From positions 1-35,329 of IMG/VR virus record IMGVR_UViG_3300047446_000100: DNA of 35,329 nucleotides, one strand, 5' to 3'. The position numbers and the translations under genes are program-made. How positions within the stretch are numbered: position 1 is the first letter of the stretch; each line of letters starts with the position of its first letter. Shown piece after piece: positions 1 through 35,329 of this stretch. The notes beneath the pieces were generated by a model that saw nothing but the letters and a program-made list of their open reading frames with translations, did not search any database and was not told the DNA's origin. Origin of the DNA: a virus.

Positions 1-30
1 GCCGCACGCCGTGGTGACTCACTGACATGA
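1..30 (+). CDS. C-terminal end of an upstream gene (partial)
   Basis: Frame 1 is open from the window edge and ends in TGA at 28-30, giving only the last nine residues (AARRGDSLT). The stop overlaps the ATG at 27-29 in the ATGA arrangement used by most genes in this half, which is the only support for a real gene end. Nothing can be said about function. Confidence 0.5.
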   Translation, partial: AARRGDSLT

Positions 31-323
31 GTGAAGTCGTCGCGTATCGGGCAGAAAGCGGCGCGACGCGAGACGTGGTTGATGTAGGCCTGGGCGTTCT
101 GCTGAAGGTTGACATCAACGCGTTCGTCGAGCTGAAAGAAAAGTACCTTCCATATGGCCTCAAGCTGGCGATCCGGGACAACCACCACACGTTCTGGAAC
201 GACGAAGGCTTGAAGATGTGGGAGGAAATGAAGGAAATCATCAACTCCCGCCTGGACCCTGGCCTTTGGTTCGGGCAGTGGATCGAAGACCCTGCGGTCG
301 TCGGCATATTCAAGAGCGAATGA
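27..323 (+). CDS. Hypothetical protein, 98 aa
   Basis: I do not recognise the family. The product is a small soluble protein with mixed charge, a central stretch rich in His, Asn and Trp (around residues 50-60) and a Trp-rich C-terminal third. No signal peptide or membrane segment is visible. It starts on the ATG that overlaps the preceding stop and its own TGA overlaps the ATG of the next gene, so it sits in a translationally coupled chain of small accessory genes. Placement beside the replication block suggests early expression, which is inference. Confidence 0.75.
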   Translation: MSEVVAYRAESGATRDVVDVGLGVLLKVDINAFVELKEKYLPYGLKLAIRDNHHTFWNDEGLKMWEEMKEIINSRLDPGLWFGQWIEDPAVVGIFKSE

Positions 324-601
324 TGGACGAACACAAAACCACCACAGCACCACTGGCCCCGAGGCGTCTCGACCCTGACAAGGCCGTCGAAGCCCTCATG
401 CTCGCAGGCACGAGCCTGCTGACCAACAAGGAAGTCTTCGCGATCGAGGACGCCCACGACAAGAACCCATCTTCCATCACGCGTGACAAGTGGAACCAGG
501 CGGCGAAGAACCTGCTCGACTCCGGTCGGCTGAACAAGGTGCAGACCAACCGGCTGAAGGGTCTGCGCGAGCGCATGCGCCGCACGAAGGTGAAGTCATG
601 A
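320..601 (+). CDS. Hypothetical protein, 93 aa
   Basis: The start is one of two tandem ATGs (320 or 323); 320 overlaps the upstream TGA. The N-terminus is Thr/Pro/Ala-rich (HKTTTAPLAP) and probably disordered. The rest looks helical and basic, ending in a cluster of Arg and Lys, which would suit nucleic-acid binding but is not diagnostic. A CCACCAC heptamer (339-345) lies just inside the coding region. The stop overlaps the next start. Family not recognised. Confidence 0.72.
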   Translation: MMDEHKTTTAPLAPRRLDPDKAVEALMLAGTSLLTNKEVFAIEDAHDKNPSSITRDKWNQAAKNLLDSGRLNKVQTNRLKGLRERMRRTKVKS

Positions 602-819
602 CCGCCGCGCAGCAACAGCCGGCCAGCCCGTTCCCTCAGCCGATTCGCAAGAAGTACGAGAAGCGGCGCTATGGCTGGCTGCGCCGCGACGTGTTCGAGA
701 AGCTGGAAATCCTCGAAGGCCACAGTCTCGAGCGTGACCCACGGGACGATGGCTACCTGAACGCGACGGTCCACGGCTTCTGGATCGTCTGGAAAGCAGC
801 ACACGGGAGAACTGCATGA
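598..819 (+). CDS. Hypothetical basic protein, 73 aa
   Basis: It starts at the ATG overlapping the preceding TGA and ends in TGA overlapping the next ATG. The N-terminal 17 residues are Pro/Gln-rich, followed by a strongly basic KKYEKRRYGWLRRD segment and an amphipathic C-terminal half. No recognised domain. The length and ATGA coupling are typical of phage accessory genes of unknown function. Confidence 0.72.
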   Translation: MTAAQQQPASPFPQPIRKKYEKRRYGWLRRDVFEKLEILEGHSLERDPRDDGYLNATVHGFWIVWKAAHGRTA

Positions 820-1088
820 ACATTGTAGATACGGTCTTCACCACGGACCAGCTCGGCGCACCGCCGAACTGGGACGAAGCGAGAGACGGGAAGTGCTTGA
901 CGTTGCCGACCGTGCGAGTCGAAGAGCGCAACTCCTACGCCTCGTTCTGGTTGCCGTCGAAGGAGGATCTGGAAAAGCTGAACGCCGGCCAGCCGATCTG
1001 TCTGGAGATCATCGGCAGGTCGCACCCGGTTGTATCTGTTCATGTCGAGCATGAGGTAAAAACCGAGCACATCACCGCAGTTCTGTAA
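816..1088 (+). CDS. Hypothetical protein, 90 aa
   Basis: A small acidic protein without Cys clusters or membrane segments. The second half (FWLPSKEDLEKLNAGQPICLEI onwards) is predicted to be alpha/beta: a helix after SKEDLEKL, then alternating hydrophobic strands (ICLEIIG, PVVSVHVEH). A strand-rich C-terminus following 'LNAGQPI' resembles small phage proteins of unknown function. It is the last gene of the first ATGA-linked chain and is followed by a 68-bp gap with a hairpin. Confidence 0.75.
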   Translation: MNIVDTVFTTDQLGAPPNWDEARDGKCLTLPTVRVEERNSYASFWLPSKEDLEKLNAGQPICLEIIGRSHPVVSVHVEHEVKTEHITAVL

Positions 1089-1091
1089 CAC

Positions 1092-1127
1092 CAGCATGGC
1101 CCGCGTCCACCACCGCTGGCCATGTTG
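1092..1127 (+). promoter_or_regulatory. Hairpin with TCCACCAC loop in the leader of the KTSC gene
   Basis: The outer stem CAGCATGGCC (1092-1101) pairs with GGCCATGTTG (1118-1127) with one G-T wobble. After one mismatch an inner GCG/CGC stem closes the eight-base loop TCCACCAC (1106-1113). The same loop recurs at 5717-5724, and on the - strand at 25997-26004 and, less well closed, 23466-23473. No run of T follows directly, so a terminator is less likely than an RNA signal. Confidence 0.55.
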
Positions 1128-1156
1128 TTCTCAACTTTCATCTACTGGATCGAAAC

Positions 1157-1384
1157 ATGAAACCTGGCTACACACCCGTGACTTCGTCACAAATCTCCGC
1201 GTTCGCCTACGACCCGACCAAGCAGAAGCTGAACATCGTCTTCGTCAAGAACGGCGACGAGTACCAGTACAGCAACGTCGATCAGGAAACGGTCAATCAG
1301 CTGACCACCGCCGACTCGTTCGGCAGCACCTTCAGCCGTCTGATCAAGAAGAACCCCCAGACGTTCCCCTTCCAGAAAGTCTGA
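1157..1384 (+). CDS. KTSC domain protein, 75 aa
   Basis: The whole protein matches the KTSC pattern as I know it: a Ser-Ser-x-Ile start of the domain (residues 9-12), an Ala-Tyr-Asp segment, a strand LNIVFVKNGDEYQY, then a helix and a C-terminal Ser-x-Gly-x-x-Phe motif before the final helix. KTSC domains are small beta-rich modules found alone in phages and fused to other enzymes; their molecular role is not established. It begins a new transcriptional segment after a 68-bp gap and is followed seven bases later by the HTH regulator. Confidence 0.85.
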   Translation: MKPGYTPVTSSQISAFAYDPTKQKLNIVFVKNGDEYQYSNVDQETVNQLTTADSFGSTFSRLIKKNPQTFPFQKV

Positions 1385-1391
1385 GCTTCCC

Positions 1392-1796
1392 ATGTGCAAA
1401 GAGGAACGCGATCAACAGATCGCGGATCTCTACGCGTCTGGCGTTCCTGCCTCACAACTTGCTCGCGACTTCTCCCTATCGGTTCCTTCGATCAGGTCGA
1501 TTGTTCGCGCGAAAGGTGTGACGGCAGGAAGCCGCAAGAAGCAAGAGACCCCCGATCAGCCGAAGCAACCGCGCAAGTCCCTCTCGCGCGTGCATGACAA
1601 GCTCGGCGAAATTCTGGCCACCTACCGCGCGCTTGAACTCAAGCAGACGCGCCGCGAAGCAGCTGAACGTCTGGGCTGGACCTCGCACAAGGTGATTGCT
1701 GTTGAACACGGACGGCATGACGTGACGCTCACCGATCTTATGGATCTCGCCGCGTACATGAAGAAGCCGATCCACGAACTGCTGGGCAAGCTATGA
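1392..1796 (+). CDS. HTH transcriptional regulator, 134 aa
   Basis: Two helix-turn-helix-like segments are visible. The N-terminal one (about residues 6-40, QQIADLYASGVPASQLARDF) resembles the resolvase/Hin-type HTH. The C-terminal one (about 70-130, RREAAERLGWTSHKVIAVEHG) fits a Cro/CI (Xre) HTH, and the last residues describe a typical Xre-family fifth helix. A Lys/Gln/Pro-rich linker joins them. Such a protein could regulate the early genes or the lysis-lysogeny decision, but no operator can be assigned from this sequence. Its stop overlaps the next start. Confidence 0.75.
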   Translation: MCKEERDQQIADLYASGVPASQLARDFSLSVPSIRSIVRAKGVTAGSRKKQETPDQPKQPRKSLSRVHDKLGEILATYRALELKQTRREAAERLGWTSHKVIAVEHGRHDVTLTDLMDLAAYMKKPIHELLGKL

Positions 1797-2512
1797 GCAC
1801 CGAAGTACAGAACGACAAAATTGAAGTGTCGATGTATGGCCTGCATTGGACACCTGAAGGCATTGCCTATCTGCACCAGGCCCGCGGCTCGCAGAACTTC
1901 CTGTCGATGCGCGCGCCGTCGCCTTTCCTCGTCGTCCCGTCGAAGCGGGCGATGTGCAATCACCTGTTCCCGACCGGCGCTCCGGTGCCGGATGTCATCC
2001 ACTGGAAGCAGTTTCAGGCGCTCGCCCGTGACCCGCTCGTGCAGGCCATGCTGCCGATCCCGAAGCAGGACCACGAGGCCGGCGTGTACGTCATGGAAGA
2101 CACGAACGACGAGCTGAACCTGACGCTGCTGACACTGTCGCGCATGAGCAGCCCGCTCACGCCGATCGTGCGCCGCATCTGGTACTTCAGCCAGTCCGAT
2201 CTCTCCAACGAGCTGGACCGCACCAACGTGCAGCCGCTGGTCCTCACGGGCGCCACACCGAAGCACCAGAAGCTGCTGGACACGGTGATCGAGCAGAGCC
2301 GCTACAGCGCCCGCCGCGTGATCGTGACGGGTACGGCTGACCTCATTGTCAGCAAGCCCGCCACGCGCCTGAAAACGGCCCTGCTGGCGGGCGAGGAAGG
2401 GCACATCGTCGCGCTGCCGCTGGAAGCGCTCGGTATGACCGTTCTGAAGCGGCACGCGCGGCGAGAAGATCCGCTGTCGGATCTGCCGATCGCACGGGGG
2501 AGGGCCGCATGA
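1793..2512 (+). CDS. Hypothetical protein, 239 aa
   Basis: I do not recognise this family. It is a soluble, mixed alpha/beta protein without Cys clusters or membrane segments. Features include an aromatic N-terminus (MYGLHWTPEGIAYLHQA), a Pro-rich middle, and a C-terminal third with alternating hydrophobic strands (VIVTGTADLIV) followed by a helix and a basic end. It is coupled by ATGA overlaps on both sides and is the largest gene of the small-gene region, so it is a good candidate for a conserved accessory function. Confidence 0.78.
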   Translation: MSTEVQNDKIEVSMYGLHWTPEGIAYLHQARGSQNFLSMRAPSPFLVVPSKRAMCNHLFPTGAPVPDVIHWKQFQALARDPLVQAMLPIPKQDHEAGVYVMEDTNDELNLTLLTLSRMSSPLTPIVRRIWYFSQSDLSNELDRTNVQPLVLTGATPKHQKLLDTVIEQSRYSARRVIVTGTADLIVSKPATRLKTALLAGEEGHIVALPLEALGMTVLKRHARREDPLSDLPIARGRAA

Positions 2513-2685
2513 GCGCTCCAACGATGGAAGACCTGTATGGCGAGATGAAGGACGCCCTGAAGTATCTGGGTGTCCGCTTCGGCGACATGCACACCGTCAA
2601 GGCCAGGATCGAAGACAACAAGCTGGTGCTTTCCCACTGGGGCAAGACGATCAGCATCGACATCAACGAAAGAGCCACAGCATGA
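2509..2685 (+). CDS. Hypothetical protein, 58 aa
   Basis: This short gene fills the space between 2512 and 2682 exactly. Its ATG overlaps the upstream TGA and its TGA overlaps the next ATG, which is strong evidence that it is translated. The product has an N-terminal helix (TMEDLYGEMKDALKYLGV) and a C-terminal beta hairpin (KARIEDNKLVLSHWGKTISI). The family is not recognised. Confidence 0.75.
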   Translation: MSAPTMEDLYGEMKDALKYLGVRFGDMHTVKARIEDNKLVLSHWGKTISIDINERATA

Positions 2686-2945
2686 GCACGACATTCAACC
2701 GCGAAAACATGGGCAAGGTCTGGACGCGGGAGGAGCGGCAGCAGCTGCTCGAACTATTCGACTCCGGCATGCCGATCGACCAGCTCGCTAACGCACACGG
2801 TCGCACCGCCGGCGCTGTGCTGGCCAAGCTGCTGGAACATCGCCGTCTCGTCGAAGGGCGCGACGGCTTTTACTACAAGGTCAGCCCCGATCCGTGGGTT
2901 CACTACAGGGAAGTCAAGGAAGCAGAGAAAGGAGCCACGGCATGA
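2682..2945 (+). CDS. Small HTH/SANT-like protein, 87 aa
   Basis: Residues 10-55 read as a helical DNA-binding motif: VWTREERQQLLELFDSGM, then IDQLANAHGRTAGAVLAKL, a pattern seen in Myb/SANT-like or sigma-region-4-like helix-turn-helices of phage proteins. The C-terminus is more polar and aromatic. It is coupled to its neighbours by 4-bp overlaps. It could be a DNA-binding accessory regulator; the assignment rests on the helix pattern only. Confidence 0.7.
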   Translation: MSTTFNRENMGKVWTREERQQLLELFDSGMPIDQLANAHGRTAGAVLAKLLEHRRLVEGRDGFYYKVSPDPWVHYREVKEAEKGATA

Positions 2946-3157
2946 GCAAGCTGAAACCCGGAGACATCCTCAGTCTCTGCTACTACACCGAGAACAAACG
3001 GCCGGAGAGTTTCGTGGACTTCGAGAAAATCCTGCCGGATCTCGAACGCGAGCATCCCGAGTGGGTCAAGGCCTACCGCAAGCTGCGCAAGGCCGAGCTG
3101 CGTCTCGCACTGGCAACCAAGGCGCTGCACGCCAGCGTGGAGAACGACTTTGACTGA
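2942..3157 (+). CDS. Hypothetical protein, 71 aa
   Basis: It starts at the ATG overlapping the upstream TGA. The sequence is a short Pro/Gly start (KLKPGDILSLCYY), then a long amphipathic helix rich in Glu, Lys and Arg (about residues 28-66). No catalytic motif is visible. Its end overlaps the next gene by eight bases. Function unknown. Confidence 0.72.
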   Translation: MSKLKPGDILSLCYYTENKRPESFVDFEKILPDLEREHPEWVKAYRKLRKAELRLALATKALHASVENDFD

Positions 3158-3503
3158 AGACACCGCACTCGTCGTCCGCTCGTTCATCGAGACGCGCACA
3201 AAGCTCGACACCACCTGGCGCTGGCGTGATCGCCACGGCGAGCGACACGACCCGGCCACGATGGAGACCCGGCATCTCTTCAATACGCTGAAGATGATCT
3301 GGAACAACATGGTCCCTGCTGAGTACCGCGTCGGCTACAACGTGCGCCTGTACAACTTCGGCCCGAGCTACACGAGACAGTACATGGTGGCCGCTGTCTA
3401 CCACACAGGCCACCAGCTGGCGAAGCGCACGCTGACGGCCGAGCAATTGCAGATCCTGCGCAAGATGCAGGCTTACTTCAATGGATTGGGGTTGCTGAAA
3501 TGA
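3150..3503 (+). CDS. Hypothetical protein, 117 aa, TTG start
   Basis: The only sensible start that keeps the protein intact is TTG at 3150, inside the last codons of the preceding gene; a GGAG at about 3139-3142 can serve as ribosome binding site. The protein is basic, with aromatic clusters (TWRWRDRHGERH; YNVRLYNFGPSYTRQY) and a C-terminal helix (TAEQLQILRKMQAYFNG). No known domain is recognised. The first in-frame ATG would remove 37 residues, so TTG is preferred. Confidence 0.72.
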   Translation: MTEDTALVVRSFIETRTKLDTTWRWRDRHGERHDPATMETRHLFNTLKMIWNNMVPAEYRVGYNVRLYNFGPSYTRQYMVAAVYHTGHQLAKRTLTAEQLQILRKMQAYFNGLGLLK

Positions 3504-3919
3504 GCAAGAAGAGCATTTACATGACCGACGAGCGCTACCTCGCCGCGCTCCAGCGCCGCAGACAGCAGATCGCCGAAGGGCGCGAGCTGGAAGCCTGGGA
3601 CGACGACTCCCCCGGCGCGAAGACCACCGAATGCACCTGGGGTCTATGCAGTGAATCGCTGCCTGACGACTGGGAGAAGCCGATCGACATGATGTGGCCG
3701 CGCGACAAGTACCGCAGCACGCCGAAGTATCGCGAGAAGCACCAGATGTGTCCGCTCGATCGGCGCACGCAGGAAGAAGTCACCATGAATGGTTGCTTCT
3801 ATACGTGCCGAATCTTCAAGCGTGAACGCGGCCAGCAGCCGACGACGCAGGCGTTCGTGTTGAGCCTCTATGACAAGCGAATCGAGGAAGCCGAACAACG
3901 GATCAAGGGTCAAGCATGA
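3500..3919 (+). CDS. Hypothetical Cys-containing protein, 139 aa
   Basis: A helical basic N-terminus is followed by a Cys-bearing core: Cys-x4-Cys in TECTWGLCSE (near residue 45), a single Cys in HQMCPLD, and Cys-x3-Cys in NGCFYTCRIF (near 98). Five Cys spaced this way could bind zinc, although no named finger fits exactly. The C-terminus is a long charged helix. ATGA overlaps couple it to both neighbours. Confidence 0.75.
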   Translation: MSKKSIYMTDERYLAALQRRRQQIAEGRELEAWDDDSPGAKTTECTWGLCSESLPDDWEKPIDMMWPRDKYRSTPKYREKHQMCPLDRRTQEEVTMNGCFYTCRIFKRERGQQPTTQAFVLSLYDKRIEEAEQRIKGQA

Positions 3920-4167
3920 GCAAACCACAAAACGTCGTCGAGCTGGAGCTGCTGCTTCAGATCTATTACCTACCCGATGTCACTGCGGATCAATCGAAGT
4001 CCCGTGAGGACGCCGCACTCAGGCTGCGTCAAGCGGGCCTGGTCGAGTGGAACAGCCACCGTGCTCAGTTTCACATCACCGAGATGGGCACCTTCTACGT
4101 CAAGCATCTGCTCGGGATTCCGTACCCGGTGGCCGTAACCCGATTTGCCATCCCGGAGGCCGCGTGA
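3916..4167 (+). CDS. Small winged-helix-like protein, 83 aa
   Basis: The pattern is two N-terminal helices (VVELELLLQIYYL; REDAALRLRQAGLVEW), a hydrophobic wing-like strand pair (AQFHITEMGTFYV) and a final helix, matching small winged-helix proteins where a helix-LVxW-strand-ITExG series is common. DNA binding is possible but unproven. The stop overlaps the GTG start of the helicase gene, so the two are probably made together. Confidence 0.72.
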   Translation: MSKPQNVVELELLLQIYYLPDVTADQSKSREDAALRLRQAGLVEWNSHRAQFHITEMGTFYVKHLLGIPYPVAVTRFAIPEAA

Positions 4168-5606
4168 CTGAAAAGAAAGCACTACGCGAACACCAGATCG
4201 CCGATCTCGCGTTCTACATCGCGACGCCGCGTTGCCTGAACCTGAGCGACCCCGCGTGCCAGAAGACGGGCAGTGCGGTCGTCTACATGGACTACCTCTG
4301 GCACAACCTCGGCGTGAAGACAGCGTTTGTCATGCCGATGTCGTTGCTTCGCAAGAACCGCGATGAGATCCTGGAGTTCACGCGCTTCAACAGCAAGGAT
4401 ATCCAGGTCGTCGATGGCGATCGTAAGCGGCGCGAGAAGCAGATGCAGAACCGGGAAGCCAAAGTCTTCATCATGGGCTTCCAGCAATGGTCGGATAACT
4501 GGCAGGCGATGAAGAGCTATCAGCCCGAGCTGAACGCTGTCGTCGTCGACGAGCTGCATCTGGGCTACGCCGGCTACGAAGCGAAGCGCACGGAGAACTG
4601 GCGCCTCTCGATGCGTCAGATCGCCTACTTCCTCGGTATGACGGGGACGATCATCAAAGGCAATCTCGGCAGTGCCTACCCCGTGATCGAGGTCATCCAG
4701 CCTCTGTTCTACGGGTCGTTCGGGGGCTTCCTCGCGTATCACCGCTTGCAGGGCGCCAACGGCGAGACGATCAGCTGGACAAACCACGAGAAGCTGTCGG
4801 CTGTGCTCGCGCGCATTGCCGTGCGCCACACCTTCACGGAGGTCCACGGCCCCGAGGCCAAGGTGATCGTCACTGAGCTGTGCGACATGTCCCCCAAGCA
4901 GCGGATCGCATACGAGGAGATGGAAGACGAAGCGCTCGTCGAGCTGGAAGACGAGTTCCTGGAGGGTGCGACGGCGGCAGTCAATGCCATGCGCTGCCGT
5001 CAGATCATGTCGCATCCGGAGACCTTCGGCATCGCCAAGGGCGAGTCAACAGGCAAGGATGAACGCCTGAAGATCCACCTGGCCGACGCCAAGCAGTCTG
5101 GCGAGCCGATCGCCATCTTCGCGTGCCTGATCCCGGAGCAGGAACGCATCGCCGAGCAGGCCAAGTCGATGGGTTTGCGCGTCGGCCTGATCAACGGCAC
5201 GGTGTCGTCGTCGCGTCGTGCAGCGATCGACCAGGCCTTCCGCGCTGGCCTGCTCGACTGCGTGGTTGCGTCCGCTGATACAGCAGGCGTCGGCTTCAAC
5301 TGGAACCATCTGAAGGTGATGGTCTTCTGTTCTCTGAACTACATGGACGATTCATTCGTGCAGGCTTATCGCCGAGGTATTCGCGGCAAGCGTGACACAG
5401 CACTTCTGATCTACGTGCTGGAGTATCGCGACTCGATCGACCAGCGGATCATGCAGATCATCGAGCAGAAGTCGATGGAAGCAAACAAGGTAGACCCGAC
5501 CAAAGAGATCTTCCGGTTGTCGGAGCAGCGACGACAGGACCAGAAAGAGATGTTCGATAAGAGCAAGGCACACGCTCGAAAGATCTCTATGGCCGACTTC
5601 TCCTGA
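4164..5606 (+). CDS. SF2 DNA helicase, 480 aa, with altered Walker A
   Basis: This is an SF2/SNF2-like helicase, presumably unwinding DNA for phage replication or recombination. A Q-motif-like LREHQ is at residues 7-11, motif I at about 29-37 (DPACQKTGS), motif II DELH at 129-132, motif III-like MTGT after it, and a C-terminal RecA-like domain carrying a motif V-like ADTAGVGFN and motif VI QAYRRGIRG. In motif I the two glycines expected in DPGxGKT are Ala31 and Gln33, while Lys34 and Thr35 remain. The start is GTG at 4164 (GTGA overlap); the longer reading from 4047 runs through the previous gene and is rejected. Its C-terminus is a charged helix. Confidence 0.9.
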   Translation: MTEKKALREHQIADLAFYIATPRCLNLSDPACQKTGSAVVYMDYLWHNLGVKTAFVMPMSLLRKNRDEILEFTRFNSKDIQVVDGDRKRREKQMQNREAKVFIMGFQQWSDNWQAMKSYQPELNAVVVDELHLGYAGYEAKRTENWRLSMRQIAYFLGMTGTIIKGNLGSAYPVIEVIQPLFYGSFGGFLAYHRLQGANGETISWTNHEKLSAVLARIAVRHTFTEVHGPEAKVIVTELCDMSPKQRIAYEEMEDEALVELEDEFLEGATAAVNAMRCRQIMSHPETFGIAKGESTGKDERLKIHLADAKQSGEPIAIFACLIPEQERIAEQAKSMGLRVGLINGTVSSSRRAAIDQAFRAGLLDCVVASADTAGVGFNWNHLKVMVFCSLNYMDDSFVQAYRRGIRGKRDTALLIYVLEYRDSIDQRIMQIIEQKSMEANKVDPTKEIFRLSEQRRQDQKEMFDKSKAHARKISMADFS

Positions 5607-5668
5607 AAAAGAATGTGCGCAGCAGCACACATGCGGATCTATCAGTCGCAAGTAGCATATACATGCGA

Positions 5669-5697
5669 TTGAATAGTTAGAAGGTCGAAGCTATGAT
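5669..5697 (+). promoter_or_regulatory. Sigma70-like promoter with inverted repeat across -10
   Basis: The -35 TTGAAT (5669-5674), 17-bp spacer and -10 TATGAT (5692-5697) predict a start near 5704, about 78 bases before the gene at 5782. The -10 is framed by an inverted repeat, TCGAAG (5685-5690) and CTTCGA (5698-5703), seven bases apart, which looks like a repressor operator. Confidence 0.65.
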
Positions 5698-5710
5698 CTT
5701 CGAACTCGCC

Positions 5711-5730
5711 GCTGAGTCCACCACCTTAGC
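5711..5730 (+). promoter_or_regulatory. Leader hairpin with TCCACCAC loop
   Basis: GCTGAG (5711-5716) pairs with CTTAGC (5725-5730) with one G-T wobble and closes the loop TCCACCAC (5717-5724). It would lie a few bases after the predicted transcription start, in the leader of the 5782 gene. Confidence 0.5.
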
Positions 5731-5781
5731 AGCGAGGGCAGTACGAAACAGAAACCTGGCTAATGAAACTGGAGCTTTTAC

Positions 5782-6522
5782 ATGGATCCGATCCAAGCAG
5801 CAATTGAACGCGCTCAGCAAAACGCAGGCGCAATCGCAGCAGCAGCTGCACCGTCCCCCGCAGCCGCAGCTGCTGCTGGTGGCGCTGGAGTCCCCGCTGT
5901 TGCAGGCACGACCGCAGTAGGCGCTGTTGCAGCGCCTGGCCAGAAGCTGTCGATGGACCAGCTCATGACCGGCGCGATGAACGTCGACATCTGGGCGAAG
6001 GTCAAGGAATACGGTCTCGTGATCGGTACGGCTGGCGACAAGCTGATCACCGAGTTCGAAGCCTACATCGACATGACCGAAGGCATCGGCTTCGCACCGA
6101 AGATGTCGATCAAAGCCGGCAACCCGGCGCAGTATTGGTCGACGTATGACGGCGTGCAGTCGGACAAGGGCATCTCGTGGAACGAAGCAGTCACCAAGGC
6201 TGCGAACATCGACAACAAGGCGAAGCCGTACCGCTCCGTCGACGTGCCGATGGTTCTGATCAAGGATGTCCTCGCACCAGACGGCACGGTGCTGGCGAAG
6301 GCTGGCGCCCGCGTCGGCTACGCGACCTCGACGACCAACTGGCGTGAATGGCAGGACTTCTACCAGAAGGTGATGCAGGAAGGCCTGATCGGCGCGCAAG
6401 TGCATGTGAAGGTCACGTCGAAGCGCATGACGAACAAGGCGGGCAACGCCTGGGGCGTGATGTGCTGGGCGTCGCTCGGCGAGTACGCCGAAGTGGAGCA
6501 GGAAGAAGGCGCGACGGCTTAA
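5782..6522 (+). CDS. Replication-block protein, possible ssDNA-binding protein, 246 aa
   Basis: I do not recognise the family with certainty. Residues 1-55 are an Ala/Gly/Pro-rich, low-complexity arm. Residues 60-235 form a folded, beta-rich domain (YGLVIGTAGDKLIT, FAPKMSIKAGNPAQYWSTYDG, VDVPMVLIKDV). The protein ends in the acidic tail EVEQEEGATA. A folded domain with an acidic tail, monocistronic expression, and a place between helicase and exonuclease would suit a single-stranded DNA-binding protein, but this is inference from context. It has its own promoter (5669-5697), a strong Shine-Dalgarno GGAG at 5771-5774 and a terminator directly after it, so high-level expression is likely. Confidence 0.8.
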   Translation: MDPIQAAIERAQQNAGAIAAAAAPSPAAAAAAGGAGVPAVAGTTAVGAVAAPGQKLSMDQLMTGAMNVDIWAKVKEYGLVIGTAGDKLITEFEAYIDMTEGIGFAPKMSIKAGNPAQYWSTYDGVQSDKGISWNEAVTKAANIDNKAKPYRSVDVPMVLIKDVLAPDGTVLAKAGARVGYATSTTNWREWQDFYQKVMQEGLIGAQVHVKVTSKRMTNKAGNAWGVMCWASLGEYAEVEQEEGATA

Positions 6523-6540
6523 CGGCCTAGCGTCATCGGA

Positions 6541-6573
6541 AGCCGCGAACTCGAAAGAGTCCGCGGCTTTTTC
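6541..6573 (+). terminator. Rho-independent terminator
   Basis: AGCCGCG (6541-6547) pairs with CGCGGCT (6562-6568), with an internal ACTC/GAGT stem and a GAAA tetraloop, followed by TTTTTC. It closes the transcription unit of the 5782-6522 gene. Confidence 0.88.
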
Positions 6574-6593
6574 TACGTCCCTGCGAGGTCCAC

Positions 6594-7370
6594 ATGGCAC
6601 TTCATCTTATCGACGGGAACAATCAGTTCCGCGTCAAATTCGAGACGAACGGCACGATCCGTGACGTTCTCTATGAAATGAACATGCTCCCCATGTTCGA
6701 CACCGTCATCTGGGTCTGGGATGGCCACGGTTCGAAAGACCGCCGCCGCAAGATCTACCCTGGTTACAAGGTCGGCCGAAAGCCAGCCCCAGATGCCTTC
6801 TACAAAACGATGGATCTGTTCAAGCAAGTGCTGCGCTTCACACGCGGTATGTCGCTGGAGATCCCAGGCTGGGAAGCAGATGACGTGATCACCCAGCTGG
6901 CCAAGCACTACCGGCCGCTCGTTGACCGCATCGACATCCACTCCACTGATGGCGACTTTCTCGCGTCGTGCGACGGCGTACACACTCGCATCGTCGGGCG
7001 TGAGAACGCGCACTACGACAACACCGCGTGGACCGAAGTGCGCCTCATGAAGACGCTCGTCGGAGATAACTCGGACAAGATCACGGGCATCCCCGGCTTC
7101 GGCCCAACGGCCTGGGAACACTGTGACCGCGAGCGCTGGCTTGCGTACTTCACTGAGGGCTACAAGCCCTGCTGGGATAGCGAAGCTGGCTCCTTCAATC
7201 TCGGCAAAAAGACGGGCGCATGGGTCAAGGAGAACGAGGCGGTTCTCAAGGCCATGTGGGAGATCACGGGCTTCTACGAGATGCCCCACGACGATCTCCT
7301 GAAGAACCTGGTCGTCGGTCAACGCGACGACCGCGTGCTGAACGAAGTCCTCAAGGACTTCCTGCTGTAA
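6594..7370 (+). CDS. 5'-3' exonuclease (FEN/T5 D15-like), 258 aa
   Basis: This is a stand-alone relative of the polymerase I 5' nuclease and would remove RNA primers and flaps during replication. Metal-binding motifs appear in order: LIDGNN at residues 5-10, WDGHGS near 42-47, the helical-arch segment YPGYKVGRKP, EADDVI near 93-98, STDGDF, and the helix-3-turn-helix region VGDNSDKITGIPGFGP. Length fits the phage family (about 250-300). It precedes the family A polymerase, which lacks this domain, so the two together supply polymerase I-like functions. RNase H or resolvase activity is the alternative within the same fold. Confidence 0.93.
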   Translation: MALHLIDGNNQFRVKFETNGTIRDVLYEMNMLPMFDTVIWVWDGHGSKDRRRKIYPGYKVGRKPAPDAFYKTMDLFKQVLRFTRGMSLEIPGWEADDVITQLAKHYRPLVDRIDIHSTDGDFLASCDGVHTRIVGRENAHYDNTAWTEVRLMKTLVGDNSDKITGIPGFGPTAWEHCDRERWLAYFTEGYKPCWDSEAGSFNLGKKTGAWVKENEAVLKAMWEITGFYEMPHDDLLKNLVVGQRDDRVLNEVLKDFLL

Positions 7371-7371
7371 A

Positions 7372-7383
7372 CACCACCACCAC
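7372..7383 (+). promoter_or_regulatory. CACCACCACCAC leader element
   Basis: Four exact CAC units lie 13 bases before the ATG at 7397, directly after the exonuclease stop. The same 12-mer is at 11900-11911 and, on the - strand, 33151-33162, each also just ahead of a start codon. No stable hairpin is seen here. Confidence 0.4.
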
Positions 7384-7396
7384 GGATCAAAACAAT

Positions 7397-7573
7397 ATGA
7401 ACATCGCACAGCATCAACTGAAGCTCGTCGAGGACGAGATCAGCAAGCTCGAACCTGTCGTCAAGGCGAAGGTGTGGGGGCTGGCCAACCAGCTTCACGA
7501 TCTGCTCAACGCAAACCCCGAGCATGCCAACCTGGCGATCGCACTGGTCGGCGCGCAAAAAGCTGCGGAGTAA
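7397..7573 (+). CDS. Hypothetical helical protein, 58 aa
   Basis: It fills the gap between the exonuclease and the polymerase. The product is almost entirely helical: KLVEDEISKLEPVVKAKVW, then GLANQLHDLLNANP and a short Ala-rich end. It could be a small polymerase- or exonuclease-associated factor by location, but nothing in the sequence proves this. The start is the first ATG after the CAC-rich leader; the Shine-Dalgarno (GGATC, near 7384) is weak. The polymerase ATG follows the stop by two bases. Confidence 0.72.
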   Translation: MNIAQHQLKLVEDEISKLEPVVKAKVWGLANQLHDLLNANPEHANLAIALVGAQKAAE

Positions 7574-7575
7574 GC

Positions 7576-10296
7576 ATGGAATCCGATCGCAAAGTTCTCG
7601 TTGATGCGCGCAACTGGGCCGAGCTGGCCCCGCGCATCATGGAGGAAGTTGCGGCCAAGGGGTTCATCGGGTTCGACATCGAGACGGAAGACTCTGAGAG
7701 ACACGAGGGTCTGAACCGTCTCATGAAGATCAACGACGAGGGCAAGAAGGGTGGCAACACCAAACTTGTCTTCGACACGAACCGCACGACCGTAACAGGC
7801 TTCTCCATCTACCCGGATGAAAACCATCACGGGTACTACATCAACCTCGCGCACGCCGACATCGAGAACCGCGTGTCTTGGGCAGACGCGAAGAAGCTGC
7901 TCGAAGCCAAGCAGCCTGACGCGTACTGGGTCATCCATAACGCGAGCTTCGAGTGGACGATGATGGCCAAGGCTCTCGGCTTTGACCTGGGCACGCGCGT
8001 CATCTGCACGTTGCAGCTGTGCGTGACGGCGTACTCGCCGGATACGTACTTCATCGACAAGTTTCGCGAGCCAGGTCTCGGCGGCATCGAGCGCCTGCTG
8101 CCGGCCGTCTCCCGCGCGTTCGCAGGGTATGAGCCTGGCCAGACCATGAATGCTGACCAGGAAGATCTGCTCTACAAGGTCATCGCGAAGGAGTCGGATG
8201 CTGCGCACAGCTACAACGGCTACGTCGCGTCGATCAAGATCGGCTACGACCTGAAGCGCGCGGTCCACAGCTGGTTCGGCTACAAGATGGCGACCTTCGA
8301 CGAGACGCTGCGGGGTAGGGCGCACATGGGCCAGCTCACAGGTGAGGAGACCTTCGAGTACGGCGTAGATGACGCCTACTGGTGCTTGCAGCTTTTCCAC
8401 CGCGTGATGCAGTTCATCATGGCGACGAACCCTCCGGTATTCAACACGTACATGGAGCAGGAGATGCCGTTCGTGCGCAGCGCGTCCGACGCGTGGCAAC
8501 ACGGCATCAAGCTGAACGGTACGGCAGTGCTCTCCCGGCGCGACCAGGAGCGCTCGAACGAAGCGCGCTGCCTGCGCACGCTGAAGGCTGCGATCCGCGA
8601 TCTGCTGCCGTTCCCCGACGAGCCGCACGAGAAGCTGCTCAAGTACGACAAATGGTACTTCGATCCTGTCAAGGGTTCTGAAGGCTGGAAGAAGTACCGC
8701 ACGCAAATCGCGAAGTGGGCCAACCAGCCCGACAGCGATGACGACTTCGAGCAGTGCATGCAGACGCGCGGCCCGGTGTCGAATGCGTGGGCGATCGAAC
8801 GCGGCGTGAAGGAGTCGAGCGGCGTGAACCTGGTCCATTACATGCCGATGCGGACAGTCATCTATGACTTGCTGCGCGGCTCGTATATGCAGGCCGATGG
8901 CAAGACGCAGAGCGACGGCGACTGCCGCGACGAACTGGAGCGCCGCTGGATCAAGCGCTACAACGACGAGATCCTGAAGGGCTGTATCGACCCCAAGACG
9001 GGCGAGGTCAGCGCGGATCTGAAGCTGTCCGCGAAGACGCTGCCGGCATTGCAGGAGCTGATCACGCGGTACGAAGCGGGCATGACCATGTTCCGCTGCT
9101 ACAAGGAGATGGCTTCTATCTCCCAACGCGTGAAGCTCTACCTGACGCCGTATCTGTGCCTGGTCGATCCGGACACGGGTCGCGTGTATCCGCAAATGAG
9201 TTCCATGCTGGCCACTCGCCGCAGCTCGTGTCAGAACCCGAACGGCCAGCAGCTCAGCAAGTTCGGCGAAGCGGTGTATGTCCGAGGCTTCTTCGAGGCC
9301 GACGACGACGACGCTGAGGGCGAAGAGCATGTGCTCGTGTCGGCAGACTGGTCCGCTGTCGAGCTGGTGATCATCGGCGACTACTCCAATGACCCGAAGT
9401 TCCGCAAGGCCTACGGCCAGCGTCCTCACGAAGATCTGCACAAGGAAGCGGTGACCGGCTTGATGGGTTTGACCGACGAAGAGTACGAGTCGAACCCCAA
9501 CAAGAAGCAGCTGCGTACGGACATCGGCAAGCCGGCGAACTTCGGCTACTGGTACTCCGGCGCCCTTGGTACGACCGGCGAAGCACTGGGCTGGACCAGT
9601 GACTTCATGTGGGAGATGGTCGATAAGTACCGCGCGACGTTCTCGGTGGCTGAAGAGTGGCGTGTCAGCACGATTGAGGAAGCGCGCGAGAAGGGCTACG
9701 TCGAGCTGCCCGATCACCACCGCCGTGACCGCTTCGAGGCAACGTACGAGTGGATCAACATCATGAAGCAGAAGTTCGCTTCTTATGGAGATCCGGCGAT
9801 CGCGGCCTTCGGTGATGCAGTGATCAAGAAGATCAACCGCCGCGCTGGCAACCAGTGTGTGAACGCGAAGGTGCAGGGTCTCGGTGGAGCGCTCGCCAAG
9901 CGGGCAATCATCCGCATGAAGCAGCGTATTGCTGAGCGCGCGTACCGCGCCCGGTTCTACCTGCTGGTCCATGACGAGTTGATCTACAGCGTGCCGCGTT
10001 CCCAGGTGATCGACTTCTGCGACGACTTCTATGACGTGATGATCGAAGACGCCGGCTTGATGAAGAACCTGAAGCTCGACTCTTCGCTGGCTGTGGGCAA
10101 GAGCATGCAGCCGTGGAACAAAGAGAAGTGTGCGAACGGCCAGGTTGAATTGATGGAAATGCAGAAGGGTCTGCCTTGCATCTCGGAAGACCGTTACGGC
10201 AAGCGTGCCACGCGTGAAGAGCGCCTGGCAATTCTCAACTACATCCTCGACGGTATGCCGGTCGAGACGCAGCAGGAAGAGGAAGCAACAGCATGA
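7576..10296 (+). CDS. Family A DNA polymerase with 3'-5' exonuclease domain, 906 aa
   Basis: Replicative polymerase of the PolA family. The proofreading domain shows Exo I FDIET (Asp34, Glu36), Exo II HNASFEW near residues 121-127 (Glu where Asp is usual) and an Exo III-like YGVDD. The polymerase domain has motif A DWSAVEL (Asp591), motif B with Lys652 and NFGYWYSG, and motif C VHDE (His799-Asp800-Glu801). An acidic insert EADDDDAEGEE precedes motif A. There is no 5' nuclease domain, which is encoded separately at 6594. The start at 7576 follows the previous stop by two bases; the reading from 7474 overlaps another gene and is rejected. The end overlaps the next gene by ATGA. Confidence 0.96.
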   Translation: MESDRKVLVDARNWAELAPRIMEEVAAKGFIGFDIETEDSERHEGLNRLMKINDEGKKGGNTKLVFDTNRTTVTGFSIYPDENHHGYYINLAHADIENRVSWADAKKLLEAKQPDAYWVIHNASFEWTMMAKALGFDLGTRVICTLQLCVTAYSPDTYFIDKFREPGLGGIERLLPAVSRAFAGYEPGQTMNADQEDLLYKVIAKESDAAHSYNGYVASIKIGYDLKRAVHSWFGYKMATFDETLRGRAHMGQLTGEETFEYGVDDAYWCLQLFHRVMQFIMATNPPVFNTYMEQEMPFVRSASDAWQHGIKLNGTAVLSRRDQERSNEARCLRTLKAAIRDLLPFPDEPHEKLLKYDKWYFDPVKGSEGWKKYRTQIAKWANQPDSDDDFEQCMQTRGPVSNAWAIERGVKESSGVNLVHYMPMRTVIYDLLRGSYMQADGKTQSDGDCRDELERRWIKRYNDEILKGCIDPKTGEVSADLKLSAKTLPALQELITRYEAGMTMFRCYKEMASISQRVKLYLTPYLCLVDPDTGRVYPQMSSMLATRRSSCQNPNGQQLSKFGEAVYVRGFFEADDDDAEGEEHVLVSADWSAVELVIIGDYSNDPKFRKAYGQRPHEDLHKEAVTGLMGLTDEEYESNPNKKQLRTDIGKPANFGYWYSGALGTTGEALGWTSDFMWEMVDKYRATFSVAEEWRVSTIEEAREKGYVELPDHHRRDRFEATYEWINIMKQKFASYGDPAIAAFGDAVIKKINRRAGNQCVNAKVQGLGGALAKRAIIRMKQRIAERAYRARFYLLVHDELIYSVPRSQVIDFCDDFYDVMIEDAGLMKNLKLDSSLAVGKSMQPWNKEKCANGQVELMEMQKGLPCISEDRYGKRATREERLAILNYILDGMPVETQQEEEATA

Positions 10297-10520
10297 GCAA
10301 CAAGATCGTACACAGCGAAGTTGATGTCTACATCGCCACAGCTGGTGGCTACAGATCACGCGAGGCTTTCGGCAGCAGACTGAACGATTCCCAAGCGCTG
10401 AAAGAGGGACTTCGAGAGATCGCGCGCCTCATGGCGGTCAACGGGGAGGGCGACGAAGCGGTGCGAATCGTCGCTGAGGCTAAGGCAGCAGTAGAAGAGG
10501 ACCTGAAGGAGAAAGCATAA
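10293..10520 (+). CDS. Hypothetical protein, 75 aa
   Basis: The ATG overlaps the polymerase stop and the ligase start follows immediately after its TAA. The N-terminus reads as a strand (HSEVDVYIATAGGY), followed by a helical, charged remainder ending in EEDLKEKA. No family recognised. Its position between polymerase and ligase makes a replication-related role plausible but unsupported. Confidence 0.75.
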   Translation: MSNKIVHSEVDVYIATAGGYRSREAFGSRLNDSQALKEGLREIARLMAVNGEGDEAVRIVAEAKAAVEEDLKEKA

Positions 10521-11843
10521 ATGTACCGTTTCAACCGCCTCATGGCCGAGTGCCGCGCAACAACCAAGAAGAACGACAAGATCGAAGCTCTCACCAAGCT
10601 GGGCGCTAACGAAGACGAGTTCGCCAAGAAGATGCTGGTCGCAGCTCTGTCGCCGTTCGTGACGTATGGCGTGAAAGACTGCGACATGCCGTCGATCTTC
10701 AATGACGCTGATGTCGACGAGGGCGAGGAGTTTATCCAGCTGCTGCTGTCGCTCTCCACGCGCCAGAAGACCGGCAACGCGGCGAAGGTGGCGATCGTCC
10801 AGACGCTGACGCAATACACCGCCGAGACCGCCGAGAACCTGGCCTGCGTGCTGCGCAAGAACCTGCGCGTCGGCATCGGCGCGACCGAGATCAACAAGGT
10901 GTTCCCGAAGCTGATCCCGGTGTTCGACGTGATGCTGGCTGAGAAGTACGGCGACCACACGCCGACCTTCCCGGCTCAGATCGAATTCAAGATGGACGGC
11001 CAGCGCACGCCGATTTTCGTCTATCCCGGCCAGCCGGTGACAGGCTATTCGCGCGATGGTCTCGATCAGACGTACTGGATCGGGGGGCTGTTCGACGAGG
11101 AGTTGCAGCGCCTGCGCCAAGAACTGGTCGGTGACCAGGCGATGGTGATCGACGGCGAAGTGATGATCCATGTTGTTGACCCGACGAAGAAGCATCCCTC
11201 CTGGTCGGCCACGTCGAAGTCGAAGAAGGAGGGCGCTGACCGCTCCCAGCTGAAGTTCTACGCATACGACTTCCTCACGATGGTGGAGTGGGACCAGCAA
11301 GTCTGCCTGCGCCCGCAGTTCGAGCGCAGCTCCGCGCTCGACATCGCGCTGGAGAAGGTCAGCGCGGAAGAGGGGCCGGAGGGTCTGGAGTGGAACGGGC
11401 GCCTGCGCCCGAGCTACAAACAGATCGTCAACAACCGGGAAGAAGCAAAGGCGTTCTTCGACCTGGCGCTCTTGCAGGGCTTCGAAGGCTTCATGCTGAA
11501 GGATCTCAACGCCCCGTACGTCTGGGACCGCTCGCCATTCTGGCTGAAGGGCAAGCCTCTCGACACCGCCGAGGGCCGCATTGTCGCCGCGTACAACGGC
11601 AAGAAGAAGGGTAAGTACGAGCACGCTCTCGGTGGCTTCACGGTCGAGGGGACGCTCGAAGATGGCAGCACCTTTTGGGTTGATGTCGGCGGCGGCTACA
11701 CCGACGCGCAACGCCACGAGTTCTGGGCAAAGCGCGAGGAGATGATGGGCTGGGTACTTGAGTGCGAGTACATGGAAAAAACTTCCGAAGGCTCGCTGCG
11801 CAACCCGGTGTTCGTGCGGTTCCGAACAGACAAAGTAGTGTGA
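10521..11843 (+). CDS. ATP-dependent DNA ligase, 440 aa
   Basis: Seals nicks during replication and recombination. An N-terminal helical domain (residues 1-150, with VLRKNLRVGIGATEINKV typical of larger ATP ligases) precedes the nucleotidyltransferase core: motif I KMDG with the adenylated Lys157, motif III VIDGEV, motif IIIa FYAYDFL, motif IV EGFMLK, motif V FWLKGK. The C-terminal OB-fold follows (GGFTVEGTLEDGSTFWVDVGGG). The combination resembles T4-like rather than minimal T7-like ligases. It starts right after the preceding TAA, and is followed by an 83-bp gap with a new promoter. Confidence 0.95.
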   Translation: MYRFNRLMAECRATTKKNDKIEALTKLGANEDEFAKKMLVAALSPFVTYGVKDCDMPSIFNDADVDEGEEFIQLLLSLSTRQKTGNAAKVAIVQTLTQYTAETAENLACVLRKNLRVGIGATEINKVFPKLIPVFDVMLAEKYGDHTPTFPAQIEFKMDGQRTPIFVYPGQPVTGYSRDGLDQTYWIGGLFDEELQRLRQELVGDQAMVIDGEVMIHVVDPTKKHPSWSATSKSKKEGADRSQLKFYAYDFLTMVEWDQQVCLRPQFERSSALDIALEKVSAEEGPEGLEWNGRLRPSYKQIVNNREEAKAFFDLALLQGFEGFMLKDLNAPYVWDRSPFWLKGKPLDTAEGRIVAAYNGKKKGKYEHALGGFTVEGTLEDGSTFWVDVGGGYTDAQRHEFWAKREEMMGWVLECEYMEKTSEGSLRNPVFVRFRTDKVV

Positions 11844-11911
11844 GAACTATCAGCTAGTTCCCCATACTTTAAAGGTTCGATCTAGCTATAATCGCAGCAC
11901 ACCACCACCAC
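11844..11911 (+). promoter_or_regulatory. Promoter region with perfect -10 and CAC-rich transcript start
   Basis: A small hairpin GAACTA/TAGTTC (11844-11860) follows the ligase stop. TATAAT at 11887-11892 is a perfect -10, with no good -35 at the right distance. The expected start near 11899 puts CACCACCACCAC (11900-11911) at the very 5' end of the transcript for the nuclease gene. TATAATCG also occurs in the parA promoter. Confidence 0.5.
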
Positions 11912-11926
11912 GTAGTCAAAGAAAAA

Positions 11927-12430
11927 ATGAAGCAAGTCTGGAAGGATGCAGAGGAAGAGTTCGCCTCTTTCTTTGCGCCTTTCGGCAAGCGCGCAGCAGT
12001 AGAGCGGCTTACCGACACGGCGCATGTGCGCGGCGCCACTGGCCTTCAACGAGCAATCAAGGATGCCCAACCAGCTGACTTCATCGTCACCTGGGATAAA
12101 CGCATGTTCTACGCTGAAGTGAAGAGCACGGTTAAAGAGCCGTCCTTTCCCTTCAGCATGATCGCGAAGAACCAGTGGCGCGCAGCACGCAAGGCAGTAG
12201 CAGCAGGCGGGGACTACTACTTCTTCCTCCGACGCGAGTCGGTAGGTATCTGGTACGCAGTCCACGCGTCGCACATCATCGACAACACCACAAAGTCGAT
12301 GAAGTGGGCAGAGATCGACCACCACCGTATCTCAGCTCATGTGCTGTTCTCACAACTTCTGGCCAAACAACATGACAATCAAATGCCTCGACTTCATGGT
12401 CGACCTGGAAACGACGGGCACTCGCTCTGA
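11927..12430 (+). CDS. PD-(D/E)XK nuclease, RecU/Hjc-like resolvase, 167 aa
   Basis: Likely cleaves branched DNA. The PD-(D/E)XK signature is PADFIV with Asp51, then a strand and AEVKS with Glu64 and Lys66, followed by SFPFSMIAKNQW in which Gln83 matches the conserved Gln of the RecU/Hjc group. The N-terminal helix (VWKDAEEEFASFFAPFGKRA) also fits RecU-like proteins that start with a long helix. The last 20 residues overlap the next gene and may be dispensable. It opens the recombination group (resolvase, exonuclease, SbcD, SbcC). Confidence 0.82.
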   Translation: MKQVWKDAEEEFASFFAPFGKRAAVERLTDTAHVRGATGLQRAIKDAQPADFIVTWDKRMFYAEVKSTVKEPSFPFSMIAKNQWRAARKAVAAGGDYYFFLRRESVGIWYAVHASHIIDNTTKSMKWAEIDHHRISAHVLFSQLLAKQHDNQMPRLHGRPGNDGHSL

Positions 12431-12983
12431 CGAGAACGCGATCATCCAGATCGCCGCCGTTCGCTTTGACCTCGCATCCGGCGAGATCCATCCTGAGACC
12501 TTCGATCGCTGCCTGATCATGCCGCCCAAGCGTTACTTCGACGAAGAGACGCGCAGCTGGTGGCTCAAGGACAAGCGCGAGATCCTGTCCAGCATCATGC
12601 AACGTAGCGAGAACCCTGCGAAGGTTATGCAGGACTTCGTGACGTGGGCGCGCGCCGGTACGGACCCGTACAACGACACGCTGCGCCTCTGGGCCAAGCC
12701 GTCGCACTTCGAGTATCCGTTCATCGAAAGCTACTGCCGCCAGTTCGAAGTGCAGAACCCCTTCCACTTCCGTCAGACCAACGACATGAACTCGTGGATT
12801 CGTGGCCGCTACTGGCCGCAGCAACCGCCCGAGTTCGAGCGCCTGATCCCGTTCGTTGGCCCCGCACACAGTGCGCTCTTCGACGTGTTCCACCAGATCA
12901 AGGTGCTGTTCGCCGTGCGCGAGCATTCGACCAAGCATCCGTCTCTGCAAGCCGCAGGCGATGTCGTCGATGCCGCAGTCTGA
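12372..12983 (+). CDS. DnaQ/DexA-like 3'-5' exonuclease, 203 aa
   Basis: DEDDh-family exonuclease. Exo I is VDLETTG (Asp11, Glu13), a middle acidic motif lies around WAKPSHFEYPFIESYC, and the Exo III region has His166 and Asp171 (HSALFD). The RSWWLKDKRE segment is typical of T4 DexA and the Rv2179c-like group. Substrate could be ssDNA or RNA. The ATG at 12372 lies inside the upstream nuclease gene, an overlap of 59 bases that is much longer than the usual 4 in this genome. Confidence 0.88.
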   Translation: MTIKCLDFMVDLETTGTRSDENAIIQIAAVRFDLASGEIHPETFDRCLIMPPKRYFDEETRSWWLKDKREILSSIMQRSENPAKVMQDFVTWARAGTDPYNDTLRLWAKPSHFEYPFIESYCRQFEVQNPFHFRQTNDMNSWIRGRYWPQQPPEFERLIPFVGPAHSALFDVFHQIKVLFAVREHSTKHPSLQAAGDVVDAAV

Positions 12984-13074
12984 TCGAGTCCGCAAGTCGA
13001 TCGAAGTAATCATCGCGGCAGTCATCACCGCCGCGGTGATTTTCGTCCTCAGCAAGATTTTCACTAGGTCGTGA
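12970..13074 (+). CDS. Small single-pass membrane peptide, about 34 aa
   Basis: The frame encodes a short basic N-terminus (PQSDRVRKS) followed by one hydrophobic helix (VIIAAVITAAVIFVLSKIF) and a polar end. It bridges the gap between the exonuclease stop and the SbcD-like start, overlapping the former; its TGA overlaps a GTG of the SbcD frame. An ATG at 12961 is an alternative start. The hydrophobic segment is too regular for random sequence, but small size keeps confidence moderate. Function unknown. Confidence 0.5.
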   Translation: MPQSDRVRKSIEVIIAAVITAAVIFVLSKIFTRS

Positions 13075-13076
13075 AC

Positions 13077-14084
13077 ATGAAGATTATGGAGATTGCCGGC
13101 CTTCAGGTTGGCTTTATCGGCGACGTGCATCGTGGCCGCGCATTCCGCACGGGTGTCCCGCTCCACCGCCAGGGTGAGCGCGAAGCCTCGGTCGCGGAGC
13201 AGTTCCTCGCTGAACTGAGTGCCCCCGTCGATGTGAACATCTGCCTTGGTGACATCTTCGACACGTACGTGGTGCCACCCGAGATCGTCCTCGAAGTGGC
13301 GATGGCCTATCGCACAGCTGCGAAGCTGCGCCCTGACACGATCTTCGTGCTGGTCCGTGGCAACCATGACGCATCGCGCGACGCCGATAAAGCCAGCTCC
13401 TACGATCTTCTCCACCAGCTGCTGCTCGGCACGCAGAACGTGATCGTTTCGCTCGACAACACCGAGGTCATCGAACACGGCATCTTCCGTCTGGGCGTGT
13501 GCCCGTGGCATCCGTTCCGCAATTCGAACGAGATGGCGCGTGACCTTGGCGCAGATGGTTTCAAGGAGTTCGACCTCGTGGTCGGCCACTGGGACCGTGT
13601 GACGTTCGAAGAGAACCCGCACAACGCCGTGCCGCTGTTCGAGCTGCGCCCGTTCACCAAGCTGGTCGTGAGCGGCCACGACCACCGTCCGTTCGACGAC
13701 ACGACCAATGGCGTCCACGTCATCTTCCCCGGCTCGATGCAGCCGTATGCCCACGGCGAGAACGACGATGACGGCCGGTACGTCACGCTCACTCTCGACG
13801 AGCTGCGCGAGGCTGTCCAGCTCGACCCGGCCCAGTTCCACGACAAGGCGGTGCGCGTGCTGCTGAAGCCAGGCGAGGAAGTGGACTTCGAGATCGACGC
13901 GTGGGCAGTCACGAAGAAGCCGATCGCCGACAACGGCGAAGAGTTCGTGGACATCACCATGCAGACCGAGTCGTTCGACATGCAGGACATCCTGGCTCGA
14001 TGCTTCACCAAGCACGGTGTCACTTCGGAAACAACCAGCTCGCTGCTGACGAAGTACCTCGAAAAGCGCAACGCAACGGTATAA
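13077..14084 (+). CDS. sbcD: SbcD/Mre11-like nuclease subunit, 335 aa
   Basis: Calcineurin-like metallophosphoesterase of the SbcD/Mre11/T4 gp47 group, acting with the SbcC-like ATPase to process DNA ends. The five motifs are in order: GDVH (Asp16, His18), GDIFD, RGNHD, VGHWD and SGHDHR. Length fits phage homologues. Two starts are possible: GTG at 13071, overlapping the preceding TGA, or ATG at 13077. AGG at 13064-13066 is better spaced for the ATG, which I chose. The sbcC-like gene begins ten bases downstream. Confidence 0.93.
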   Translation: MKIMEIAGLQVGFIGDVHRGRAFRTGVPLHRQGEREASVAEQFLAELSAPVDVNICLGDIFDTYVVPPEIVLEVAMAYRTAAKLRPDTIFVLVRGNHDASRDADKASSYDLLHQLLLGTQNVIVSLDNTEVIEHGIFRLGVCPWHPFRNSNEMARDLGADGFKEFDLVVGHWDRVTFEENPHNAVPLFELRPFTKLVVSGHDHRPFDDTTNGVHVIFPGSMQPYAHGENDDDGRYVTLTLDELREAVQLDPAQFHDKAVRVLLKPGEEVDFEIDAWAVTKKPIADNGEEFVDITMQTESFDMQDILARCFTKHGVTSETTSSLLTKYLEKRNATV

Positions 14085-14094
14085 GGGGAACGAC

Positions 14095-16122
14095 ATGCTG
14101 GAAAAACTGATCATCAAGAACGGCTATCGCCATCCGCACTCGGTCTTCAATTTTCAGGCCGGTCAAACGGCCATCACGGGCAAGAACGAATCGGGCAAGT
14201 CCGTGACGCTGGAAATGATCCTGTTCGCCCTGTGGGGTAGCCAGGCGCTGCGCGGCGCGGCCGAGGATTACAAGAAGCTCGATGTCGAGCAGACGTTCGA
14301 AGTGAAGGGTCGCCGCTACCGCGTCAACCGCACGATCCGCAACGCGAAGCTGGTCGAGCTGCTGGAGGGTAGCGAGCGCGACGTGGCGGTCGGCACGAAG
14401 CCGGTCAACCTGAAGATGAAGGAGATCTTCGGCTACGACTACAGCGTCTTCACGATGGCCAACGCCGTCATGCAGGGCGCCGTCGAGGCGCTGACGGACG
14501 CGAAGCCGACCGAGCGCAAGCGCATCGTCGACCAGACCATCGGGCTGTCGGTGCTGGACGATCTGATCAAGGAGTGCGGCGACACGGCGCTGAAGTTCGT
14601 GCGCCAGGCCGAGGGCATCTCCAGCGTCCTTCGCGAGCCAGTGCAGCCTGAAGTCCCGGAGAACTACGAAAGCAGCTCGACGCTGGAGCTGAAGCGGCAA
14701 GACGCTGTGCTGACGGCCACGGAGCTGAACCAGCTGCGCGGGATGGTCGCCAACAAGCCGGCCGAGCCGGAGGCGCCTGTGTGCGAAGTCGCCGAGACGG
14801 TGCTGACGTTGCAGAGCCTTCAGGACATCCGCGTGCAGCTGCTCGACGCCAAGCAGCTGGCTGAGAGCGCGCTGCGCGCGTCGAAGCGCGACAAGACGAC
14901 TCTCGAGTCCGAGCTGCTGAAGATCCACGGCCAGCTGAACGGCGAGTCGCACGCCGTGCGCCAGCTGGCGCAAGCGCGCGAGCAGCTGGCGAACCTCAAG
15001 CTGCCCGAGATGACGACCGAGGCGATCGACGCGCACTTCGATCAGATCGAGAAGGCAAACCGCTGGCAGGCGAAGCAGAAGCTGCTGGCGCAGGGCCATC
15101 ACGTCTGCCCGAAATGCACGCACACCTGGCCGCTCGCCAGCGAGGCGCTGGAAGCCTATGCGGACGCCATCGAGATCCAACCGTCGCAGTTCTCGGGGGG
15201 CTACCTGAATGCGCAGCGCGCCCTGCAAGCCAACGTCATCCAGAAGCGTTCGATCGAAGAGTCGATCCCCGAGCTGGAGGGCCAGGTCGCCGCGGAGAAG
15301 CACGAGCTGGAACAGCAGCTGGCCAACAAGGCGAAGGAGATCGAGTCGAAGGATGCCGAGATCACCAAGAGCGAAGCGGATCTCGCACAGCTGGTCGCGC
15401 TGCTCGAAGCGAACCCGGATCAATCCGAGCGCATCAAAGCGCGCCAGAAGTATGACGGCGCGCTGCTGACGCACGGCGCGCAGGTTGCGGCGTTCGAGTC
15501 GTTCTTCGCCCAGCTGAAGCAACGTGAGGAACGCATCGCCGAGCTGGAGCCTGTGGAGAGCCGCCTGAAGGCGCTGGAGGAGTCCCTGGTGGCCTCGCGT
15601 ACCTACGAGCAGGCGCAAGGCTCGTATGAGGCCTCTGCGCGCGTCTACGCCGACGACAAGCTGAAGATGGAAGGGCTGCTTGAGCAGTCCGAGGACTGGT
15701 CAAAGGCCAAGGCAGCGATCGCCGAGGCGAAGGTCGTCATCAAGTCGTTCCTCGTGCCGTCGCTGAACAAGGTGGCATCGCTGCTGCTCAGCCAGATGAC
15801 GGGCGGTGCGCGCAGCTCCATCGTGGTCGACGACGACTTCAACATCACCGTCGATGGCCAGCAGGCAACGACGCTGTCCGGTTCGGGCAAGGCCGTAGCA
15901 AACCTGGCTCTGCGGATCGGTCTGGGTCAGGTGCTGACCAATGGGGTGTTTTCCGTGTTCATGGCCGACGAGTTCGACGAGTCGATGGACGAAGAGCGGG
16001 CACGTTACACCGCCGAGTGCCTTCAGCGTTTGAAGGAGACCATCAAGCAAGTGATCGTCGTGACGCACAAGCGGCCGATCGCAGATCACATTTTCACGCT
16101 GCCCCTGAAGGAAGCGGCATGA
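14095..16122 (+). CDS. sbcC: SbcC/Rad50-like ATPase, 675 aa
   Basis: SMC-like partner of the SbcD subunit, functionally like T4 gp46. Walker A is GKNESGKS (residues 29-36); long coiled-coil arms flank a zinc hook CPKC (338-341); the C-terminal lobe has the ABC signature LSGSGKA, Walker B FMADEFDES (Asp625, Glu626) and a His-loop-like VVTHKR. It is much shorter than bacterial SbcC (about 1000) but near phage homologues, because the arms are short. GGGGAACGAC precedes the ATG. The pair should resect or cleave DNA ends for recombination-dependent replication. Confidence 0.95.
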   Translation: MLEKLIIKNGYRHPHSVFNFQAGQTAITGKNESGKSVTLEMILFALWGSQALRGAAEDYKKLDVEQTFEVKGRRYRVNRTIRNAKLVELLEGSERDVAVGTKPVNLKMKEIFGYDYSVFTMANAVMQGAVEALTDAKPTERKRIVDQTIGLSVLDDLIKECGDTALKFVRQAEGISSVLREPVQPEVPENYESSSTLELKRQDAVLTATELNQLRGMVANKPAEPEAPVCEVAETVLTLQSLQDIRVQLLDAKQLAESALRASKRDKTTLESELLKIHGQLNGESHAVRQLAQAREQLANLKLPEMTTEAIDAHFDQIEKANRWQAKQKLLAQGHHVCPKCTHTWPLASEALEAYADAIEIQPSQFSGGYLNAQRALQANVIQKRSIEESIPELEGQVAAEKHELEQQLANKAKEIESKDAEITKSEADLAQLVALLEANPDQSERIKARQKYDGALLTHGAQVAAFESFFAQLKQREERIAELEPVESRLKALEESLVASRTYEQAQGSYEASARVYADDKLKMEGLLEQSEDWSKAKAAIAEAKVVIKSFLVPSLNKVASLLLSQMTGGARSSIVVDDDFNITVDGQQATTLSGSGKAVANLALRIGLGQVLTNGVFSVFMADEFDESMDEERARYTAECLQRLKETIKQVIVVTHKRPIADHIFTLPLKEAA

Positions 16123-16132
16123 AGTAAGGATC

Positions 16133-16480
16133 ATGGAAAACATCAAGTCTCTACTGGATCAGAACTACCTCCCACCCGACATCGCTACGCTCCTCGACAC
16201 CACCGTGGAGCGCGTCGTTCAAGTGATGCGCGAGCTACCGCTCGCTGGGTGGGGAGAACCTAAGCACTACTCCCACATCATCGCTCGACGCAACCGCGCC
16301 GAGCGGCGATGGCCCGATACGGATCTTGGACGATTGGCACTCTCCAAGATCAAGCACGACAGGGGGGAGTTGACGCTTATGCAGAAGATGGATGAAGGCT
16401 ACCTAATCCAGTATGCCTTCCCCGTTGAGGAAGTCGTCGAGCGCCGGCTGTGGTTCACAGCGCCGCCCGAGACTTATTGA
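16133..16480 (+). CDS. HTH-containing protein, 115 aa
   Basis: The first 40 residues (SLLDQNYLPPDIATLLDTTVERVVQVMREL) form a probable helix-turn-helix of the sigma/resolvase type. The middle is basic (IIARRNRAERRWPDTDLGRLALSKIKHDRGE), and the C-terminus is aromatic. I do not recognise a family; DNA binding is likely. An AAGGA (16126-16130) lies close to the ATG. It is followed by the CAC-rich leader of the MazG-like gene. Confidence 0.72.
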   Translation: MENIKSLLDQNYLPPDIATLLDTTVERVVQVMRELPLAGWGEPKHYSHIIARRNRAERRWPDTDLGRLALSKIKHDRGELTLMQKMDEGYLIQYAFPVEEVVERRLWFTAPPETY

Positions 16481-16485
16481 CTTTT

Positions 16486-16503
16486 CACCACCACAACCAC
16501 CAC
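16486..16503 (+). promoter_or_regulatory. CACCACCAC / ACCACCAC leader element
   Basis: Two CAC-rich runs separated by one A end four bases before the ATG at 16507, exactly where a Shine-Dalgarno would be. No purine-rich site is present, so this start either lacks one or depends on the CAC element. Confidence 0.4.
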
Positions 16504-16506
16504 ATC

Positions 16507-17082
16507 ATGAACTTTCAGCAATATGTCCCTCTCGCTCTCCGCACAGAGAAGCCGTTGGCCACGGCCTCTCTGCGCCTTGAGCACGCCATTCTCGGTCTGA
16601 CCACCGAGGGCGGCGAATTCACCACCACAGTGAAACGGGTTGCGATCTACGGTAAAGCGATCAGCCCCGAGTTCATCAAGCACATGCGCGAAGAACTGGG
16701 CGACACGCTCTGGTACGTTGCGATCGCGTGTGACGCTCTGGAGTACAGCATTCCGGAGTATCAGTATCTGTTCGATGACTTCGACGCATTGCCGCTCACG
16801 CAGAAGTTGAAGCTGGTTTCTTTCCGCTTGGCCATCGAGACCGGGTTCATTGCCTTCGGTCTTCCTAACCTGGGTGATGCGTCATCGAGAGAGTCCATTA
16901 TGCGTGGGCTGCTCAACATCGTTTGTGCGGTGGCACACGCTTGCGATGCACTCGGTTTCAAGATCGAAGAGATCATGGACGAGAACATCGCCAAGCTGAA
17001 GGAACGCTTCCCGGATGCCTACTCGAACGCCGCTGCTGAGGCACGAGCAGACAAGGGCGGTCTGGACGCACGCAACTCCTAA
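16507..17082 (+). CDS. MazG-like NTP pyrophosphohydrolase, 191 aa
   Basis: All-alpha NTP-PPase fold. The ExxE metal motif is TEGGEF (near residue 37) and the ExxD partner is EELGD (near 62-66), followed by a long helical bundle and the family's C-terminal NIAKLKERFPD. Such enzymes hydrolyse nucleoside triphosphates to monophosphates; in phages they are thought to adjust (d)NTP pools or (p)ppGpp. It starts at the only ATG after the CAC-rich leader. It is next to thyX and thus in a nucleotide-metabolism segment. The helical bundle is longer than in minimal MazG proteins. Confidence 0.85.
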   Translation: MNFQQYVPLALRTEKPLATASLRLEHAILGLTTEGGEFTTTVKRVAIYGKAISPEFIKHMREELGDTLWYVAIACDALEYSIPEYQYLFDDFDALPLTQKLKLVSFRLAIETGFIAFGLPNLGDASSRESIMRGLLNIVCAVAHACDALGFKIEEIMDENIAKLKERFPDAYSNAAAEARADKGGLDARNS

Positions 17083-17095
17083 AACGATAACCAGG

Positions 17096-17118
17096 CAGGG
17101 CCGTCACCACCGGCCCTG
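17096..17118 (+). promoter_or_regulatory. Hairpin with TCACCAC loop in the thyX leader
   Basis: CAGGGCCG (17096-17103) pairs perfectly with CGGCCCTG (17111-17118) around the loop TCACCAC. It ends eight bases before the thyX ATG, and no T-run follows, so a translational role is more likely than termination. Confidence 0.6.
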
Positions 17119-17126
17119 AACCGAAG

Positions 17127-18095
17127 ATGAAACCTACTATTCTGGCCAAGGTAATCGAAGATTCGATCTCTCTTGCGGGTGTTCGATTCACGACCGTTCA
17201 GGTGCGCTATCCGCGCATCGTCCTAGCAGAACTCAACACGCATCGCGCACTGTCGAAGAACGCTGGTTCCTCACGCGCGAAGCCTGTTAAGACCATGCTT
17301 AAGCAGATCTGGAGCGACCCTGCCTGTCCGTCCGAGTGGGGTAGCAACCAACCCGGCATGCAAGCCGGCGCGCAGCTCACAGGCTTGCGTCTCTTCGGCG
17401 TGCAAGCACTCTGGCGCACGCACGCGAAGCTCTCCGCAGCGATCAGCTGGGGCATGATGAAGCTCGGCGCGCACAAGCAGATTGCCAACCGCGTCACCGA
17501 AGCACACCAGTATGTTGACGCGCTGCTCAGCGGCACGGACTGGGACAACTTCGATCTGCTGCGCTGCCACCCCGGCGCCGACCCGACGATGCGCGACCTC
17601 GCCATCGAGATCATGGTTGCCATCGAGCTGAGCGTTCCGCGCGTCCTGCGCGGGGGCGAATGGCATCTCCCGTATGTTCTCACCGATGAACGCGTGGGCT
17701 TGACGCTGGACGACCAGAAGAAGCTGTCTGTCGCCCGCTGCGCGCGGATCAGCTACACGCCGTTCGACGGCAACCCGTCCGTCGAGAAGGAGCGGGAACG
17801 CTACGACCGCCTCGTCGGAGCCCAGCCGATCCACGCCTCGCCGACCGAACACCAGGCAACGCCGACTGTCGGCGCCAACGAGCGCAACGGCAACCTGCGG
17901 GGCTGGAAGCAACACCGTCAGGAAGTCGAGGCCGTGTTGCCGACCTACTCGGGACCGCGTATGCGTCGCGACCTGACGCCGGCCGAGCTGAACACGTTCT
18001 TCAAGCAGCCGCTGTCGGCGCACCAGAAGGACGGTCTGCGTGCGCAGGTAGACGCGATGATGGCCAACGATCAGTACCCGCGTCAGGAGGCATGA
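17127..18095 (+). CDS. thyX: ThyX-like flavin-dependent thymidylate synthase, 322 aa
   Basis: Would make dTMP from dUMP using FAD and methylene-tetrahydrofolate. The ThyX signature RHRxxSxNExSxR appears in the variant THRALSKNAGSSR (near residues 33-45), a form I know from phage ThyX-like proteins. The rest contains long helices and the conserved basic residues toward the C-terminus (RCARISYTPFDG). It is longer than bacterial ThyX (about 230-250). The altered signature means activity should not be taken for granted. A hairpin precedes the gene; the DUF3310-like gene overlaps its stop by ATGA. Confidence 0.87.
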   Translation: MKPTILAKVIEDSISLAGVRFTTVQVRYPRIVLAELNTHRALSKNAGSSRAKPVKTMLKQIWSDPACPSEWGSNQPGMQAGAQLTGLRLFGVQALWRTHAKLSAAISWGMMKLGAHKQIANRVTEAHQYVDALLSGTDWDNFDLLRCHPGADPTMRDLAIEIMVAIELSVPRVLRGGEWHLPYVLTDERVGLTLDDQKKLSVARCARISYTPFDGNPSVEKERERYDRLVGAQPIHASPTEHQATPTVGANERNGNLRGWKQHRQEVEAVLPTYSGPRMRRDLTPAELNTFFKQPLSAHQKDGLRAQVDAMMANDQYPRQEA

Positions 18096-18376
18096 TGGCT
18101 GAGCGCAAACATAGCCACTACTTCAAAGACTGCCCATTCGAGCAGATCGACGTGTATCGCGTGCTGGATCTCTTCAACGTCGCTGATCCCTGCATCCAGC
18201 ATGCTGTGAAGAAGCTGCTGGTCGCCGGGGGACGCGGTGCTGGAAAGGACATATCGCGCGACGTGCAGGAAGCGATCGACACACTCAACCGCTGGGTCGA
18301 GATGCGTGGCGAGGAAGATCCGACTACCAAGGCTGCGCTGCGATACCCACCGATTGATGTCTTAGCGCTCAGTTGA
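18092..18376 (+). CDS. DUF3310-like protein, 94 aa
   Basis: The core (HYFKDCPFEQIDVYRVLDLF, then a helix with IQHAVKKLLVAGGRGAGKD and DVQEAIDTLNRWVEM) matches the DUF3310 pattern as I know it: HY...IDV near the start, a Lys-rich helix before GRG.GKD, then a helix with a Trp. This family is common beside phage nucleotide-metabolism genes and has unknown biochemical function. GGRGAGKD is loosely P-loop-like but not a true Walker A. It follows thyX by an ATGA overlap and ends at a terminator. Confidence 0.82.
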   Translation: MMAERKHSHYFKDCPFEQIDVYRVLDLFNVADPCIQHAVKKLLVAGGRGAGKDISRDVQEAIDTLNRWVEMRGEEDPTTKAALRYPPIDVLALS

Positions 18377-18380
18377 GCTG

Positions 18381-18411
18381 AGATCCCGCTTCGGCGGGAT
18401 CTACCCAGTTT
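18381..18411 (+). terminator. Rho-independent terminator
   Basis: AGATCCCGC (18381-18389) pairs perfectly with GCGGGATCT (18394-18402) around a TTCG tetraloop, with TTTT at 18408-18411 six bases later. The stem is excellent but the T-tract is weak, so termination may be partial. Confidence 0.72.
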
Positions 18412-18424
18412 TACATAATAAAAG

Positions 18425-18433
18425 TTATCCACA
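18425..18433 (+). promoter_or_regulatory. DnaA box TTATCCACA
   Basis: A consensus DnaA box lies in the AT-rich gap between the terminator and the next gene. A second exact copy (opposite strand) is in the trfA origin at 22060-22068. It could be a DnaA-regulated promoter or a second initiation site; a chance match is possible. Confidence 0.55.
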
Positions 18434-18449
18434 TTTGATTAGGTATCCT

Positions 18450-18635
18450 ATGAAGAAGGTAGACGAGCGCGTGGCATTCGTCATCCGCTACAAGTTGCAG
18501 GATCTGATTGAGTACGCCGATGCGCAAGGCGTGAACTTCGAAGTCGTGCGCCAGCCGCAGCAACCGCTGGCCACGGGCAACCACAAGCCAGTCATTGAAG
18601 TCTGGCTCAAACGCGAACACACGAGGCCGCAATGA
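18450..18635 (+). CDS. Hypothetical protein, 61 aa
   Basis: ATG at 18450 is preceded by TTAGGT (18439-18444) at good spacing; an in-frame TTG at 18435 overlaps the DnaA box and is less likely. The protein is basic, with a helix (ERVAFVIRYKLQDLIEYADAQG) and a strand-like end (NFEVVRQ, IEVWLKRE). No recognised family. It opens the second small-gene operon and is coupled to the next gene by ATGA. Confidence 0.72.
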   Translation: MKKVDERVAFVIRYKLQDLIEYADAQGVNFEVVRQPQQPLATGNHKPVIEVWLKREHTRPQ

Positions 18636-18727
18636 ACCCGTTTCTTATCGGCTGGTACATCTACAACATCATGCTGAGCGGGCTGTACGCACCGCTCCGC
18701 GTTCCCACCAAGAAGGATCGTTCATGA
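18632..18727 (+). CDS. Small hydrophobic peptide, 31 aa
   Basis: The ORF overlaps its upstream and downstream neighbours by 4-bp ATGA junctions on both sides, the same coupling seen throughout this region. Residues 3-20 (PFLIGWYIYNIMLSGLYA) are a likely membrane segment, followed by a basic tail (PTKKDR). No function can be assigned. Confidence 0.65.
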   Translation: MNPFLIGWYIYNIMLSGLYAPLRVPTKKDRS

Positions 18728-19032
18728 AAGATCTGTTTATCGTCCTCGTGCTGGTCTGCGGGGCGGCGTTCGGCATCAAGAGCTGCACGGACAGCGACTG
18801 GTATCAGGAGTCGGAGCGGGCGCGCGCGAAGCAGGAAGCGGCCGAGCGCGAGCCGCACATCATCCGCAAGAAGGATGGTTGCGATGTCTACGCCTTCAAA
18901 GTCGGCGACACGAACCACTTCTTCACGAAGTGCCCGAACAGCACGGTCACGACCGATCGCCAGTTCGATGTCAAGTGCGGCAAGAACTGTCACCGCACTG
19001 AGACCGAGTCCATCGTCACGGAGACGCATTGA
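18724..19032 (+). CDS. Exported or membrane-anchored Cys-rich protein, 102 aa
   Basis: Residues 1-18 form a signal or anchor helix (KDLFIVLVLVCGAAFGIK), with a Cys at 21 in a weak lipobox-like context (IKSC). After a charged linker, the C-terminal domain has Cys in DGCDVYAF, TKCPNS, VKCGKNCHR, consistent with periplasmic disulfides. It could act in the cell envelope during infection, for instance in superinfection exclusion, which is only a guess. ATGA-coupled to the previous gene. Confidence 0.72.
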   Translation: MKDLFIVLVLVCGAAFGIKSCTDSDWYQESERARAKQEAAEREPHIIRKKDGCDVYAFKVGDTNHFFTKCPNSTVTTDRQFDVKCGKNCHRTETESIVTETH

Positions 19033-19367
19033 TGCCGTGGATTCCACCAATGCGAAAGATCCCTCAGCGACCACCACCCAAGACCATGCGAACAGACGAA
19101 ACGAAAAAGACCCTCTGGGACGGAACACCGCTGCTCCCGCCTATCGGAGCGCTCGTCCTGATCTCCCACGGGCGTGATGATCTCGACCATGTTTGCCGCG
19201 TGACGGGCTACGAAGTGAAGCCCGGTATGGACAGCAGAGACTCCCACCACCGCGTCTTTATCGACGTGGTGTATGAGGGAAGCGACACCAAGAACCAACG
19301 TTTGTTGTGCGACGTGCGGCCTCTCACGAAGGCCCGCTCGATCGCCCCACTGGAGAAGCAAGCATGA
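19032..19367 (+). CDS. Hypothetical protein, 111 aa
   Basis: It starts at the ATG sharing one base with the previous TGA. The N-terminal 25 residues are Pro-rich and basic (PMRKIPQRPPPK). The remainder is beta-rich (GALVLISHGRD, CRVTGYEV, VFIDVVYEGSD), a small compact domain of unknown family. Several Cys are isolated and do not form a motif. It overlaps the next gene by ATGA. Confidence 0.72.
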   Translation: MPWIPPMRKIPQRPPPKTMRTDETKKTLWDGTPLLPPIGALVLISHGRDDLDHVCRVTGYEVKPGMDSRDSHHRVFIDVVYEGSDTKNQRLLCDVRPLTKARSIAPLEKQA

Positions 19368-19729
19368 CGCTCGGGAAAGGATACGTATCGGCGCCAGTCG
19401 TCGAATGGATTTACGAAAAGCCGCAGCATGGCGGGGCAAAGACGCTGCTGCTCACGATCGGCTGTATCGCAATCACGGGGACGTGGAGCGGGGAAGTCGG
19501 CGAGAACTACCTCGCGTGGGCCGCGCTGCCGAAGCGTGACAAGCAGAAGGAGAAGGAAGTGATCGCAGCGTATCGCGACAAGAAGGCTCGCCTCGCAGCG
19601 GGCTGCAAACCTGGGGGTTGCTCGGCCCTTGGCTGCGAAGGTGGCATCTACTGCTGGAATGCAGACGGCACGGCCAAGGTTGCTCCTTCGACCCCCATCC
19701 TCGACTTCATGAGAGGAGCCTCAGAATGA
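19364..19729 (+). CDS. Hypothetical protein with Cys cluster, 121 aa
   Basis: A beta-rich N-terminus (VEWIYEKPQHGGAKTLLLTIGCIAITGTW) is followed by a Lys-rich helix and a Cys/Gly cluster (AGCKPGGCSALGCEGGIYCW), four Cys with spacings 4, 4 and 6 that could bind a metal. A short Pro-containing tail ends in a second helix. No family recognised. ATGA overlaps on both sides. Confidence 0.72.
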   Translation: MTLGKGYVSAPVVEWIYEKPQHGGAKTLLLTIGCIAITGTWSGEVGENYLAWAALPKRDKQKEKEVIAAYRDKKARLAAGCKPGGCSALGCEGGIYCWNADGTAKVAPSTPILDFMRGASE

Positions 19730-20049
19730 TGACTCTACAGCAGTACTACCTCGTCAAGCTCGCAGAGGAGGCTGCGGAAGTCGCGCAGATCGCGCTGAAG
19801 GCCGCGCACTTCGGATTGAGCGAAGTTCAGCCGGGGACGATCCTGTCGAATGGCGAGCGAATCTGCGCCGAGCTGAATGACACACTGGCTATGGTTCAGC
19901 GCCTGGGTGATGTGTCTGAAGGGGCGTTCTTCTTCGACATCGGCCAGCCTGACCATGTGGCGATCAGCAAGAAGCTGGCGAAGGTCCAGCACTTCCTGGA
20001 GTATTCGCAGTCGCTGGGTCTCGTCGAGATTCCGGGAGAAACAACATGA
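19726..20049 (+). CDS. MazG/HisE-like NTP-PPase, 107 aa
   Basis: The segment YLVKLAEEAAEVAQIALKAA (residues 6-25) is the typical first helix of MazG/HisE-type NTP pyrophosphohydrolases with the EExxE motif, and AELNDTLAMVQRL (about 47-59) supplies the ExxD-type second half. This would be the second such protein in the window after the one at 16507. The substrate is unknown; house-cleaning of modified dNTPs or ppGpp-related roles are suggested for relatives. Two tandem ATGs start it; the first overlaps the upstream TGA. Confidence 0.72.
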   Translation: MMTLQQYYLVKLAEEAAEVAQIALKAAHFGLSEVQPGTILSNGERICAELNDTLAMVQRLGDVSEGAFFFDIGQPDHVAISKKLAKVQHFLEYSQSLGLVEIPGETT

Positions 20050-20261
20050 CCAGCAGATCTGAAGCAGCGGACGCCGCGCGCTTCCGCGCCCTGCTCAACC
20101 ACTCGTGGGAGTTCGGCGCAAAGAACTTCGACGAGAACAACCAGCCTCGCCAACTCCGTATCGTCGCGAAGTCCACCGTGCTCACGAGCGACGCGATGCA
20201 GGACAAGATGCGTGATCTGTTCGACGGCTTCCTGACCACTGTGCCGAAGGTGCCGACATGA
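20046..20261 (+). CDS. Hypothetical protein, 71 aa
   Basis: ATGA-coupled on both sides. It reads as an N-terminal helix (SEAADAARFRALLNHSWEFG), a strand around RQLRIVAKST and a C-terminal helix. No motif or family recognised. Confidence 0.7.
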   Translation: MTSRSEAADAARFRALLNHSWEFGAKNFDENNQPRQLRIVAKSTVLTSDAMQDKMRDLFDGFLTTVPKVPT

Positions 20262-20497
20262 GCGAGAAACCGAAGGTGCGAATTACCACCGTCGCGCGCG
20301 TTCAGGTAACTGTCGAAGTCACGGTTGGTAGCTGGGGGCCAGAGTGCGAGATCTCCCAGGTGTACCGGCAGGGCGCGGAGAGCGCGATGGGGAGAATCCG
20401 TGCGGCGATTGGAAACAGCGGGCACGCCAGCAACATGAAGATCGTGGGGGTGGGCAAAGTGCTCGCAATCACTACAAGCCTTGAGAGCCAACTATGA
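20258..20497 (+). CDS. Hypothetical protein, 79 aa
   Basis: A beta-alpha-beta small domain: RITTVARVQVTVEVTVGSW, then a helix (VYRQGAESAMGRIRAAIG), then KIVGVGKVLAITTS. The composition and order are those of a compact ferredoxin-like fold, although no family is recognised. Coupled to both neighbours by 4-bp overlaps. Confidence 0.7.
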   Translation: MSEKPKVRITTVARVQVTVEVTVGSWGPECEISQVYRQGAESAMGRIRAAIGNSGHASNMKIVGVGKVLAITTSLESQL

Positions 20498-20835
20498 AAA
20501 AACAATACCGACTCACCTACGCCGATGGCTACGAGATGAAGGTGGAGATTGATCATTCGATCTTGACCGAAGAGAAGCTGCACGAGCTGAACAACTTCTG
20601 GAGTAACGCGGAGAGCCGGTTGATCCGTTGCACGGTGCTCGACGCGGTTCTGAAGATGTTGTGTTCGACGTTCATGGCCGAGTCCGTCGAGAGGTTCGAC
20701 CCGGTGGCAGCATTCAACAGCGGCGAGATCGAAGGCTGGCCACCGCTCGACGGGTCGTGGGGCATCAAGCTGCTCGACTACGATCCCTTCGAGTTCGAGA
20801 GCGACCTAGTCGACGTGCTGGAGATCACATCGTGA
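20494..20835 (+). CDS. DUF2528-like protein, 113 aa
   Basis: The N-terminal half (YRLTYADGYEMKVEIDHSIL, then EEKLHELNNFWSNAESRL) and the following helix (VLDAVLKMLCSTFMAESVERFDP) match the DUF2528 pattern as I know it from phage and plasmid genes of Proteobacteria. Function is unknown; the usual length (about 110-120) fits. The acidic C-terminus ends in a GTGA overlap with the membrane protein gene. Confidence 0.78.
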   Translation: MKKQYRLTYADGYEMKVEIDHSILTEEKLHELNNFWSNAESRLIRCTVLDAVLKMLCSTFMAESVERFDPVAAFNSGEIEGWPPLDGSWGIKLLDYDPFEFESDLVDVLEITS

Positions 20836-21167
20836 GCTACTGGGACAACGAGGGCTTTCCGAAGATGCCCTCCTTCTGGATGTCGCTCGGAATCGTCAGC
20901 AGGGCCGTCTTGCTGGGCTGGCTCACACGCACGGACTGGTACGACCTTCGCCGCTCGGTGCGAGAGGCCTTCAGCGCGCTGTGGTGGGCGTTCGTATGGT
21001 TCATCGTGTGGACCGTGATGATCGCCATCTGCCTGCTCGCGCCTGTGACGATCCCAGCCTACATGATCGTCGTGCGCCGGCAGCAGCGCCGCGTGATGAT
21101 CAAGCATCGCAAGCAGTTCCTGCGGGATCAACTGCGCGTCGCCGTGAAAGGCTACAGCTGGGGCTAA
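20832..21167 (+). CDS. Membrane protein, 111 aa, GTG start
   Basis: GTG at 20832 overlaps the preceding TGA. After a short polar N-terminus there is a weakly hydrophobic segment (SLGIVSRAVLLGWL) and then two strong membrane helices packed together (SALWWAFVWFIVWTVMIAICL and LAPVTIPAYMIVV), followed by a long basic cytoplasmic tail (RRQQRRVMIKHRKQ). It is the last + strand gene; its TAA overlaps the trfA stop on the other strand. Role unknown. Confidence 0.75.
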   Translation: MSYWDNEGFPKMPSFWMSLGIVSRAVLLGWLTRTDWYDLRRSVREAFSALWWAFVWFIVWTVMIAICLLAPVTIPAYMIVVRRQQRRVMIKHRKQFLRDQLRVAVKGYSWG

Positions 21168-22009
21168 GCCGCGAGCGCCGGCACAACGTGTCGGCGCTTC
21201 ACTGTCACCATCTCGACGGTTACTTCGTACTCCGTCAGGAACCCAACCTTCACCAGTTCGTCGAACGCCCTCTTAAGCGTCGCACGGAAGTGCTTCAGCT
21301 CCTTCGCCCTACTTCCGCACAGTTTATGCAGTGTGGCTACCTTGTAGGGCACAGGCTCGCGGTGCGTGATGTAGAAGCTGTGCAGCCACTTGGCCATCGG
21401 GCTGAGCTTCAGCCGTGTCTGCCAGTCGATCAGCGTGTAGTCTTCCTTGCCGAACAGCGCGATGATCTTCGGGTCCATCGAGATGGTCCAGTGCGTGCTG
21501 GTCCCTTCCCCATCCTCGACATCGGCGTCCTCGCCCTCCCACGCCAAGGTCATGAGCAATGACCCAATGAAGCCGCGCTTCCCCGGCTCGGTCACTTCAA
21601 GGTCGCCCTTCTTCAGCCGTTTGAGCGATGCCCTCAAGCGCTTGTAGTCCTCTGCCGACCGCCCCCAACCCAGCACCTTCAGCACCGCATTGCCAGTGAT
21701 CTCAATCCGCGAACCCAGCGGCAGGCCGCGCGCCAGGTGGACGAGCTGAAGGAACACATCCTGGTCGTCCTGCCGCAGCTCCTGGCCTGTGTACGTGACG
21801 CGGAAGTTCTGGAGCGACACGATCTCCTGGTCCTCGAACTTCGCCCGCACTTCCCGGTTGTTACCTGCGGTGAACAACGCGCAACGGGTGAGAGCATTCG
21901 GGAGCGCCCTCAACTTCTCCGACCAGAACTCAAGCTGAACCGGCGTCTTCAAAGCCTTCTTCTCCGCATCCTTTTGCAGATTAATGGCAATATCAACGGC
22001 GTTCTTCAT
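21164..22009 (-). CDS. trfA: TrfA-type plasmid replication initiator, 281 aa
   Basis: Initiator that binds iterons and opens the origin. The body follows RK2 TrfA as I remember it: LRALPNALTRCALFTAGN, then VTYTGQELRQDDQDVFLQLVH (TrfA has FYTGVELRADDDELVW), the winged-helix stretch around LGWGRSAEDYKRLRASLKRL, and the second wing with LSPMAKWLHSFYITHREPVP and KLCGS. The start at 22009 has GGAG eight bases upstream; the longer reading from 22051 lacks this. The iterons lie directly upstream and probably overlap its promoter (possible extended -10 at 22032-22040), giving autoregulation. Confidence 0.94.
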   Translation of the reverse strand: MKNAVDIAINLQKDAEKKALKTPVQLEFWSEKLRALPNALTRCALFTAGNNREVRAKFEDQEIVSLQNFRVTYTGQELRQDDQDVFLQLVHLARGLPLGSRIEITGNAVLKVLGWGRSAEDYKRLRASLKRLKKGDLEVTEPGKRGFIGSLLMTLAWEGEDADVEDGEGTSTHWTISMDPKIIALFGKEDYTLIDWQTRLKLSPMAKWLHSFYITHREPVPYKVATLHKLCGSRAKELKHFRATLKRAFDELVKVGFLTEYEVTVEMVTVKRRHVVPALAA

Positions 22010-22059
22010 GGTGTCATCTCCGGGTTGCAGAAGCGTAGCACGCAATTCCACACTTGAGA

Positions 22060-22068
22060 TGTGGATAA
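22060..22068 (-). promoter_or_regulatory. DnaA box in oriV
   Basis: On the - strand this reads TTATCCACA, the consensus DnaA box. An imperfect copy (AATTCCACA, 22044-22052) faces it on the + strand, giving an inverted pair. Host DnaA is required with TrfA at RK2-type origins. Confidence 0.8.
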
Positions 22069-22071
22069 CTG

Positions 22072-22198
22072 TCGTGTTCTGAGCGACCGCTGTTGTCGGG
22101 GTTTGAGCGACGATCTTCGGGGTTTGGCCGACCGCTATCGGGGTCTGACCGACCGAACTTCGGGGTTAGAGCGACCAAAATTCGGGGTTAGAGCGACC
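22072..22198 (+). repeat. Direct iterons, six copies
   Basis: Core unit TCGGGGTTTGAGCGACC. Copies begin at 22072 (degenerate), 22096, 22117, 22138, 22160 and 22182, the last five spaced 21, 21, 22 and 22 bp, two helical turns, so the initiator would bind on one DNA face. Differences cluster in the centre (TTTGAG, TTTGGC, TCTGAC, TTAGAG). These are the probable TrfA binding sites. Confidence 0.9.
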
Positions 22199-22204
22199 GA
22201 GACA

Positions 22205-22252
22205 AATAAAAAAGCTGTTGAAAATCAGGAAGTTAATCCTTCTTTCAACAGC
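22205..22252 (-). terminator. Rho-independent terminator of the par operon inside oriV
   Basis: Read on the - strand, GCTGTTGAAA (+ 22252-22243) pairs with TTTCAACAGC (+ 22223-22214), with an inner AGGA/TCCT pair, followed by TTTTTTA. It should stop transcription of the parA operon before it enters the iterons and trfA. Confidence 0.82.
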
Positions 22253-22255
22253 CCT

Positions 22256-22285
22256 TAATCCTTTCTAATCCTTTTTAATCGTTTA
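22256..22285 (+). repeat. AT-rich 10-bp tandem repeats, candidate unwinding element
   Basis: Three in-phase decamers: TAATCCTTTC (22256), TAATCCTTTT (22266) and TAATCGTTTA (22276), with one more TAATCCTT at 22234. Short AT-rich repeats beside iterons are the usual DNA unwinding element of such origins. Confidence 0.68.
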
Positions 22286-22292
22286 CGTGGGC

Positions 22293-22319
22293 GGTCGCTC
22301 AAACCCCGAGCGGTCGCCC
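22293..22319 (-). repeat. Inverted iteron plus half-copy
   Basis: On the - strand 22309-22293 reads TCGGGGTTTGAGCGACC, the exact iteron consensus, preceded by a half unit GGGCGACCG (22319-22311). It lies on the far side of the AT-rich repeats, so initiator-bound DNA could be looped or coupled. Confidence 0.8.
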
Positions 22320-22329
22320 AAAAGGCCAA

Positions 22330-22776
22330 TCACCCCTGCCCCACCCTTTTCCGCTTCGCCGCCTCGGCCCGCTCGAACTTCAGCAACGCCAGCTGCTTCC
22401 GAAGTGCTTCAGCGACCACGTCCTTCTGCTTCAGGCGAGTCAGCATGCAGAAGTCGCGCAGCTCGTAGAACAGGTCTGTCGGCACGCGGACGTTCAACGG
22501 GACACCCGGATCTGGCCGCTCTGCCTCCGTTGCTGCCCAGTCGGGAAAGACAGGCTGCTGAACGGCTTGTTCGGCAGGAACGGGGGTCTGCGCCGGCTGC
22601 TGCACGGCAACGGCGCCAGCGGCCCGCTGCGGCCCTTCCTGCGGCTTCGGAGCGGCTGCGGGAGCCTCCGGTGCAGCGGCTTCGGCCGCAGGCGCTGTAG
22701 CGCCGTTCTCGATCACGTCTTGGGCTTGTGCCAGGTCGGCCATCATCGCGGCGCCACGGGGTGTGCGAGCTTTCAT
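22330..22776 (-). CDS. Ribbon-helix-helix partition partner (ParG-like), 148 aa
   Basis: The C-terminal 50 residues (PLNVRVPTDLFYELRDFCML, a second helix, basic end KRKRV) form a ribbon-helix-helix DNA-binding domain. The N-terminal 90 residues are Ala/Pro/Gln-rich and disordered, a plausible site to contact ParA. It follows parA with an ATGA overlap, the classic order for a ParA plus centromere-binding protein (ParG/ParB analogue). It probably binds the palindrome upstream of parA and represses the operon. No ParB (HTH type) gene is visible. Confidence 0.75.
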   Translation of the reverse strand: MKARTPRGAAMMADLAQAQDVIENGATAPAAEAAAPEAPAAAPKPQEGPQRAAGAVAVQQPAQTPVPAEQAVQQPVFPDWAATEAERPDPGVPLNVRVPTDLFYELRDFCMLTRLKQKDVVAEALRKQLALLKFERAEAAKRKRVGQG

Positions 22777-23450
22777 TTTCCGAAGATCTCCAGGTACAGG
22801 TTTTTGATTTCGAGCGCGGCCAGCGGGTCGAACTCGCGGCCCGTCAGCTCATGCACGCCAAGCCCGCGGGCCATTGCAAATTTGAACGCGACGCGCGTGC
22901 CGACGCGGTCCTTCAGCAGAGGCACATGGGCCTTGAACTGTTCGAGGCCTTCGATCATTTCGTTGAGAATCCGCTTGCTGCCCGACGACTTGTTCAGCAG
23001 GATGCCGATCTTCAGCTTCCGTCTGAGCGACCGCTCCAGCTCGTCGACCACGCCCGCGAGCTTAGGCACGGTGTTCAGATCGGCCGGCGACGGCTCCAGC
23101 GGCACGACGATCCGGTCTGCGGCCACCATCGCGGCGCGGAAAAGGTCTGTGTCCTTGCCGCCCACGTCGATGAACACGTCGCTATATTCGCCCAGGAGCT
23201 TGTCCAGCTCGCGAGCAAACGCGTCACGCGGCTTTTCCCGCGCCTTTGGCTCTAGCGTCTTAACGTCCACCGTAGGCAGTTGAGGGTTGTCCTCGGCGCG
23301 CGTCTCACCCCAAACCACGCTGGTCCCCTGCCCGTCCAGGTCGAAGATCACACACTTGGACCTCAAGCCCGCCCGCACGGCGGCTACGCTCTGCGTTAGC
23401 GTGCTCTTCCCCGGCCCGCCCTTCTCGGCGGCTATCACGACGACACTCAT
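22773..23450 (-). CDS. parA: ParA-family partition ATPase, 225 aa
   Basis: Deviant Walker A EKGGPGKST (residues 9-17, with the ParA-type Lys at 10), Walker A' FDLDGQGTS, and Walker B FIDVGGKD with the downstream VPLEPSPADL helix. The size is that of small type Ib ParA/ParF proteins, without an N-terminal HTH. The start at 23450 has AGGA eight bases before it; the reading from 23558 adds a non-conserved extension and is rejected. With the RHH protein it should segregate the plasmid form of the phage. Confidence 0.93.
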   Translation of the reverse strand: MSVVVIAAEKGGPGKSTLTQSVAAVRAGLRSKCVIFDLDGQGTSVVWGETRAEDNPQLPTVDVKTLEPKAREKPRDAFARELDKLLGEYSDVFIDVGGKDTDLFRAAMVAADRIVVPLEPSPADLNTVPKLAGVVDELERSLRRKLKIGILLNKSSGSKRILNEMIEGLEQFKAHVPLLKDRVGTRVAFKFAMARGLGVHELTGREFDPLAALEIKNLYLEIFGK

Positions 23451-23461
23451 GGTCACTTCCT

Positions 23462-23479
23462 CAACGTGGTGGATTGTTG
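23462..23479 (-). promoter_or_regulatory. TCCACCAC leader hairpin before parA
   Basis: On the - strand CAAC pairs with GTTG around a ten-base loop that contains TCCACCAC. The stem is only four bases, so folding is uncertain, but loop sequence and position 12-29 bases before the start match the other elements. Confidence 0.4.
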
Positions 23480-23535
23480 CAAGAGGATAAGGGATCGAGC
23501 GAGACAGATCAACGTCGTGGATGACACTTGACTCG

Positions 23536-23576
23536 ATTATATGCGACCTAGACAACAAACTAGCTAACTAGCTAGT
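23536..23576 (-). promoter_or_regulatory. parA promoter and palindromic operator
   Basis: TATAAT is on the - strand at 23541-23536. The -35 zone is covered by ACTAGCTA-AC-TAGCTAGT (23559-23576), an 18-bp near-perfect palindrome, with CTAGTCG copies alongside. This fits an autoregulated par operon; the same array could also be the centromere. Confidence 0.65.
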
Positions 23577-23596
23577 CGCACGCCTAGTCGTACATA

Positions 23597-23622
23597 AGAA
23601 AAAGCCCGCACTTAGCGGGCTT
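23597..23622 (-). terminator. Terminator of the tail/lysis operon
   Basis: AAGCCCGC (23602-23609) pairs with GCGGGCTT (23615-23622). Read on the - strand it is followed by TTTTTCTTAT. It separates the adsorption genes from the parA promoter. An A-rich side on the + strand makes it partly bidirectional. Confidence 0.85.
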
Positions 23623-23643
23623 GAAAAATAGGCTGAGTGACGC

Positions 23644-24369
23644 CTACGCGGGGTTAAAGCTGATGTTAAAGGTGCCATTAAAGTAAGACTTGCTGAGAGT
23701 CCCCGTTAAGGCTCCCGTTGCGCCTGCCGGCGTGGCTGCGTTGTACGCCGCGAAGATAGACTGCGATTCGCCAATGATGTAGCCGTTGTAGTTACCTGTG
23801 ACTGCGGGCAGCTGTGTGTAACCACCGGGAGGCGTCCATCCGTTCGCCACCGTGCCTGAATAGTTGGACCCCGTGGCGGCAACCAGCAATTCGAACCCTG
23901 CGACCGCCCGCGTAAGCGTCGCGAAGGTTGTCGTGACGGAGTTGGCCTTAGCATTCGTGGGGTTTATCCCGCCGAACGGATTGCTTTGTGACACGCCCGA
24001 CAGCTGGATGCACGCCACGCTGACGGCGTTGATGGTTGGACTACCGAACGAATAGCTTGCTGGCTCGCTTGCCGTCGCTATCTTGTAATAGCACGCCACC
24101 CAACCGTAGTTGTTGTGGCTTGAATACTGATACGACTTCCACAACGTCCAGCCAGCAGGCGCGATGGAGATCGCGGAGGACATGTCGTCGACCACCAGGT
24201 AGGCAAACAACAGGTTCCCCGCGACGATATTCGCGGGCGCCGGCAGGGTGGCGTACGCGTTACCGGCGTTGCCAGCGGTTGTGAGGGCATACGCGCTCGA
24301 TGTCGAGACGAGCGCAATGCCGCCCCCACCGCTGGGCGGGGCGCGGTATCGGAACGGTGATGGGATCAC
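23644..24369 (-). CDS. Distal tail/fibre protein, probable receptor-binding beta domain, 241 aa
   Basis: It starts at GTG 24369, overlapping the collagen-like gene's TGA (GTGA), with GGGAG seven bases upstream. The protein is rich in Gly, Ser, Thr, Asn and aromatic residues with alternating strands (NLLFAYLVVDD, GWVACYYKIATASEP, VACIQLSGV, FELLVAATGSNYSG), typical of phage receptor-binding or lectin-like tips. No Cys clusters. As the last gene of the fibre operon it may form the tip of the collagen-like fibre. The exact family is not recognised. Confidence 0.75.
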   Translation of the reverse strand: MIPSPFRYRAPPSGGGGIALVSTSSAYALTTAGNAGNAYATLPAPANIVAGNLLFAYLVVDDMSSAISIAPAGWTLWKSYQYSSHNNYGWVACYYKIATASEPASYSFGSPTINAVSVACIQLSGVSQSNPFGGINPTNAKANSVTTTFATLTRAVAGFELLVAATGSNYSGTVANGWTPPGGYTQLPAVTGNYNGYIIGESQSIFAAYNAATPAGATGALTGTLSKSYFNGTFNISFNPA

Positions 24370-25655
24370 GTCAGGTCTCCCAGCACGAGCCATGTGTCGG
24401 TGTCGACCTTCCACAGCGTCGCGGCGGAATACTGCGCGCGCAGCGTGAGCGACGAGCTGGTGCGCAGCGTCACGCCCGCCCCCGCGGCGATCGTGGTCTG
24501 CCCCGCGCCGAGCTGGCCGACGAGGATCATGGTGCCGATCGGGAAGGCCACGCTGGCGTTCGGCGGAACGGTCACCGTGTTCGCCGTGGCCACGTTCATC
24601 GGCACGCCCCCCTGATAGGCCGGGGAGGGCGCATCGGTCAATGCCAGTGTCTTCGACGCCGTGACGATCGAGCCGGGTAGCGGGACAGCTCCAGGGCCAG
24701 TAGCGCCGGTCGCACCCGTGTCGCCCTTCAAGCCCTGCGAACCGGTCGGCCCCGCCACCCCCTGCGCCCCCTGTGCTCCGGTGTCGCCCTTCACGCCCTG
24801 AACACCCTGGGTGCCTTGCGGCCCCTGGATGCCCTGCGCGCCCGCCGCGCCCGTGTCGCCCTTCAAGCCCTGCGGCCCCTGCGCGCCGGTATCGCCTTTG
24901 ATACCCTGGGTGCCTTGCTGACCGGGGTCGCCCTGGTCACCCTTCGGCCCTTGGATACCCTGCGCACCTTGGGCGCCCGTGTCGCCTTTCTCGCCTTGGA
25001 TACCCTGCGGCCCCTGCGCGCCAGTGTCGCCCTTCGCGCCATCCTGCCCAGCGATACCCTGTGGGCCGGCCACGCCCTGCGGGCCTTGAGGGCCAGGGCT
25101 TCCGTCCGTGCCGCTCCCAGCTGGTCCCATCGGGCCAATCGCCCCCTGTGCGCCGGGATCGCCCGTGTCGCCCTTCACGCCGGGAATGCCTTGTGGACCC
25201 TGCGCGCCGTCCGCGCCAGTGTCTCCCTTCAGTCCCTGTGGACCTTGCGGGCCTGCGTCGCCCTGATCACCCTTCGGCCCCTGCAAACCCTGCGGCCCAG
25301 TGTCGCCCTGCACTCCAGGAATGCCCTGCGGCCCCTGCGCGCCAGCGTCGCCTTTCTCACCCTGGATGCCCTGCGGCCCGTGATCACCGAGGTCGCCCTT
25401 CGGGCCAGCCACGCCCTGCGGACCTTCCGGACCCTGCTCACCTTGTGCGCCAGCTGGGCCGATACCGCCCACGTCGCCAGGATCTCCCTTCGGCCCCTGA
25501 AGACCGGGCGCGCGGATCTCGATCGTCTTCGTGAGTGGGTGTGCATCGACCTGATTCGACCCGCTCGGGGACAGCTCGACCTGTTGGTTGAGCTGCCGCA
25601 CTTCAACGCTGTTGTGCAGCGTCGGATGGAGTTCGACCACATTGGTATCGCTCAT
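24366..25655 (-). CDS. Collagen-like tail fibre protein, 429 aa
   Basis: Residues 51-322 are an almost unbroken run of about 90 Gly-X-Y triplets, with one interruption near residue 181. Pro and Gln are common, and many triplets carry the ionic GPKGDPG / GEKGD pattern that stabilises bacterial and phage collagen-like trimers. The first 50 residues are a non-collagen head that presumably attaches to the tail, and residues 323-429 form a beta-rich C-terminal cap ([20 protein letters not shown]), likely the trimerisation or receptor-binding part. The start at 25655 overlaps the preceding stop. Confidence 0.9.
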
Positions 25656-25972
25656 TCGAGGCTCCACGTTCCCTTGAGCACTCGATCGACGAACGTACCG
25701 TTGATCAACTCGAAGCGATAGGTGCCACCTTCATCCGGGAGCGCTCCGGTCTCGACGGCCGTCAGCTCAAGCATGATCGAACCCTCAGCAGACAGCGTCA
25801 CGCCGTCCGGAGATGTTTTCTTCAGGACTACTGCACCATTCACATCGAACAGCGTCAGCACCCCGACCATGTTGTCGAACTTGATCGGGTCCGACGCGAT
25901 GTCGCGATAGATGATCGGCAGGCGAAACGTAGCGCCTTTCTCGATCGGAAGGTTGTAGCGGCCAGCTGGCAT
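25652..25972 (-). CDS. Tail-associated hypothetical protein, 106 aa
   Basis: A beta-rich small protein: NLPIEKGATFRLPIIYRD, VGVLTLFDVNGAVVLKK, IMLELTAVETGAL, TYRFELINGTFVDRVLKGTW. This resembles small baseplate or fibre-adaptor proteins that precede fibre genes, where a 'YNL.I.qGaTf' opening is frequent. AAGGA sits about nine bases before the ATG. The stop overlaps the start of the collagen-like gene, supporting a joint assembly role. Function is inferred from position and pattern only. Confidence 0.75.
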   Translation of the reverse strand: MPAGRYNLPIEKGATFRLPIIYRDIASDPIKFDNMVGVLTLFDVNGAVVLKKTSPDGVTLSAEGSIMLELTAVETGALPDEGGTYRFELINGTFVDRVLKGTWSLE

Positions 25973-25990
25973 GATCCATTTCCTTGTAGA

Positions 25991-26010
25991 CGCCCGGTGG
26001 TGGACGGGCG
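25991..26010 (-). promoter_or_regulatory. Hairpin with TCCACCAC loop
   Basis: On the - strand CGCCCG pairs perfectly with CGGGCG around the loop TCCACCAC (+ 26004-25997). It lies 19-38 bases before the ATG at 25972, between two structural genes in the same operon. Confidence 0.6.
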
Positions 26011-26017
26011 GTATTCG

Positions 26018-26572
26018 TTAAAACTTTTGAGGCTCGTCGTGCCCCAGCGGGTTCGGTTTGACGCGCGGCTGGTCGTCGACAAAAGGCAGTAGCTGCTGCC
26101 CGTTGCTCTTCGTCACAGTCATGCGATACCAGAGGCGCGTGCAGTCTCCGAACGGCGTCTCAACGTCTTCACCAGCAACGGTGGACACTGCGCGCACGAC
26201 AGCAACGACCGGCATGTCCAACAGGAAGGGGTTGACCTCCCCGAGATCCGGCAGGCCGACGATCAGCTTCTCCTGTTGTGAACACAGCACTTCGACATAC
26301 CCGCGTGCGAGACTCCGCGACGAGGGCGCGGTCGTAGCACTAGCCACGAGATCGACGTTCATCTTCGTGAGCGCTCGACCCGCTGGTTTCCCGGTCGGCT
26401 CGGTGAGGGCTTCGAGCTGCACCTTGCGCACTTGCATCGCGGCTTCGGCGACGCCGAGCGTCTGCACGACCTCAGCAGAGACCTTCGTGACCTGACGTGC
26501 TTCGGGCGTGGAGGCCTGGCTCGCCAGAACCTCCCGCTGCACCTTCGTGATGCGCTTGAGGGCGGTCGCCAT
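26018..26572 (-). CDS. Virion-type protein with five exact 20-residue repeats, 184 aa
   Basis: The first 100 residues consist of five units of exactly 20 residues with Lys/Arg at positions 10, 30, 50, 70 and 90: ITKVQREVLAS, VTKVSAEVVQT, VRKVQLEALTE, LTKMNVDLVAS and LARGYVEVLCS. Each reads as a strand within a beta-repeat. The C-terminal 85 residues form a separate domain (VVAVVRAVSTVAGEDVE, RLWYRMTV). I recall similar RVTQxxxEVL units in virion proteins of large phages, so a structural role fits, but no named family is certain. The ATG overlaps the neighbouring gene by one base. Confidence 0.78.
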   Translation of the reverse strand: MATALKRITKVQREVLASQASTPEARQVTKVSAEVVQTLGVAEAAMQVRKVQLEALTEPTGKPAGRALTKMNVDLVASATTAPSSRSLARGYVEVLCSQQEKLIVGLPDLGEVNPFLLDMPVVAVVRAVSTVAGEDVETPFGDCTRLWYRMTVTKSNGQQLLPFVDDQPRVKPNPLGHDEPQKF

Positions 26573-27663
26573 TAGTCACCCACGCCGGCCTGCGCCGTGT
26601 TCACGTTTGCAGCCACCCAGACGTTGCCAGACGGGTCGCGGGGGAACGGCGTCTGTGAGAGCTTGTTGACACCGTTGGCGAGCAGCACGGACGCCCCGGT
26701 GCCTACCGTGCCGGCGAGCTTCACCTTCGGCAGAATGCTCAGCGACGTGGAGCCGGGGTTCTGTCCGAACAGGTTCAGGACGAGGGCGGTGATTGCGTTC
26801 GGCACGAAGGGCAGGGCGGGGAACTTGAACAGTTCCAGCTTGCCGGTGTTCGCCGCCGCGTCGCTCACGTAGCTGGCTGCGTTGTACGAGCCAGACACGA
26901 GACCGAAGTGCGTGCCTACCGCGCTCGGCGTGAAGTCGATGCTGTCGCCGTCAGCGTTCGGATCGAGTGTGACGATGCGCTGCGGCCCGATCGGGAACGT
27001 GGTGACATCGCTGGCCGGTGTGCCAGTCGCGTCCCACAGGATGAAGTCGTCGAACCACATGTGGGCGTTCGCGTTGTTCGGCGCACCGTTCCACACGTTG
27101 ACGTTGCCGTTCAGCGACGTGACACCCGCCACAGCAGTCGCGCCCGTGTAGACGAGATCTTGAATGCCATCGACGTAGATCGTGCAGCTGCCGTTCGCAG
27201 CGTTCGACGAGATCTTCAGCTGGACCTCGACCCAGTGTTGCCGACCATCGAGCAGGTTCGCACGGCCCGCTGCTTGCAGCCCGAGGTTGTTCGAGCCGAG
27301 CAGACCCATGACGAGGTTGCCGCCGCCGTTGGCGGGGTTCAGATACAGCAGGCCTGCGAGCAGCGCACTCGCGCCGAGGTTGTTCGGCAGTGCGACGATC
27401 GGCTTGCCTGCGGTGATCGAGTCGTAGCTGTCGGTGGCGACGGCCTTGAAGTTGAAGCCGAAGTTGAAGACGGTTTCATACTTCACCTTCGTCGGGAACA
27501 GCGGCGTCGCGAGCGACTGGAGCGTCAGGCCCGCAGCGTGCAGCGAGCCGCCGCCGAAGCGGCCGGCTGTCGGGTCGAACGCCATCGAGCAAGCTGCCCA
27601 CTTGAAGGTGACATCTGCGACAGTTGCGTAGCTGTCCATGCCATCGGTGAAAAGAATCGACAT
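26572..27663 (-). CDS. ConA/laminin-G-like tail protein, 363 aa
   Basis: The start at 27663 has GAGG about five bases upstream; the longer reading from 27726 overlaps the preceding gene. Residues 1-200 read as a concanavalin A-like jelly roll, with the characteristic HWVEVQLKISS, GSCTIYVDGIQD and MWFDDFILWD strands. The C-terminal 140 residues are a second beta-rich domain (FGLVSGSYNAASYVSDAAAN, ALVLNLFGQN). Such proteins bind surface glycans on tails or fibres. It lies between the GH114-like spike and the repeat protein. No catalytic residues are identified. Confidence 0.8.
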   Translation of the reverse strand: MSILFTDGMDSYATVADVTFKWAACSMAFDPTAGRFGGGSLHAAGLTLQSLATPLFPTKVKYETVFNFGFNFKAVATDSYDSITAGKPIVALPNNLGASALLAGLLYLNPANGGGNLVMGLLGSNNLGLQAAGRANLLDGRQHWVEVQLKISSNAANGSCTIYVDGIQDLVYTGATAVAGVTSLNGNVNVWNGAPNNANAHMWFDDFILWDATGTPASDVTTFPIGPQRIVTLDPNADGDSIDFTPSAVGTHFGLVSGSYNAASYVSDAAANTGKLELFKFPALPFVPNAITALVLNLFGQNPGSTSLSILPKVKLAGTVGTGASVLLANGVNKLSQTPFPRDPSGNVWVAANVNTAQAGVGD

Positions 27664-27674
27664 ATATGCCTCGT

Positions 27675-30596
27675 TTAGCGGTGTGGTGTGCCGTCCGTCA
27701 GACCGCCGTGTCGCAGGAGTGCCCACACGTTGGAGCGGATCGCTGCGGCGACGGTCGTCTGCATCGGGTTGTTGGGAAGCGGATCGTCGAGATTGATCGT
27801 CGAGGACCAGCTCATGAAGCCTTCGGCCATGTTCGTGTCGAAGATGAACTGGCGAAGCGCATCGCCGTCTGGACCGTTCGAGCAGTAGTTCAACGACAGA
27901 ACATCGAAGATGTGATCTCTGCGCAGCTCGCGCAACATCGTCTTGATGCCCTGGTTGAATTCGATCGAGTCCGGATCAGTGATCGGCGAGTAGATGCCAG
28001 TGTCGAAGTTGTAATCGACCAGCCAGCTCTCGAACATCACGTAGCTGCAAGACGAGATGATCTTCGGCAGCACGGTGAAGCCACGGTTAGAGCAGAAGAG
28101 GGCGTTAGGCCAGAGTGCTTTCAGGCTGTTGATCACGTCTGCCATTGCCTGCTGAAATTGCGCAGACGGGTACACGTCCACGGTATCAACCGTGTCCATG
28201 AAGAGGCCATCGCATTGCAGGCCTTTGCGCGTGTACGTCAGCAGCAGGTTCGAACCAGCGGTGAGTGCAGCGTGACCCGCATCGACGCCCGCGTTGGTCG
28301 GCAGCGTGAAGGCGCCCGTTACCTTGTCGTAGTTGTAGTCGAGGTTGAGCTTGTACGTGAACGTGCCATCCGCGCTGGTCAAGATCAGATCTTCAGCATC
28401 GTCGATCGGCCAGTCGTTCGCGCGGAAGGAGAACAGCGACGCACCGTATGCAGCGATCGTCTTCAGTTCGTTCGTGTGCTTCACAGGTGCGTTGAGCACC
28501 GTGGGTAGGTACTGCGTCTGGAGCTTCTGCTTCCATCGCGGCGCGAGCGGATTGACGAACGTCGAACCCCAGATACCGTTCTGGTCCGGGAAGTCTTCAG
28601 TCAACGCAAAGTCCTGGCCCCAGCCTACGTCCGGAGCCGTCCACTTCGGGCACTTCTTGTTGACCGGCGTGTACTTCGAGCAGCTGGAATTCGTGCAGGC
28701 CGACATGGCGTCACGCTGCCAGTTGTTCGCGCTCGTGAAGCCACCGCCGCACTTACCGCCTGCGCTTTGCGTCACGTAGCCGGCGCGTGAGTCGAACGTG
28801 CAGGCGAGGCTACAGCGCCCGCGACCTGTGAAGTATTCGGCGCGGCCGATCTGGCATTGCTTCAGCCCCTGCGTGCGTTGAAGATCAAGATTGCATTCAT
28901 TCGGTTCGCCGAAGCCGTTGCCGCCCTTGTTGTAGTACGAGGCGTAGCCGCCCGTGCCTTGTCCATCATCGACATACGGGCCAAGGGGCGAGGTAGGGTT
29001 ATAGATGTCCTGCAAGACGCCATCTTCCTCTCCGAAGGAGACGTAACCTAGAACCTTGATCCCTCTGCTTTGGAAGTCAGCGACTTCCTTTGCCGACACA
29101 CCGTTCGGGTCAATCACGACGAGGTCGTAATCCGCCAGCAGGCTGTGCTTGCCAGACTGGTAGTAGACCGCGAAGGTGGGGAAGCGAGCGTAAGCGTTCG
29201 CTCCTTTGACGGTAGCGTTGTCGCGCGGCAGCGTCAGATCCTTCCGGCTCGGGTCAGGGTTCTGCCACTGCACACCAAGGATCGGATCGACCCACGAGTC
29301 CACTGCGAAGGGCGGGATACCGTTGAACGAGTAGTTCAGGAAAATCGTTTCGTTGACCTGGCTGTACATGTCAACGGATGTGCCCGCGATCTGCGTCATC
29401 ACGAACGGCTTAGAGGCCGCAAGGAGAGACGTGATCACCACCGTCTTCAGACCAGCGGGAAGGCCGCTGATCGTCTGCACGGCTAGGAAGCCTCCACCGT
29501 TAGCGTCGTTCGATGTCAGCGTTCCGTAGTTGACGCCCGCGACTGTCACGCTGGCCGTGCCCCAGCCGAAGTCACGCATCAACGTGAAGTCGAGCGAGGT
29601 CGCGGCGGTGCTGAAGGAGATCGTCTTGTTCGCGCCGTTCGAGATCACACGCGTCGAGCCATCGGGTGTGGCTGTGTCCACCGACCAGGCTGACGAGTTC
29701 GGGCCGAAGGTCAGCACATTGCTGGTCATCAGATAGGCGAACGGCGTGCTCACCTGGACGGCGCCGGCAGGATCCCGGTACAGGCCCGAGAGGTACAGCG
29801 GGAAGGCCACGTTGTCGGCCTGCCCGGTGCCGTCGACCATGTAGTCGAGATCGAACTGCGTACCCGGTGCGATCGTGCCGATGGTGACCGGCGTCGGGAA
29901 GGCGCTGCCATCCTGCTTCGTCAGTGCGGCCGGCAGGCTCAGCGAGACGCTGAGCGCGTTCTGCGTGCCTTTGTTCGCCAGCGAGAAGCGGCCCTTGTTC
30001 TGGCCAGTGGCCTTCCAGCCGCTCAGCATCAACGGCTGCTTGTTGTAAGAGCGCACCTTGGCGCCGGCCAGCACGAAGAAGGCATCCGCACCGCTGTTGT
30101 TCGCGTAGACATCGACCTTGTGCAGACCGGGAGTCAGGCCGTCAGCAACCAGCACATCGAGGTACTGGTGCGCGCCGTCGCCGTTCAGGCCGGGGTAGGT
30201 CGCTGTATCGACATTGCTCGTGAGCGTATCGAGCGCGGTCTTCAGACCCATCGTGCTCGGCTTCTGGCCGTCGATGTAGATCGACGCGGAACCCCAGCCG
30301 TAGTCCAGCTCGATGCGCAGCACGAGCGCGGTGCCGTTGAAGTTCAACGTCGCCTTGCCTTTGGTCGCGTATAGGCGCGGCTCCTGCTGCGCGGCGTCCA
30401 TCGTGTTGTCGCCTTCGTCCACCGCCCACGCGCCCTTGATGGTCGAGGAAGACCCCGGCATCGAGAACGTGTTCGCCTGGACGAAAGCGCTGGCCGGGAA
30501 GAACTGGTCGCGCAGGTTCGCCGGGTCCAGCCCCTGGTTGAAGGAGCCGGGATAGAGCTGGAGGAAGTCGTTGACTGAGTCCCACGGTGGTCGCAT
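27675..30596 (-). CDS. Tailspike-like protein with GH114-like barrel, 973 aa
   Basis: Residues 1-410 are beta-sandwich modules, including an internal duplication (DYGWGSASIYIDG at 98-110 and DFGWGTASVTVAG at 342-354). Residues 470-930 resemble GH114 (endo-alpha-1,4-polygalactosaminidase, spherulin-4-like) TIM barrels: YDLVVIDPNGVSAKEVADFQ, GIKVLGYVSFGEED, CDGLFMDTVDTVD (Asp801), CSNRGF. A Cys-rich insertion at about 568-649 holds eight Cys. This predicts depolymerisation of a galactosamine-type surface polysaccharide. The start at 30596 follows the previous TAA with GGGGG in front. The enzyme assignment is by motif pattern, not search. Confidence 0.8.
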   Translation of the reverse strand: MRPPWDSVNDFLQLYPGSFNQGLDPANLRDQFFPASAFVQANTFSMPGSSSTIKGAWAVDEGDNTMDAAQQEPRLYATKGKATLNFNGTALVLRIELDYGWGSASIYIDGQKPSTMGLKTALDTLTSNVDTATYPGLNGDGAHQYLDVLVADGLTPGLHKVDVYANNSGADAFFVLAGAKVRSYNKQPLMLSGWKATGQNKGRFSLANKGTQNALSVSLSLPAALTKQDGSAFPTPVTIGTIAPGTQFDLDYMVDGTGQADNVAFPLYLSGLYRDPAGAVQVSTPFAYLMTSNVLTFGPNSSAWSVDTATPDGSTRVISNGANKTISFSTAATSLDFTLMRDFGWGTASVTVAGVNYGTLTSNDANGGGFLAVQTISGLPAGLKTVVITSLLAASKPFVMTQIAGTSVDMYSQVNETIFLNYSFNGIPPFAVDSWVDPILGVQWQNPDPSRKDLTLPRDNATVKGANAYARFPTFAVYYQSGKHSLLADYDLVVIDPNGVSAKEVADFQSRGIKVLGYVSFGEEDGVLQDIYNPTSPLGPYVDDGQGTGGYASYYNKGGNGFGEPNECNLDLQRTQGLKQCQIGRAEYFTGRGRCSLACTFDSRAGYVTQSAGGKCGGGFTSANNWQRDAMSACTNSSCSKYTPVNKKCPKWTAPDVGWGQDFALTEDFPDQNGIWGSTFVNPLAPRWKQKLQTQYLPTVLNAPVKHTNELKTIAAYGASLFSFRANDWPIDDAEDLILTSADGTFTYKLNLDYNYDKVTGAFTLPTNAGVDAGHAALTAGSNLLLTYTRKGLQCDGLFMDTVDTVDVYPSAQFQQAMADVINSLKALWPNALFCSNRGFTVLPKIISSCSYVMFESWLVDYNFDTGIYSPITDPDSIEFNQGIKTMLRELRRDHIFDVLSLNYCSNGPDGDALRQFIFDTNMAEGFMSWSSTINLDDPLPNNPMQTTVAAAIRSNVWALLRHGGLTDGTPHR

Positions 30597-31301
30597 TTAA
30601 ACCCCCGTCGAGACCGTGCGCAGCAGCGCGCCGGAGATCGTCGTGCTCGACGCCTGGTTATAGAACTTGAACACGAGCTTGTTCGTCGGGGCCAGTTTGT
30701 CCACCGTGAAGGGGCGGCTGTCGCGGTACGACGCGGCGAGCTGCGCGGCGCTCGCATAGATCACGGTGTCGATGCCGCCGCTGTCGCGTTCGCAGATCTC
30801 GACGCGGTACGGATCAGTCGTCTGCACGACGATTCGCAGCGACTGGAACATTACCGTGGGCTTGCCGAAGGAGGGCACAGAGCCAGTCATGTCCAGCTCG
30901 GCATGCGCGCCGGCTGCTACATCCGGGATCTGGTACGAGAACACGTCATAGAAGCTGTCGCCCTTCGGGCCGGCAGGACCAGCAGGCCCCGCTGCGCCGT
31001 CCACGCCCTTCGGCCCAGGATCGCCCGGTGCGCCGTCGAGGCCGCGGTCGCCGGTGTTCCCCCTCAGCGAGTAGCCAGCGGGCCACAGGCCGTTGGCTTT
31101 CGGGCCGTAGAAGTATCCGTTGTCGTCGTTCATGTACGAGTCGCCGTCGACACCGATGTCGTTCGACGGCGCACCGCTTCCATGTATGAGCTTTACTGGC
31201 ATGTTGGAACCGAGATTGTTATAGACCGGCGCAATGACCAGCACGATAGGCTGGCCATCCGGGTTGACTGGCGCGACGGAGAGCGGGGTCGCGATGGTCA
31301 T
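30597..31301 (-). CDS. Short collagen-like tail protein, 234 aa
   Basis: The N-terminal half carries the tail-fibre motif in which GAPSNDIGVDGDSYMND precedes YGPK and a Trp (residues 43-73), common next to fibre collagen segments. A short Gly-X-Y run spans 81-115 (GNTGDRGLDGAPGDPGPKG). The C-terminal half is beta-rich (FQSLRIVVQTTDPYRVEICER). It likely links tail and spike. ATG at 31301 overlaps the Rz stop region by four bases. Confidence 0.82.
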   Translation of the reverse strand: MTIATPLSVAPVNPDGQPIVLVIAPVYNNLGSNMPVKLIHGSGAPSNDIGVDGDSYMNDDNGYFYGPKANGLWPAGYSLRGNTGDRGLDGAPGDPGPKGVDGAAGPAGPAGPKGDSFYDVFSYQIPDVAAGAHAELDMTGSVPSFGKPTVMFQSLRIVVQTTDPYRVEICERDSGGIDTVIYASAAQLAASYRDSRPFTVDKLAPTNKLVFKFYNQASSTTISGALLRTVSTGV

Positions 31302-31816
31302 TTGCTGTCCTGGTTGAAAAGTTGCTCGATGACCTCGCGGTCATCCTTGACGATCACTTGGCAGGCTGCAAGCCGATGGACGACCCGGTCTGCTCGGTCG
31401 GCTTCACCGAGAAGAAACTCAGTAGCCGGAGCCGAAAGTTCGGCTCCTCCGGTGTCATCACGTCCGCTGCAGCTGGAGCCAGGCTGAACTTCGGTGTGGT
31501 CGGAGCCACAGCGGGCGGCGTTGTCCCGCAGGACGAGAGTGTGATTACGCACAGCAGCGAGATCACCAGCGTGTTGAATGTCTTGAGCATGGAGTTTGTC
31601 CTCGTATTGGGCCGACGCCGCAGCGACTGCTAGGCCCGATTGGGTTTGAGCGAAGAGGGCTTTCGCATCAGCCTTCTGCTGAGCGGCGATAAGCGCTGTC
31701 TTCTGCGCGTCGTCCTTCTCAGCGATCACTCCCTTGTAGTGATCAGCTGTGACGTACCAGGTCGCTGCGGCGGCGACGAGCGCTGCCGCCGCAGCGGCTA
31801 TCAAGGTCAGGTTCAT
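31298..31816 (-). CDS. Rz: Rz-like i-spanin, 172 aa
   Basis: Inner-membrane half of the spanin pair that fuses the membranes at lysis. Residues 4-22 (TLIAAAAAALVAAAATWYV) form the N-terminal anchor. A periplasmic coiled coil rich in Ala, Gln and Glu follows (KDDAQKTALIAAQQKADAKA), then a variable region and a C-terminal helix (ADRVVHRLAACQVIVKDDRE). It overlaps the holin by four bases and wholly contains the Rz1-like frame. Confidence 0.87.
   Translation of the reverse strand: MNLTLIAAAAAALVAAAATWYVTADHYKGVIAEKDDAQKTALIAAQQKADAKALFAQTQSGLAVAAASAQYEDKLHAQDIQHAGDLAAVRNHTLVLRDNAARCGSDHTEVQPGSSCSGRDDTGGAELSAPATEFLLGEADRADRVVHRLAACQVIVKDDREVIEQLFNQDSK
31354..31590 (-). CDS. Rz1: Rz1-like o-spanin lipoprotein, 78 aa, embedded in Rz
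   Basis: The signal sequence ends in a good lipobox, LSSC (Cys21), so the mature protein would be an outer-membrane lipoprotein. A Pro-rich mature part (TTPPAVAPTTPKF) is typical of o-spanins. The gene lies completely inside Rz in another frame, the embedded architecture known for many spanin pairs. This rules out an antisense shadow, since it is on the same strand. Confidence 0.87.
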   Translation of the reverse strand: MLKTFNTLVISLLCVITLSSCGTTPPAVAPTTPKFSLAPAAADVMTPEEPNFRLRLLSFFSVKPTEQTGSSIGLQPAK

Positions 31817-32214
31817 GGCTTCGCCTCCGGGAGCGTCTTCACGAAGTTGCGGAACATCAGGTCGATCAGCTTCGTGTTGCCGTAGCCGGCGATCGTGATA
31901 GCGAACGCTTCACGCGCCGAGTCCCATTGGAACGACTCGCACAGGAAGAAGACGAGCAGGCCGGCTGTGATCGACGACATCGAGTCCTTCAGCACTTCCA
32001 GCTTCCAGCGCGTGAGGTCCGCTGCACGAGACAGCTTCTGAAGGGTTGATGCGGCGCCGCCGATACTCGAAAGGATGATCGTGATGGCATAAGCCAGCAC
32101 CGGGATGCTGGCGAGGTCTTGCCCGAAGGCTGATTGCGTGTGGGTGGCCGCGTATGCCGCTGCGGACCAGGTGAGCGCGAGCAGAAGCGCCCAGATTCTT
32201 ATTGTTTGTTGCAC
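31813..32214 (-). CDS. LydA-like holin, 133 aa
   Basis: Residues 1-23 read as a signal peptide or first membrane segment (IWALLLALTWSAAAYAA). Two further hydrophobic helices (SIPVLAYAITIILSSIGGAA and SSITAGLLVFFLCESF) flank a Trp/Lys-rich loop (LTRWKLEVLKDSM), and a C-terminal helix follows (AFAITIAGYGNTKLIDLMF). The pattern matches the P1 LydA/phage_holin_3 group, which makes membrane holes for the endolysin. It sits between the membrane protein and the spanins, the expected place. It overlaps the upstream gene by 16 bases. Confidence 0.82.
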   Translation of the reverse strand: MQQTIRIWALLLALTWSAAAYAATHTQSAFGQDLASIPVLAYAITIILSSIGGAASTLQKLSRAADLTRWKLEVLKDSMSSITAGLLVFFLCESFQWDSAREAFAITIAGYGNTKLIDLMFRNFVKTLPEAKP

Positions 32215-32609
32215 GTCCGACCCCGTTCGAGTAGTAGATTGCGGAAGCTCAACAGCAATCCGAAGAAAGCCATCGAGCCGTACACCGCGAAGGCGTCGAG
32301 GGGGACGCTCTTATATGTTTGTTCAGCGATGAAGAGAAAAGAGGTAAAGGCGAAAGACACAACCGGATAAACCCAGTGTCTCCAACGAAGACCCCAATGA
32401 AAAACGTACCGCTCCGGCATGAGATCGTTCACGACGATGTCGATCAGCAGCAGTACGACAGCAGCAATCAGCATCGTGGTGTAGAACGCTCCACCACTCA
32501 CGTCGCTGACCACAGCAACCCAGTTGTTCGAAAAGCAGACGAGGGCGACGACCAGCACTGCGTAGGTCGTGAAGCCCAGACGTGCTATGAAGTCACTCGT
32601 GCGCGGCAT
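32199..32609 (-). CDS. Multi-pass membrane protein of the lysis cassette, 136 aa
   Basis: Four hydrophobic segments are visible: FTTYAVLVVALVCFSNN, FYTTMLIAAVVLLLIDIVV, WVYPVVSFAFTSFLFIAE, FAVYGSMAFFGLLLSF. There is no enzyme motif. Between the endolysin and the LydA-like holin it may be an antiholin or second holin, as two-protein holin systems are usual in such cassettes. Start chosen at 32609, overlapping the endolysin TGA by one base (TGATG). Confidence 0.75.
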   Translation of the reverse strand: MPRTSDFIARLGFTTYAVLVVALVCFSNNWVAVVSDVSGGAFYTTMLIAAVVLLLIDIVVNDLMPERYVFHWGLRWRHWVYPVVSFAFTSFLFIAEQTYKSVPLDAFAVYGSMAFFGLLLSFRNLLLERGRTCNKQ

Positions 32610-33139
32610 CAGTTCACTCCCAGCGCGGTGCGGGCGAGCGCGAGGTAATGCTCCCGGTCTGCGAGACCGTTCGTGCCGCCGTTGATCACCTTGGTCACTG
32701 CGACGAAGTCTTTCTTCGCCGCGAGGTTGTCGAGATGGTGGTTCCACCAGAAGGCTGCGGCACTCAGGCATGCGTTCGCCGGCTCTTCGAGCAGTTCCGG
32801 GTGGTTGATCAGGTCGAGGTCGAGCAGATGACCCATGAGCACATAGTTCGTATAGCCTGTGCATTGGATCAAGCCACGGCCCTTGTACAAGACGCCCCAG
32901 CCAGGTTGCGTGTTGCCGAGATCCTTGCGGCCTTCATACGCTTGACCGCTGGCCAGCTCCTTGAGCCATTGGCCTTCGCCAGACTCATGCGAGACTTGAG
33001 CCAGGAACTCGACGATCTCTTCAGGTGTGTCGATGCCGAAACGTGACATCGCGTTGTTCAGAAGCGGGGCGAACTGCACGCAGCGAGCTGACGGTGCGCG
33101 TGTCCAGATCTGCCGCAGCTGATCGGATGTGATGGCCAT
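32609..33139 (-). CDS. GH19 (chitinase-like) endolysin, 176 aa
   Basis: Peptidoglycan hydrolase of the GH19 type found in phages of Gram-negative hosts. The first catalytic Glu is in QVSHESGEG (residues 49-56; Glu52 with Glu55 nearby). YKGRGLIQCTGYTNY is the family signature, followed by NACLSAAAFWWNHH and the final helix with VINGGTNGL. The full length is one catalytic domain without a cell-wall-binding module or signal peptide, so the holin must release it. Start 33139 is chosen because upstream sequence is promoter; its Shine-Dalgarno is weak. Confidence 0.93.
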   Translation of the reverse strand: MAITSDQLRQIWTRAPSARCVQFAPLLNNAMSRFGIDTPEEIVEFLAQVSHESGEGQWLKELASGQAYEGRKDLGNTQPGWGVLYKGRGLIQCTGYTNYVLMGHLLDLDLINHPELLEEPANACLSAAAFWWNHHLDNLAAKKDFVAVTKVINGGTNGLADREHYLALARTALGVN

Positions 33140-33143
33140 TGAA

Positions 33144-33167
33144 GCACTCTGTGGTGGTGGTGAGTGC
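33144..33167 (-). promoter_or_regulatory. Leader hairpin with CAC-rich loop at the lysis operon start
   Basis: On the - strand GCACTC pairs perfectly with GAGTGC around a 12-base loop ACCACCACCACA. It begins at or next to the predicted transcription start (about 33165) and ends four bases before the endolysin ATG. Confidence 0.55.
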
Positions 33168-33171
33168 CGAA

Positions 33172-33200
33172 ATTTTATTGGCCACGAAAACCCAATACAA
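33172..33200 (-). promoter_or_regulatory. Sigma70-like promoter of the lysis/adsorption operon
   Basis: On the - strand TTGTAT (33200-33195), a 17-bp spacer and TAAAAT (33177-33172) predict a start near 33165. It lies directly after a terminator, so the lysis and fibre genes have their own entry point. Confidence 0.68.
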
Positions 33201-33223
33201 AGAGTTTCTTCGCACAGCAAACG

Positions 33224-33250
33224 AAAAGGGAACCGCTGCGGTTCCCTTTT
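33224..33250 (-). terminator. Rho-independent terminator
   Basis: AAAAGGGAACC (33224-33234) pairs perfectly with GGTTCCCTTTT (33240-33250) around a five-base loop. It closes the radical SAM operon 24 bases after the 33274 stop and could also work on the other strand. Confidence 0.85.
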
Positions 33251-33273
33251 GAACTGCTCTGCACCAGAGGGTG

Positions 33274-33663
33274 TTACGCGGGCAGCGCTTCGGCTACTGC
33301 GTACGCATACGCGGGGGCCGCGTCGGCCGGCAGTGCTACGGCGCCGCCTGTGGTGGCGGGTACTTTCGTGTAGCAGTCAAGCTGGCGTTGCTGGCTAAGG
33401 ATCGTCTCGTTCAGAGCCTTGACCACGCGCTCGTGTTCTTCCTTGTCTAGCCCGTACAGATTCTGTTGCTGCGTCATGGCGACCAGCGTGTCGTCGAGCA
33501 TCGACTGCGTCTTCGCGTGCGCGGCCAGCGTCTGTTGAAGCGCGGCCTGCGTCGAGAAGAGCGCGGCCTCAGCGTGCGCAACGCGGTCGCATTGTTCGTT
33601 GCGCTGACGCGTCAGTGCGTCGATCAGCGGTTGCGGGTCGAGGGCTTGTGGGGTGTCGTTCAT
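33274..33663 (-). CDS. Coiled-coil protein with Ala/Tyr tail, 129 aa, next to radical SAM enzyme
   Basis: Residues 10-95 are a long, mostly Gln/Ala/Glu coiled coil (ALTRQRNEQCDRVAHAEAAL onwards). The C-terminal 30 residues change character: VPATTGGAVALPADAA, then PAYAYAVAEALPA, small-residue and Tyr-rich without charge. The gene overlaps the radical SAM stop by four bases and ends before a terminator, so the two are co-expressed. The tail is a candidate target of the radical SAM enzyme, but it could equally be a fibre- or tail-associated protein. Not a recognised precursor family. Confidence 0.8.
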   Translation of the reverse strand: MNDTPQALDPQPLIDALTRQRNEQCDRVAHAEAALFSTQAALQQTLAAHAKTQSMLDDTLVAMTQQQNLYGLDKEEHERVVKALNETILSQQRQLDCYTKVPATTGGAVALPADAAPAYAYAVAEALPA

Positions 33664-35009
33664 TGCGGTTTGATCCAGATAGGGTTGCGGGTGGTGGTCC
33701 GCTTGGTGGTGATGGGGCCGAAGACATTGCGACGGTGCTCGGGCAAGTGCCCCGTCATCGGCTCGATGGTCTTCAGCGTGCAGCCGGTCAGCTCGAACAG
33801 GGCGGTGGCCAGGAACACCACGTTGTCGCTGTAGGCGCTCTCGCACGTCACGTCCCAGAGGTCGTCCTCCAGGAACATGCAGGAGCCTTTGCACAGCTGC
33901 ACGACCGGGCAGCTCGAACAGTTCGAGCGTGTCGACCAGTGGCGCGACGACTCGAGTTTCACCGCGTCGATGCTCTCGATCGATCCGGCGCGGTGCGGCT
34001 TGCCGTTGGGCGCCACAGAGACAGCCGACACGTTCTGGCACGTCAGCACGTCGCCGTTGAGCGTGGTAGTGACCACGTCGCTGCGATCAGAGCCGCACTT
34101 CTGTCCGACCGACAGGCCGGGGCGGCTCGTCTCGATGGAGCGCGCGAAGTCGTGGATCTTTTCGGCGACGCTCGTGAAGTTCAGGGCGCGGCCCGTGCGC
34201 AGCTCGTCGAACGACTGCTGACGATAGGCGATGTGCGCGTGAAGGTCGAGCATCGACATGCCCTTGCCGCCCTCGTCGTAGGCATCGATCAGCATGCCCT
34301 CACCGATGGGCACGTTCTCGTCGCCGGTCAGCTTGATGAAGAACTCCTGCGCTGCGGCGCGCGATCGGTTGTCCTTATGCAGCATCGTGTTGAACGACAT
34401 GCGCCCGAGCGGCGCGAGCCGGCGATACAGCGACAGGATCGCCTCCCGCGTCTGCGGGTCGTCGAGCGGATCGGGGCCACGCACCTTCTGGCCGGGGCCA
34501 TCGTGCGAGAGGCCGATGTGGAAGCCGTTCGTGACCAGCCAGCTCACCTTGTTGGCGTCGAGCAGAGAGCCGTTCGTGATCATCTTCAGCGTGAGCGCCG
34601 GGTAGCGCATGCGCAAAGCCTCCACCAGTGGGACAAGAGTTTTCCAGTAGACCAGCGGCTCGCCACCCCAGATCTCGACCTCCGCGTCGTCGGCCAGCGT
34701 GACGGACCAGGTGAGGCGCGACATGAAGTGATCGACGGAGTAGGGGCCGGTGGCGTCCGCGTGCGGCACGAAGCGCTGCGAGCAGTATTCGCAGCTGTAG
34801 TTGCACGACAGCCCGAGCTGGATCTTCAGCGTGCGGATCAGCGCGTCCTTGCCGCCCGGTGGCTTGGCAGGAACATATGGGTGGTCGCCGGTCTTGCTGA
34901 CGAGCGAGCGGCCAGTGCTCGCGTCGGTCAGCTGACTCGACATGTTGTTGTACAAAAAACTACGCTCGACGCCGCGGGCGTCGAGCGCTTTGAGAACGAA
35001 CGAAGTCAT
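33660..35009 (-). CDS. Radical SAM/SPASM enzyme, 449 aa
   Basis: The 4Fe-4S cluster motif is Cys69-x3-Cys73-x2-Cys76 (SCNYSCEYC) and the SAM-binding GGEP is at 115-118 (WGGEPL). The C-terminal SPASM domain carries KCGSDRSDV, GDVLTCQNV, then CSSCPVVQLCKGSC and DVTCES, enough Cys for two auxiliary clusters. Enzymes of this class modify peptides or proteins (sulfatase maturases, RiPP crosslinking enzymes). It overlaps the 129-aa gene by ATGA and follows the edge-truncated gene the same way. Such an enzyme is unusual in a tail-gene region; the substrate is unknown. Confidence 0.93.
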   Translation of the reverse strand: MTSFVLKALDARGVERSFLYNNMSSQLTDASTGRSLVSKTGDHPYVPAKPPGGKDALIRTLKIQLGLSCNYSCEYCSQRFVPHADATGPYSVDHFMSRLTWSVTLADDAEVEIWGGEPLVYWKTLVPLVEALRMRYPALTLKMITNGSLLDANKVSWLVTNGFHIGLSHDGPGQKVRGPDPLDDPQTREAILSLYRRLAPLGRMSFNTMLHKDNRSRAAAQEFFIKLTGDENVPIGEGMLIDAYDEGGKGMSMLDLHAHIAYRQQSFDELRTGRALNFTSVAEKIHDFARSIETSRPGLSVGQKCGSDRSDVVTTTLNGDVLTCQNVSAVSVAPNGKPHRAGSIESIDAVKLESSRHWSTRSNCSSCPVVQLCKGSCMFLEDDLWDVTCESAYSDNVVFLATALFELTGCTLKTIEPMTGHLPEHRRNVFGPITTKRTTTRNPIWIKPQ

Positions 35010-35329
35010 GGGGCTGTGGTGGTGAGATAGGTTTTTTGCCGCTCACGTAGTGCGTTTTTGAACGCAATTACATCAGCGACAACTACCCCGGTATCCTTCA
35101 GTTTCAGCACGCCAGCGTCAAGGAGTTTTTGGCGGTACTCGTCGGGGATCAGCGCGGCTACCCACTGCGTCAGCAGATCCACCTGGGCTTCGAGCGCGGC
35201 GAGCGAGTCGTTGGTCTTCGTGTCTTTCAGCAGCTTGTGCTTCGCATGCCAGCGGTCGATCGTCGGAGCCAGCTCGGGCATGACGCGTTTGAGCAGCATG
35301 TCACCAGAATCCGCAGACTTGTCTTCCTG
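35006..35329 (-). CDS. Hypothetical protein, probably cut by the window edge
   Basis: The frame is open from the window edge and reaches TGA at 35006, overlapping the radical SAM ATG. An ATG at 35299 would give 97 residues, but the codons before it (QEDKSADSGD) read like protein and lack a good ribosome binding site, so the gene probably continues outside. The visible part is helical with a coiled-coil character (LAALEAQVDLLTQWVAALI) and ends in LTTTAP. No family recognised. Confidence 0.65.
   Translation of the reverse strand, partial: QEDKSADSGDMLLKRVMPELAPTIDRWHAKHKLLKDTKTNDSLAALEAQVDLLTQWVAALIPDEYRQKLLDAGVLKLKDTGVVVADVIAFKNALRERQKTYLTTTAP

Follow-up and report, generated by a model that had tools for sequence, protein, structure and literature searches.

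A radical SAM/SPASM gene of tailed phages and the alternating-cysteine fibre tail proposed as its substrate

The enzyme gene and its operon

The stretch of DNA analysed here (hereafter the window) is one viral record of 35,329 bases, and the features near its end are collected in Table 1. As the original prediction from the sequence had stated, the window carries a complete radical SAM/SPASM gene with the CxxxCxxC motif, GGEP (residues 115-118 of the translation) and a full set of SPASM cysteines. ATGA overlaps couple this gene on both sides, to the gene upstream (...CCCCATGACTTCGT) and to the gene for a 129-aa protein (...CCGCAATGAACGAC), and the terminator described after the latter gene is represented by a hairpin directly 3' of its reading frame. 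A further 12-bp GC-rich hairpin followed by six T was observed at 34962-34988 (-), inside the first 50 bases of the enzyme reading frame, where it could attenuate expression of the enzyme relative to the upstream genes.

The assignment of the gene to a phage tail region also holds, with a tail and lysis context and a gene order that matches that of Achromobacter phage JWF (tape measure, J, fibre, gp029, radical SAM, gp031, endolysin). JWF and Achromobacter phage 2-1 are the closest isolated phages found, with enzyme identities of 56% and 54%; both have a small protein between J and the fibre, a 240-aa protein before the radical SAM gene and a protein of about 130 aa after it. Closer relatives, with identities of 71-98%, are present in IMG/VR. 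One of these contigs, L005, shares 2.6 kb with the window at about 97% identity and extends beyond the window edge.

Table 1. Features of the enzyme operon and its surroundings in the window
Feature	Position	Strand	Basis or remark
Radical SAM/SPASM enzyme, 449 aa	33660..35009	(-)	Open reading frame and translation; phage family phrog_1802, E=1e-58; AlphaFold pLDDT 84; Foldseek
Radical SAM cluster motif CxxxCxxC (C69, C73, C76)	34782..34805	(-)	Invariant in 110 relatives
SPASM region C305 to C389, seven Cys	33843..34097	(-)	Pattern match and conservation in 110 relatives
~233-aa protein, last 107 residues, cut by window edge	35006..35329	(-)	Possible accessory
129-aa protein, clade-specific, unsupported as substrate	33274..33663	(-)	Open reading frame, distribution, tail comparison
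Terminator-like hairpin, operon end	33224..33250	(-)	12-bp stem and T-rich tail
Endolysin gene, context only, start codon uncertain	32609..33220	(-)	phrog_181, E=3e-56; Pfam Glyco_hydro_19

SPASM enzymes are known to mature peptides and proteins. The original prediction proposed that this one may act on a virion protein or peptide, an idea that is well supported for a virion protein, and named as substrate either the 129-aa protein or the upstream protein truncated at the window edge, both of which look wrong. The 129-aa protein, whose coiled-coil character was judged by eye, ends in VALPADAAPAYAYAVAEALPA; its family occurs in 8 of 124 distinct enzyme loci, all from the window's own phage clade, and no match was found in most of the other enzyme-bearing records that were searched whole. 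Because the family is so restricted and its Ala/Tyr/Pro tail differs in every relative, the proposal fails for this protein. Enzyme homologues that lack such a linked coiled-coil partner were indeed found, an outcome that the prediction had itself named as evidence against the proposal. The family of the truncated upstream protein (P0003) is present in 29 of the 124 loci, in 27 of them directly before the enzyme, and is at most an accessory and not a general substrate. Thus, despite the proximity and ATGA coupling that speak for them, it is highly unlikely that either of these proteins is the substrate.

The alternating-cysteine tail and its linkage to the enzyme

The most informative partner, the fibre gene, is absent from the window, which ends before it; L005 continues past that edge and shows the fibre beyond it. 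In L005 the gene two upstream of the enzyme encodes a 484-aa tail fibre (...QLVRVFA-NCNCNCACT-CFPAGTRILMADRSW...), and in every near relative, L005 included, the fibre two genes upstream has NCNCNCACT directly before an intein-like Hint domain. In relatives that have no Hint domain the fibre itself ends in such a tail, for example NCNCNCNCDCYC-stop in a 307-aa type. The residue between the tail cysteines is Asn in 325 cases, Asp in 48, Ala in 33 and another residue in 58, and the cysteine run mostly ends 0-6 residues before the stop codon. Nine fibres of the window clade agree in all nine tail residues, with silent differences in three of the codons, and differ at 14 of the 20 positions preceding the tail. 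The candidate substrate is mostly a fibre-like protein of 90-600 aa. The proteins that bear the tail form six groups, with no blastp similarity from one group to another (99, 3, 2, 2, 1 and 1 members), and the tail is therefore portable, although one fibre family is dominant. At some loci (L146, L147 and L167) three small proteins in a row each carry a Cys tail.

The linkage of enzyme and tail was examined in both directions. The forward set consisted of the 80 best of at least 567 confirmed IMG/VR relatives of the enzyme, fetched by enzyme alignment alone. A reading frame with CxCxCxC was present in 64 of these best 80 loci, nearly always upstream, on the strand of the enzyme and usually at the end of a fibre-like frame. 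When duplicates were removed and at least 5 kb of upstream DNA was demanded, 57 distinct loci remained from the same best 80, of which 51 have a protein with CxCxC or a longer run upstream of the enzyme and none has one downstream. Three of the six misses do carry the tail, two in a frame dropped by the gene caller (L021 and L035) and one about 6.1 kb upstream (L044). No tail protein was detected in L032, L065 or the edge-cut L046, and these three loci count against the fibre as substrate.

In the reverse direction, IMG/VR was searched with a codon-degenerate DNA pattern for NCNCNC[N/D]C alone, and the loci were then screened for the enzyme with an HMM made from the forward relatives. Of 120 pattern loci, 94 have the motif at a reading-frame end or just before a Hint start. 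An enzyme gene follows downstream on the same strand for 73 of the 76 tail frames with at least 2 kb of downstream DNA, for all 53 in IMG/VR with at least 4 kb, and for all 44 distinct tails, each counted once, with at least 3 kb. Among the pattern loci without such a frame, which served for comparison, the enzyme was found in 3 of 26. The pattern was also tried as a tail in bacterial genome contigs and rejected there, being mostly hexanucleotide repeats and not fibre ends; kept as a second comparison set, these contigs have the enzyme in 1 of 117 loci. Because the forward and reverse sets share some contigs, the two tests are not fully independent of each other, nor are related sequences within these counts. 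The enzyme family, a large one, sits just downstream of a predicted Cys-tailed fibre gene in more than 100 viral contigs.

Genome contigs, among them those of Noviherbaspirillum and Gemmatimonadetes, often contain hexanucleotide repeats that read (Asn-Cys)n (L212-L328). Since such repeats can be mistaken for the tail, a search by motif has to demand that the match sits where a reading frame ends. Radical SAM matches in Campylobacter and Erwinia phages are short and weak, and the alternating-Cys tail is absent from the neighbours of those Campylobacter phage radical SAM genes that were read.

The tail might alternatively be mainly a metal or disulfide site on the axis of a trimeric fibre, the enzyme then modifying another part of the fibre or another protein of the operon. 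If the tail were a beta-strand in a trimeric needle, its alternating residues would all point towards the axis, as do the HxH motifs that bind iron in the tip of T4 gp37, and Thermus relatives have alternating His and Asp instead. However, what the linked proteins share is the tail and not the fibre body, as the six dissimilar carrier groups attest; the enzyme accompanies 44 of 44 distinct tails; and metal binding alone would make a SPASM enzyme unnecessary. This alternative is improbable.

The domain that follows the tail was assigned from sequence and model. In the L005 fibre the Pfam Hom_end_hint match (E 7.6e-5, below the cut-off of that family) begins with residue 307, the Cys that directly follows NCNCNCACT. 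The AlphaFold model of this fibre has a mean pLDDT of 39 and is usable only for the Hint domain, and tip geometry was not taken from it. The Hint part has 35 PDB matches at E up to 1e-3, those with names being inteins, BIL, Hedgehog and Vint, and C307 and H369 are invariant in nine fibres; the fibre of the relatives thus has a Hint fold with Cys at position 1. While the fold and the leading Cys are those of Hint/intein and Hedgehog-type autoprocessing domains, the phage domain differs in that it directly follows the Cys tail of a fibre. A tail followed by a Hint domain is found in the window clade, in JWF, whose fibre gp028 has the tail NCNCDCNCNCS, and in several distant loci, and on a quick tree of the enzyme, with a few labels assigned by a simple motif rule, the Hint label changes at least three times on well-supported branches. 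In the window clade the domain probably cleaves itself off. If it cut before C307, the fibre would end in ...NCNCNCACT, which is the type of end that relatives without the domain encode directly.

Cysteine ligands of the enzyme and the likely chemistry

The invariant C69, C73 and C76 together with the radical SAM fold of the model place the enzyme in the radical SAM superfamily, while its Pfam Radical_SAM score of 26.9 bits is slightly below the cut-off of 29.5. The seven C-terminal cysteines (C305-x13-G-x4-C324 ... C364xxC367x5C373x3C377 ... C389) follow the SPASM consensus CX9-15GX4C - CX2CX5CX3C - C, and the score with the NCBIfam SPASM model TIGR04085, 27.7, exceeds the cut-off of 27. Ten cysteines are conserved at 99-100% in the 110 relatives, namely the three of the radical SAM motif and the seven of the SPASM region (C305, C324, C364, C367, C373 and C377 at 100%, C389 at 99%). 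An eighth conserved SPASM Cys, as in anSME, was not found among these relatives, in which the next Cys is conserved at 43% at most. In the model the radical SAM core comes after about 55 residues that include three strands, and the Foldseek matches of the model are anSME, CteB, ChlB, TigE, SuiB and SkfB.

Membership of the enzyme in any curated maturase family was considered and rejected. PapB, QhpD, geopeptide, CcpM and SCIFF maturases recur as weak NCBIfam matches, all far below their cut-offs, and the curated PapB, QhpD, SCIFF and sactipeptide models are in every case far from being reached. Because these models score so low, the type of bond formed cannot be read from homology. In AlbA, seven C-terminal Cys serve two clusters, CteB has an open Aux I site that binds a substrate Cys, and in anSME both auxiliary clusters are fully ligated (PMC6231123). 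By cysteine count, which is a criterion of sequence only, the phage enzyme resembles the thioether-forming AlbA and CteB, with seven C-terminal Cys that would leave an open Aux I site, and not anSME. Thioether formation is loosely favoured because of the seven-Cys set, the fold matches and the weak maturase matches.

The same tail could instead be the target of a different chemistry, such as an anSME-like conversion of Cys to formylglycine or a thioaldehyde, epimerisation, or carbon-carbon links along the tail. The top Foldseek match of the enzyme model is anSME (E 5.7e-13), itself an enzyme that acts on Cys in a protein, and the JWF record names the gene 'anaerobic sulfatase-maturating enzyme'. 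The NCBIfam anSME model TIGR03942, however, scores 38.3 bits against a cut-off of 349, only seven SPASM cysteines are conserved whereas the auxiliary clusters of anSME are fully ligated (PMC6231123), and the short sulfatase motif targeted by anSME differs from a run of strictly alternating Cys. Such other chemistry on the tail is thus rather unlikely.

Proposed maturation of the fibre and comparison with known systems

The evidence is best explained by a SPASM maturase that modifies the fibre of its own phage at the oligo-(Asn/Asp-Cys) tail, most likely by thioether cross-links, with Hint cleavage exposing the tip in the window clade; we consider this likely. After translation of the fibre, whose gene lies two upstream of that of the enzyme, the target would be its Asn/Asp-Cys tail, which reads NCNCNCACT in the nearest relatives. 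A 5'-deoxyadenosyl radical would take a hydrogen from a carbon of Asn/Asp or of a neighbouring residue, and a Cys thiol held at the open Aux I cluster site would attack that carbon, so that thioether rings or cross-links form along the tail. In the window clade the Hint domain fused directly after the tail would then release itself and leave the tail exposed at the C-terminus. The fibre, presumably trimeric, would thereby gain a hardened distal tip, whose likely purpose would be to rigidify or lock that end. The gene linkage, the conservation of tail and motifs, the SPASM ligand set and the Hint fold are observed, and the modification with its chemistry, the order of steps and the purpose are inferred from them. 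Against this explanation stands the position of the fibre gene itself, which lies outside the window.

The ranthipeptide and sactipeptide maturases PapB, CteB and AlbA are likewise SPASM enzymes with a Cys-rich substrate encoded nearby, but they act on a small precursor peptide, where the proposed substrate of the phage enzyme is a fibre end. PapB ranks among the top NCBIfam matches of the phage enzyme, yet with 44.2 bits against the NF047865 cut-off of 340. Its substrates follow a spacing rule of Cys-X3-Asp (PMC8172795), which the C-X-C tail of the phage fibres, with X mostly Asn, does not obey, and this too argues against the proposed thioether maturation. QhpD is a radical SAM enzyme that makes Cys-to-Asp/Glu thioethers in a protein subunit and not in a peptide (PMC8172795). 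It is thus alike in having a protein substrate, as proposed for the phage enzyme, but differs in substrate and gene neighbourhood, and TIGR03906 gives the phage enzyme 43 of the 453 bits needed.

If correct, this would to our knowledge be the first case of a viral structural protein matured by a radical SAM enzyme. No description of a SPASM enzyme acting on a virion protein was found in the open-licence literature, and reports elsewhere are possible. The nearest published remark is on a distantly related module in the Thermus phages Cumys and phiMa; its authors suggested DNA modification (PMC11437467) on the basis of deazapurine gene neighbourhoods in some cyanobacteria. That module is alike in that a phage radical SAM gene directly follows the gene of a repeat-rich protein in the tail region; it differs in its identity of about 25%, in HxD instead of CxC repeats and in a DUF483 partner. 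For the enzyme of the window, DNA modification is barely credible, since its gene is flanked by tail-fibre and lysis genes, the fibre being Cys-tailed, and no DNA-modification genes were recognised next to it.

Maturation of the fibre tail would give a large group of unassigned phage radical SAM genes a concrete candidate substrate and makes a direct prediction for the cultivable Achromobacter phages JWF and 2-1. It further points to a new means of stabilising or arming the tip of a fibre and to a portable tag for modification, and it may explain why Hint domains are found fused to phage tail fibres. A broader reading is plausible, though tentative: these genes may represent a widespread class of tailed phages in which radical chemistry covalently cross-links a poly-(Asn-Cys) fibre cap, with Hint self-cleavage and 2OG-Fe oxygenases as accessory steps, a virion-maturation pathway without a described counterpart. 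The genes near fibre and enzyme differ between loci: a 2OG-Fe(II) oxygenase-like protein is encoded there in 48 of 124 loci, a protein of about 277 aa in 66 of 124, and the ~233-aa family of the window in 29. Oxygenase-like genes can separate the fibre gene from that of the enzyme, in places as a consecutive pair (L044:3923-5340, L059:266-1539, L011:9315-9944), as if further modifications were made on the same fibre.

Several observations concern more distant relatives and other parts of the window. In Cumys and phiMa (L003:5012-6043, L336:3015-4043) the protein of about 342 aa encoded directly upstream of the radical SAM gene consists largely of H-x-D repeats (HTDTHSDTHTDAHGD...), and the C-terminus of the enzyme has the same motif (HGDYTDHGDAPHGD), as it does in a 60% identical relative (L338); these repeats are possibly a second substrate code for related enzymes. 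In a phage group with a divergent radical SAM gene (L339-L343) several proteins end in ...NCNCNCDCSDDSGGG or ...NCNCDCNCNCSDDS, one of them with CQTCQGCQKC repeats before its end, and the tail of this group also occurs in a genome contig of Acidaminococcus fermentans (L258). Within the window, a 973-aa protein (27675-30596 (-)) has a full-length phrog_37372 match and a weak GH114-like stretch (E 6e-4), and its gene follows the collagen-like gene (30597-31301); it is possibly a tail-associated glycan-active protein. A ParA-like partition protein (phrog_164, E 8e-32) is encoded at 22773-23558 (-) and would be consistent with a prophage state resembling a plasmid.
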